Below are positions 1-36,273 of a stretch of 36,273 nt of DNA, piece after piece. Positions within the stretch are counted from its first letter, which is position 1. Each line of letters opens with the position of its first letter. Origin of the DNA: a bacterium. Lineage in GTDB: Bacteria > ARS69. The DNA lies in NCBI GenBank assembly GCA_025774805.1, contig JALGZR010000027.1:1-36273 (forward strand). Reading direction: 5' to 3'. The notes below the pieces were generated by a model. That model did not search any database. It saw only the letters and a list, made by a program, of their open reading frames with translations, and was not told the DNA's origin. The translations under genes were made by a program, and so were the position numbers.

Positions 1-315
1 CCCGCCGTCCTCGCCGATGCGAAAGGTGTCCGTCTCGATCCGGATCATCACCCCAAAGCGGGGATCGCCGGAGTGTAGATTTCGATCCCGCTTGAACTGC
101 GTCAGGACGGCCTCGAGATCGAACGCGTCGGCCCCGGCCACCCGCCGGGAGGTCTCCTCGGAGAGAACCCGCGTCGACTCCTCGATCTCCCGCGTGAGGC
201 TCCCGAGCCTCTCGGCCAGGAGGCTCTGCTCGCGTTGGAGCAGCAGGTACTGCAGGGCCACCACCGCCCCGACCAGCAGGAACATCATCAACGCGAGCCG
301 CGCCTTGAGGGTCAC
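1..315 (-). CDS. Membrane-anchored protein, N-terminal fragment (possible sensor histidine kinase)
   Basis: Only the first 105 codons are in the window; the gene runs off the left edge. It begins at a GTG whose last two bases form part of the TGA stop of the propeller gene (GTGA overlap at 312-315), so translation is probably coupled. The fragment has a short basic start, one hydrophobic segment at about residues 7-26 (LALMMFLLVGAVVALQYLLL), then a charged, heptad-like stretch (about 27-62, QREQSLLAERLGSLTREIEE) and the start of what may be a periplasmic sensor domain. An N-terminal anchor followed by a coiled coil and an extracytoplasmic region is common in sensor kinases and would suit a gene next to an efflux operon, but no kinase motif is visible. 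It could equally be another anchored periplasmic protein. The reading frame is secure; the function is a guess. Confidence 0.6.
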   Translation of the reverse strand, partial: MTLKARLALMMFLLVGAVVALQYLLLQREQSLLAERLGSLTREIEESTRVLSEETSRRVAGADAFDLEAVLTQFKRDRNLHSGDPRFGVMIRIETDTFRIGEDGG

Positions 316-1538
316 GCCTCTCCTCCCCCGTGAGAGATCACCACCGCGAGTCGGTGAACGGTCGGGTAGTCGTCCCCGTCGTGGTGGACGCCGTACAGAT
401 TCCCGTCCCGTCCGACCCGCAGTCGATCGTACTCCCCCGGCAGCGTGAACCGCCGCCGCCACGTTCCGTCCGTCGTCCACTCGTCCGTCACCGCTCCCCC
501 GTCCCGGTCCTTCGCGGTGACGATCCAGAGCCGCCCGTCGGGCCAGACGAGGACGCCCCGCGTGTCGGGGTGGAACTTCGGCATGAACTGCGAGAGGTCG
601 TCCAGGTCGATATGGATCTCCTCCTCCCCGTCGCCCGGGGAGAAGCTGCGAACCCGGCTTCCCGCGTCTCCGTCTCCCGCGCCGCCGCCGGCCACCTCAT
701 GGCGGACCATGATCACCGCCGGCTCGCCCCCCTCGTCCCCGTCTTCCGGAGAGGGAAGCATCTCGTCCGACGAGATCTCCCGGCGCTCGAACGCTCGCGC
801 GAAGGCGGCGGCGGCCGCTCCGGCCTCCCCGTACGTCTCGATCCGGTACTCGCCGCGGGGCGTCCGCACGCAGCCTCCGCTGCTCAGAACGGCGAGACGG
901 GGAGCGATCGTCTGGCGTGGAAGGTCCATCTTAACCATCCGTCCCCCGGGCGGCGCGTTCTCCCCCGAGGACCAGAGGATCTCACCGTCCGGGCCGTACG
1001 CCCGGACGAGGGCGGGTCCGACGTCCCCGTAGGAGACCAGCACCGTGCCGTCGTCGCGGAGCGCCACGTCCTCGACGCCGGGGGCGACGATCACGTCGTA
1101 GCGGAGGGACCCGTCGGCGGCCAGAACGGTGACCCTTCCCTGCCCCTCGTCGAGGACGGCGACGTCCCCGTCCCCGTTCACCGAGAAGCGGGACATGAAC
1201 TGGAACTCGCCCGGCCCCTCCCCCTCGGCCCCCAGACTCCTCAGGAACGCTCCGCGGGAGTCGAACACCTGAACGCGGACGTTGCCGTTGTCCAGCACGT
1301 AGAAGTTGCCGTCGTCGTCCGCGTCGACATGAACGCTTCCGAATCGCTCGTAGAAGAACGCGTCGTCACCCGCGTCGGGTCCCCCGACGGACATCGCGGA
1401 CTCCAGACGACAGGTGCCCTCGCTCTCCGGCCTCTCCGCCATCCGGAGACCGAGGGCCGCGGCGGCGCCGGCGAAGAACAGGATGCCGATCGGGATCAGC
1501 CCGACTGCTCTCCGAAGTGCTCTCGGGTTGGTTTTCAT
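312..1538 (-). CDS. Secreted 6-bladed beta-propeller (NHL-like) protein
   Basis: The 408-residue protein has a clear N-terminal signal or anchor (residues about 10-30, AVGLIPIGILFFAGAAAALG). The body has repeated propeller strands such as GSVHVDADDDGNFYVLDNGN and VRVQVFDSRGAFLRSLGAEG, the pattern of NHL or DUF5128-type six-bladed propellers. A Gly/Asp/Glu-rich insert (around residues 260-320) interrupts the blades. These proteins are usually periplasmic or surface binding modules, and no catalytic motif is seen. Its ATG overlaps the TGA of the second RND permease (ATGA, 1535-1538), and its own stop overlaps the next gene, so it belongs to the efflux operon. A role in sensing or binding the pump's substrate is inference. 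A second long open frame antisense to it is a high-GC shadow. Confidence 0.85.
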   Translation of the reverse strand: MKTNPRALRRAVGLIPIGILFFAGAAAALGLRMAERPESEGTCRLESAMSVGGPDAGDDAFFYERFGSVHVDADDDGNFYVLDNGNVRVQVFDSRGAFLRSLGAEGEGPGEFQFMSRFSVNGDGDVAVLDEGQGRVTVLAADGSLRYDVIVAPGVEDVALRDDGTVLVSYGDVGPALVRAYGPDGEILWSSGENAPPGGRMVKMDLPRQTIAPRLAVLSSGGCVRTPRGEYRIETYGEAGAAAAAFARAFERREISSDEMLPSPEDGDEGGEPAVIMVRHEVAGGGAGDGDAGSRVRSFSPGDGEEEIHIDLDDLSQFMPKFHPDTRGVLVWPDGRLWIVTAKDRDGGAVTDEWTTDGTWRRRFTLPGEYDRLRVGRDGNLYGVHHDGDDYPTVHRLAVVISHGGGEA

Positions 1539-4500
1539 CGGATCGTCTCTCCTTCCGTGAAGAGAGGGTGCGCCCGACCCGTCTCGTGCGCGCGATGGCG
1601 ACGGCGGCCGAGCAGGGTGAACAGACAGGGGATGACCAGCAGCGTGAAGGCGGCGGAGGCGATCAGGCCCGCCGACGCCGAAAGGGCGAGAGACCGCCAC
1701 GTTCCGGCGGTGACCGACTGCCCCTCGGCCGCCAGGGGCGCGAGGCCCGCCACGCTCGTCGCGGTCGTGAGCAGGATGGGTCGGAGCCGCTCGCGGGCCG
1801 CCCGGCGAGCCGCGGTGCGGGCGTCGCCGAGTCGGTGCCGGAGCCGGCCCGCGCGGTGCACCAGCAGCAGCGCGTTGTTGATCGCGATTCCGGCCAGAAG
1901 GACGAGGCCGACGTAGGCGGTCCGGTCGAAGGACTCGCCCGTGGCCCAGAACGTGATCGGGATCCCGACGAAGCTCAGGGGAACGGAGAGGAGGGCGACC
2001 AGGGGCAGCATCAGGCTCTCGAAGAGCGCCGCGGAGACGAGGCCGACGAGAACCACCGCGAAGAGGATCGCGCGGTGGATCTCGCCCTCCTCCCGACTCG
2101 TCAGAAAGACTCCGAGCCCGTCTTCGAGGACGTATCCCGGGGGTAGGTCCGTGTTCTCCACGACGGAGCGCACGAAGCGGTCTCCGACCCGACGGGGTCC
2201 CCGGTACTCGAACGAGATCGTCCGCTCGTACTGCTGGTCGCGGCGGCGGATCTCTCCCGGGACGGAGCGCTCCTCGATGCGGGACAGCTCGCCCACCGGG
2301 ACCGTTCCGCCGGCGCGCGTCGGGATCCGCGTCGCCATCAGCTCGGTCGGCGTCAACGCGTCCCCGCCGGCGAATCGGATCCGGACGGTCACCTCGCCGT
2401 CGGAGCGCGCGTACCGCCGCGAGGCGACCTCCGAGGCGATCGCGGGCTCGATCGCGCGGACGAGCTCGCGCACGGTCATCCCCGCGTGCGCCAGCCGGCT
2501 CCGATCGGGCACGAGCACGAGCTCCCGCGCGTCCTCCACGAAGAGGCCCGCGCCGTGCGTGTCGACCTCGCGGATGCGGGGATTGCGGCGAAGCAGGTCC
2601 GCCAGCGACTCCGCCAGCTCCCCGAGGCGCGGATACTCCGGCCCGCGCACTCGAAGCGAGTAGGACGGGGAGACGCTCGAGCGTCCGCGACGGAAACCGG
2701 GGCCCTGCCCGACGACGCTCACGTCCGCGCCGGACACGGAGGCCGCCTGCCGGGACATCTCCCCTTCCAGCGTCACGGGCACCGCGGTGAGGGCGACCGC
2801 GGGATGAAAGCGCACCGCGAGGAATCCGCGATCCTCGCGCACGAAGGACTCCACCTGATCCACCCACCCCCGACGACGAAACTCGTGGTCGAGGGCGATG
2901 TCCTCGAACCTTCGGAGCAGGGCGTCGGTCCGGGTGATCTCCGCTCCCGGAGGCATCCCGATCGCCACGCGAAGGGTCGTGTCGGCGCGGGGCGTGAAGA
3001 TCGAGCCCTTCGACACCTTCTCGTCGAAGATCCAGAGACTTCCCGCCAGCACGAGAAGCGAGGCGACCGCGGGAATCGACGGACGTCGGAGGAGAGTCCG
3101 AAGGACCGCGTCGTAGCCCCGGCCGAGGCGGCGCGACTCCGACTCCGCCCGCCGTCGCAGGGTGGGAAAGCGGCTCGTCGCGGCCCCTTCCCGATCGGCC
3201 CAGCGGGACAGGAGCGGTGTGAGGGTGAGCGCGACCCCGAGGGACGCGACCAGCGAGAGCACGACGGCGAGCACGAACGGGAAATAGTAGTCGCGAAGGC
3301 CGTCCTCGAGATAGAGGAACGGCGTCAGAACCACGGCGGTGGTCGCGGTCGCCGCGAGCAGAGGGAAGAACACCTCCCGGACGGCGGCCAGCGTGCGCAG
3401 GGGATGCGCTCGTCCGCGGCTGCGCAGCGACACGTTCTCGAGCAGAACGATCGAGTTGTCGACGGCCATCCCGAACGCCAGGGCGAGACCCGAGAGCGTC
3501 ACCAGGTTGAGTCCCAGCCCGGAGATCCGAAAGAGCAGAAACGTCGCCACGGCGGAGAACAGGACCGAGCCGAGAACGACCCCGGGCACGCGGAGGCTGC
3601 AGCGGGAGAGCACGAGCACGCCGAAGATCAGCACGAGCGAGATCACTGCTCGCCGGACGAGGACGAGGATCTCCTCCCGAATGGTCTCGCTCTCGTCGTG
3701 AACGACGTGGACGGCGACGCCCGGGGGAAGCGTCCGGCGGATCTCCTCGAGGCGTCGTCGGGAGGCGGCCGCGACCTTCAGGACGTTGGAGCCCGCGGCG
3801 CGCTCGAGCACTCCCTGGACCGACGGACGGCCGTCGAGTCGGGAGAGGGTGCGCGGCTCCTCCCATCCCTCGCGAACGCGCGCGACGCCTCCGAGGCGGA
3901 CCGGCACCCCGCGCGCGGAGAGTATCCGGCTCTCCAGGGCGGCGGCGGCGACCTCGGGCCGCTCGAGCGCGACCGGAATCCTCTCCTCTCCGATTCGCCA
4001 CGACCCGAGAGAGGCGCGCGTGCCGATGCGATCGAGGGCGCTCTCGACCGCCTTCGTGTCGACGACGCCGCGCTCGACCGGGGAGCGATCGAGCTCGACG
4101 CGGATCTCGGGGCGGCTTCCCCCGAAGGCGGCCGCTCCCGACACCCCCGGAACGGCGGCCAGACGGGGCAACACCCGATCCTCCAGCAGCCGGCGGAGGA
4201 CCTGCGGAGTCCGATCCCCGGTCATGCGAATCACGAAGAACGCGCCGGGGTCCATCTCCTCGGGAACCGTGCGCACGATCTGCGGCGGGTCGAGGTCCAC
4301 GGGAAGGTCGGCGCGCAGCACGGCCAGGCGCTCGCGGAGAACGATCTCGGCGAGATCGACCCGAGCGCTCCGGGCGAAGGAGACCTCGATCCACCCCCAC
4401 CCCGGTCCGCTCGTCGAGGCGAGCTCTTCGACTCCCTTCAGTCGAGCCACCTCGGCCTCGATCGGAGCGGTCACCAGGGCCTCCATCGCCTCCGGCGAGG

Positions 4501-4660
4501 CGCCGCGCCAGGTCCACGACACGGCCAATCGCGGGGACTCGAGATCGGGAGCGAGACCGAGGGGCAGATCGGGCAGCGCGGCCGCCCCGACGAGAAGGAA
4601 TCCCGCATAGATCGCGGCGGTCGCCACCGGACGGCGCAACGGAGCCCCGAGCGCCCTCAC
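1535..4660 (-). CDS. RND efflux permease, second of a tandem pair
   Basis: The 1041-residue protein has the full AcrB/HAE1-type layout: a first membrane helix (about residues 12-28), a periplasmic porter half, a first membrane block, a repeat of the porter half and a C-terminal membrane block. The TM4 motif GMAVDNSIVLLENV keeps the first Asp of the proton-relay pair; the second is Asn, as in many non-AcrB RND proteins. The porter half contains PPEEMDPGAFFV-like and FEYRGPRR-like strands typical of the docking region. The start is GTG at 4658-4660, overlapping the TGA of the preceding permease (GTGA). An upstream extension of about 190 codons in the same frame is antisense-like and low in hydrophobic content, so I reject it. 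RND permeases export drugs, lipids or metals across the envelope with a fusion protein and an outer-membrane channel. The substrate cannot be read from the sequence. Confidence 0.93.
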   Translation of the reverse strand: MRALGAPLRRPVATAAIYAGFLLVGAAALPDLPLGLAPDLESPRLAVSWTWRGASPEAMEALVTAPIEAEVARLKGVEELASTSGPGWGWIEVSFARSARVDLAEIVLRERLAVLRADLPVDLDPPQIVRTVPEEMDPGAFFVIRMTGDRTPQVLRRLLEDRVLPRLAAVPGVSGAAAFGGSRPEIRVELDRSPVERGVVDTKAVESALDRIGTRASLGSWRIGEERIPVALERPEVAAAALESRILSARGVPVRLGGVARVREGWEEPRTLSRLDGRPSVQGVLERAAGSNVLKVAAASRRRLEEIRRTLPPGVAVHVVHDESETIREEILVLVRRAVISLVLIFGVLVLSRCSLRVPGVVLGSVLFSAVATFLLFRISGLGLNLVTLSGLALAFGMAVDNSIVLLENVSLRSRGRAHPLRTLAAVREVFFPLLAATATTAVVLTPFLYLEDGLRDYYFPFVLAVVLSLVASLGVALTLTPLLSRWADREGAATSRFPTLRRRAESESRRLGRGYDAVLRTLLRRPSIPAVASLLVLAGSLWIFDEKVSKGSIFTPRADTTLRVAIGMPPGAEITRTDALLRRFEDIALDHEFRRRGWVDQVESFVREDRGFLAVRFHPAVALTAVPVTLEGEMSRQAASVSGADVSVVGQGPGFRRGRSSVSPSYSLRVRGPEYPRLGELAESLADLLRRNPRIREVDTHGAGLFVEDARELVLVPDRSRLAHAGMTVRELVRAIEPAIASEVASRRYARSDGEVTVRIRFAGGDALTPTELMATRIPTRAGGTVPVGELSRIEERSVPGEIRRRDQQYERTISFEYRGPRRVGDRFVRSVVENTDLPPGYVLEDGLGVFLTSREEGEIHRAILFAVVLVGLVSAALFESLMLPLVALLSVPLSFVGIPITFWATGESFDRTAYVGLVLLAGIAINNALLLVHRAGRLRHRLGDARTAARRAARERLRPILLTTATSVAGLAPLAAEGQSVTAGTWRSLALSASAGLIASAAFTLLVIPCLFTLLGRRRHRAHETGRAHPLFTEGETIR

Positions 4661-7600
4661 GGCCCGCCCTCCGTCGTGGCGACTCCGGGAACGAGCTGCG
4701 GCTCCGTCGGTCGGGACCCGGGCCGAGCCGCGAACGACTCGCCCGCGACGCGATCGAACAGGACCGGAACGACCACGAGCGTGAGCACGGTTGCGGAGAC
4801 GAGACCCCCGATGAGCGCGGCGGCCATCGGAGCGCGCAGCGCAGCACCCCGCCCGAAGAAGAGGGGAAGGAGCCCGAGCGCCGTCGTGAGAGTCGTCATC
4901 AGGATGGGCCGGTAGCGCCGCCGTCCCGCGACGCTCACGGCCTCGCTCCTCGGGACTCCCGACCGGCGGAGCCGGCTCAGGAGGTCGACCTTGAGGATGG
5001 CATCGTTCACGACGATGCCGACGAGCACCACGATGCCGATCCCCGACAGCGCGTTGACCGTGCCCCCGGTGAGCAGCAGCGCGGCGGCCACGCCCACGAG
5101 CGCGAGCGGAACGGCCGCGAAGATCACGAACGGAAGACGCACTGACTCGAACTGGACCGCGAGGATGAGGAGAACGAGACCGGCGGAGAGCGCGAAGGCG
5201 CGGGCGATGCCCTCCAGGATCTCCCGCATCTCCCGCCACGCGCCGCCGAACGTGATCGCGTAGCCGGGGGGGAGACCGATCTCACAGACGGCCGACTCGA
5301 GCGCCTCCCGCGCCCGCCCCGCCTCCCGCAGCGGGCCGTCCCAGCGGATCGACGCGACCCGGGCCTGATCGACGCGGCGGACACTCGCGGCGGCGAGCTC
5401 GGTCGTCGTTTCGAAGAGCTCCCGCACGGGAAAGGACCTTCCGCGCGCGACGATCACGGCGGAGGAAGGGTCCGTCTCCCCCGGCATCCGGAGGACGACG
5501 GGGATCTCCTCGTCGAAGCGCCGGATGCGGGCGGCCTCGTGTCCCGACGCGAGCGCCTCCACTCCGGGGAGAAGCTCGGGCTCGGTCAAGCCGTAGCGCC
5601 AGAGCGCCTCCGCGCGGGGCACGAGGCGCAGGCGGGGCTGCATCTCCGCCGCCTCGAGGCGGAACGGGTGACCCTCGTCACCGAGCCGATCGGCGGCGAT
5701 CCCGGTGACGGCGCGAGCGATCCGCTCCGCCCGCCTCGGGTCCGGTCCGGTGACGGCGCCGGTGAGCGTCGCCGCTCCGCCGCGCACGACGGCGGCGAGC
5801 TCCGGGGTGTCGTCCCCCATTCCCAGGCTCCATCCCGGGCGCGTGCCGAACTCGCCGCGAAGATCGGAGAGCAGGAGCTCGCGTCGCGCTCTCCCCCGCT
5901 CGGAGAGCACGAGACGCAGCACGGCGCGGTGGACGCTTCGCGCCTCGTCTCCCGGGTCGATCGTGCCCGCGTTCCCGACCGTCGCGAACACGGAGGCCAC
6001 CTCGTCCCGGGACGCGAGCCACGCCTCGAGATCGCGCACGGCGCGATCGGTGGCGAGCACGTCGCTTCCCGGCGGAAGCCGGAGAATCAGCTCGAGGTGA
6101 TCGGTGGCGACGGGAGGCAGGAGCTCGCGGGGTCGGAGGGCCAGCCCGGCTCCGCTCACGACCAGCGTGACGGCGACGATTCCGAGCAGACGCCCGGGTC
6201 GCGACAGCCCCCACTCCAGCACCGCGTGGTAGAGGCCGAAGAGCGGGCGGCGCTCGAGAGAGGTCCGGCGGGAGGGCCACTTCGCGGAGAGGAGGGGAAG
6301 AAGCGTCAGCGCCACCACCAGGCTCACCAGAAGCGAGACCGACACGGCGATCGCCTGGTCGCGGAAGAGGTCGCCGATGACTCCGGGAACGCTCACCAGC
6401 GGAACGAAGACGGCGCACGTCGTCAGCGTGGACGCGAGAACGGGCAGCGAGATCTCCTTCGCCCCGAGAGTGGCGGCCTCGGCCGGGGAGCGGCCCGCGC
6501 TCCGGTGCCGGTGGATGTTCTCGAGACAGACGATTCCGTTGTCGACGAGCATCCCGATTCCGAGGGCGAGACCCCCCAGCGACATCAGGTTGAGCGAGAC
6601 TCCGAGCCCGTCGAACAGGCAGAAGGTCGCGATCACCGAGACGGGCAACGCGAGGAGGAGGTGCAGGGGAGCGCGGGGGTCGCCCAGGAACAGGAGGAGG
6701 ACTCCGAACGCGAGGAGCCCTCCCCACCCCATCGCCTGGGACACGCCGGCGACCGACTGCCGGACGAACGGAGAGGAGTCGGCCACGACGGCCAAAGCGA
6801 GTCCGTCGAACTCCTCCGTCAGGCGGTCGATCTCCTTCCGCACCGCCTCGGTCAGATCCAGGAGGTTCTCCTCCGCCTCCCGGTAGAGCAGCACGCCCAC
6901 GGCGGGACGCCCGTCGAGTCGGCTCCAGCCCTCCGGTTCCGCGACCCCGTCCACGACGCGGGCCAGGTCCCCGAGGCGCACCGATCGATCCGAGTCGGAC
7001 GGAAGGACGACGTCCCGCACGTCGTTCCCGTCGCGAAGGCGGGTCTCCACCTGGAGGGAGAAGCGGGTGCCGCGCCGCCGCAACACACCTCCCGGCGAGT
7101 CGACGTTCGCGTCGCGAACGGCGGCCGCGATCTCGGCCACCCCGAGGCCGGTCGCCTCGAGACGTTCGGGATCGGGCTCGATCCGGATCTCGCGGGAGAC
7201 TCCGCCGATCACGAGCGCTCGAGCCACCCCGTCGATCTGCTCGAGCCGGGGCGAGAGCACCCTTTCCGCCCAGTTGGTGGCGGCGACGAGATCGTCCTGC
7301 GCGAGCGCGAGGACCATGGCCGGAGCATCCTCCCCCGTCTCTCCGAGGACGACGGGTCGCTCGACGCCTTCGGGAAACGTCCAGCGAATGGCGTCGAGCC
7401 GCTCCCGCACGGCGAGCGCCACGAGCTCGGGATCGCGGCCCGGTTGCAGTCCGATGCGGAACGACGCCCCGCCGGTCCGCACCCGGGTCTCGACGCCGCG
7501 CACGCCGGGGGCCGCGAGCAGCGTCTCCTCGGCCGGACGCGCCACCGCCTCCTCGATCTCCGGCACCGCGGCCCCTCGCCACGCGATCCAGACGCCGAGG

Positions 7601-7731
7601 TGGTCGCTCTTCACCTCGGGCAGCAGCGTGACCTCGAGACGCCGCAGGGAGATCGTCCCGAGCAGGACCGTCGCGAGCAGGATCATGGACGTGGCGATCG
7701 GCCGTCGCACCGCCAGGGAGGAGAGGTGCAC
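4657..7731 (-). CDS. RND efflux permease, first of a tandem pair
   Basis: The 1024-residue protein is a full-length RND permease. It starts at GTG 7729-7731, two bases after the fusion-protein stop, giving the classical N-terminus (HLSSLAVRRPIATSMILLA) in which the first membrane helix begins near residue 10. Signature elements include LLPEVKSDHLGVWIAWRGA after TM1, GIGMLVDNGIVCLENIH in TM4, and a C-terminal YRPILMTTLTTALGLLPLFF helix. TM4 again has Asp-Asn rather than Asp-Asp. It is clearly different in sequence from the permease that follows, so the pair looks like two subunits of one mixed pump (MdtB/MdtC style) rather than a recent duplication. Mixed assembly is inference from the single shared fusion protein. 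No outer-membrane channel gene is present in the window. Confidence 0.93.
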   Translation of the reverse strand: MHLSSLAVRRPIATSMILLATVLLGTISLRRLEVTLLPEVKSDHLGVWIAWRGAAVPEIEEAVARPAEETLLAAPGVRGVETRVRTGGASFRIGLQPGRDPELVALAVRERLDAIRWTFPEGVERPVVLGETGEDAPAMVLALAQDDLVAATNWAERVLSPRLEQIDGVARALVIGGVSREIRIEPDPERLEATGLGVAEIAAAVRDANVDSPGGVLRRRGTRFSLQVETRLRDGNDVRDVVLPSDSDRSVRLGDLARVVDGVAEPEGWSRLDGRPAVGVLLYREAEENLLDLTEAVRKEIDRLTEEFDGLALAVVADSSPFVRQSVAGVSQAMGWGGLLAFGVLLLFLGDPRAPLHLLLALPVSVIATFCLFDGLGVSLNLMSLGGLALGIGMLVDNGIVCLENIHRHRSAGRSPAEAATLGAKEISLPVLASTLTTCAVFVPLVSVPGVIGDLFRDQAIAVSVSLLVSLVVALTLLPLLSAKWPSRRTSLERRPLFGLYHAVLEWGLSRPGRLLGIVAVTLVVSGAGLALRPRELLPPVATDHLELILRLPPGSDVLATDRAVRDLEAWLASRDEVASVFATVGNAGTIDPGDEARSVHRAVLRLVLSERGRARRELLLSDLRGEFGTRPGWSLGMGDDTPELAAVVRGGAATLTGAVTGPDPRRAERIARAVTGIAADRLGDEGHPFRLEAAEMQPRLRLVPRAEALWRYGLTEPELLPGVEALASGHEAARIRRFDEEIPVVLRMPGETDPSSAVIVARGRSFPVRELFETTTELAAASVRRVDQARVASIRWDGPLREAGRAREALESAVCEIGLPPGYAITFGGAWREMREILEGIARAFALSAGLVLLILAVQFESVRLPFVIFAAVPLALVGVAAALLLTGGTVNALSGIGIVVLVGIVVNDAILKVDLLSRLRRSGVPRSEAVSVAGRRRYRPILMTTLTTALGLLPLFFGRGAALRAPMAAALIGGLVSATVLTLVVVPVLFDRVAGESFAARPGSRPTEPQLVPGVATTEGGP

Positions 7732-7733
7732 GT

Positions 7734-8957
7734 CTACCTCCGGACCGTGACGTCCACCGGGGCTCCGTGGGCGAGCGTGAGGTGGCCGTCCACGAGAACG
7801 GTGTCCCCGGCGGCGACCCCGGTGGTGATCTCGACGCTTTCCGCGGTCTCGAGTCCGGTCTCGACGTATTGCCACTCCGCGCGACCCCGGGACACGCGAA
7901 ACACCAGCAGACGGCGATCGCGCTCCAACACCGCCCCGCGGGGAAGCGCGATTCGATCGGGATGGGTCCTACCGGCGATCTCCACTTCCGCGTACATCCC
8001 CGGCTTGATCCGCCCGTCCCGGTTCGCGAGCCGCACGTAGGCCACGCCGGTCCCGCGCTCCGGATCGATCTCCGGACCGAGTGCGGCGACCGTTCCCTCG
8101 AAGAGCTCGCCGGGACGGGCGGGAAAGCGGACGCGGGCCGCGGCCCCGGTCTCGAGACGGCCGAAGTCCGTCTCGAGAACCTCGGCCGGGATCCGAATCG
8201 GATCGAGATCCACCAACCCCACGAGGGGCGTGTTCGCCGCGACCCGCTCTCCCGCCTCGGCGAGGACCCGCGCGACCTCCCCGTCGAAGGGCGCCCGCAG
8301 AACCGTCCCCTCCAGGTCGAGCTCGGCCCTCGCGAGGAGCGCCCGCGCCTCGGTGAGGCCGGTCCGGTGTGCGACGAGCTCGCGACGATCATCCGTCGGC
8401 GTCGGATCGGACAGGAGACGGAGGTGGTAGTCGGACTCCGCGTTCGCCACGCGCGCGCCGGCCTCCTGGAGAGCGATCTCGAACGGACGCCGCTCGAGCT
8501 CGACGAGCGGTTCCCCCGCTCTCACCCGATCTCCCTCCGTCACGTGGACGGCGGTAATCCGCTCCCCCACCGACGGGGAGAGATCGGCGCGGCGCCTCGC
8601 CTCGGCCCGACCGGTGGCCCGCACGGTGAGGACGAACGGAGCGCGCTCCGCCACGACCGCTCCCACCGGGAGGGGGGCCATCCGCCGGGCCTCCGTTCGG
8701 GTCTCCGCCGCGTCCGGCATCGACTCGGACCCGGTGGTCGGTGCCGCGCTCGCCACTCTCCCGGTGTCCTGCGCGGGAGAGCCATCCTCGCCGAGGCCCC
8801 CGCCGTCTCGTGAGGCTCCCGACCGGGAGCTCAGGGCGATGCCGAGCGCGGCGATCGTCACGATCCCGAGGGCCGCGATCGGAACGAGGATTCGGGACCG
8901 TCTTCCGGTCCGGGGGCCCTTGCCGCCCGCTTCGGTCTCTCTTTCGTGTCGAGTCAT
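7734..8957 (-). CDS. Efflux RND transporter periplasmic adaptor (membrane fusion protein)
   Basis: The 407-residue protein is HlyD/AcrA-like. A cytoplasmic basic tail is followed by an inner-membrane anchor (about residues 19-39, RILVPIAALGIVTIAALGIA). The lipoyl half-motif is VTEGDRVRAGEPLVELERRP and its partner half is GTVLRAPFDGEVARVLAEAG, with a short alpha-hairpin between them. A beta-barrel domain (RFPARPGELFEGTVAALGPE) and a membrane-proximal domain (GMYAEVEIAGRTHPDRIALP) follow. ATG 8955-8957 was chosen because it gives the basic-tail-then-anchor pattern; an in-frame ATG 31 codons upstream adds a Pro/Arg-rich tail of no known type. It is the first gene of the operon and connects the two RND permeases to an outer-membrane channel encoded elsewhere. 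Confidence 0.92.
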   Translation of the reverse strand: MTRHERETEAGGKGPRTGRRSRILVPIAALGIVTIAALGIALSSRSGASRDGGGLGEDGSPAQDTGRVASAAPTTGSESMPDAAETRTEARRMAPLPVGAVVAERAPFVLTVRATGRAEARRRADLSPSVGERITAVHVTEGDRVRAGEPLVELERRPFEIALQEAGARVANAESDYHLRLLSDPTPTDDRRELVAHRTGLTEARALLARAELDLEGTVLRAPFDGEVARVLAEAGERVAANTPLVGLVDLDPIRIPAEVLETDFGRLETGAAARVRFPARPGELFEGTVAALGPEIDPERGTGVAYVRLANRDGRIKPGMYAEVEIAGRTHPDRIALPRGAVLERDRRLLVFRVSRGRAEWQYVETGLETAESVEITTGVAAGDTVLVDGHLTLAHGAPVDVTVRR

Positions 8958-9261
8958 CGCTCGCCCCGGCTCGCATTCTGTCTCGGTTCGTCGTCCGGAC
9001 GGGGGCGCGGCCCGACCCGGCGCGTCCCCTGCGATCCCGCTGAAGATCAATTTCCGTGCCGGAACTCAGCGGCGGGAATCGGCCTCCAGCCCGGTGCAGG
9101 GGACGCACCGGGGACGAGCTCCTCAAACGGGGCGACCCATATCGGGCGTCCGCATCGGTTCCCGGAGTGGGCGGCGGAGGCCCGGGGCCTCACGACCCCC
9201 CCGAGGTGGGAACGGTCGCGGCGAGGGCCGATCGCGTCGAGTGGGGGTGGGAAGGGCCGGT
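8958..9261. other. Intergenic region upstream of the efflux operon
   Basis: This stretch of about 300 bases holds no convincing gene. It should contain the promoter of the minus-strand efflux operon. A small inverted repeat (TTCCG-TGC-CGGAA, 9052-9064) lies about 100 bases upstream of the adaptor start and could be an operator, but it is too short to claim. No clear -35/-10 pair was seen. Confidence 0.4.
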
Positions 9262-9343
9262 TAGCCTGCGTATCTCACCAGCCTCTGCTGCGTCCGCGGC
9301 AAAGCCGCGGCCTCGCGACGAGCCTGGTGAGAGATGCCGGCTA
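9262..9343. repeat. Palindromic dispersed element, copy 1
   Basis: Outer arms 9262-9281 and 9324-9343 pair at 17 of 20 positions (TAGCCTGCGTATCTCACCAG against its partner). An inner perfect hairpin, CCGCGGC-AAA-GCCGCGG, lies at 9294-9310, and the shared block CTCGTCGCGAGG is present on the minus strand. The right foot CTAG contains the TAG stop of the minus-strand fusion gene (9341-9343). The same arm sequences recur at 15547, 21121 and, with a changed hairpin block, at 26244. It could act as a transcription terminator or be a non-autonomous REP/MITE-like element. No transposase is nearby. Confidence 0.8.
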
Positions 9344-11329
9344 GCGAGATCCGTCGCGCCCGGATCGGGAGCGCGTCGCCTCACTCAGCTTTCGGAGATT
9401 CTCGCGGGCCATCTCGTGATCCGGATCGAGGCGGACCGCTTCGGTGAACTGCTCCAGCGCCTCGTCGACGCGGCCGTTGCGAAGGAGGGCGACGCCCAGA
9501 CTGTTGCGCGTGCCCGCGTCCTGAGGCTGGGCCCGCACGACGATCTCGAGGTGGGACACCGCTCTCCCGAAGTCCCCGCTCGAGAGACGAAGCGTGCCGA
9601 GCACGCGGTGAGCCCGAGGGTGATCCGGGACGAACGTGAGGGCCCGCTCCGCGTTGCGGAGGGCTCTCGCGCTCCGTCCGGCGCGCTGCGCCGTCGCCGC
9701 CCGCCCCGCGAGCACGTTCGCCGCGATCTCGCGGGATGCCCCCTTCACGACGGGGGCGAGGAGGTTCTCCACCGGGGCCCAGTCGTCGGTCAGCGATCGC
9801 CCCCCGCGGCTCCGCTCCAGGTCGGCCAGATCCTCGGATCTCAGACGGGACAACCCGTACCGCCGATCGTACCCGGCGATCAGCCCGTCGAGCTCGGCGG
9901 GCCGCTTCGTGGCCACCAGGATGAACGTATTGCGCACGTCGGGCTGGCGGGGCGCCGGCACCCCTTCGTTGAAGACGACCACGTGCGGGAAGACCGTCTT
10001 CAGGGTGGCGATCATCGCACCGAGGAGGCGTCCCTCGCGGAACACGTCGATCAGGTTCATCATGTACGCCCCGTCCTCGGCGAGGAGGGCCTCGATCCTC
10101 CTCAGGAACTCGAGCGTCGTGAGCTGATACGGCACCGAGTAGTCGTCGAAGACGTCGAGGTAGATGAAATCGTAGGGCGTGAGCCCTTCTCCCCTCCGTT
10201 GCGCCTCCCCGAGCCGCTCCACGAAAGCCCGCCCGTCCGCGTGACGAATCAGGAGCCCGTGATCGGCGGGAAGGCCGAAGGCCGCGATCGCCGCCCTCGT
10301 GACCGCGGGATCGATCTCCACGACCTCGGTGCGACCCCTCGGCCATTCGGACTGCAGAAAGCGGGGGAACACGTACCCGCCGCCGCCGATGGTCAGGGTG
10401 TTCAGGGAGTCGCGACCTCCCGCGAGCCGCCGCGTGACCCCGGCGTAGATCCTCTCGTATCCGTACTGGAGGTCGCTCGGTCTCTCCATCACGATCGAGC
10501 TGTGGAGCAGCTTGTCGAGATGCAGGTTTCGCTGATCGGGCGACTCCGAGACGCGGTACACGCGAATGTGCGAGTACTGGCTCTCGTCCTGGTACAGGAC
10601 GCTCTCGTCACGGACCTCCCGCAACGCGATGCGCGCGCCGAGATCGCGCGCCCACGACCAGGGTCCCGTGCCCAAGAGACCGACGACGACGAAGAGAGGA
10701 ACCGCGATCGCGGCGATCCGCCCGGCTCCGGCGAAGAGGATCCCCATCACGACCAGCACGGCGCCGACGCTCCAGATCACCACCGCCGTCCCGAACGCGG
10801 CGATGAGCCAGAAACCGGTGAGAAACGTCCCGACCAGGCTTCCGGCGACTCCCCAGGCGTAGACGCCGCCGATCGTGCGACCGGTCTCGCGCCCCTGGTC
10901 GAGGGCCATCTTGGCCGCGACGGGACTGATCATCCCCAGGATCACCGATGGAACCAAAAAGACGATCGCCACGTGGGTCCCGACGCGAACGGACCAGGGA
11001 AGGGACCAGAGGAAGACCCACTGACCGATGACGTGGTTGAGCACGGTCACCGCTACGCAAGACGCCGCGGCCGCGAGAAACAGGATCGCGAGCGTGGGGG
11101 CGGCGCGCCGTCGGTCGGCGATTCGGCCGCCCGCGTAGTTCCCCGCCGCGATTCCGGCCAACACCACGCCGATCACCGAGGTCCACGTGTAGAGGGACGA
11201 ACCGAGATGTCGGGAGATCACGCGGCCGGCGACGAGCTCGATCACCATGATGCAGAAGCTGGAGACGAAAACGGTCGCCTGGGGAAGCCAGTCGAGCGAC
11301 GTCGGACCGGGTCGAGCGGCGGAGGGCAA
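9341..11329 (-). CDS. Fused membrane transporter-like / spermidine synthase-like protein with C-terminal TPRs
   Basis: The N-terminal half is hydrophobic with about eight membrane segments (for example VFVSSFCIMVIELVAGRVIS and GVYAWGVAGSLVGTFLTGFW). The middle is a SAM-dependent-methyltransferase/spermidine-synthase fold (about residues 300-510) with a glycine motif TIGGGGYVFPRFL, the acidic strand-2 end EVVEIDPAV, and FIYLDVFDDYSVPYQLTTLE. About three TPR repeats follow near residues 545-650 (for example GRVDEALEQFTEAVRLDPDH). This is the layout of bacterial fused MFS/spermidine-synthase proteins, most of which have no proven polyamine activity. I prefer a TTG start at 11327-11329, preceded by GAGGTG at suitable spacing. 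An in-frame ATG at 11488 would add 53 Pro/Gly-rich residues and run into the divergent promoter. The stop TAG lies in the palindromic element. Confidence 0.85.
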   Translation of the reverse strand: MPSAARPGPTSLDWLPQATVFVSSFCIMVIELVAGRVISRHLGSSLYTWTSVIGVVLAGIAAGNYAGGRIADRRRAAPTLAILFLAAAASCVAVTVLNHVIGQWVFLWSLPWSVRVGTHVAIVFLVPSVILGMISPVAAKMALDQGRETGRTIGGVYAWGVAGSLVGTFLTGFWLIAAFGTAVVIWSVGAVLVVMGILFAGAGRIAAIAVPLFVVVGLLGTGPWSWARDLGARIALREVRDESVLYQDESQYSHIRVYRVSESPDQRNLHLDKLLHSSIVMERPSDLQYGYERIYAGVTRRLAGGRDSLNTLTIGGGGYVFPRFLQSEWPRGRTEVVEIDPAVTRAAIAAFGLPADHGLLIRHADGRAFVERLGEAQRRGEGLTPYDFIYLDVFDDYSVPYQLTTLEFLRRIEALLAEDGAYMMNLIDVFREGRLLGAMIATLKTVFPHVVVFNEGVPAPRQPDVRNTFILVATKRPAELDGLIAGYDRRYGLSRLRSEDLADLERSRGGRSLTDDWAPVENLLAPVVKGASREIAANVLAGRAATAQRAGRSARALRNAERALTFVPDHPRAHRVLGTLRLSSGDFGRAVSHLEIVVRAQPQDAGTRNSLGVALLRNGRVDEALEQFTEAVRLDPDHEMARENLRKLSEATRSRSGRDGSR

Positions 11330-11523
11330 ATCACACCTCGGGGAGATCGGGACACCGAAGCGGGGCCATCCTAGCTCGCTTCCTCCCGAGGATCCACCGC
11401 GGCCTGGCCCGCCCGCGGCTCCGTACCCGGGGGCACGGTCGGCCTCCCCCCGCTTCGATTGACACACGCGGACCGGACTCCCTACCATCGATGGTCCGTA
11501 TTCCTGTCTCCCGGAGAAGACCC

Positions 11524-12489
11524 GTGAAGAACCGCTCCGTTCTCGTCACCGGAGGCGCCGGATTCATCGGCAGCCATCTCGTCGACCGGCTCCTCGCCGA
11601 GGGGGCGAGGGTGGTGGTCGTCGACAACTTCTTCCTCGGAAAGCGGGAGAACCTCGCGGACGCGGAAGCCGCCGGGGGAGCGCTCACGGTGATCTACGAG
11701 GACGCGGCCGACATGGTCGCCGTGCGGGAGATCCTCGAGCGACACGAGATCCAGGACGTCTTCGACCTCGCGACCAAGGCTCTCGAGTACTCCTTCGAGA
11801 ACCCGCGGGGAGCCTTCCAGGTCAACACCGACATCGCGCTGACCCTCGCCGAGCTCCTCCGGAAGGGGCACTACGAGCGCCTCATTCACACGAGCTCGTC
11901 GGAGGCGTTCGGCACCGCGGTCACCCGACCGATGGACGAGGAACATCCCCGCAATCCGACCACGCCGTACGCCGCCGGGAAGTGCGGAGCCGATCTGGCG
12001 CTCCTCTCCTACATGCGGACCTTCGATCTCGACATCCGGATCCTACGGCCCTTCAACAACTACGGGCCGCGCCAGAACTGGGGGGCGTTCGCCGGCGTGA
12101 TCCCCCGCACGCTCGATCGGCTCGCGGCCGGGCTTCCCCCCGTGCTCCACGGCGACGGGAAGCAGGGACGGGACTTCGTCTATGTCGAGGACGTGGCGGA
12201 GGCGCTCCTGCGGACGGCGAGTTGCGAGGCCGCCCGGGGCCTCGATCTCAACGTCGCCTCCGGGATCGAGACGCCGATCGAGGAGCTGCTCACGACACTG
12301 TGCGAGGTGTGGGGGTATCGCGGCGAGTGGGACCGAGAGCCCCGCCGCGCGGCCGACGTCGACCACCACGTCGGCGACGGAACCCGCCTCGAGGGGGTCG
12401 TCGGGTACCGCCCACAGACCACGCTGCGCGAGGGGCTCGAGAAGACCGTCGCCTGGTACCGGACGCGATTCGCCCGGGAGGGGCGATGA
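11524..12489 (+). CDS. NAD-dependent epimerase/dehydratase (extended SDR)
   Basis: This 321-residue extended short-chain dehydrogenase has the Rossmann motif TGGAGFIGSH (residues 9-18), an acidic NAD-selecting residue at the end of strand 2 (VVVDNF), and active-site Ser125/126 with Tyr149-x3-Lys153 (YAAGK). The N-terminal order and the RPFNNYGPRQ element are typical of UDP-hexose 4-epimerases and dTDP/GDP-sugar 4,6-dehydratases. The exact substrate is not decidable by eye. GTG 11524 was chosen because GGAGAAG lies just upstream and the Rossmann strand then begins at residue 5; an ATG at 11491 lacks a ribosome site. Its TGA overlaps the ATG of the aminotransferase (ATGA), so the two probably act in sequence: keto-sugar formation, then amination. 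Confidence 0.92.
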   Translation: MKNRSVLVTGGAGFIGSHLVDRLLAEGARVVVVDNFFLGKRENLADAEAAGGALTVIYEDAADMVAVREILERHEIQDVFDLATKALEYSFENPRGAFQVNTDIALTLAELLRKGHYERLIHTSSSEAFGTAVTRPMDEEHPRNPTTPYAAGKCGADLALLSYMRTFDLDIRILRPFNNYGPRQNWGAFAGVIPRTLDRLAAGLPPVLHGDGKQGRDFVYVEDVAEALLRTASCEAARGLDLNVASGIETPIEELLTTLCEVWGYRGEWDREPRRAADVDHHVGDGTRLEGVVGYRPQTTLREGLEKTVAWYRTRFAREGR

Positions 12490-13634
12490 TCCCGCTCGCC
12501 CGTCCCGCGTTCGGGCCGGAGGAGGAGGCCGCGGTCGCCGAGGTGCTCCGCTCGGGGTGGGTGGCCCAGGGTCCGACCACGGCGAGGTTCGAGAAGGAGT
12601 TCGCCGCCGAGGTCGGCACGAAGCACGCCGTTGCGACGTCCTCCTGCACGACGGCCCTCCATCTCGCGGTGATCGCGGCGGGAGTGGGTCCGGGCGACGA
12701 GGTCGTCCTTCCCTCCTTCACGTTTCCCGCCACCGCGAACGCGGTGATCTACGCCGGCGCCACGCCAGTGCTCGTCGACGTGGAGCGCGCCTCGCTCAAC
12801 GTCGACCCGGACCGGGTCGAGGAGGCGATCACCGAGCGCACGCGGGCTCTTCTCGGCGTCCATCTGTTCGGGGCTCCCTGTGCCATCGAGCGGCTCGCCT
12901 CGCTCGCCCGTGAGAACGGCCTGTTCCTGATCGAGGACGCGGCCTGCGCGATCGGCACCCGCATCGGGAATCGCCCCGCCGGGAGCTTCGGCGACGTCGC
13001 CTGCTTCTCGCTCCACGCGCGCAAGGTGGTGACGTGCGGCGAGGGCGGCCTGATCGTGACCGACGACGATGAGCTCGCGGATCTCTTGCGCAGCCTGCGC
13101 ACGCACGGAGTCGACCGGGACGCCGAGGTCCGGCACGCGAAGGGAGCCGCTCCTCCGGCCGCACGCTACGTTCGACTCGGATACAACTACCGGCTCTCCG
13201 ACGTGCAGGCCGCGATCGCCCGGATCCAACTCGCGCGGCTCGGCGAGTTCGTGGAGGAGCGGAACCGGATCGCACGCCGGTACGACGCCGCCTTCGCGGA
13301 CCTCGACGGACTGCGTTCGCCCCCCGCGGTCGAGACCGGGACGCACAGCTACCAGAGCTACGTCGCGGTCGTCGAGCGGGAGGCGCCCATGGAGCCCGAC
13401 GCGCTCCGGGCGGCCCTGGCCGCCCGCGGCGTCTCGACGCGGGTAGGAACCTACGCGGTCCACCGGGAACCGTACTTCGAATCCCTCTTCGGGGAGCGGT
13501 CTCTTCCCGTGACCGAGGAGGCGGCCCGGCGATCGATCGCGCTGCCGATGTTCAACGGGATGGCGGAGGACGACCTGGAAACGGCCGTGCGGGCAGTTCG
13601 AGAAGTATGGCAAAAGAACCCAGCAACTCATTAG
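12486..13634 (+). CDS. DegT/DnrJ/EryC1/StrS-family sugar aminotransferase
   Basis: The 382-residue PLP enzyme matches the family's usual length. It opens with IPLARPAFGPEEEAAVAEVL and carries the SGWVAQGP N-terminal loop, the TSSCTTALHLAV phosphate-binding segment, the EDAACAIG motif with the PLP-ring Asp151, and the Schiff-base lysine Lys180 in FSLHARKVVTCGEGG. YNYRLSDVQAAIARIQL is the conserved C-terminal dimer and substrate helix. It transfers an amino group from glutamate to a nucleotide keto-sugar. The start overlaps the SDR stop by 4 bases, so it is co-translated with that gene. A WbpE-like role, with the oxidoreductase and acetyltransferase on the other strand acting as WbpB/WbpD-like partners, is inference. 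Confidence 0.95.
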   Translation: MIPLARPAFGPEEEAAVAEVLRSGWVAQGPTTARFEKEFAAEVGTKHAVATSSCTTALHLAVIAAGVGPGDEVVLPSFTFPATANAVIYAGATPVLVDVERASLNVDPDRVEEAITERTRALLGVHLFGAPCAIERLASLARENGLFLIEDAACAIGTRIGNRPAGSFGDVACFSLHARKVVTCGEGGLIVTDDDELADLLRSLRTHGVDRDAEVRHAKGAAPPAARYVRLGYNYRLSDVQAAIARIQLARLGEFVEERNRIARRYDAAFADLDGLRSPPAVETGTHSYQSYVAVVEREAPMEPDALRAALAARGVSTRVGTYAVHREPYFESLFGERSLPVTEEAARRSIALPMFNGMAEDDLETAVRAVREVWQKNPATH

Positions 13635-13660
13635 TATGTCGTAAGATCCCACCCGTCCGA

Positions 13661-13690
13661 TTGACCGATCGTCGAAGGGTCTGATACGTT
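13661..13690 (+). promoter_or_regulatory. Candidate sigma70-type promoter for the carbamoyltransferase
   Basis: The gap after the aminotransferase is less GC-rich than its surroundings. It contains TTGACC (13661-13666) and, 16-18 bases on, GATACG/TACGTT (13683-13690). The -35 is good and the -10 is weak. It would give a transcript starting near 13697. Confidence 0.35.
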
Positions 13691-13800
13691 CTTCGTGTAA
13701 GGTCTTCCAACGGGATTAAAGTTCAGGCGGGATGGGTCGAGCTCCCGCCGGCGTCGAGTTACCGGAGCCACCGGCTCCGCGTCGGCGGAGGAAGCGGTCG

Positions 13801-15534
13801 TTGGATCGGATCGTCCTCGGAATCTATGACGGGCCTTCGGGGGGAGCCGCCCTTCTTCACGAAGGTCGTCTCCTCGCCATCGCCGAAGAGGACCGCCTCC
13901 TGCGGAAGAGCGGCGTCGCGGGCCTCCCGCGCGCGTCGGTCCAGACCGTGCTGAAGGAGTCGGGGGTCCCGTCCGAGGAGATCGACGCGGTGATGGTCGC
14001 CACGCTCAACTCTCCCTACTCCGAGGGCGTGGGCTCCACGGCCCGTCCTCCCCTGCTCTATCGCGTCGGGACCGCGCTGCCGGCCCCGCCGCATGTGGGG
14101 CGCCGGATCCGGGAGTCGTTCGCCTCGTCCCGCCGACGCCGCGTGGACGAGGCGTTGCGATCGGAGTTCGGGATCTCCTGTCCCGTGCTCTTCGTGGATC
14201 ACCATCTCGCTCACGCCGTCGCGTCCGCCTATGTCTCGGGTCACCCGGATTGCCTCGCGATCACCATGGACGGGGGCGGAGACGGCGCCTGGGCGGCCGT
14301 GACGACGTTCACCGACGGAGAACCGACCCGGCTGCTGACGGAGTCGGGGTCGACGTCTCTCCTCTCGTTCCTGGACGCGGTCTGCGACCGACTGGGAATC
14401 ACCGAGGGAACCGATCGGCACCTTCGCCTCCAACAGCTCGCCACCCCCGGAGTCACCCTGCACCGCGAGCAGTTCGCGCCGTGCGTTCGCTGGAACGACG
14501 GCCGCATCCTGGTCGATCGCTCCCTCTTCAAGTCCCGGGGGCCGATCGATCGCGTGCCCGTCTCGGCGCGGAGAGAGGACGTCGCAGCCAGCGCGCTCAC
14601 GCTGGCCGCGGAGGCGGTCCAGCGATTCGTGACCCACTGGTACGTGCGGAGCGATCAGGAGACCCTCGTCCTCGGAGGCGATCTGTTCGAGATCCCGGCG
14701 ATGGTCGGGGCGGTCCTCGAGAGCCCCGAGGTCCCGAGGGCTCTCGTCCCGCCCGGTCCGGGCGACGAGGGACTCATGGTGGGATCCGCGTACGCGGGGT
14801 GCCTCCTCGGGTTCCTGCCCGAGCCGCTCGAGGCTCCCCGCGAACCGCTGCCGACCCCGTTTCTGGGAGTCGCCTTCGGGGACGAGGAGATCGAGGAGAT
14901 CCTCCTCCGGGAGGGAATCGACGCCGAGCTCGTTCCCGACGTCGAGCGGACCGTGGCGGGCATCCTCGCCGACGGCGGGACGGTCGCGCGGTTCGACGGC
15001 AAGGCGGAGATCGGGAACCGGGGTCTCGGAAACCGGGCCATCCTCCGCAGTCCGGAGCTGCCGCTGCGGCGGGGACGTCTCGGGTTCTCTCTGGCGCCCA
15101 CGGCGTATCACGCCCTCGTGCTCGAGGAATCGTTCCCGGAGTGCTTCCGTACCGATGGCATCCGGGAGCACGACTTCAGCCAGTTCCCCGGACCGGTGAC
15201 TCCCCTGCCGGTGTTCGCGCGACGGTGCCCGGAGCTCGTGGGCTGGGGTGGAAAGGTCGAGACGCAGACGGTCTCCCGCCGGTCGAACCCCCGTCTCTTC
15301 CGGATCCTACGGGAGTTCTCGAGCCGGACGGGCTGCCCGTGCCTCGCGACGGCGCCCTTCCGTCTGCCGGGCGAGCCTCTCGTCTCCTCGCCCCACGACG
15401 CGTTGATGTCGTTCCGTCTCCTCGGACCCGACTACCTCGCCGTCGGCCGCTATCTCGTTCCCGCTCCCGACGTCGACCGAACGCGCTCACGCTCCGCACC
15501 GGAGAAACGGGTCGGAAGCCGCATCGATCCGTGA
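13801..15534 (+). CDS. Carbamoyltransferase, NodU/CmcH family (divergent)
   Basis: This is a protein of about 577 residues. Starting at TTG 13801, just after GGAGGA, it opens with RIVLGIYDGPSGGAALLHEG and AIAEEDRLLRKSG, the expected ASKHA-like opening of the family. VDHHLAHAVASAY (His134, His135, His138) is the conserved histidine motif, MDGGGDG (from Asp157) is the second signature, and VLGGDLFE corresponds to the usual LGGG segment. The C-terminal Sua5/YrdC-like half has a divergent GKAEIGNRGLGNRAILR in place of EFGPRALGNRSIL, followed by GEPLVSSPHDALMSF. The family transfers carbamoyl from carbamoyl phosphate to sugar or antibiotic hydroxyls. An in-frame ATG at 13732 would add 23 basic, proline-rich residues. 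Location beside the SDR and aminotransferase suggests a carbamoylated surface sugar. A palindromic element follows the stop. Confidence 0.85.
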   Translation: MDRIVLGIYDGPSGGAALLHEGRLLAIAEEDRLLRKSGVAGLPRASVQTVLKESGVPSEEIDAVMVATLNSPYSEGVGSTARPPLLYRVGTALPAPPHVGRRIRESFASSRRRRVDEALRSEFGISCPVLFVDHHLAHAVASAYVSGHPDCLAITMDGGGDGAWAAVTTFTDGEPTRLLTESGSTSLLSFLDAVCDRLGITEGTDRHLRLQQLATPGVTLHREQFAPCVRWNDGRILVDRSLFKSRGPIDRVPVSARREDVAASALTLAAEAVQRFVTHWYVRSDQETLVLGGDLFEIPAMVGAVLESPEVPRALVPPGPGDEGLMVGSAYAGCLLGFLPEPLEAPREPLPTPFLGVAFGDEEIEEILLREGIDAELVPDVERTVAGILADGGTVARFDGKAEIGNRGLGNRAILRSPELPLRRGRLGFSLAPTAYHALVLEESFPECFRTDGIREHDFSQFPGPVTPLPVFARRCPELVGWGGKVETQTVSRRSNPRLFRILREFSSRTGCPCLATAPFRLPGEPLVSSPHDALMSFRLLGPDYLAVGRYLVPAPDVDRTRSRSAPEKRVGSRIDP

Positions 15535-15546
15535 TAGCGTGCGGTA

Positions 15547-15599
15547 CGGTTTGCACGTCTCACCAGGCTCGTCGCGAGACTGGTGAGACATGCGGACCG
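15547..15599. repeat. Palindromic dispersed element, short copy 2
   Basis: Arms 15547-15566 and 15580-15599 pair at 17 of 20 positions, including the perfect TCTCACCAG/CTGGTGAGA block. The 13-base loop contains CTCGTCGCGAG, the family's core. It lies 13 bases after the carbamoyltransferase stop and 28 bases before the next start, so it may terminate or attenuate transcription. It lacks the CTAG foot of the longer copies. Confidence 0.75.
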
Positions 15600-15626
15600 T
15601 GGGTACCACTTCCCCCGGAGTCGGCG

Positions 15627-16601
15627 ATGTGCGCAATCGTCCTCCATCCGCCGGCCGGTCGCGACGACCCCGAATGGGAAGGGTTCCTCGACGGCCCCAC
15701 CGACGGGACCCTTTTCCACCGACCGTCCTTTCTCGGCTATCACCCTCCCGGACGCTTCCGCGAGCACTGGCTGCGCGCCGAGCGCAAGGGGAGGACGATC
15801 GGAATCGTTCCGCTGGCCGAGCGGGAGACGCCGGGCGGACTCGAGCTGGTGACGCCGTACGGGGGGAGCTTCGGCGGCTGGGCCACGCCCCCCGAGCTCA
15901 CGACGTCCGACCACCTCGCACTCCTCGACGCCCTCCGTGAGCACGCGCGCGATTGCGGCGCCTCGGCGCTCGTCGTCTCCAGCCGCCCCGCCCCCTACCG
16001 GATCTACGGAGACGGACCCGAGTTCGCGATGGTGGCGCGGGGCGGCGAGGTCGTCGCCCGTGAGGTCACGCACATCGCACCGCTCGGCGAAGGGGAGACG
16101 GCGAATCGCGCCCGCATTCGCGGCACCTCGCGACGGGGGGCGCGCAAGGCGCAGCGCCTCGGCACGACGGTGCGGCGGGGGGATCCCGGGGATCTTCCCG
16201 CCTTTCACGAGGTGCTCGTGGAGGACCGGGCCCGGCTGGATTCCCGCCCGACCCACACCGCGGCGGAGCTGGACGACCTCTGGAGCCGCCGCCCCGAGGA
16301 TCTCCTCCTCCTGTTGGCCGAGAACGGAGGCGAGCTCGCCGGCGGGATTCTCGTGTTTCGGGCGACGCCCCACGTCGCGCTGGGGTTTTACACCGCGCGG
16401 GCGTCCCGTCCGACGGCGGAGCGCTGCATGAACCTGCTCCTCGAGAGAGCGCTGTCCCTCTGTGGTGAGCGCGGACAGGCATGGTTCGACTTCGGGACGT
16501 CCTCGATCGGGGGCGTGTTGAACCCGGGGCTGGCGGAGTTCAAGGAGGGGTTCGGCGGCCTGCCCTTTCTCCGGGAGACCTGGCGCGTTCCCTCCGACTG
16601 A
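15627..16601 (+). CDS. FemAB/BioF2-like GNAT-fold acyltransferase
   Basis: The 324-residue protein shows the two-lobe GNAT arrangement of the FemAB/Acetyltransf_6 group. The N-terminal region has TLFHRPSFLGYHPPGRFREH and RKGRTIGIVPLAER. The central segment is a basic helix (RGTSRRGARKAQRLGTTVRR, about residues 165-184), and the C-terminal lobe has LAGGILVFRATPHVALGFYT and FDFGTSSIGGVLNPGLAEFK. Members transfer aminoacyl or acyl groups to peptidoglycan precursors, lipids or sugars; the acceptor here is unknown. ATG 15627 is preceded by CGGAG at good spacing. Position within the sugar island suggests modification of a surface glycan. The stop is 7 bases from the convergent formyltransferase stop, so any terminator would have to lie inside coding sequence. 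Confidence 0.82.
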   Translation: MCAIVLHPPAGRDDPEWEGFLDGPTDGTLFHRPSFLGYHPPGRFREHWLRAERKGRTIGIVPLAERETPGGLELVTPYGGSFGGWATPPELTTSDHLALLDALREHARDCGASALVVSSRPAPYRIYGDGPEFAMVARGGEVVAREVTHIAPLGEGETANRARIRGTSRRGARKAQRLGTTVRRGDPGDLPAFHEVLVEDRARLDSRPTHTAAELDDLWSRRPEDLLLLLAENGGELAGGILVFRATPHVALGFYTARASRPTAERCMNLLLERALSLCGERGQAWFDFGTSSIGGVLNPGLAEFKEGFGGLPFLRETWRVPSD

Positions 16602-16608
16602 GGAATCG

Positions 16609-17532
16609 TCAGGCCTTCGCCTCGAATCGCCCCTCGAGCCTCAGTGCGCGCGCGAAGTCCGCGAACGCGTCTTCCCCCTCCGCTCCCTCGAAGGAGGCGT
16701 CGAGGATCTCGACCGTGCCTTCCCCGGCGCCGACGAGAAGCCGTCCGTCGTCCCGGCGCTCCAGTTCTCCCGGAGCGAGGTCGACCGCCTCCGCGGGGCG
16801 GACCCTCCACACCCGAACCGGTCGTCCCCCGACGGCCGCGATCGCTCCCGGGTAGGGACGGGTGAGTCCGCGTACCCAGTTGAACAGGCGGCGGGGCTCC
16901 CAACCCCAGTCGATCACGCCGTCCTCCGGCCGGCGCCGGGGACCGTAGGTCGCCCCCCCGGCGGGCTGGGGAAGACGGGGAGCGGTGCCGGCGGCGAGGC
17001 CGGGCAGGTGCTCCGCGAGGAGCCCGACGGCGGCGTCCGCGATCCGGCGCCGGACGGACGCCGCGTCGTCCTCGTCGGTGATCTCGAACGGCCGTTGCCC
17101 CACGAGGTCTCCCGTGTCGGTCCCCTCGTCGAAATAGAAGAGAGAGGGCCCCGTGCGGGGCTCGTCCCGAATGAGCGCCCAGTTGACCGGAGCGAACCCG
17201 CGCAGTCGCGGGAGCAGCGAGCCGTGGATGCCGAGGCATCCTCGGGGAGGGATCGCGAGGATCTCGGGCGGGAGGATCCAGCGCCAGCCGATCGCGAACA
17301 GGATGTCGGGGTGGCAATGCCGGAGCTCGCCGATCGCCTTGCGCGTGCGGAAGCGCCGTCCGCGCAGCGACGGAAGGCCCCGATCGCGCACGACCCGAGC
17401 GACGTCGTCCATCCACTGCTCGTGCGGGCCCGGCCGGAACGTCCCGACGCCGACCACTTCGTGTCCCTGCTCGAGGATCACCTCGAGACACCGGGCCCCG
17501 ATCTCCTGGCTGCCGAGAAAGACGACGCGCAC
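16609..17532 (-). CDS. Formyltransferase-fold enzyme (sugar N-formyltransferase-like)
   Basis: The 307-residue protein has the methionyl-tRNA/UDP-sugar formyltransferase fold: an N-terminal Rossmann start (RVVFLGSQEIGARCLEVILE), the active-site loop GIHGSLLPRLRGFAPVNWAL (residues 101-120), the acidic segment FDEGTDTGDLVGQ with Asp139, and a C-terminal barrel containing WVRGLTRPYPGA. In characterised enzymes the catalytic triad is Asn-x-His...Asp. Here the His (103) and Asp (139) are kept but the Asn position is Gly101. That may mark a subfamily or altered chemistry. It begins with GTG one base after the upstream acetyltransferase stop, so it belongs to the minus-strand sugar operon. It is more likely a sugar amine N-formyltransferase than tRNA-acting Fmt, because of its neighbours and the Asn loss. 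Confidence 0.85.
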   Translation of the reverse strand: MRVVFLGSQEIGARCLEVILEQGHEVVGVGTFRPGPHEQWMDDVARVVRDRGLPSLRGRRFRTRKAIGELRHCHPDILFAIGWRWILPPEILAIPPRGCLGIHGSLLPRLRGFAPVNWALIRDEPRTGPSLFYFDEGTDTGDLVGQRPFEITDEDDAASVRRRIADAAVGLLAEHLPGLAAGTAPRLPQPAGGATYGPRRRPEDGVIDWGWEPRRLFNWVRGLTRPYPGAIAAVGGRPVRVWRVRPAEAVDLAPGELERRDDGRLLVGAGEGTVEILDASFEGAEGEDAFADFARALRLEGRFEAKA

Positions 17533-17533
17533 G

Positions 17534-18154
17534 CTACTCCGCCGGATCGGGCGGTTTGAGCTTCCGCCCGGGATCGATCCGTGACCAGGTCTCCTCGGGG
17601 ACTCGGATCTCCTCGCCCGTCTCGGGCGAGCGGGCCACGACGAATCCCGTCTCCCGTCCGACCTCGACCACCAGACGGCCCATGCGGGAGACGAAGCCGG
17701 CGATTCGGGCCGGATTTCCGATCACGAGAGCGTGAGGGGGAACGTCCTTCGTGACGACGGCCCCCGCCCCGATCATGCAGTACTCGCCGAGCTCGACCCC
17801 GCAGACGACCGTGACGTTCGCGCCGACCGAGGCGCCCCGCCGGACCCGGGTGGCCACGACGTGCCACTCCGGGTCGAACGCCCGAGGATAGAGGTCGTTC
17901 GTGAACGTCATGTGCGGACCGAGGAAGACGTCGTCTTCGATCGTCACGCCGTGGTAGATCGACACGCCGTTCTGGATCTTCACGCGGTCGCCGATGATCA
18001 CCGTGTGGTCGATGTAGACGCTCTTGCCCACGATGCACTCCCGCCCGATGACGGCCTTCTCCCGGATCTGGACGTTGTTCCAGATCTTCGTCCCCTCCCC
18101 GATGCGCGCGGAGGAGTCGACGTCGGCCGTCGCGTGGACGAACGGTGCGCTCAT
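17534..18154 (-). CDS. Left-handed beta-helix N-acetyltransferase (WbpD-like)
   Basis: The 206-residue protein has hexapeptide repeats throughout (for example ARIGEGTKIWNNVQIREKAV, IGRECIVGKSVYIDHTVIIG and GAVVTKDVPPHALVIGNPAR). It contains the GVTIEDDVFLGPHMTFTNDL and LYPRAF loop typical of UDP-2-acetamido-3-amino-2,3-dideoxyglucuronate N-acetyltransferases. These are trimeric acetyl-CoA enzymes that acetylate amino sugars for O-antigen or capsule. The last 45 residues extend beyond the helix (VRVGRET-like segment to PPDPAE) and may shape the active site. Its ATG overlaps the oxidoreductase TGA (ATGA, 18151-18154). Together with that oxidoreductase and the DegT aminotransferase across the island it resembles the WbpB-WbpE-WbpD set. 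The exact sugar is inferred, not shown. Confidence 0.9.
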   Translation of the reverse strand: MSAPFVHATADVDSSARIGEGTKIWNNVQIREKAVIGRECIVGKSVYIDHTVIIGDRVKIQNGVSIYHGVTIEDDVFLGPHMTFTNDLYPRAFDPEWHVVATRVRRGASVGANVTVVCGVELGEYCMIGAGAVVTKDVPPHALVIGNPARIAGFVSRMGRLVVEVGRETGFVVARSPETGEEIRVPEETWSRIDPGRKLKPPDPAE

Positions 18155-19164
18155 GCCCGCTCCCGAATCTCCACCGGAGCTCCCCCGGAACGGATCGAGA
18201 TCTCGATCGCCTCCAGCAGCTCCAGCACGCGGATCCCGCTCCGGGCGTCCGTGCGGGGGGTCGTCCGGTCCCGTACGCAGTCCAGGAAGTGCGCCCCCTC
18301 GTACTTCAGCGGCTCCCCGATGGGGGCGGGAGGAATGCGGATGTCTCCGATCCGCTCCGTCATGGCGTCCTGAAAGCTTTCGTAGTGCTCGGTGGTGTCG
18401 ATTCCCTTGTCGATGATGCGGATCTTCTCCGCCGGCTCCATGTCGTCGAACACGGCCATCCGCCGGTCCCCCACGACGGTGACCCGCCGGACCTTGTGGG
18501 GGTCGAGCCAGCTCACGTGGACGTTCGCGATGACCCCTCCCTCGAACGTGATCGTGGCGAAGATCACGTCCTCGAGCCCGGGTCGGATGTAGCTACCCCC
18601 CTGCCCCGACACGATCCGCGGCTTCGCGTCCGTGAGATAGCGGATGATCGAGATGTCGTGCGGGGCGAGATCCCACAGCGCGCTCTCGGCGGTGCGTACG
18701 CGACCCAGATTCACGCGCGTCGTGTAGAGGTAGTAGAGCTCTCCGAGCTCGCCCGAGCGTACGATCTCCTGAAACTGTACGAGCGCGGGGTGGTACTCGA
18801 GCAGGTGGCCCACCATGAGAACGCGTCGCTTCGCCCCGGCCTTTTCCGCGAGGCGGACCCCTTCCTCCACGGAGAGCGCGAGCGGCTTCTCGATCAGGAC
18901 GTCGATGCCGGCGTCGAGCAGCCGGGCCCCGATCTCGTAGTGGGTGGAGGCGGGCGTCGCCACGACGACGGCGTCGACCCCCGCATCGAGCAGATCGTCC
19001 ACGCCGCGGAAGAGCCCGACGCCGGAGTGCATCGTGCCCGCCGCCGTCAGGGCCTCGTCCCGGCTGTCGACGATCCCCACGACCGCGCAGTCCGGAAGCC
19101 CGCGGAACACGCGCACGAGGTTCGGTCCCCAGTAGCCGAATCCGATGATGCCGACTCGAATCAA
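18151..19164 (-). CDS. Gfo/Idh/MocA-family sugar oxidoreductase (WbpB-like)
   Basis: The 337-residue protein has an N-terminal Rossmann motif GIIGFGYWGPNLVR (residues 5-18), VVVATPASTHYEIG, and the family hallmark EKPLA with Lys93. The C-terminal substrate domain holds WDLAPHDISIIRYL with the likely catalytic Asp/His, and EGAHFLDCVRDRTTPRTDAR. It is an NAD(P)-dependent oxidoreductase acting on a nucleotide sugar; WlbA/WbpB relatives oxidise the C3 hydroxyl of UDP-GlcNAcA before amination. The start is TTG 19162-19164, preceded by GGGAG at about six bases. It is the first gene of a three-gene minus-strand operon with the acetyltransferase and formyltransferase. Confidence 0.92.
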   Translation of the reverse strand: MIRVGIIGFGYWGPNLVRVFRGLPDCAVVGIVDSRDEALTAAGTMHSGVGLFRGVDDLLDAGVDAVVVATPASTHYEIGARLLDAGIDVLIEKPLALSVEEGVRLAEKAGAKRRVLMVGHLLEYHPALVQFQEIVRSGELGELYYLYTTRVNLGRVRTAESALWDLAPHDISIIRYLTDAKPRIVSGQGGSYIRPGLEDVIFATITFEGGVIANVHVSWLDPHKVRRVTVVGDRRMAVFDDMEPAEKIRIIDKGIDTTEHYESFQDAMTERIGDIRIPPAPIGEPLKYEGAHFLDCVRDRTTPRTDARSGIRVLELLEAIEISIRSGGAPVEIRERA

Positions 19165-19203
19165 GAGGGCTCCCGGTCAGGGTCGGGACGGAGACTCCAT
19201 CCG

Positions 19204-19261
19204 TCGGGCGAAGGCACCCCATCTTCCCGCCAGACACGACGATCCGCAACCTCGCGACGAG
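19204..19261 (-). repeat. Partial dispersed element, copy 3 (core without arms)
   Basis: On the minus strand this 58-base stretch runs CTCGTCGCGAGG, GCGGAT, GTCGTGTCTGGCG, GGGGTGC, TTCGCCCGA, with the same order and spacing as the interior of the copy at 21121. By eye about 85 percent of bases agree. The CTAG-footed palindrome arms are absent. It lies in the leader of the oxidoreductase gene. Confidence 0.65.
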
Positions 19262-19313
19262 CCCGGGGAAGCGTTGAGGCCCGGGGCTCCGTCCGCCCCG
19301 GTCAGGGGGATCG

Positions 19314-20162
19314 TCACCCGGGGAACGGGCGACGAACCCGGCCCCCGGAACCTCTCCACTCCAGAGAGGCGTACAACCGATCGAGCCCGCCGTCCGGTCG
19401 GGTCCCCCCGACCGCGACGCGGGTTCGCCGGAAGAGGATCTCCACCGATCCGCTCCAGTCCCCCCCGTCGCTGCGCGCGACCTCGAGGTGGACCCGGCCC
19501 GTTCCACCCAGGGCGATCGCGAACCAGTGCCTCGTCTCGTCGACCCGGTCGTTCTCCCAGACGGTGTCCCAAGTGATCCGCCCCGAGAGATCCCGGGGGC
19601 GCCAGGCGATCCCGGTCCGCCACAAGCGCTCCCCCGCCCTTCCGTCGGTGTCCCGCTCGAAGAGATCGGCAGCGACTCCCGCCAGGGTGAGGGATCTCCC
19701 GAGCGGGACGAGGGCCCCGGCCGTGGCGTCGACGTTCGTACCCTCCCCGCCCCGGACCTCGACCGCCAGGCCGAGCGACCACCAGTTCGCCGCACCCCGG
19801 CGGTCGGCGACGGTCAGGGTCCAATCGGCGACGCCGGGCGAGTCCTCCCACTCCTTCTGCCAGCCGTAGGCGGAGTGGTCGGTCGACGCACCCACGCTCA
19901 GGAGAGTGGGGCCGGTGGGATATCCGGTTTCTCCCTCCTCGTCGCCCTCCTCGACCCAGGCGACCTCGGCGAGGGCCGCGGGCCTGGGGTCGGATCCGAC
20001 GGCCGCAGGGTTGACCCACAGCGCCCGCACCCCCCTGACACCCGCGACGGAGTGGAAGCCGCCGAGGAGCTCGCTCCCGGCCCGTACCGTGCCGGTCCCC
20101 ACGGAGAGAGCCGCCAGGACGAGGAGCGGGACGCGAAGGAGTGGACCGGGTCGGCGACTCAT
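19314..20162 (-). CDS. Predicted outer-membrane beta-barrel protein (PorV/UPF0164-like)
   Basis: The 282-residue protein has a signal peptide (residues about 9-28, LLRVPLLVLAALSVGTGTVR, cleavage near A-G-S). An early LWVNPAAVG motif is followed by alternating amphipathic strands (for example WSLGLAVEVRGGEGTNVDAT, HWFAIALGGTGRVHLEVARS and VEILFRRTRVAVGGTRPDGG). The NPAA motif near the N-terminus is typical of PorV/FadL-like barrels in FCB-group bacteria. Its ATG overlaps the TGA of the agmatinase-family gene (ATGA, 20159-20162), an unusual pairing of a cytosolic enzyme with an envelope protein. Its function is unknown. Roughly 150 non-coding bases, including repeat copy 3, separate it from the next minus-strand gene. 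Confidence 0.8.
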   Translation of the reverse strand: MSRRPGPLLRVPLLVLAALSVGTGTVRAGSELLGGFHSVAGVRGVRALWVNPAAVGSDPRPAALAEVAWVEEGDEEGETGYPTGPTLLSVGASTDHSAYGWQKEWEDSPGVADWTLTVADRRGAANWWSLGLAVEVRGGEGTNVDATAGALVPLGRSLTLAGVAADLFERDTDGRAGERLWRTGIAWRPRDLSGRITWDTVWENDRVDETRHWFAIALGGTGRVHLEVARSDGGDWSGSVEILFRRTRVAVGGTRPDGGLDRLYASLEWRGSGGRVRRPFPG

Positions 20163-21058
20163 CGGCTTCCCTCCGGCGCGCCCACCTCCGGTCCGAGATA
20201 CGAAAGCATCTTCGCGGCGAGGCGCGCGGCCGCGAAGTCCGCGACCGGGGCGCCCGGAACGGGTGCGAGCTCGACGAGGTCCATCCCGACCACGGTGCGC
20301 CGCTCGAGGACCGGCCGCAGGATCGCCAGCGCGTCGTACCACGAGAGACCGCCCGGCTCCGGGGTCCCCGTCGCGGGGACGACGGACGGATCGAGACCGT
20401 CGACGTCGACCGACACGTAAACCGTCTCCCCGAGGGACGCGAGGAGGGCTTCCACTTCGAGACGACCCGCGACGATCTCCCGCGCGGGAACGACGTGCAG
20501 GCCGCCGGGCCGGCGGGCGAGGAGCTCCGCCTCGCCCGCGGACCAGCTCCGGACCCCGACGATCGTGACGGGGCCTCCCTCGAGGACTCTCCGGGAGACG
20601 CAGGCATGGGAGAAGCGCGACCCCGCGTAGGAGTCGCGCAGGTCCGCGTGGGCGTCGATCGTGAGGACGTGGGCGCCCGGGTGCACGTCGCGCACTCCCT
20701 GGACCGCGCCGATCGTGACCGAGTGCTCTCCTCCGAGCACGAAGGGGATTTGCCCCCCCTCCGCGACGCGACCGCAGAGCTCCCGCATCGCTCGGGAGTA
20801 CGCCTCGGGGGAACGGTCTTCGGCGGGCACGGTCGGCCCCAGAGCGAACGAGAGATCGTCGAGAAGGACTCCGGTCTCGTCGTCGTAGGTCTCGACCTGG
20901 AGGGAGGCCTCGAGAATGGCCGCGGGACCGCGGGCCGCGCCGGCTCCGTAGGAGACGGATCCCTCGTACGGCGCCTGGAGAATCACCACCCGGGCCCGCT
21001 CCGGATCGCCACCGGATCGGCCGGAGACTCCCGCGAACTCCCGGACCTCACGCGTCAC
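20159..21058 (-). CDS. speB: Agmatinase/ureohydrolase family protein
   Basis: The 299-residue protein carries all dimanganese ligands of the arginase/agmatinase family: GGEHS (His112), DAHADLRD (Asp135, His137, Asp139) and SVDVDGLDPSVVPATGTPEP (Asp218, Asp220). Agmatinases hydrolyse agmatine to putrescine and urea; related enzymes act on other guanidino compounds. SpeB-type is favoured by FSHACVSRR and the GLDPS..PGTGTPEPGG-like segment. The GTG start (21056-21058) is preceded by GGGAGGGG. It is followed in overlap by an outer-membrane protein gene rather than other polyamine genes. The spermidine-synthase-like fusion elsewhere in the window is not linked to it. The gene symbol is by family resemblance. 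Confidence 0.88.
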   Translation of the reverse strand: MTREVREFAGVSGRSGGDPERARVVILQAPYEGSVSYGAGAARGPAAILEASLQVETYDDETGVLLDDLSFALGPTVPAEDRSPEAYSRAMRELCGRVAEGGQIPFVLGGEHSVTIGAVQGVRDVHPGAHVLTIDAHADLRDSYAGSRFSHACVSRRVLEGGPVTIVGVRSWSAGEAELLARRPGGLHVVPAREIVAGRLEVEALLASLGETVYVSVDVDGLDPSVVPATGTPEPGGLSWYDALAILRPVLERRTVVGMDLVELAPVPGAPVADFAAARLAAKMLSYLGPEVGAPEGSR

Positions 21059-21120
21059 GTCGCCCCTCCCGTCCCCTCGTCTCGCGATCCCGGCATCTTC
21101 CTCGAAGCGGTATCCCTTGC

Positions 21121-21302
21121 CTAGCCCGCATTTCTCACCAGGCTCGTCGCGAGGCAGCGGATAGTCGTGTCTGGCGAGGAGACGGGGTGCTTTCGCCCGA
21201 GGCAGGGCCGTAGCCCCGTCGCAGGGCGGAAGCGCCGCAACGACGAAGCCAGGCGCGGCTTTGCCGCTGCCGCAGCAGAGGCTGGTGAGATATGCGGGCT
21301 AG
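21121..21302. repeat. Palindromic dispersed element, full copy 4
   Basis: This is the longest copy, bounded by CTAG at both feet. Arms 21121-21160 and 21264-21302 pair almost completely, including CTAGCCCGCAT, TCTCACCAG and GGCAGCGG. The loop of about 100 bases holds GTCGTGTCTGGCG and TTCGCCCGAGG, shared with the copy at 19204. It lies between two divergently oriented genes, so it is not simply a 3' terminator. No open frame with recognisable content is present inside. Confidence 0.85.
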
Positions 21303-21340
21303 CCCGCAATTCTCGACCGGCTCGTCGCGAGGAGACCGGC
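21299..21340 (+). repeat. Half element, copy 5, sharing its CTAG foot with copy 4
   Basis: Beginning at the terminal CTAG of copy 4, the left-arm order is repeated: CTAGCCCGCAATTCTC, then GACCGG in place of ACCAG, then CTCGTCGCGAGG, then GAGACCGGC. The matching right arm is missing. The shared foot suggests nested or tandem insertion at CTAG. Confidence 0.65.
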
Positions 21341-21368
21341 ACCCATCGCTCCCCCGGACCGGAGCCCG

Positions 21369-21398
21369 TTGCCGCTTCAAACCGACCTCTGATAGAAT
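21369..21398 (+). promoter_or_regulatory. Candidate sigma70-type promoter for the beta-helix/sulfatase operon
   Basis: TTGCCG (21369-21374) and TAGAAT (21393-21398) are separated by 18 bases. The -10 matches five of six consensus bases in a sequence where AT-rich hexamers are rare. A start near 21405 would leave a leader of about 50 bases before the ATG at 21457. No strong ribosome site is seen; AAGG lies 12 bases upstream of the start. Confidence 0.45.
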
Positions 21399-21456
21399 CT
21401 TACGCGGCTGCCGTCGTCCGGCGGAGCGCCCCGCGGCCCTGCAAGGTACCCGGCCG

Positions 21457-23022
21457 ATGACCCCATTCCACTCCATACCGACCCCGCTCCGGGCGGCGTC
21501 GTCCCTGGCGAGCGTCGCCACGATCGCGCTCGCTCTCGGCCCGGCCCCGGCTACGGCGGCCACCCATTGCGTTCCGATGGACTTCCCCACGATCTCCGCG
21601 GCGAACGCCGTCGCCGTCGCGGGGGACTCGATCCTCGTCTCCTACGTGGGCTCTCCCTACGTGGAGAGCCTCGAGCTCGTGAGCGGCGTCGTGTACATGG
21701 GAGGGTGGGACGACTCGTGCGGATCGCAGACCACCGATCCCTCTCTGACCGTGGTGGAGCTCCACCCCGACTCGGTCGGAAGCGTCGTGGAGTGTACCGA
21801 CGTGGCCGACTCCACGATCTTCGGGGCGTTCACCGTGCGGGGCGGCAATTCCGAGTTCGCCGGAGGCGGGATCTTCTGCGGATCCGGGGCCGATCTCGTC
21901 ATCCGAAACTGTATCATCCGCGAGAACCGTTCCGCGGTGATCGGAGGCGGGATCACGATCGGGAACGGCTCGTCCGCCACGATCTTCAACTGCACGATCG
22001 AGAACAACGTCTCCGTGCTCCGGGGGGGCGGCATCTCCGTGGCGGCGAACGCCGACGCCGCCCGCATCGAGCAGTGCCGGATCCTCGCCTGTACCACGGC
22101 GGTGTTCAACCAGACGAGCGGAGGAGGCGGGGGCCTCTTCATCGCCTCGCCGATCGTCTTTGCGCACAACAAGATCCGGTACAACGTCTCCGGCAACGAC
22201 GGCGGCGGACTCCTGGCCCTCGATGCGGACGTCATCTGCCAGTCCAACGAATTCGAGGCCGACTCGTCCGCCCGTCACGGAGGCGCCGTCGCCGCTCTGG
22301 GCGGGAACGGTCTCTACTGGGGATGCCTCGTCGAGGAATGCGTCGCGGGCGGCAGCGGCGGCGGGTTCTATTTCGAGGGGGGCGCGAATCTCATTCACGA
22401 GGGATTCGTGCGGAACAACCGCTCCCTTCAGGCGGGCGGGTACGGCGGGGGGTTCTACTTCTTCGAGAGCGACGAGACCTTCCTCAAGACGACCGAGATC
22501 GTCGGGAACACGGCCGAGCAGGGGGGCGGGATCGCGATTCGCGGCAACGCCTCCCGCCGGTTCACCTCGGTCCATCTCGTCTCCAACACGATTACGCGAA
22601 ACCGGGCGAACATCTCGGAGTCCGGAGGGAACATCCACGTCTACCGCGAGTTCCTGGGCCCCTTCGTGAACAACGTCATCTCCGACCAGTTGAAAGGATA
22701 CGGCATCTACTGCCTCGGGGTCCTCGCCCAGCCGAACCTCCGTCACAACTGCGTGTACAAGGACGACGGATCCGATCCCGACTCCGAGTACGGGGGGAGC
22801 TGCACCGACCGCACGGGCGTCAGCGGGAACATCAAGGTCGATCCGTTGCTGTGCGACCCCCTGGCGGTCCCTATCCCCGACCTGGCGCTGCAGAGCGACT
22901 CCCCCTGTGTGGGCGCCGGGGAGGACGGCGTCGACATCGGCGCCCACTCGGGCGCCAAGGACTGTGGGACCATTTCCATCGAGGAGACCTCCTGGGGAAG
23001 CCTGAAGGCCCGGTACCGTTGA
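21457..23022 (+). CDS. Secreted right-handed parallel beta-helix protein
   Basis: The 521-residue protein has a signal peptide (about residues 9-35, cleavage after ATAATH-like sequence). Many polymorphic-outer-membrane-protein/pectate-lyase type turns of a right-handed beta-helix follow: repeated GGGI[FTS] and NN[TS] motifs such as FAGGGIFCGSGADLVIRNC, SAVIGGGITIGNGSSATIFN and GNTAEQGGGIAIRGN. Such helices serve as surface adhesins or polysaccharide-active proteins; no catalytic Asp/His cluster is evident. Paired cysteines (CGS...C and CVYKDD...C) may form disulfides. It ends in SWGSLKARYR, similar to short C-terminal tails I associate with secreted proteins of Eisenbacteria-type genomes. The ATG at 21457 gives a proper signal peptide; an in-frame ATG at 21292 lies in the repeat. 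Its TGA overlaps the next gene's TTG. Confidence 0.88.
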   Translation: MTPFHSIPTPLRAASSLASVATIALALGPAPATAATHCVPMDFPTISAANAVAVAGDSILVSYVGSPYVESLELVSGVVYMGGWDDSCGSQTTDPSLTVVELHPDSVGSVVECTDVADSTIFGAFTVRGGNSEFAGGGIFCGSGADLVIRNCIIRENRSAVIGGGITIGNGSSATIFNCTIENNVSVLRGGGISVAANADAARIEQCRILACTTAVFNQTSGGGGGLFIASPIVFAHNKIRYNVSGNDGGGLLALDADVICQSNEFEADSSARHGGAVAALGGNGLYWGCLVEECVAGGSGGGFYFEGGANLIHEGFVRNNRSLQAGGYGGGFYFFESDETFLKTTEIVGNTAEQGGGIAIRGNASRRFTSVHLVSNTITRNRANISESGGNIHVYREFLGPFVNNVISDQLKGYGIYCLGVLAQPNLRHNCVYKDDGSDPDSEYGGSCTDRTGVSGNIKVDPLLCDPLAVPIPDLALQSDSPCVGAGEDGVDIGAHSGAKDCGTISIEETSWGSLKARYR

Positions 23023-24965
23023 GAGCCGGAGCCTCCCGCCCCGCTCGCCCGTCATTCTTCCCGCTCGTCGCCTCCGGGGCCGCGGCCGGAGCGCTCGCGT
23101 TCGTCGCGATCGCCCTCATCGAGATCGTCCGCCGGGGAGGTGGAGAGCTTCCTCTGCTCTGGCCGGCGCGCGACGCGTCCCAGTTCGCCATCGCCGGGGC
23201 CGTCCTCGGCGCCCTCATCGGATCGTTGCGGCGAAGCCGCCGCCTGTCCTCCCTCTCGCCGTTCGGGCTCGCCCTGGGCGGGGGAATCGGATTCGGGATG
23301 GGGCTCGACCGCGTCGTCACGGGCCCGCTCGAGGGCGGCCGCGCTCTCGAGTTGGCCGTCTTCGGGGCCGCGGTCGCCCTCGTCGGCGCCGTCTTCGGAC
23401 AGATCATCGGGAGGCTGCTGGCCCGGGTGAGGCCGATTGCGCCGCGACCCGCCCGAGACCTCGGGATCGTGGCGGCGCTCGCGATCCCGGCGTTGTGGCC
23501 CCTCCCGAGCCCTCCCTCCGAGAGTCCGCCCTCCGAGAGGAACGTGCTCCTTCTCACGATCGACACGCTCCGCGCCGACCGGCTCGGGTTCGCCGGCTGT
23601 CCCCGCGGGGTCAGCCCCTACCTCGATCGACTGGCGCGCACCGGCACGGTGGAGATCCGGGCGATCACTCCGCTCCCGAGAACGCTTCCCGCCCTCGCTT
23701 CGATCCTGACCGGATGTCATCCCCCGACGCACGGCGTACGAGACAACTTCCACTACCGCCTCGACGCGGAGGCGATCACGCTCCCCGAGCGTCTCCGCGC
23801 CGCGGGCTGGACGACGGCCGCGGTGAACTCGAACCCGGTGCTCTCCCACGACTGCGGCATCTACCAGGGATTCGAGTCCGCCAACGACCGGGGGAACGAC
23901 TGGTCGAGGCTCGGCATCCTCCGCGGCCTGGGCCGGCTGCGGACGCTGATCGCCATGCGCTCGGGGAATCGTGCCCGGGTGATCGCCGATCTCGCCGTCG
24001 ACTGGCTTCGCCGGCGCGATCCCGACCGGCCGCACTTCCTCTGGACTCACTGGCTCGCCCCGCACATGCCCTATGAGCCGGCGTTTCCGTTCGACCGCGT
24101 TTGGGATCGGGGCTACGACGGCGAGTACGCCCGCCGGTTCGATTACGGCACCGTCTCCAAGGGGACGATGACCTACCGGAATCCGCTCTCCCCTCGCGTG
24201 CGCGAGCACGTGAAGGCCCTCTACGACGGAGAGATCGCCTCCGCGGATCGGGCGCTGGGAAGGCTTCTGCGAGCGATGGAAAGGGCCGGCGACCTCGAGA
24301 ACACGATCGTGCTTTTCACGTCCGATCACGGCGAGAGCCTCGACGAGCACCGGTACTTCTTCAACCACGGCGACTTCGTCTACGGCCCCGCGACGAACGT
24401 TCCGCTCATCTGGAGCGGATTCGAACCGAAGGCGACCGGTACCCTCCGGAACCGTCCGGTATCCCTCGTCGACTGCCTGCCGGCCGTTCTCGCCGCCGCC
24501 ATGGGAGAGGCGAATCTCCCGGACGTCGACGGGCGATGGCCCGTGCCCGGTGATCGCGCGCTTCACGGCGAGTCCGGCTTCTGCCGCTTTCCGCATCTCA
24601 ACGACCGGCTCGGCTGGCTCCTTCCCCGCCCCGTCGCCCAAAACCCCGACCTCGTCGAGGACTGGCAACGGGACTGGGAGGCGCAGGCGATTCGGGCGAA
24701 GCAACGCTTCGTCGAGGTCGACGGGTGGAAGCTCGTGCGCTCCCCCGATCCGGAGGGCGATCGTCACGAGCTCTTCGATCTCGGCACCGATCCGGGGGAG
24801 AGGGTCGACGTGGCCGAGGCGAATCCCGAGCGGGTGCGGGAGCTCGCGGCCGTGCTGGACCGGTGGCTCGAGGCGGCGGAGCGCGGGCCGGGGACCGCGA
24901 GCGCGCGCGTGATCGACGAGGCGACGCGGGAGCGGATGAACTCCCTCGGCTATCTGGGAGACTGA
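23019..24965 (+). CDS. Membrane-anchored sulfatase/alkaline-phosphatase superfamily hydrolase
   Basis: The 648-residue protein has about five N-terminal membrane segments (residues about 13-36, 54-70, 80-96, 109-131 and 147-163), then an extracytoplasmic alkaline-phosphatase-fold domain. Metal-site features are NVLLLTIDTLRADRLG (Asp182) and FTSDHGESLDEHRYFFNHGD. The nucleophile loop is PRTLPALASILTGCHPPTHG with Thr222, so the Cys/Ser-x-Pro-x-Arg formylglycine motif of true sulfatases is absent. A phosphodiesterase or phospho-group transferase is therefore as likely as a sulfatase. Membrane segments before the domain recall LtaS/EptA-like enzymes. The TTG start overlaps the beta-helix TGA (TTGA, 23019-23022), implying translational coupling. 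The last 20 residues (RERMNSLGYLGD) are the family's usual tail. The stop is 10 bases from dinB's convergent stop. Confidence 0.88.
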   Translation: MRAGASRPARPSFFPLVASGAAAGALAFVAIALIEIVRRGGGELPLLWPARDASQFAIAGAVLGALIGSLRRSRRLSSLSPFGLALGGGIGFGMGLDRVVTGPLEGGRALELAVFGAAVALVGAVFGQIIGRLLARVRPIAPRPARDLGIVAALAIPALWPLPSPPSESPPSERNVLLLTIDTLRADRLGFAGCPRGVSPYLDRLARTGTVEIRAITPLPRTLPALASILTGCHPPTHGVRDNFHYRLDAEAITLPERLRAAGWTTAAVNSNPVLSHDCGIYQGFESANDRGNDWSRLGILRGLGRLRTLIAMRSGNRARVIADLAVDWLRRRDPDRPHFLWTHWLAPHMPYEPAFPFDRVWDRGYDGEYARRFDYGTVSKGTMTYRNPLSPRVREHVKALYDGEIASADRALGRLLRAMERAGDLENTIVLFTSDHGESLDEHRYFFNHGDFVYGPATNVPLIWSGFEPKATGTLRNRPVSLVDCLPAVLAAAMGEANLPDVDGRWPVPGDRALHGESGFCRFPHLNDRLGWLLPRPVAQNPDLVEDWQRDWEAQAIRAKQRFVEVDGWKLVRSPDPEGDRHELFDLGTDPGERVDVAEANPERVRELAAVLDRWLEAAERGPGTASARVIDEATRERMNSLGYLGD

Positions 24966-24975
24966 CCCGCGCCGG

Positions 24976-26229
24976 TCACCGCTCTCTCTCCTCCGGCCGG
25001 GGCCGCCCCTCCAACGATCCCGTGTCCTCGACGCTCCGGGAGAGAAGCGATCGGGCCCGGCCGAGAGCCTTGCGACCGAAGCGCCCGACCACCTCGTCCT
25101 CCGCCGCATGCAGGTGTCGGAGCCGTTGCGGGTCCGGGTCCCGCTCGTGCCCCGGATCGCCGTGGAGCCCGAGCTCGAGCTGCGGGGAGGTCGTGAATCC
25201 GGAGATCCCGACCCCGAGCAACCGGACTCCCTCGCCCCGATGGTGGACACTCCGGAAGAGAACGAGGGACTCCCGGAAGATCTCCCCCGCATCCCGGGTC
25301 GGGGTGGGGAGCGTTCGGCTGCGGGTGAGGGTGGTGAAGTCGGGAAGGCGGAGCTTGAGCGTCACCGTTCGGCCGCCCAGACCGTTCGCGCGCGCCCGCT
25401 GGGCCACCTTCTCGGCCAACGAGAGCAGCACTCCCTCGAGCACCTCCTCGTCGGTCTGATCGACGGCGAACGTCGTCTCGTGGGAGAGGCTCTTCGGAGG
25501 CGTGTCGGGGATGACCGGGCGATCGTCCTCTCCGCGCGCGAGCGCCCGCAGGTGAAGGGCGCCCGAGCCCACGACCCGGGTGAGGCTCTCCTCGCTCGCG
25601 CGCGCGAGGGCGGCGATCGTCCGGATTCCCGCACCCCTCAGGGCCTCGCGGGTGGCGGGACCCACGCCCCAGAGGCGCTCGAGGGGTAGCGACTGCACGA
25701 ACGCGACGACCGACTCGGGAGGGATGACGGTCAGTCCGTCGGGCTTTTCGTGATCCGAGGCGAGCTTGGCGACGAACTTCGAGTTCGAGATTCCGACCGA
25801 GGCGGTGAGGCCGAGCTCGCGGCGAATCCGTTCCCGGACGGCGGTGCCGATCTCGACCGGCGTCCCGAGAAGACGATCGGCGCCGGACAGGTCGAGGAAG
25901 GCCTCGTCGAGAGAGAGAGGCTCCACGAGAGGCGAGAACTCCCGCAGGATCGCCATGAGTCGATGGGAGACCTCCTGATATCTCCCCATCCGTCCGGGAA
26001 GAACGATCAGGTCCGGGCACCTCTGGAGCGCGGTGGCGGTGGGCATCGCCGACCGAACGCCGTACCGGCGCGCCTCGTACGACGCCGACGACACGACCCC
26101 TCTCCGCTCCGCGCTTCCTCCCACCGCCAACGGCTTTCCCGCGAGAGACGGGTCGTCGCGCACCTCGACGGAGGCGTAGAAGGAGTCCATGTCGACGTGA
26201 CCGATCACCCGGTCGAAGGCAGCCGGCAT
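24976..26229 (-). CDS. dinB: DNA polymerase IV (Y-family translesion polymerase)
   Basis: The 417-residue protein has the complete Y-family core. HVDMDSFYASVE contains the first metal Asp13 and the steric-gate Phe17. The palm motif SLDEAFLDLSG has Asp108 and Glu109, and SVGISNSKFVAKLASDHEKP is the conserved thumb-side sequence. A helix-hairpin-helix (ERLWGVGPATREALRGAGIR) and a little-finger domain (HETTFAVDQTDEEVLEGVLL) follow. It copies past DNA lesions in the cytoplasm. A basic, Arg-rich C-terminal tail of about 50 residues (QRLRHLHAAEDEVVGRFGRK onward) follows the little finger, and a beta-clamp motif was not recognised in it. ATG 26227-26229 is the only sensible start. No LexA-box could be confidently identified upstream, where a palindromic element sits 15 bases away. 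Confidence 0.96.
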   Translation of the reverse strand: MPAAFDRVIGHVDMDSFYASVEVRDDPSLAGKPLAVGGSAERRGVVSSASYEARRYGVRSAMPTATALQRCPDLIVLPGRMGRYQEVSHRLMAILREFSPLVEPLSLDEAFLDLSGADRLLGTPVEIGTAVRERIRRELGLTASVGISNSKFVAKLASDHEKPDGLTVIPPESVVAFVQSLPLERLWGVGPATREALRGAGIRTIAALARASEESLTRVVGSGALHLRALARGEDDRPVIPDTPPKSLSHETTFAVDQTDEEVLEGVLLSLAEKVAQRARANGLGGRTVTLKLRLPDFTTLTRSRTLPTPTRDAGEIFRESLVLFRSVHHRGEGVRLLGVGISGFTTSPQLELGLHGDPGHERDPDPQRLRHLHAAEDEVVGRFGRKALGRARSLLSRSVEDTGSLEGRPRPEERER

Positions 26230-26243
26230 ATCTCGACAGGCCC

Positions 26244-26347
26244 CTAGCCCGGACTATTCATGAAGGATCTGCTGCGATCGCGGAACCACGCCACCGGACG
26301 GGCGTCTCCGCAATCTCGCGACGATCTTCATGAAGAGTCCGGGCTAG
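26244..26347. repeat. Palindromic dispersed element, variant copy 6
   Basis: The element is bounded by CTAGCCCGGACT at both feet. Arms 26244-26267 and 26323-26347 pair, with TTCATGAAG replacing the TCTCACCAG/CTGGTGAGA block of the other copies. The change is present in both arms, so base pairing is preserved. Inner blocks CTGCTGCG and CGTCGCGAGATTGCGGAG match copies 1 and 4. The right foot supplies the TAG stop (26344-26346) of the selenoprotein candidate. Confidence 0.8.
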
Positions 26348-27855
26348 TGCTCGATCATGAGCCAGTAGATTTCCGGATCGAAGTCGGGGCTGTTCTCCGC
26401 ATCGTGACATCGAGTGCACCCCCGCATTCCCAGGGATCGACCGTACGTCCCGTCGCGCGCGTGCAGGCTTCCGCGGTCGTGGCAGACCTCGCACTGCACG
26501 TTGATCAGGGCGGTCGGATCGGACGTCCCGGAGACGTATCCCCCGGGAACGTCGTGCCCGGTGACGTGGCAGCGGAAGCACTCGGGCAGCGCGTCCTTCC
26601 CCTCCCGCACGAGGGTCTCGAACGCGGATGCATGAGGCGTCTCGGTCCACAACTCGTACTCGGCATGGTGACACGAGGCGCACTCGAGAGCTCCCACGAA
26701 GTAGTGGCCGTCGGTCGCCGCCCGCTCCTCCACGCGGCGGTCCGCGCGGGATCTCATGAGCTCGTTGAGGTTCCGGGTGAACTCCTCCACGAGCCGGACC
26801 ACCTCGGGGTCGGCGGCCCAACGGCGGTTCAGAACCAGCTCGTCCCCCGTCATCCGGTCGACGCGGCTCCCTTCGAGCCGCAGGCGCGCGAGCCCGAGGG
26901 ACTGACCCCGGCCGTCCGCCGTCACGTACAGGGTCCCGCTCTCGTCCGGGTGCACGAGTCCGCGACCCGGTCGGTGGTTTCCCACGATGACGACGTCGAC
27001 GAGACCCTCGAAGCGCTTTCCGACCACCTCCGCCCGACCCAGAGGCATGCCGGCCAGAAGAACCACGACGTCGGACCGTTCCCTCACCTCGGGGAGCACG
27101 CGCGCGAGCGTCTCCTCGGCCGGGTCGATCGTGTATCCGGCGTCGGAGAGTCGCCGGGCTCTCGGGGCCCCGAGCTCGAGAACGGCCGTGATCCCCACCC
27201 TCGCCCCCGCCCTCTCCACGATTCGCCAGGCAGGCGCGAGGGGCCGGCCGGATTCGGCGTCGCGGACGTTCGCGGAGACGAAGGGCGCCGAGCCCTCGCT
27301 CACGAGGGTCTTGATCATCTGTCGACCGAACAGGAGATCGTTCATCCCGAGACCGATGGCGTCGTACCCGAACCGGTTCATCATCTCGAGGAGGAAGAAG
27401 CCGCGCGGCTCACCCGTCTCGTTCTGGGACCCGGTGAAGTCCCCCCCGTCGACCAGCACGAGCTCCGCGCCGGAAGCTCTCAGGGTGTCGATGGCACTGG
27501 CCCGACGGGCCAGACCGCCGCGGCGGTTCCGGCTTCACCCGCAGGGGTCGATCTCACCGAGGCCTTCAATCGACGAGGCGATGATGAGATCGGGAACGAC
27601 ACCGCCGGCGAAGGGATCGTCGGGGGGCGGTCTTCCCTCGAGCTCGCGGACGAACGCTTGGTACTCGGCCTCCCGGGCGTCTCGTGCCGAGTCGGCGGCC
27701 TCCGCTTCCGCGAGGAGGACGCCGGCACGGGCTGCGCCGTCCTCCGCCCCCGCGGAGCCGACCCCGGCCGAGGTCAACAGGAGAGCGAAGGCCGAAGCGG
27801 CGGACCCCCGAAGGGCGGTGCCGCGAGGACGACATCGGATGCGACGAGGAGTCAA
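26344..27855 (-). CDS. Secreted 5'-nucleotidase-like tetraheme cytochrome; candidate selenoprotein with in-frame TGA
   Basis: Read through one TGA (27535-27537, codon 107), this is a 503-residue protein with a Sec signal peptide (about residues 12-37, cleavage after SAGA). A UshA/5'-nucleotidase-like domain spans about 88-345. Its usual metal residues are degenerate: SSIEGLG replaces the TNDxHG type, and GLGMNDLLFG replaces GNHEFD. Four CxxCH heme sites lie at 392-396, 426-430, 455-459 and 480-484, in a cytochrome-c554-like arrangement. The context of the TGA is DPCG-(TGA)-SRNRRGGLARRA; relatives I recall read PCGC there, so TGA replaces a Cys codon. The TTG start at 27853-27855 follows AAGGA. 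No other stop occurs in the frame. A SECIS-like hairpin follows the TGA. A recent nonsense mutation or a base-call error are the alternatives. The TAG stop lies in repeat copy 6. Confidence 0.75.
27497..27537 (-). promoter_or_regulatory. Candidate bacterial SECIS element immediately downstream of the in-frame UGA
   Basis: On the minus strand the UGA (27537-27535) is followed after 21 bases by a perfect stem, CTGGCCC-GTC-GGGCCAG (27513-27497). The loop begins with G, 28 bases from the UGA. Known bacterial SECIS hairpins lie within the coding region, within about 40 bases of the UGA, and have a G early in the apical loop; this fits. A second palindrome, CCGCCGCGGCGG (27515-27526), sits between UGA and stem and could extend or compete with the fold. 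High GC raises the chance of accidental hairpins. Confidence 0.55.
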
Positions 27856-28030
27856 TGCGTCCTTCCCACGGGTCCGCTCCCGCGCCACGGGAGAGAGTGG
27901 GGTGAAACCCCCGGCTGGAAAAGGAGTTCCGCTCACGCGGCATTCTACCAGATGCGTCCGGGAGCGGCGCCTCCCGCAGCCGATCGAGGGCTCTTCTTTA
28001 CCGCGACTTGACCGGTTCCGTCCCCCGCGC

Positions 28031-28059
28031 TTGACGGAATCGTGTGACGATGCGACCAT
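28031..28059 (+). promoter_or_regulatory. Candidate promoter for the riboswitch-btuB transcript
   Basis: TTGACG (28031-28036) is followed after 17 bases by GACCAT (28054-28059). The -35 matches five of six consensus bases and the -10 three of six. It would start transcription about 60 bases before the riboswitch core. Confidence 0.3.
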
Positions 28060-28124
28060 GCGCTCGCTCCGCGGTCCGGGATCACTCGGGCGGCGGCGCA
28101 GACGACGAAAGGATCGTCGATCGT

Positions 28125-28307
28125 TCATTTCCGGTTCGGGTGACGGGAAGCCGGTGCGAATCCGGCGCGGCCCCGCCACTGTGAGCGGTGACGACTTCCG
28201 CACAGGCCACGGACCATCCGGAAGGCGCGGAAGTCGGAGGACCCGCCAGCCAGGAGACCGGCCCGAGCCAGCACGTTGACCGCCTTCGAGGGTGAGGCAG
28301 GTGACGT
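28125..28307 (+). promoter_or_regulatory. Cobalamin (B12) riboswitch
   Basis: The conserved core blocks occur in order: GACGGGAAGCCGGTGCGAAT with the matching CCGGC, CCCCGCCACTGTGAGCGG, a variable arm (GACTTCCGC pairing with GCGGAAGTC), CCGGAAGGCG, and the B12 box AGCCAGGAGACC at 28248-28259. A following hairpin (28273-28307, ACGT/ACC/GCCT arms) may be the regulatory P13-type stem-loop. It lies upstream of a BtuB-like receptor gene in the same direction. Binding of adenosyl- or methylcobalamin by such elements lowers expression of B12 uptake genes. The outer boundaries are approximate. Confidence 0.92.
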
Positions 28308-28535
28308 CGATCGGACCCGACCGGTTCGGCCTCGTTCGACGGCCCCCGGTCCCGGATGAAAGAGCATCCGCATCGCCGTTCCTCCTCCCCGTCGAGTCTC
28401 GGAGGGACGCGCGATGCTTCCTCGGCTTCGATGGGGATCGTGGGCTCGAACGCCCCGCTTCCCGCGGCAAGGCCGGCTTCTTCTTCTCGACCTGACGCCT
28501 CTTCCTTCGGCGGCCGCCCGCCCGCTTCGTGTGCC

Positions 28536-30488
28536 GTGAGCCGACGACCGCCGCCGCTTCCCGCGGTCCTCGCGCTCGTCGCCGTCCTCCCCGCCCGGGG
28601 AGAGGAGGTCGGCCCGTCCGCGACGGCTTTCGATTCCCTGCCCGCCCACCCCCTTCCTCCGATCGAGGTGCGGGCCGACGCCTTTCCCGATCCGTTGGGC
28701 CCGTTCCCCCTGACGACGTCGTTGCTCCGCCGGTCGGCGCTGGAACGAAGACCGGGCGGAGATCTGCGCGAGGCGCTGTTGCCGGTCGCGGGGCTGAGGG
28801 TCACGTCGCTCGGAGCGTCCGACGCGGGATCCGCGGTCTCGATCCGCGGGGCCTCGACGGACCAGGTCCTGGTGCTGGTGGACGGAAGCCGCCGGAACCC
28901 GGCCCAGGGGGGCGGCGTCGATCTCGCTAGCCTCTCCCTCGACACCGTCGAGAGCGTCGAGGTCTTCCGCGGAGGAGCTTCCGCGCTCTGGGGAAGCGCG
29001 GCGATCGGCGGAGCGATTCACGTGCGGACCCGGAGGCCCCGCCCCGGCAGTGCACGGGTGCGCGTGGCCGCGGGATCGTTCGGGGAACGGCGGGTCGAGG
29101 GATCGACGAGCTTCGATCTCGGTCGCGGGTGGGGGCTGCGGACGAGCGGACGCGCGTTCCGGACCGACGGGGACTACGCGTTCCTCGACGACCACCGGCG
29201 TACGGAGACGGTCGTGACGAACGGGGACATTCTTCGCCTGGGCGGTGAGGTGCGGGCGGAAGGACCGGCCGGAGGGTCGTCCCGAGCGCGGATCGATGCC
29301 TCCGCGGTCACCACCGAACGGGGGGTTCCCGGCAGCGAGGAGTTCCCCACGCCCCGCGCCCGGCTGACGGATGATCGGGGAAGTCTCGGCATCCGGTGGG
29401 AGCGTCGTGGGACGGCGCCGTGGCAGCCGGCGGCGGAGCTGACCTGGCTCGGAATGGAGCGGCGGTACACCGATCCCGAGGCGCCCTTCCTCGCGATCGA
29501 CGACTCCCACCGAAACGTCCGCGTCGAATCGGGTCTGTCGGTCGATCGGATGGGTCACCGGTCGACGGTGCGGCTCGCGACCGGACTCTCGATCGATCGT
29601 CTCGAGAGCACGACGGACGGGAGCCGGCGACGGGACTCGGGCAATCTCCGGGCGCAGCTCTCGCGGGACCTCTCGTGGGGAGAAGGTCGCACCGTACGGG
29701 GAATGCTCGCGGCCCGCCTCGACGGAGTGGAGGGTTTCGCGCCGCATCTCAGCCCGCGGATCGGTCTGCTCGCCCGGGTGTGGCCGGAGCGACTCCAGTT
29801 CCGCGCCTCCGCCGGTCTCTCGTTTCGCACGCCGAGCTTCGACGAGCTCTTCTGGCCCCCGCGCGCCTCCGCCGCGGGTAACCCCGATCTGCGCCCGGAG
29901 CGCGGACGGGACGTGGACATCGGCGTGTCCATCCGCGGCGGCCCCGGATCCGCGCGGATCCAGGCCGACGTGTTTCTCCGCGAGGTCGACGATCTGATCC
30001 AGTGGGTCCCCGGGGCCTCCGGCGTGTGGCGGCCGCACAACATCGGCGCCGCCCGGATCGCCGGCGTCGAGATCGACGGGTCCGTCGAGGCGCCCGCGCC
30101 CGGAGAGCTCCGGATCCGTCTGGGCGGGTCCGCGACCGGACTCCACTCCGAGGATCGGTCGGGGGAACCGAACGTGGACGGCCGGCGACTGGTCTACCGC
30201 CCGACTTGGGCGGGGGCTCTGGGAATCACGCTCGCGCGGGGGGAAGGCCATGAGCTCGAGGCGAGCTGGCGGTTCGTGGACGACGTGTTCGTCACCCGGG
30301 CGAACACGAAGTCACTCGAGGGACACGTCTTCGGAGACATCCGGTACCGCCGTCGGATGGGTCTCGGGCTCCGCATCGACGCGTCAGTCACGAATGTGAC
30401 GGACGTCACGGCCCGCGACGTCCGCGACTTTCCTCTCCCGGGTCGGGCGTGGAAGCTCGGCATCACCTACGAAAGGAGTGCCTCATGA
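28536..30488 (+). CDS. btuB: TonB-dependent outer-membrane receptor, BtuB-like (cobalamin uptake)
   Basis: The protein of about 650 residues has a signal peptide (RRPPPLPAVLALVAVLPARG), a TonB-box-like IEVRA stretch, and a plug domain with VSIRGASTDQVLVLVDGSRR and SVEVFRGGASALWGSAAIGG. A 22-strand-type barrel follows, containing FRTPSFDELFWPPRASAAGN and NPDLRPERGRDVDIG, both typical of BtuB/FepA receptors. It ends in GRAWKLGITYERSAS, a few residues past the usual terminal aromatic strand. The cobalamin riboswitch upstream identifies the substrate class. GTG 28536 was chosen because it gives the signal peptide directly; its ribosome site is weak, and upstream in-frame ATGs (28356, 28431) would add unrelated residues. 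Its TGA overlaps the ATG of the following lipoprotein gene (ATGA). Confidence 0.88.
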   Translation: MSRRPPPLPAVLALVAVLPARGEEVGPSATAFDSLPAHPLPPIEVRADAFPDPLGPFPLTTSLLRRSALERRPGGDLREALLPVAGLRVTSLGASDAGSAVSIRGASTDQVLVLVDGSRRNPAQGGGVDLASLSLDTVESVEVFRGGASALWGSAAIGGAIHVRTRRPRPGSARVRVAAGSFGERRVEGSTSFDLGRGWGLRTSGRAFRTDGDYAFLDDHRRTETVVTNGDILRLGGEVRAEGPAGGSSRARIDASAVTTERGVPGSEEFPTPRARLTDDRGSLGIRWERRGTAPWQPAAELTWLGMERRYTDPEAPFLAIDDSHRNVRVESGLSVDRMGHRSTVRLATGLSIDRLESTTDGSRRRDSGNLRAQLSRDLSWGEGRTVRGMLAARLDGVEGFAPHLSPRIGLLARVWPERLQFRASAGLSFRTPSFDELFWPPRASAAGNPDLRPERGRDVDIGVSIRGGPGSARIQADVFLREVDDLIQWVPGASGVWRPHNIGAARIAGVEIDGSVEAPAPGELRIRLGGSATGLHSEDRSGEPNVDGRRLVYRPTWAGALGITLARGEGHELEASWRFVDDVFVTRANTKSLEGHVFGDIRYRRRMGLGLRIDASVTNVTDVTARDVRDFPLPGRAWKLGITYERSAS

Positions 30489-31582
30489 GGACGCGAGCTC
30501 AACGTACTCTGCATTGGAGCGGCGTGCTGCTCGCGGGAGCGATCCTGGGCGGCGCCCTCTTCGGGGCCGGCTGCGAGGAGGAGGAGCCGGCCGATCCGAA
30601 CCTCCCCCTTCTTCCGACGGGGTCGGCCGCGTCGATTCCCTCGCGGGTTCTCGTGGTCAACACGCTCTCCGAGACGCTCTCCAGTCTCGATCCCGACCGG
30701 CGGACGATGACGGTCCAGGCCGCCGTCGTGGGAACGTGGACGAATCGCGCCCGCGTGACTCCCGACGCGCGCACGATTCTGATCGCGAACTCGGGCGACA
30801 ACGGCATCGAGGTTCTGAACGCTCGGGATCTCTCCCGCCGGGGTGAGATCGACCTCGGTCCCGGCAGCAGCCCGTGGATCGCCGTACCCGTCTCCGATCA
30901 CGAAGCGGTCGTGAGCAACTGGCTGTCGAACGACGTCCGCCTGCTCCGGTTCGGTCTCGGGAGCGCGGGACCTCCGATCGCGACCGCGCCGGGCCCGGAG
31001 GGCGTCGCGCTACGGGGTCGGATCGCCTACGTCGCGTGCACGAACTTCGCGGGAAGCGAGGGAAGCTACGGCGCCGGAGTGCTCGAGGTCGTGGACCTGG
31101 AGGCGGGCACGCGAATCCGGTCGATCGAGGTCGGGACGAATCCGCAGGACGTGATCGTGACGTCGGACGATCGGCTGCACGTGCTCTGCACCGGCGACTA
31201 CGGCGTGGGAGGTTCCGAGAGGGGCCGCGTCCACGTCCTCGATCCCGAGACGGGAGAGACCGAGGAGGTCCTCGACGTGGGAGGGTCCCCCGGGCGGCTG
31301 GCGGAGGATGGGCAGGGAATCGTCTGGGTCGCCGGATTCGACGGCGGCGTCCGCCGCTACCGGTCCGTGAGCCTCGAGGTCCTTCCCGATCCTCCCGATC
31401 CGACGCTGAGGGCCCCCGGGTTCTCCGGCGTGGCGATCGACGCGGTGACGGGGACCGTCTACGTGACGAACTTCGACACGGATCGGCTTCTCGCGGTCGA
31501 CCCTGAAGAGGCGATCACCGAGAGCGAATGGCTCGTCGGGGACGGGCCGGTGGACGTCCTCGTCGTCCGGCCGGATCGGTGA
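30485..31582 (+). CDS. YncE-like beta-propeller lipoprotein linked to the BtuB receptor
   Basis: The 365-residue protein has a hydrophobic signal ending in ALFGAGCEEEE (a weak lipobox with Cys31 as the possible lipidation site). A seven-bladed YncE/NHL-like propeller follows: PSRVLVVNTLSETLSSLDPD, DARTILIANSGDNGIEVLN, GRIAYVACTNFAGSEGSYGA and TGTVYVTNFDTDRLLAVDPE. A strong ribosome site (AAGGAG, six bases before ATG 30485) lies inside the end of btuB, and the start overlaps its stop. Propeller lipoproteins are often partnered with TonB receptors as surface or periplasmic ligand-binding subunits. A role in capturing cobalamin is inference from being under the same riboswitch. No enzymatic motif is seen. 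Confidence 0.85.
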   Translation: MRTRAQRTLHWSGVLLAGAILGGALFGAGCEEEEPADPNLPLLPTGSAASIPSRVLVVNTLSETLSSLDPDRRTMTVQAAVVGTWTNRARVTPDARTILIANSGDNGIEVLNARDLSRRGEIDLGPGSSPWIAVPVSDHEAVVSNWLSNDVRLLRFGLGSAGPPIATAPGPEGVALRGRIAYVACTNFAGSEGSYGAGVLEVVDLEAGTRIRSIEVGTNPQDVIVTSDDRLHVLCTGDYGVGGSERGRVHVLDPETGETEEVLDVGGSPGRLAEDGQGIVWVAGFDGGVRRYRSVSLEVLPDPPDPTLRAPGFSGVAIDAVTGTVYVTNFDTDRLLAVDPEEAITESEWLVGDGPVDVLVVRPDR

Positions 31583-31603
31583 GGCGAAGGGAGTATGAGC
31601 GAA

Positions 31604-31623
31604 CCCGGTCCGCCGGGACCGGG
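31604..31623. terminator. Bidirectional intrinsic-terminator-like hairpin
   Basis: A perfect 8-bp stem, CCCGGTCC-GCCG-GGACCGGG, sits in the 63-base gap between convergent genes ending at 31582 and 31646. No U-tract follows on either strand, so termination by this hairpin alone is uncertain. Confidence 0.55.
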
Positions 31624-31645
31624 AGACGACTCGACTCTGACGATC

Positions 31646-32551
31646 TCAGCGGCGTGCGCCGTAGGGCCAGAAAGCGTAGTTGAGCGCGAGGTTGAACCCG
31701 AAGTTGTGAATGGTCCCCTTCTTTCCACGGTACGTCGTCTGATAGAAGCGGAAGGACTCCGGATCCACCTCACCGGTGCTGGAGGCGTCGATGTCGCTGT
31801 GATCCGCCTCGAGCCGCATCAGGTCCTGGGCCACCACGTCGACTCCCCAGCGGTCGGAGAGGGAGACACGGATGCCCGCGCCGACCGCGATTACGGGATC
31901 GAGGGCGTCGATCCCGAACACGGAGATGCCCTGGAGCTCCAGGGGATTTCCGCCCGAGGCCAGCAGGCCTTCGAGACGCGCCGGGATCTCTTCCTCGTAC
32001 TTCACCTCCACGACCGCTCCGTCCGACTTGAGCTTGTAGGCCCCCGCGCCGGCCGTGGCGTACGGGAAGGCCCACCGCCGAAGGATGGGGATCTCGTAGA
32101 CCAGCGACGCGAGGAAGACGTCGGTGACGGCGTCGTTCATGGCACTTTCGGCCCGGGAGCCGGTGCCGAAGTTCTGGAAGTCCTCCGCGGCGAGGAGGAG
32201 TCCCTCCAGGTCGAACGTGCCCTCCTCGGACGAGAGAGCGGGGTACTGGATCCGGAAACGCCCGCGGGAGTGCATCCAGGTGCCCGAAATCGAGAATCGG
32301 TCGTTGATCCGGTACGTGGTCTCGAATCCGTACCACGGCGACGGGTCGACATCCACGTGGCCCCCGGTCCGCTCCGTACGCGTACCGCCGAACGAGGTGA
32401 AGTCGGCGACGAACGCGGCGTTCGCGAGGTCTCCCGTCAGGAGGACCCCGCCGATCCAGTCGAACCGGAACAGGTCGGGCGCGTTTTGCGCCCGGGCCGA
32501 TCCGGCGATCGACAGGAGGCCGAGCGCCACCAGAGCCGAAACCTTCCTCAC
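31646..32551 (-). CDS. Predicted outer-membrane beta-barrel protein (OmpW/opacity-like)
   Basis: The 301-residue protein has a signal peptide (RKVSALVALGLLSIAGSARA, cleavage before QNAP) and amphipathic strands consistent with a small barrel: FETTYRINDRFSISGTWMHS, RRWAFPYATAGAGAYKLKSD and DPVIAVGAGIRVSLSDRWGV. It ends in HNFGFNLALNYAFWPYGARR. The VGAGIRV segment and closing aromatic strand resemble OmpW or opacity-type porins. GTG 32549-32551 follows GGGGAGG at good spacing. It is divergent from the glycosyltransferase gene across about 210 bases that must hold both promoters; a weak -10 (TATCCT, about 32714) is visible on the plus side. Confidence 0.8.
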   Translation of the reverse strand: MRKVSALVALGLLSIAGSARAQNAPDLFRFDWIGGVLLTGDLANAAFVADFTSFGGTRTERTGGHVDVDPSPWYGFETTYRINDRFSISGTWMHSRGRFRIQYPALSSEEGTFDLEGLLLAAEDFQNFGTGSRAESAMNDAVTDVFLASLVYEIPILRRWAFPYATAGAGAYKLKSDGAVVEVKYEEEIPARLEGLLASGGNPLELQGISVFGIDALDPVIAVGAGIRVSLSDRWGVDVVAQDLMRLEADHSDIDASSTGEVDPESFRFYQTTYRGKKGTIHNFGFNLALNYAFWPYGARR

Positions 32552-32762
32552 CTTGGCCTCCCCGAGAGCGGCACGCGGCCCTTCCCGCCGGCGGTGTCTC
32601 CGAAACGGCGCGGGCCGACACGGGAGCGATGGCGCCACTCTATCCCAACCGTGCGGCTTTCGCAACCGGGTGGCCGGGGCGGCCCACCACTCCCGGACTC
32701 GTCTCGGGTCTGCTATCCTGCCGTTCCGCCGCGACTTCCGTTTTCTCACGGCGAGGCCGCCC

Positions 32763-34889
32763 GTGCCGGAGCTCCCGCCGACCGATCCGCCCACCCCATG
32801 GAACCGGGAACGCGCGATCACCGCGATCCTGCTCGGGGTCTTTCTCCTTCAAGGGATTCACGGCCTCGCGGTCAAATCGGGAACCTGTGACGAGCTCGGC
32901 GCCCACCTTCCTGCGGGCATTCTCTACTGGAAGAGCGGTCGGTTCGGAGGAGGGGCCGCGAACCCTCCGCTCGGTCAGCTCCTCGTGGCTGCGGGCCCGG
33001 TCCTGGCCGGAACGGCCGATCGCCCTCTCGGCGACACGCCGGGTCACCTCCTCCCCGCCCGCGTCCCCGTGCTCGCCCTCGGCCTCGTCACGGCACTCGT
33101 CGTCCGCCGACTGGCCCGCCGGACGGGAGGCCGCGCGGCGGGCCGGTGGGCCCTCGGAGCGGCCGCGCTCTCTCCCGGTCTGATCGCCCACGCGCGTTTC
33201 GCGACGCTTGACCTTCCCTCCACCGCGTTCTTCGTTCTCGCCTGCCTGCTCGCATGGGAGTACTCCCGGTCGTCCCGCCACGCGCTCCTCGCGGGGTTCG
33301 CCCTCGCCGCCGGGACGGCGGCTCTCGTGAAGCTCTCGGCGCTCCACCTGTTTCCCGCGGTGGCGGCCGGTTCGGTGGTCGCGGAGGGGACGGTTCGCGT
33401 CCGGCTCGTGCGGGCGCTCCGTCTGCTGGGAGCGGGGACGGTCGCCACGGTCGCACTGGCCTGGCTCGCGTACGGACCGGGGGAGGCGGTCGGCCCTCTT
33501 CCGGCCGGACTCGTGCACGCCCTCGAGACGAAGTGGGCCCACGGAAGGGCCGGACATTTCGCCTATCTGTTCGGCGAGCGCAGCGCGACCGGCTTCCCGC
33601 ACTACTTCGTGGCGGCGCTCGCCGTGAAGACTCCCCTTCCCCTGCTGATCGCGGCGGCTCTCGGCGTCGTGTCTCTCCTTCGAAAAAGGCTCGGGGGAGA
33701 CGCGCGCGGCTTCCTCGCGTTCGTCGCCCTGCCCGCGGCCTGGATTCTCCTCGCCATGTCTCTCGTGCACCGCGTCGACATCGGCGTGCGGCACGTGCTT
33801 CCGGTCCTTCCCGCGTTGCTCGTGCTCGCCGGGGTGGGATGCGCCGACCTCGCATCCCGCGGGACGCGATCGCGCGCGCTGGTCGGCGCACTCGCAGGGT
33901 GGATGCTCGTCGGCGCGGCCCGGATCACGCCGGATCACCTGAGCTACTTCCACGAGCTCGCCGGCGGCCCCTCCCGGGGGGACCTTTTCCTCATCGACTC
34001 GAACATCGACTGGGGGCAGGACGAGGGTCGCCTCCGCGCGTGGGCCGAGGGGCGGGAGGTCCGGGTCAATCCCGACCGGCCCTGCTCCGGGCTCGTCGCC
34101 GCGAACGTGAACGCGCTGCGGGGGATTCTCTCCGCCGACGACGGACGCCTCGGCTGGCTCGACCTGCTCACCCCGATCGACCGCATCGGGTGGACCTGGC
34201 GCATCTACGACGTGGACTCCGACTCGCTCCGTCGTGCCGCCTCCCGCGGCCCCGGGGCCGCGCTCCACTACGCCCACTGGCTGGTCGGCACGGGACACCC
34301 GGAGGAAGCGATCGCCGTGCTCGGGAGAAACGACGTGTCGCGCCACGAGCGATACGCCGCCCGGTGGAACCGGGTGCGGGCGGAGGCGGCGCTCGCCGTC
34401 GGCGATTTGGCGACGGCGTCGAGAGCGGTGCGGGGCGCGGCCGATCCCGATCTCGCGATCGAGATCGCCTACCGCGTCGCCGAGTCGGGAGACGGTTCGC
34501 GAGCGGACCCGGATCGCGAACACCTTCTGCGCACGCTGGCCGCACTCTCCCGCCGGGGGCGGGCCGGAGAGGCGGCGGACCTCGCCCGGCGGACCCTCGG
34601 TCAGGATCTGATGACGCTTCTCGCGTCGGCCCCCTCCGGCGGGGCCGGCGGGACCGCGACCGCTCGGAGGGAGAAGGCGCTCCGGTACCGCGCCTTCGGT
34701 CTCGAACGACGCGCCCTGGAGGAGGCGGCCGCCGCCCTCGCCGCGGATCCGGCCGACGAGGACGCGCTCTGGCTTTACGGAGAGCTCGTCGTCCGGCGCA
34801 AGCTGGGACTCACCGAGTATCCTCTACCGGAGATCGATTGGAGCGGGGTCGGCCGGGAGAATCCGGAACGGCAGGGTCCCGGACGATAG
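32763..34889 (+). CDS. GT39/ArnT-like membrane glycosyltransferase with C-terminal repeat domain
   Basis: The 708-residue protein has an N-terminal membrane segment (residues about 17-34) followed by TCDELGAHLPAGILYWKSGR, the acidic periplasmic loop expected of dolichyl- or polyprenyl-phosphate sugar transferases (GT39/GT83). NPPLGQLLVAAGP and about eight further membrane helices follow, including HYFVAALAVKTPLPLLIAAA and DIGVRHVLPVLPALLVLAGV. The motif SNIDWGQDEG (around residue 418) recurs in this family. From about residue 500 the protein is soluble, with helical TPR-like pairs (AIAVLGRNDVSRHERYAARW; RRALEEAAAALAADPADEDA). GTG 32763 follows GAGG at seven bases. It probably moves a sugar from a lipid carrier to a surface acceptor; donor and acceptor are unknown. 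Confidence 0.85.
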   Translation: MPELPPTDPPTPWNRERAITAILLGVFLLQGIHGLAVKSGTCDELGAHLPAGILYWKSGRFGGGAANPPLGQLLVAAGPVLAGTADRPLGDTPGHLLPARVPVLALGLVTALVVRRLARRTGGRAAGRWALGAAALSPGLIAHARFATLDLPSTAFFVLACLLAWEYSRSSRHALLAGFALAAGTAALVKLSALHLFPAVAAGSVVAEGTVRVRLVRALRLLGAGTVATVALAWLAYGPGEAVGPLPAGLVHALETKWAHGRAGHFAYLFGERSATGFPHYFVAALAVKTPLPLLIAAALGVVSLLRKRLGGDARGFLAFVALPAAWILLAMSLVHRVDIGVRHVLPVLPALLVLAGVGCADLASRGTRSRALVGALAGWMLVGAARITPDHLSYFHELAGGPSRGDLFLIDSNIDWGQDEGRLRAWAEGREVRVNPDRPCSGLVAANVNALRGILSADDGRLGWLDLLTPIDRIGWTWRIYDVDSDSLRRAASRGPGAALHYAHWLVGTGHPEEAIAVLGRNDVSRHERYAARWNRVRAEAALAVGDLATASRAVRGAADPDLAIEIAYRVAESGDGSRADPDREHLLRTLAALSRRGRAGEAADLARRTLGQDLMTLLASAPSGGAGGTATARREKALRYRAFGLERRALEEAAAALAADPADEDALWLYGELVVRRKLGLTEYPLPEIDWSGVGRENPERQGPGR

Positions 34890-34894
34890 AGGGC

Positions 34895-35548
34895 TCACGC
34901 CTCGCGGAGGAGGTGCTCCCGAAGCTCCGCCTGAAGAAACGGATTCGTCGCTCGCTCCTGCCCGATGGTCGTGCTCGGGCCGTGCCCCGGATGGAGGACG
35001 AGATCGTCCCCCAGGGGCAGGAGCACCTCGTCGATCGTGGTGAGGAGCGTGCGGAGGTCTCCTCCCGGAAGATCGGAGCGACCGATCGATCCCGCGAAGA
35101 GTACGTCGCCCGACAGCGCGTCCCGTCCGTTCAGGAGCAAAACGTGCCCGGGCGAGTGGCCCGGCGCGCCCAGGACGTCGAGGCGGCACTCACCGAAGGC
35201 CACCGTCTCGCCCACCACGAGGTCGCGATCGGGCGGAGGCGGAGCGGTGAGAGAGAGTCCGTACATGGCCGCCTGCCTCTCGAAGGTGTCGAGGAGGAAG
35301 CGGTCGTCGGGGTGAAGGTAGATCGGAATGTCGTAGCGTTCCTTGAACGCGGAGTTGCCCGCGACGTGATCGAGGTGACCGTGGGTGTTGAGGACGGCGA
35401 TCGGCTCGGCCGCGAGCTCTTCGTACCGGGCCAGGAGCGCCCCCGCGGGATCGCCCGGATCGACGACGACGGACGCGCCCGTCTCCTCGCAGAAGAGGAG
35501 ATAGGAGTTCACCTGGAACGCACCGACGGGAAAGGTCTCGATCCTCAA
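34895..35548 (-). CDS. Metallo-beta-lactamase-fold hydrolase (glyoxalase II-like)
   Basis: The 217-residue protein has the THGHLDHVAG motif (HxHxDH) and later metal ligands in GAPGHSPGHVLL, ALSGDVLFAGSIGRSDL and VLHPGHGPST. NTHGHLDH..GN and HPGHGPSTTIGQERATNPFL are typical of the YcbL/GloB-type group that hydrolyses glutathione or related thioesters, or of persulfide dioxygenase relatives. The first residues IETFPVGAFQVNSYLLFCEE start the fold at once. The TTG start overlaps the fur TGA (TTGA, 35545-35548), so it is coupled to the regulator. It converges with the glycosyltransferase across 5 bases. The substrate is not decidable by eye. Confidence 0.9.
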   Translation of the reverse strand: MRIETFPVGAFQVNSYLLFCEETGASVVVDPGDPAGALLARYEELAAEPIAVLNTHGHLDHVAGNSAFKERYDIPIYLHPDDRFLLDTFERQAAMYGLSLTAPPPPDRDLVVGETVAFGECRLDVLGAPGHSPGHVLLLNGRDALSGDVLFAGSIGRSDLPGGDLRTLLTTIDEVLLPLGDDLVLHPGHGPSTTIGQERATNPFLQAELREHLLREA

Positions 35549-36057
35549 ATGCGCTGGCCCCCCGGCGCGACGCCCTGCGGACTCCGCTCTCCCCTTTCCT
35601 CCAGCTCCCGGAAGCACCGCCCGCAGAGTCCGTGGAAGAGGAGCGGAAAGCTGCTCATGCGGAAGCCGGTGCGCTCCGCGACCCGCTCCCTCACGTCTCC
35701 GACCTCGGGAATGGCGACGTCTTCGACCATGCCACAGCGCACGCACCGCACGTGCTCGTGGTCTCCGCGAACGCCATCGTACCGGGAAGGCGACGCTCCG
35801 CCGGAGAACTCGTGAATGAGCCCCTTCTCCTTGAGAATCCGCAGCGTCCGGTAGACGGTCGCCAGGCTGATGTCGGGGAGGATCCGCCGCGCCTCGTGGT
35901 GAATCCAATCGGCGGTGGGGTGATCCCGCGTCGACTGAACCAGACCGAGGACGATCTCGCGTTGGGGAGTGCGTCGAAGACCGACCGCTCGCCAATCGAT
36001 TTGCGTGGGGCGGTTGCCGGATCGCGGGTCGTCGGACGCGGACCGGGGGGAGGCCAT
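35545..36057 (-). CDS. Fur-family transcriptional regulator
   Basis: The 170-residue protein has a winged-helix N-terminal domain (LRRTPQREIVLGLVQSTRDH; LPDISLATVYRTLRILKEKG) and a metal/dimerisation domain with GDHEHVRCVRCGMVEDV and a second Cys pair in FHGLCGRCFRELEE. The two CxxC pairs bind structural zinc; the HEH segment is the regulatory site. The family includes Fur, Zur and PerR, and the effector here is not decidable. A 20-residue N-terminal extension rich in Ser/Arg precedes the helix-turn-helix. ATG 36055-36057 follows GAGG at eight bases; an upstream in-frame ATG (36162) would add 35 more low-complexity residues. It is co-translated with a metallo-beta-lactamase-fold hydrolase. 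Confidence 0.92.
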   Translation of the reverse strand: MASPRSASDDPRSGNRPTQIDWRAVGLRRTPQREIVLGLVQSTRDHPTADWIHHEARRILPDISLATVYRTLRILKEKGLIHEFSGGASPSRYDGVRGDHEHVRCVRCGMVEDVAIPEVGDVRERVAERTGFRMSSFPLLFHGLCGRCFRELEERGERSPQGVAPGGQRI

Positions 36058-36185
36058 GATCGGACCCTCGCAGCGTATCGGGGATCCCGGGCGACGGCCG
36101 GTCGCTCCGTGACCCGGATGCCCCACCGGGGTCACCGAAGGGGAGTCGCTCGTGCGCTCCACTCCGGAGATACGAACCGGCGCCT

Positions 36186-36203
36186 CTCGCTGGAGAGAGC
36201 GAG
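36186..36203 (-). terminator. Possible terminator hairpin after the right-edge gene
   Basis: A 6-bp perfect stem, CTCGCT-GGAGAG-AGCGAG, lies about 30 bases after the stop of the gene cut by the right edge, between it and the Fur gene. No U-tract follows, so this is weak. Confidence 0.3.
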
Positions 36204-36231
36204 GACGCCGGGAATGGTCGATGTGTTCCGG

Positions 36232-36273
36232 CTAGTTCAGATGCGCCTCGAGCCGGCGATTCATGGTGCCCGT
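36232..36273 (-). CDS. C-terminal tail of an unidentified protein, cut by the right edge
   Basis: On the minus strand the frame enters at 36273 and reads TGTMNRRLEAHLN before TAG (36232-36234). Thirteen residues are too few to name a family. The stop is again within a CTAG, followed on the minus strand by CCGGAACACAT, which is reminiscent of the dispersed-element feet. Whether this is a real gene end is uncertain, but the tail is helical and charged as expected for one. Confidence 0.35.
   Translation of the reverse strand, partial: TGTMNRRLEAHLN

Follow-up and report, generated by a model that had tools for sequence, protein, structure and literature searches.

A divergent UshA-like CxU (seleno)protein gene with a Cys-Gly-Sec motif and a tetrahaem tail

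The window analyzed here, a stretch of bacterial DNA of 36,273 nucleotides, carries a gene for an UshA-like (seleno)protein on its minus strand (26344..27855). The gene starts with TTG at 27855, with AAGGA upstream of it, and ends with TAG (26346-26344); an alternative in-frame GTG start lies at 27888. Read with TGA as selenocysteine (Sec, U), the frame is open for 503 residues. Its sole TGA (27535..27537, minus strand) is codon 107, with 106 codons before it and 396 after it, and falls in the motif PCGU. A preliminary description of this DNA, made from its letters alone, gave the positions, the codon counts, and the single TGA correctly and omitted the strand. The plus-strand frame across 26344-27855 was considered as the gene and rejected as unrelated.

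By eye, the N-terminus of the protein is signal peptide-like, and this tetrahaem CGU protein is probably exported. Two parts follow. First, a 5'-nucleotidase/SoxB-like domain that has lost most of its metal ligands (26857..27591, minus strand) covers positions 23-274 of the 519-position NCBIfam profile NF041198. Second, a C-terminal tetrahaem cytochrome c554-type region (26377..26832, minus strand) covers positions 357-517 of that profile and matches Pfam Cytochrome_C554 (1.7e-14). Translation of the minus-strand frame yields the four haem motifs CASCH (26668..26682), CFRCH (26566..26580), CEVCH (26479..26493), and CTRCH (26404..26418), each of which is invariant in 94 aligned members. Foldseek, run with an AlphaFold model of the protein (mean pLDDT 89), matches 5'-nucleotidases and SoxB. 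The four intact CxxCH motifs of the preliminary description are present in the translation, and its nucleotidase-like domain is recovered by both the NF041198 profile and the fold match.

Directly downstream of the selenoprotein gene lies a gene for a Y-family DNA polymerase with IMS domains (24976-26229, minus strand); by eye, two relatives (L020 and L021) have similar sequence past the stop. An inverted repeat (26244-26347), with 41-nt arms that are 76% complementary, adjoins the stop codon of the UshA-like gene. The terminal 16 bases of this repeat occur 37 times in the genome and 0 times in the control, and these ends often form inverted pairs approximately 160 bases apart. Given the 37 genome copies, often arranged as inverted pairs, the repeat resembles a small element of the dispersed kind. 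Also in the window, a cobalamin riboswitch (28121-28280, plus strand; Rfam RF00174, 104.8 bits) stands upstream of a TonB-dependent receptor gene (28356-30488). The genes adjoining more distant members of the family offer no obvious functional clue.

Comparison with homologues bears directly on the meaning of the TGA. Among 100 homologous frames, a few of which duplicate records already in the set, 61 carry TGA at this site and the other 39 a Cys codon; no other state occurs, and the domain harbors no further TGA. The window sequence PCGUSRNRRGGLARRA presents the PCG-U/C motif and then GGLARR, as in NF041198. All four relatives from the same family, at 43-50% identity, possess TGA at the identical codon, and a second gene copy in the source genome has TGA at this site too. 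Coding signal persists beyond the TGA: the relatives can be aligned at 44-52% identity for approximately 395 codons, over which codon positions 1 and 2 are conserved above position 3.

These data weigh on two rival accounts of the TGA. In a pseudogene, the TGA would be a nonsense mutation followed by a decaying 3' part. This would suit a lone TGA that breaks an otherwise open frame, and the assembly yielded no SelD; however, recurrence of the TGA at one codon in four relatives and in 61 frames, the lack of any other TGA, and haem motifs that are intact in the window clade (five genomes, each a different genus of one family) make decay very improbable. The second account, in which a sequencing or assembly error made TGA from a Cys codon, draws on the single base that separates TGA from TGC or TGT and on the draft state of the source genome. 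We consider it the less probable of the two: the second copy in the same genome also has the TGA, and four related genomes, each assembled independently, share it at this codon, which excludes chance or sequencing error. Finally, 15 of 21 checked ORFs in the window, some of which overlap, terminate in TGA. Thus, TGA is an ordinary stop for most other ORFs here, and a reassigned code is ruled out as the cause.

In a tree of 94 proteins that has some weak inner branches and some long ones, the Sec/Cys label requires three changes. To judge from the sequences, this pattern is consistent with a single gain of Sec and two reversions to Cys. Both reversions would fall within the same Eisenbacteria record (L115), where three consecutive UshA-like genes (5827-11335) code in turn for Cys, Sec, and Cys at this position.

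As a rule, bacterial SECIS elements are hairpins, at 16-37 nt, whose small loop includes a G. The window contains a hairpin that fits (27497..27513, minus strand; CTGGCCC-GTC-GGGCCAG), with a 7-bp stem and a GTC loop that begins 28 nt past the TGA, the distance given in the preliminary description, and the structure is kept in Sec members and not in Cys members. Specifically, in one register, fixed after the folds had been seen and scored in members that are related to one another, at least six contiguous pairs form in 47 of 54 distinct Sec members versus 3 of 38 Cys members. Every one of the 54 Sec members opens the loop with G. Relative to shuffles that recode each gene synonymously while keeping its codon use, Sec members average 5.96 contiguous pairs (2.44 in the shuffles) and Cys members 1.84 (1.53 in the shuffles). 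For the window gene alone the result is marginal, as 5% of its own synonymous shuffles reach its pairing. Free-energy z-scores fail to distinguish the Sec from the Cys members when a wide 36-nt stretch is taken (p = 0.72) and distinguish them weakly for a tighter one (p = 0.019); pairing counted in the fixed register does so clearly. When the 53 nt that begin at the TGA of the window gene are folded alone, a competing structure beats the conserved hairpin; folding from offset 15, past the nucleotides that a ribosome would shield, restores it. Because the hairpin overlaps codons of the conserved GGLARRA, its conservation alone proves little.

A search for the Sec machinery, suggested in the preliminary description, recovered from the source genome SelB (383 bits; cut-off 242), SelA (536 bits), and a tRNA-Sec with anticodon TCA, the last by both Rfam (72 bits) and ARAGORN. 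No SelD turned up in the draft assembly, which has 284 contigs and is 96% complete. SelB is above cut-off in all five genomes (the source and four relatives), and SelD is present in all four same-family relatives. On the simplest reading, the missing SelD would reflect a gap in the 284-contig assembly. The SelD genes of the four relatives (L085-L088) each possess one in-frame TGA, so the SelD of these relatives is probably itself a selenoprotein.

Selenocysteine at UGA 107, within a Cys-Gly-Sec motif, is strongly supported by these sequence comparisons. The conserved TGA/Cys site, the hairpin, SelA, SelB, and tRNA-Sec all support the original proposal that the UGA is decoded in this way. Likewise, the Cys that the proposal placed at this column in relatives is encoded in 39 of the 100 frames, its question of whether other homologues carry the TGA is answered by the remaining 61 and by all four same-family relatives, and the truncation or decay in sister genomes that it named as contrary evidence was not seen, the TGA and the haem motifs being kept there. 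On this reading, SelB and tRNA-Sec(UCA) decode UGA 107 with the aid of the hairpin 28 nt downstream.

The family to which the gene belongs is already known, since UshA-like CxU selenoproteins have been listed in ocean samples (76 Sec and 92 Cys sequences; PMC2398784, 2008) and again in PMC9312934 (2022) and PMC13188914 (2026). The statement in the preliminary description that no selenoprotein of this family had been described was thus mistaken; besides these papers, NF041198 itself is named "UshA-like (seleno)protein" (UshA_like_PCGU). The profile matches all 94 aligned members. It scores the window protein at 249.8 bits, 25 below its cut-off of 275, and we therefore file the protein as a divergent relative and do not call it an NF041198 equivalog. 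The orthologues of the window gene in the other four genomes likewise have no match above this cut-off. The second CGU selenoprotein copy in the source genome (L078, contig C190 of G000) is above it, at 292.5 bits with neighbors in frame, as is a second copy in one relative. Searching the literature on multihaem cytochrome selenoproteins yielded nothing relevant, and a scan of viral contigs found no relatives. The window gene, then, is a divergent member of the known UshA-like CxU family, and we hold the selenoprotein reading and this placement with high confidence. What we add is modest: a divergent below-cut-off clade in which the metal ligands are mostly lost, and the Sec/Cys tree.

The nucleotidase-like domain has changed where a dimetal site would be expected. 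GNH[DE] is missing from its aligned position in 94 of 94 members, with G-x-x-[DE] in its place, and occurs elsewhere within the first 300 residues in two members. Of the 94 members, 6 retain the DxH His and 88 have lost it. Two later His positions are retained in about 60 of the 94 and in none of the window clade; the window protein has a His one residue past the second of them. CGU occupies part of the loop following strand 1, just ahead of the conserved GG-ARR, and its two C/U positions are invariant in the 94 aligned members (Sec written as C).

We propose that the product, probably exported, places Cys-Gly-Sec in a former nucleotidase active-site loop and joins it to a four-haem c554-type tail. 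Because most of the dimetal ligands are gone, the domain would no longer act as a phosphoesterase. Rather, the Cys-Sec pair could carry out thiol/selenenylsulfide redox chemistry on a periplasmic substrate and swap electrons with the haems of the tail. At the level of sequence, the invariant C/U positions and CxxCH motifs, the missing GNH[DE], and, in the window clade, the lost later His residues count for such a role. We rate this functional proposal, non-phosphoesterase domain and selenol-haem exchange included, at roughly even odds. Thus, of the periplasmic redox protein first suggested, the Sec motif in a probably exported tetrahaem protein stands, and the redox role is the less certain part. 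A rival on function only, which leaves the decoding untouched, is that the Sec protein has remained a phosphoesterase or a hydrolase of the thiosulfohydrolase kind, in which Sec would serve as an auxiliary nucleophile. Sequence profile and fold do match 5'-nucleotidases and SoxB, but a hydrolase seems unlikely given the absence of GNH[DE] from its position in every aligned member, the rarity of the DxH His, and the loss of the two later His residues from the window clade. Returning to the redox proposal, we tentatively suggest, as a less probable extension, that the window clade is a distinct subfamily: a scaffold with its metal site mostly lost and Cys-Gly-Sec beside a four-haem wire, perhaps a selenol-to-haem oxidoreductase of a biochemically uncharacterized type.

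These findings confirm selenocysteine use in a little-studied lineage, whose closest named records are MAGs labeled Gemmatimonadota. They describe one more member of a known selenoprotein family and not a discovery. Because the GNH[DE] ligands are missing throughout the compared members, they argue against the nucleotidase role implied by the UshA-like name, and they make a redox role testable. With the window clade under the NF041198 cut-off, automatic annotation pipelines could call its genes truncated.

Among known systems, NF041198 is alike in both profile parts, in PCG-U/C, in the four-haem tail, and in having Sec and Cys forms, whereas the window protein and its clade fall under the equivalog cut-off and show further loss of metal ligands. 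NCBIfam NF049981, UshA-like (seleno)protein family 2, belongs to the same superfamily; its match to the window protein is weak (30.8 bits; cut-off 140), and its listed motif is CxxU, in contrast to CxU here. The ExtKL multihaem (seleno)protein, NF040886, is likewise a listed selenoprotein with c-type haems, but it matches only 2 of the 94 members, weakly, and the window protein not at all. The SoxB thiosulfohydrolase (TIGR04486) aligns over the nucleotidase-like domain (48 bits; Foldseek rank 25), yet its cut-off of 550 is far above that score, and the window protein mostly lacks the dimetal ligands and has a haem tail and CGU fused to the domain. Finally, the UshA and CD73 5'-nucleotidases share the N-terminal domain fold with the window protein, which lacks GNH[DE] at its position and, where those enzymes have a C-terminal substrate-binding domain, possesses a tetrahaem tail instead.
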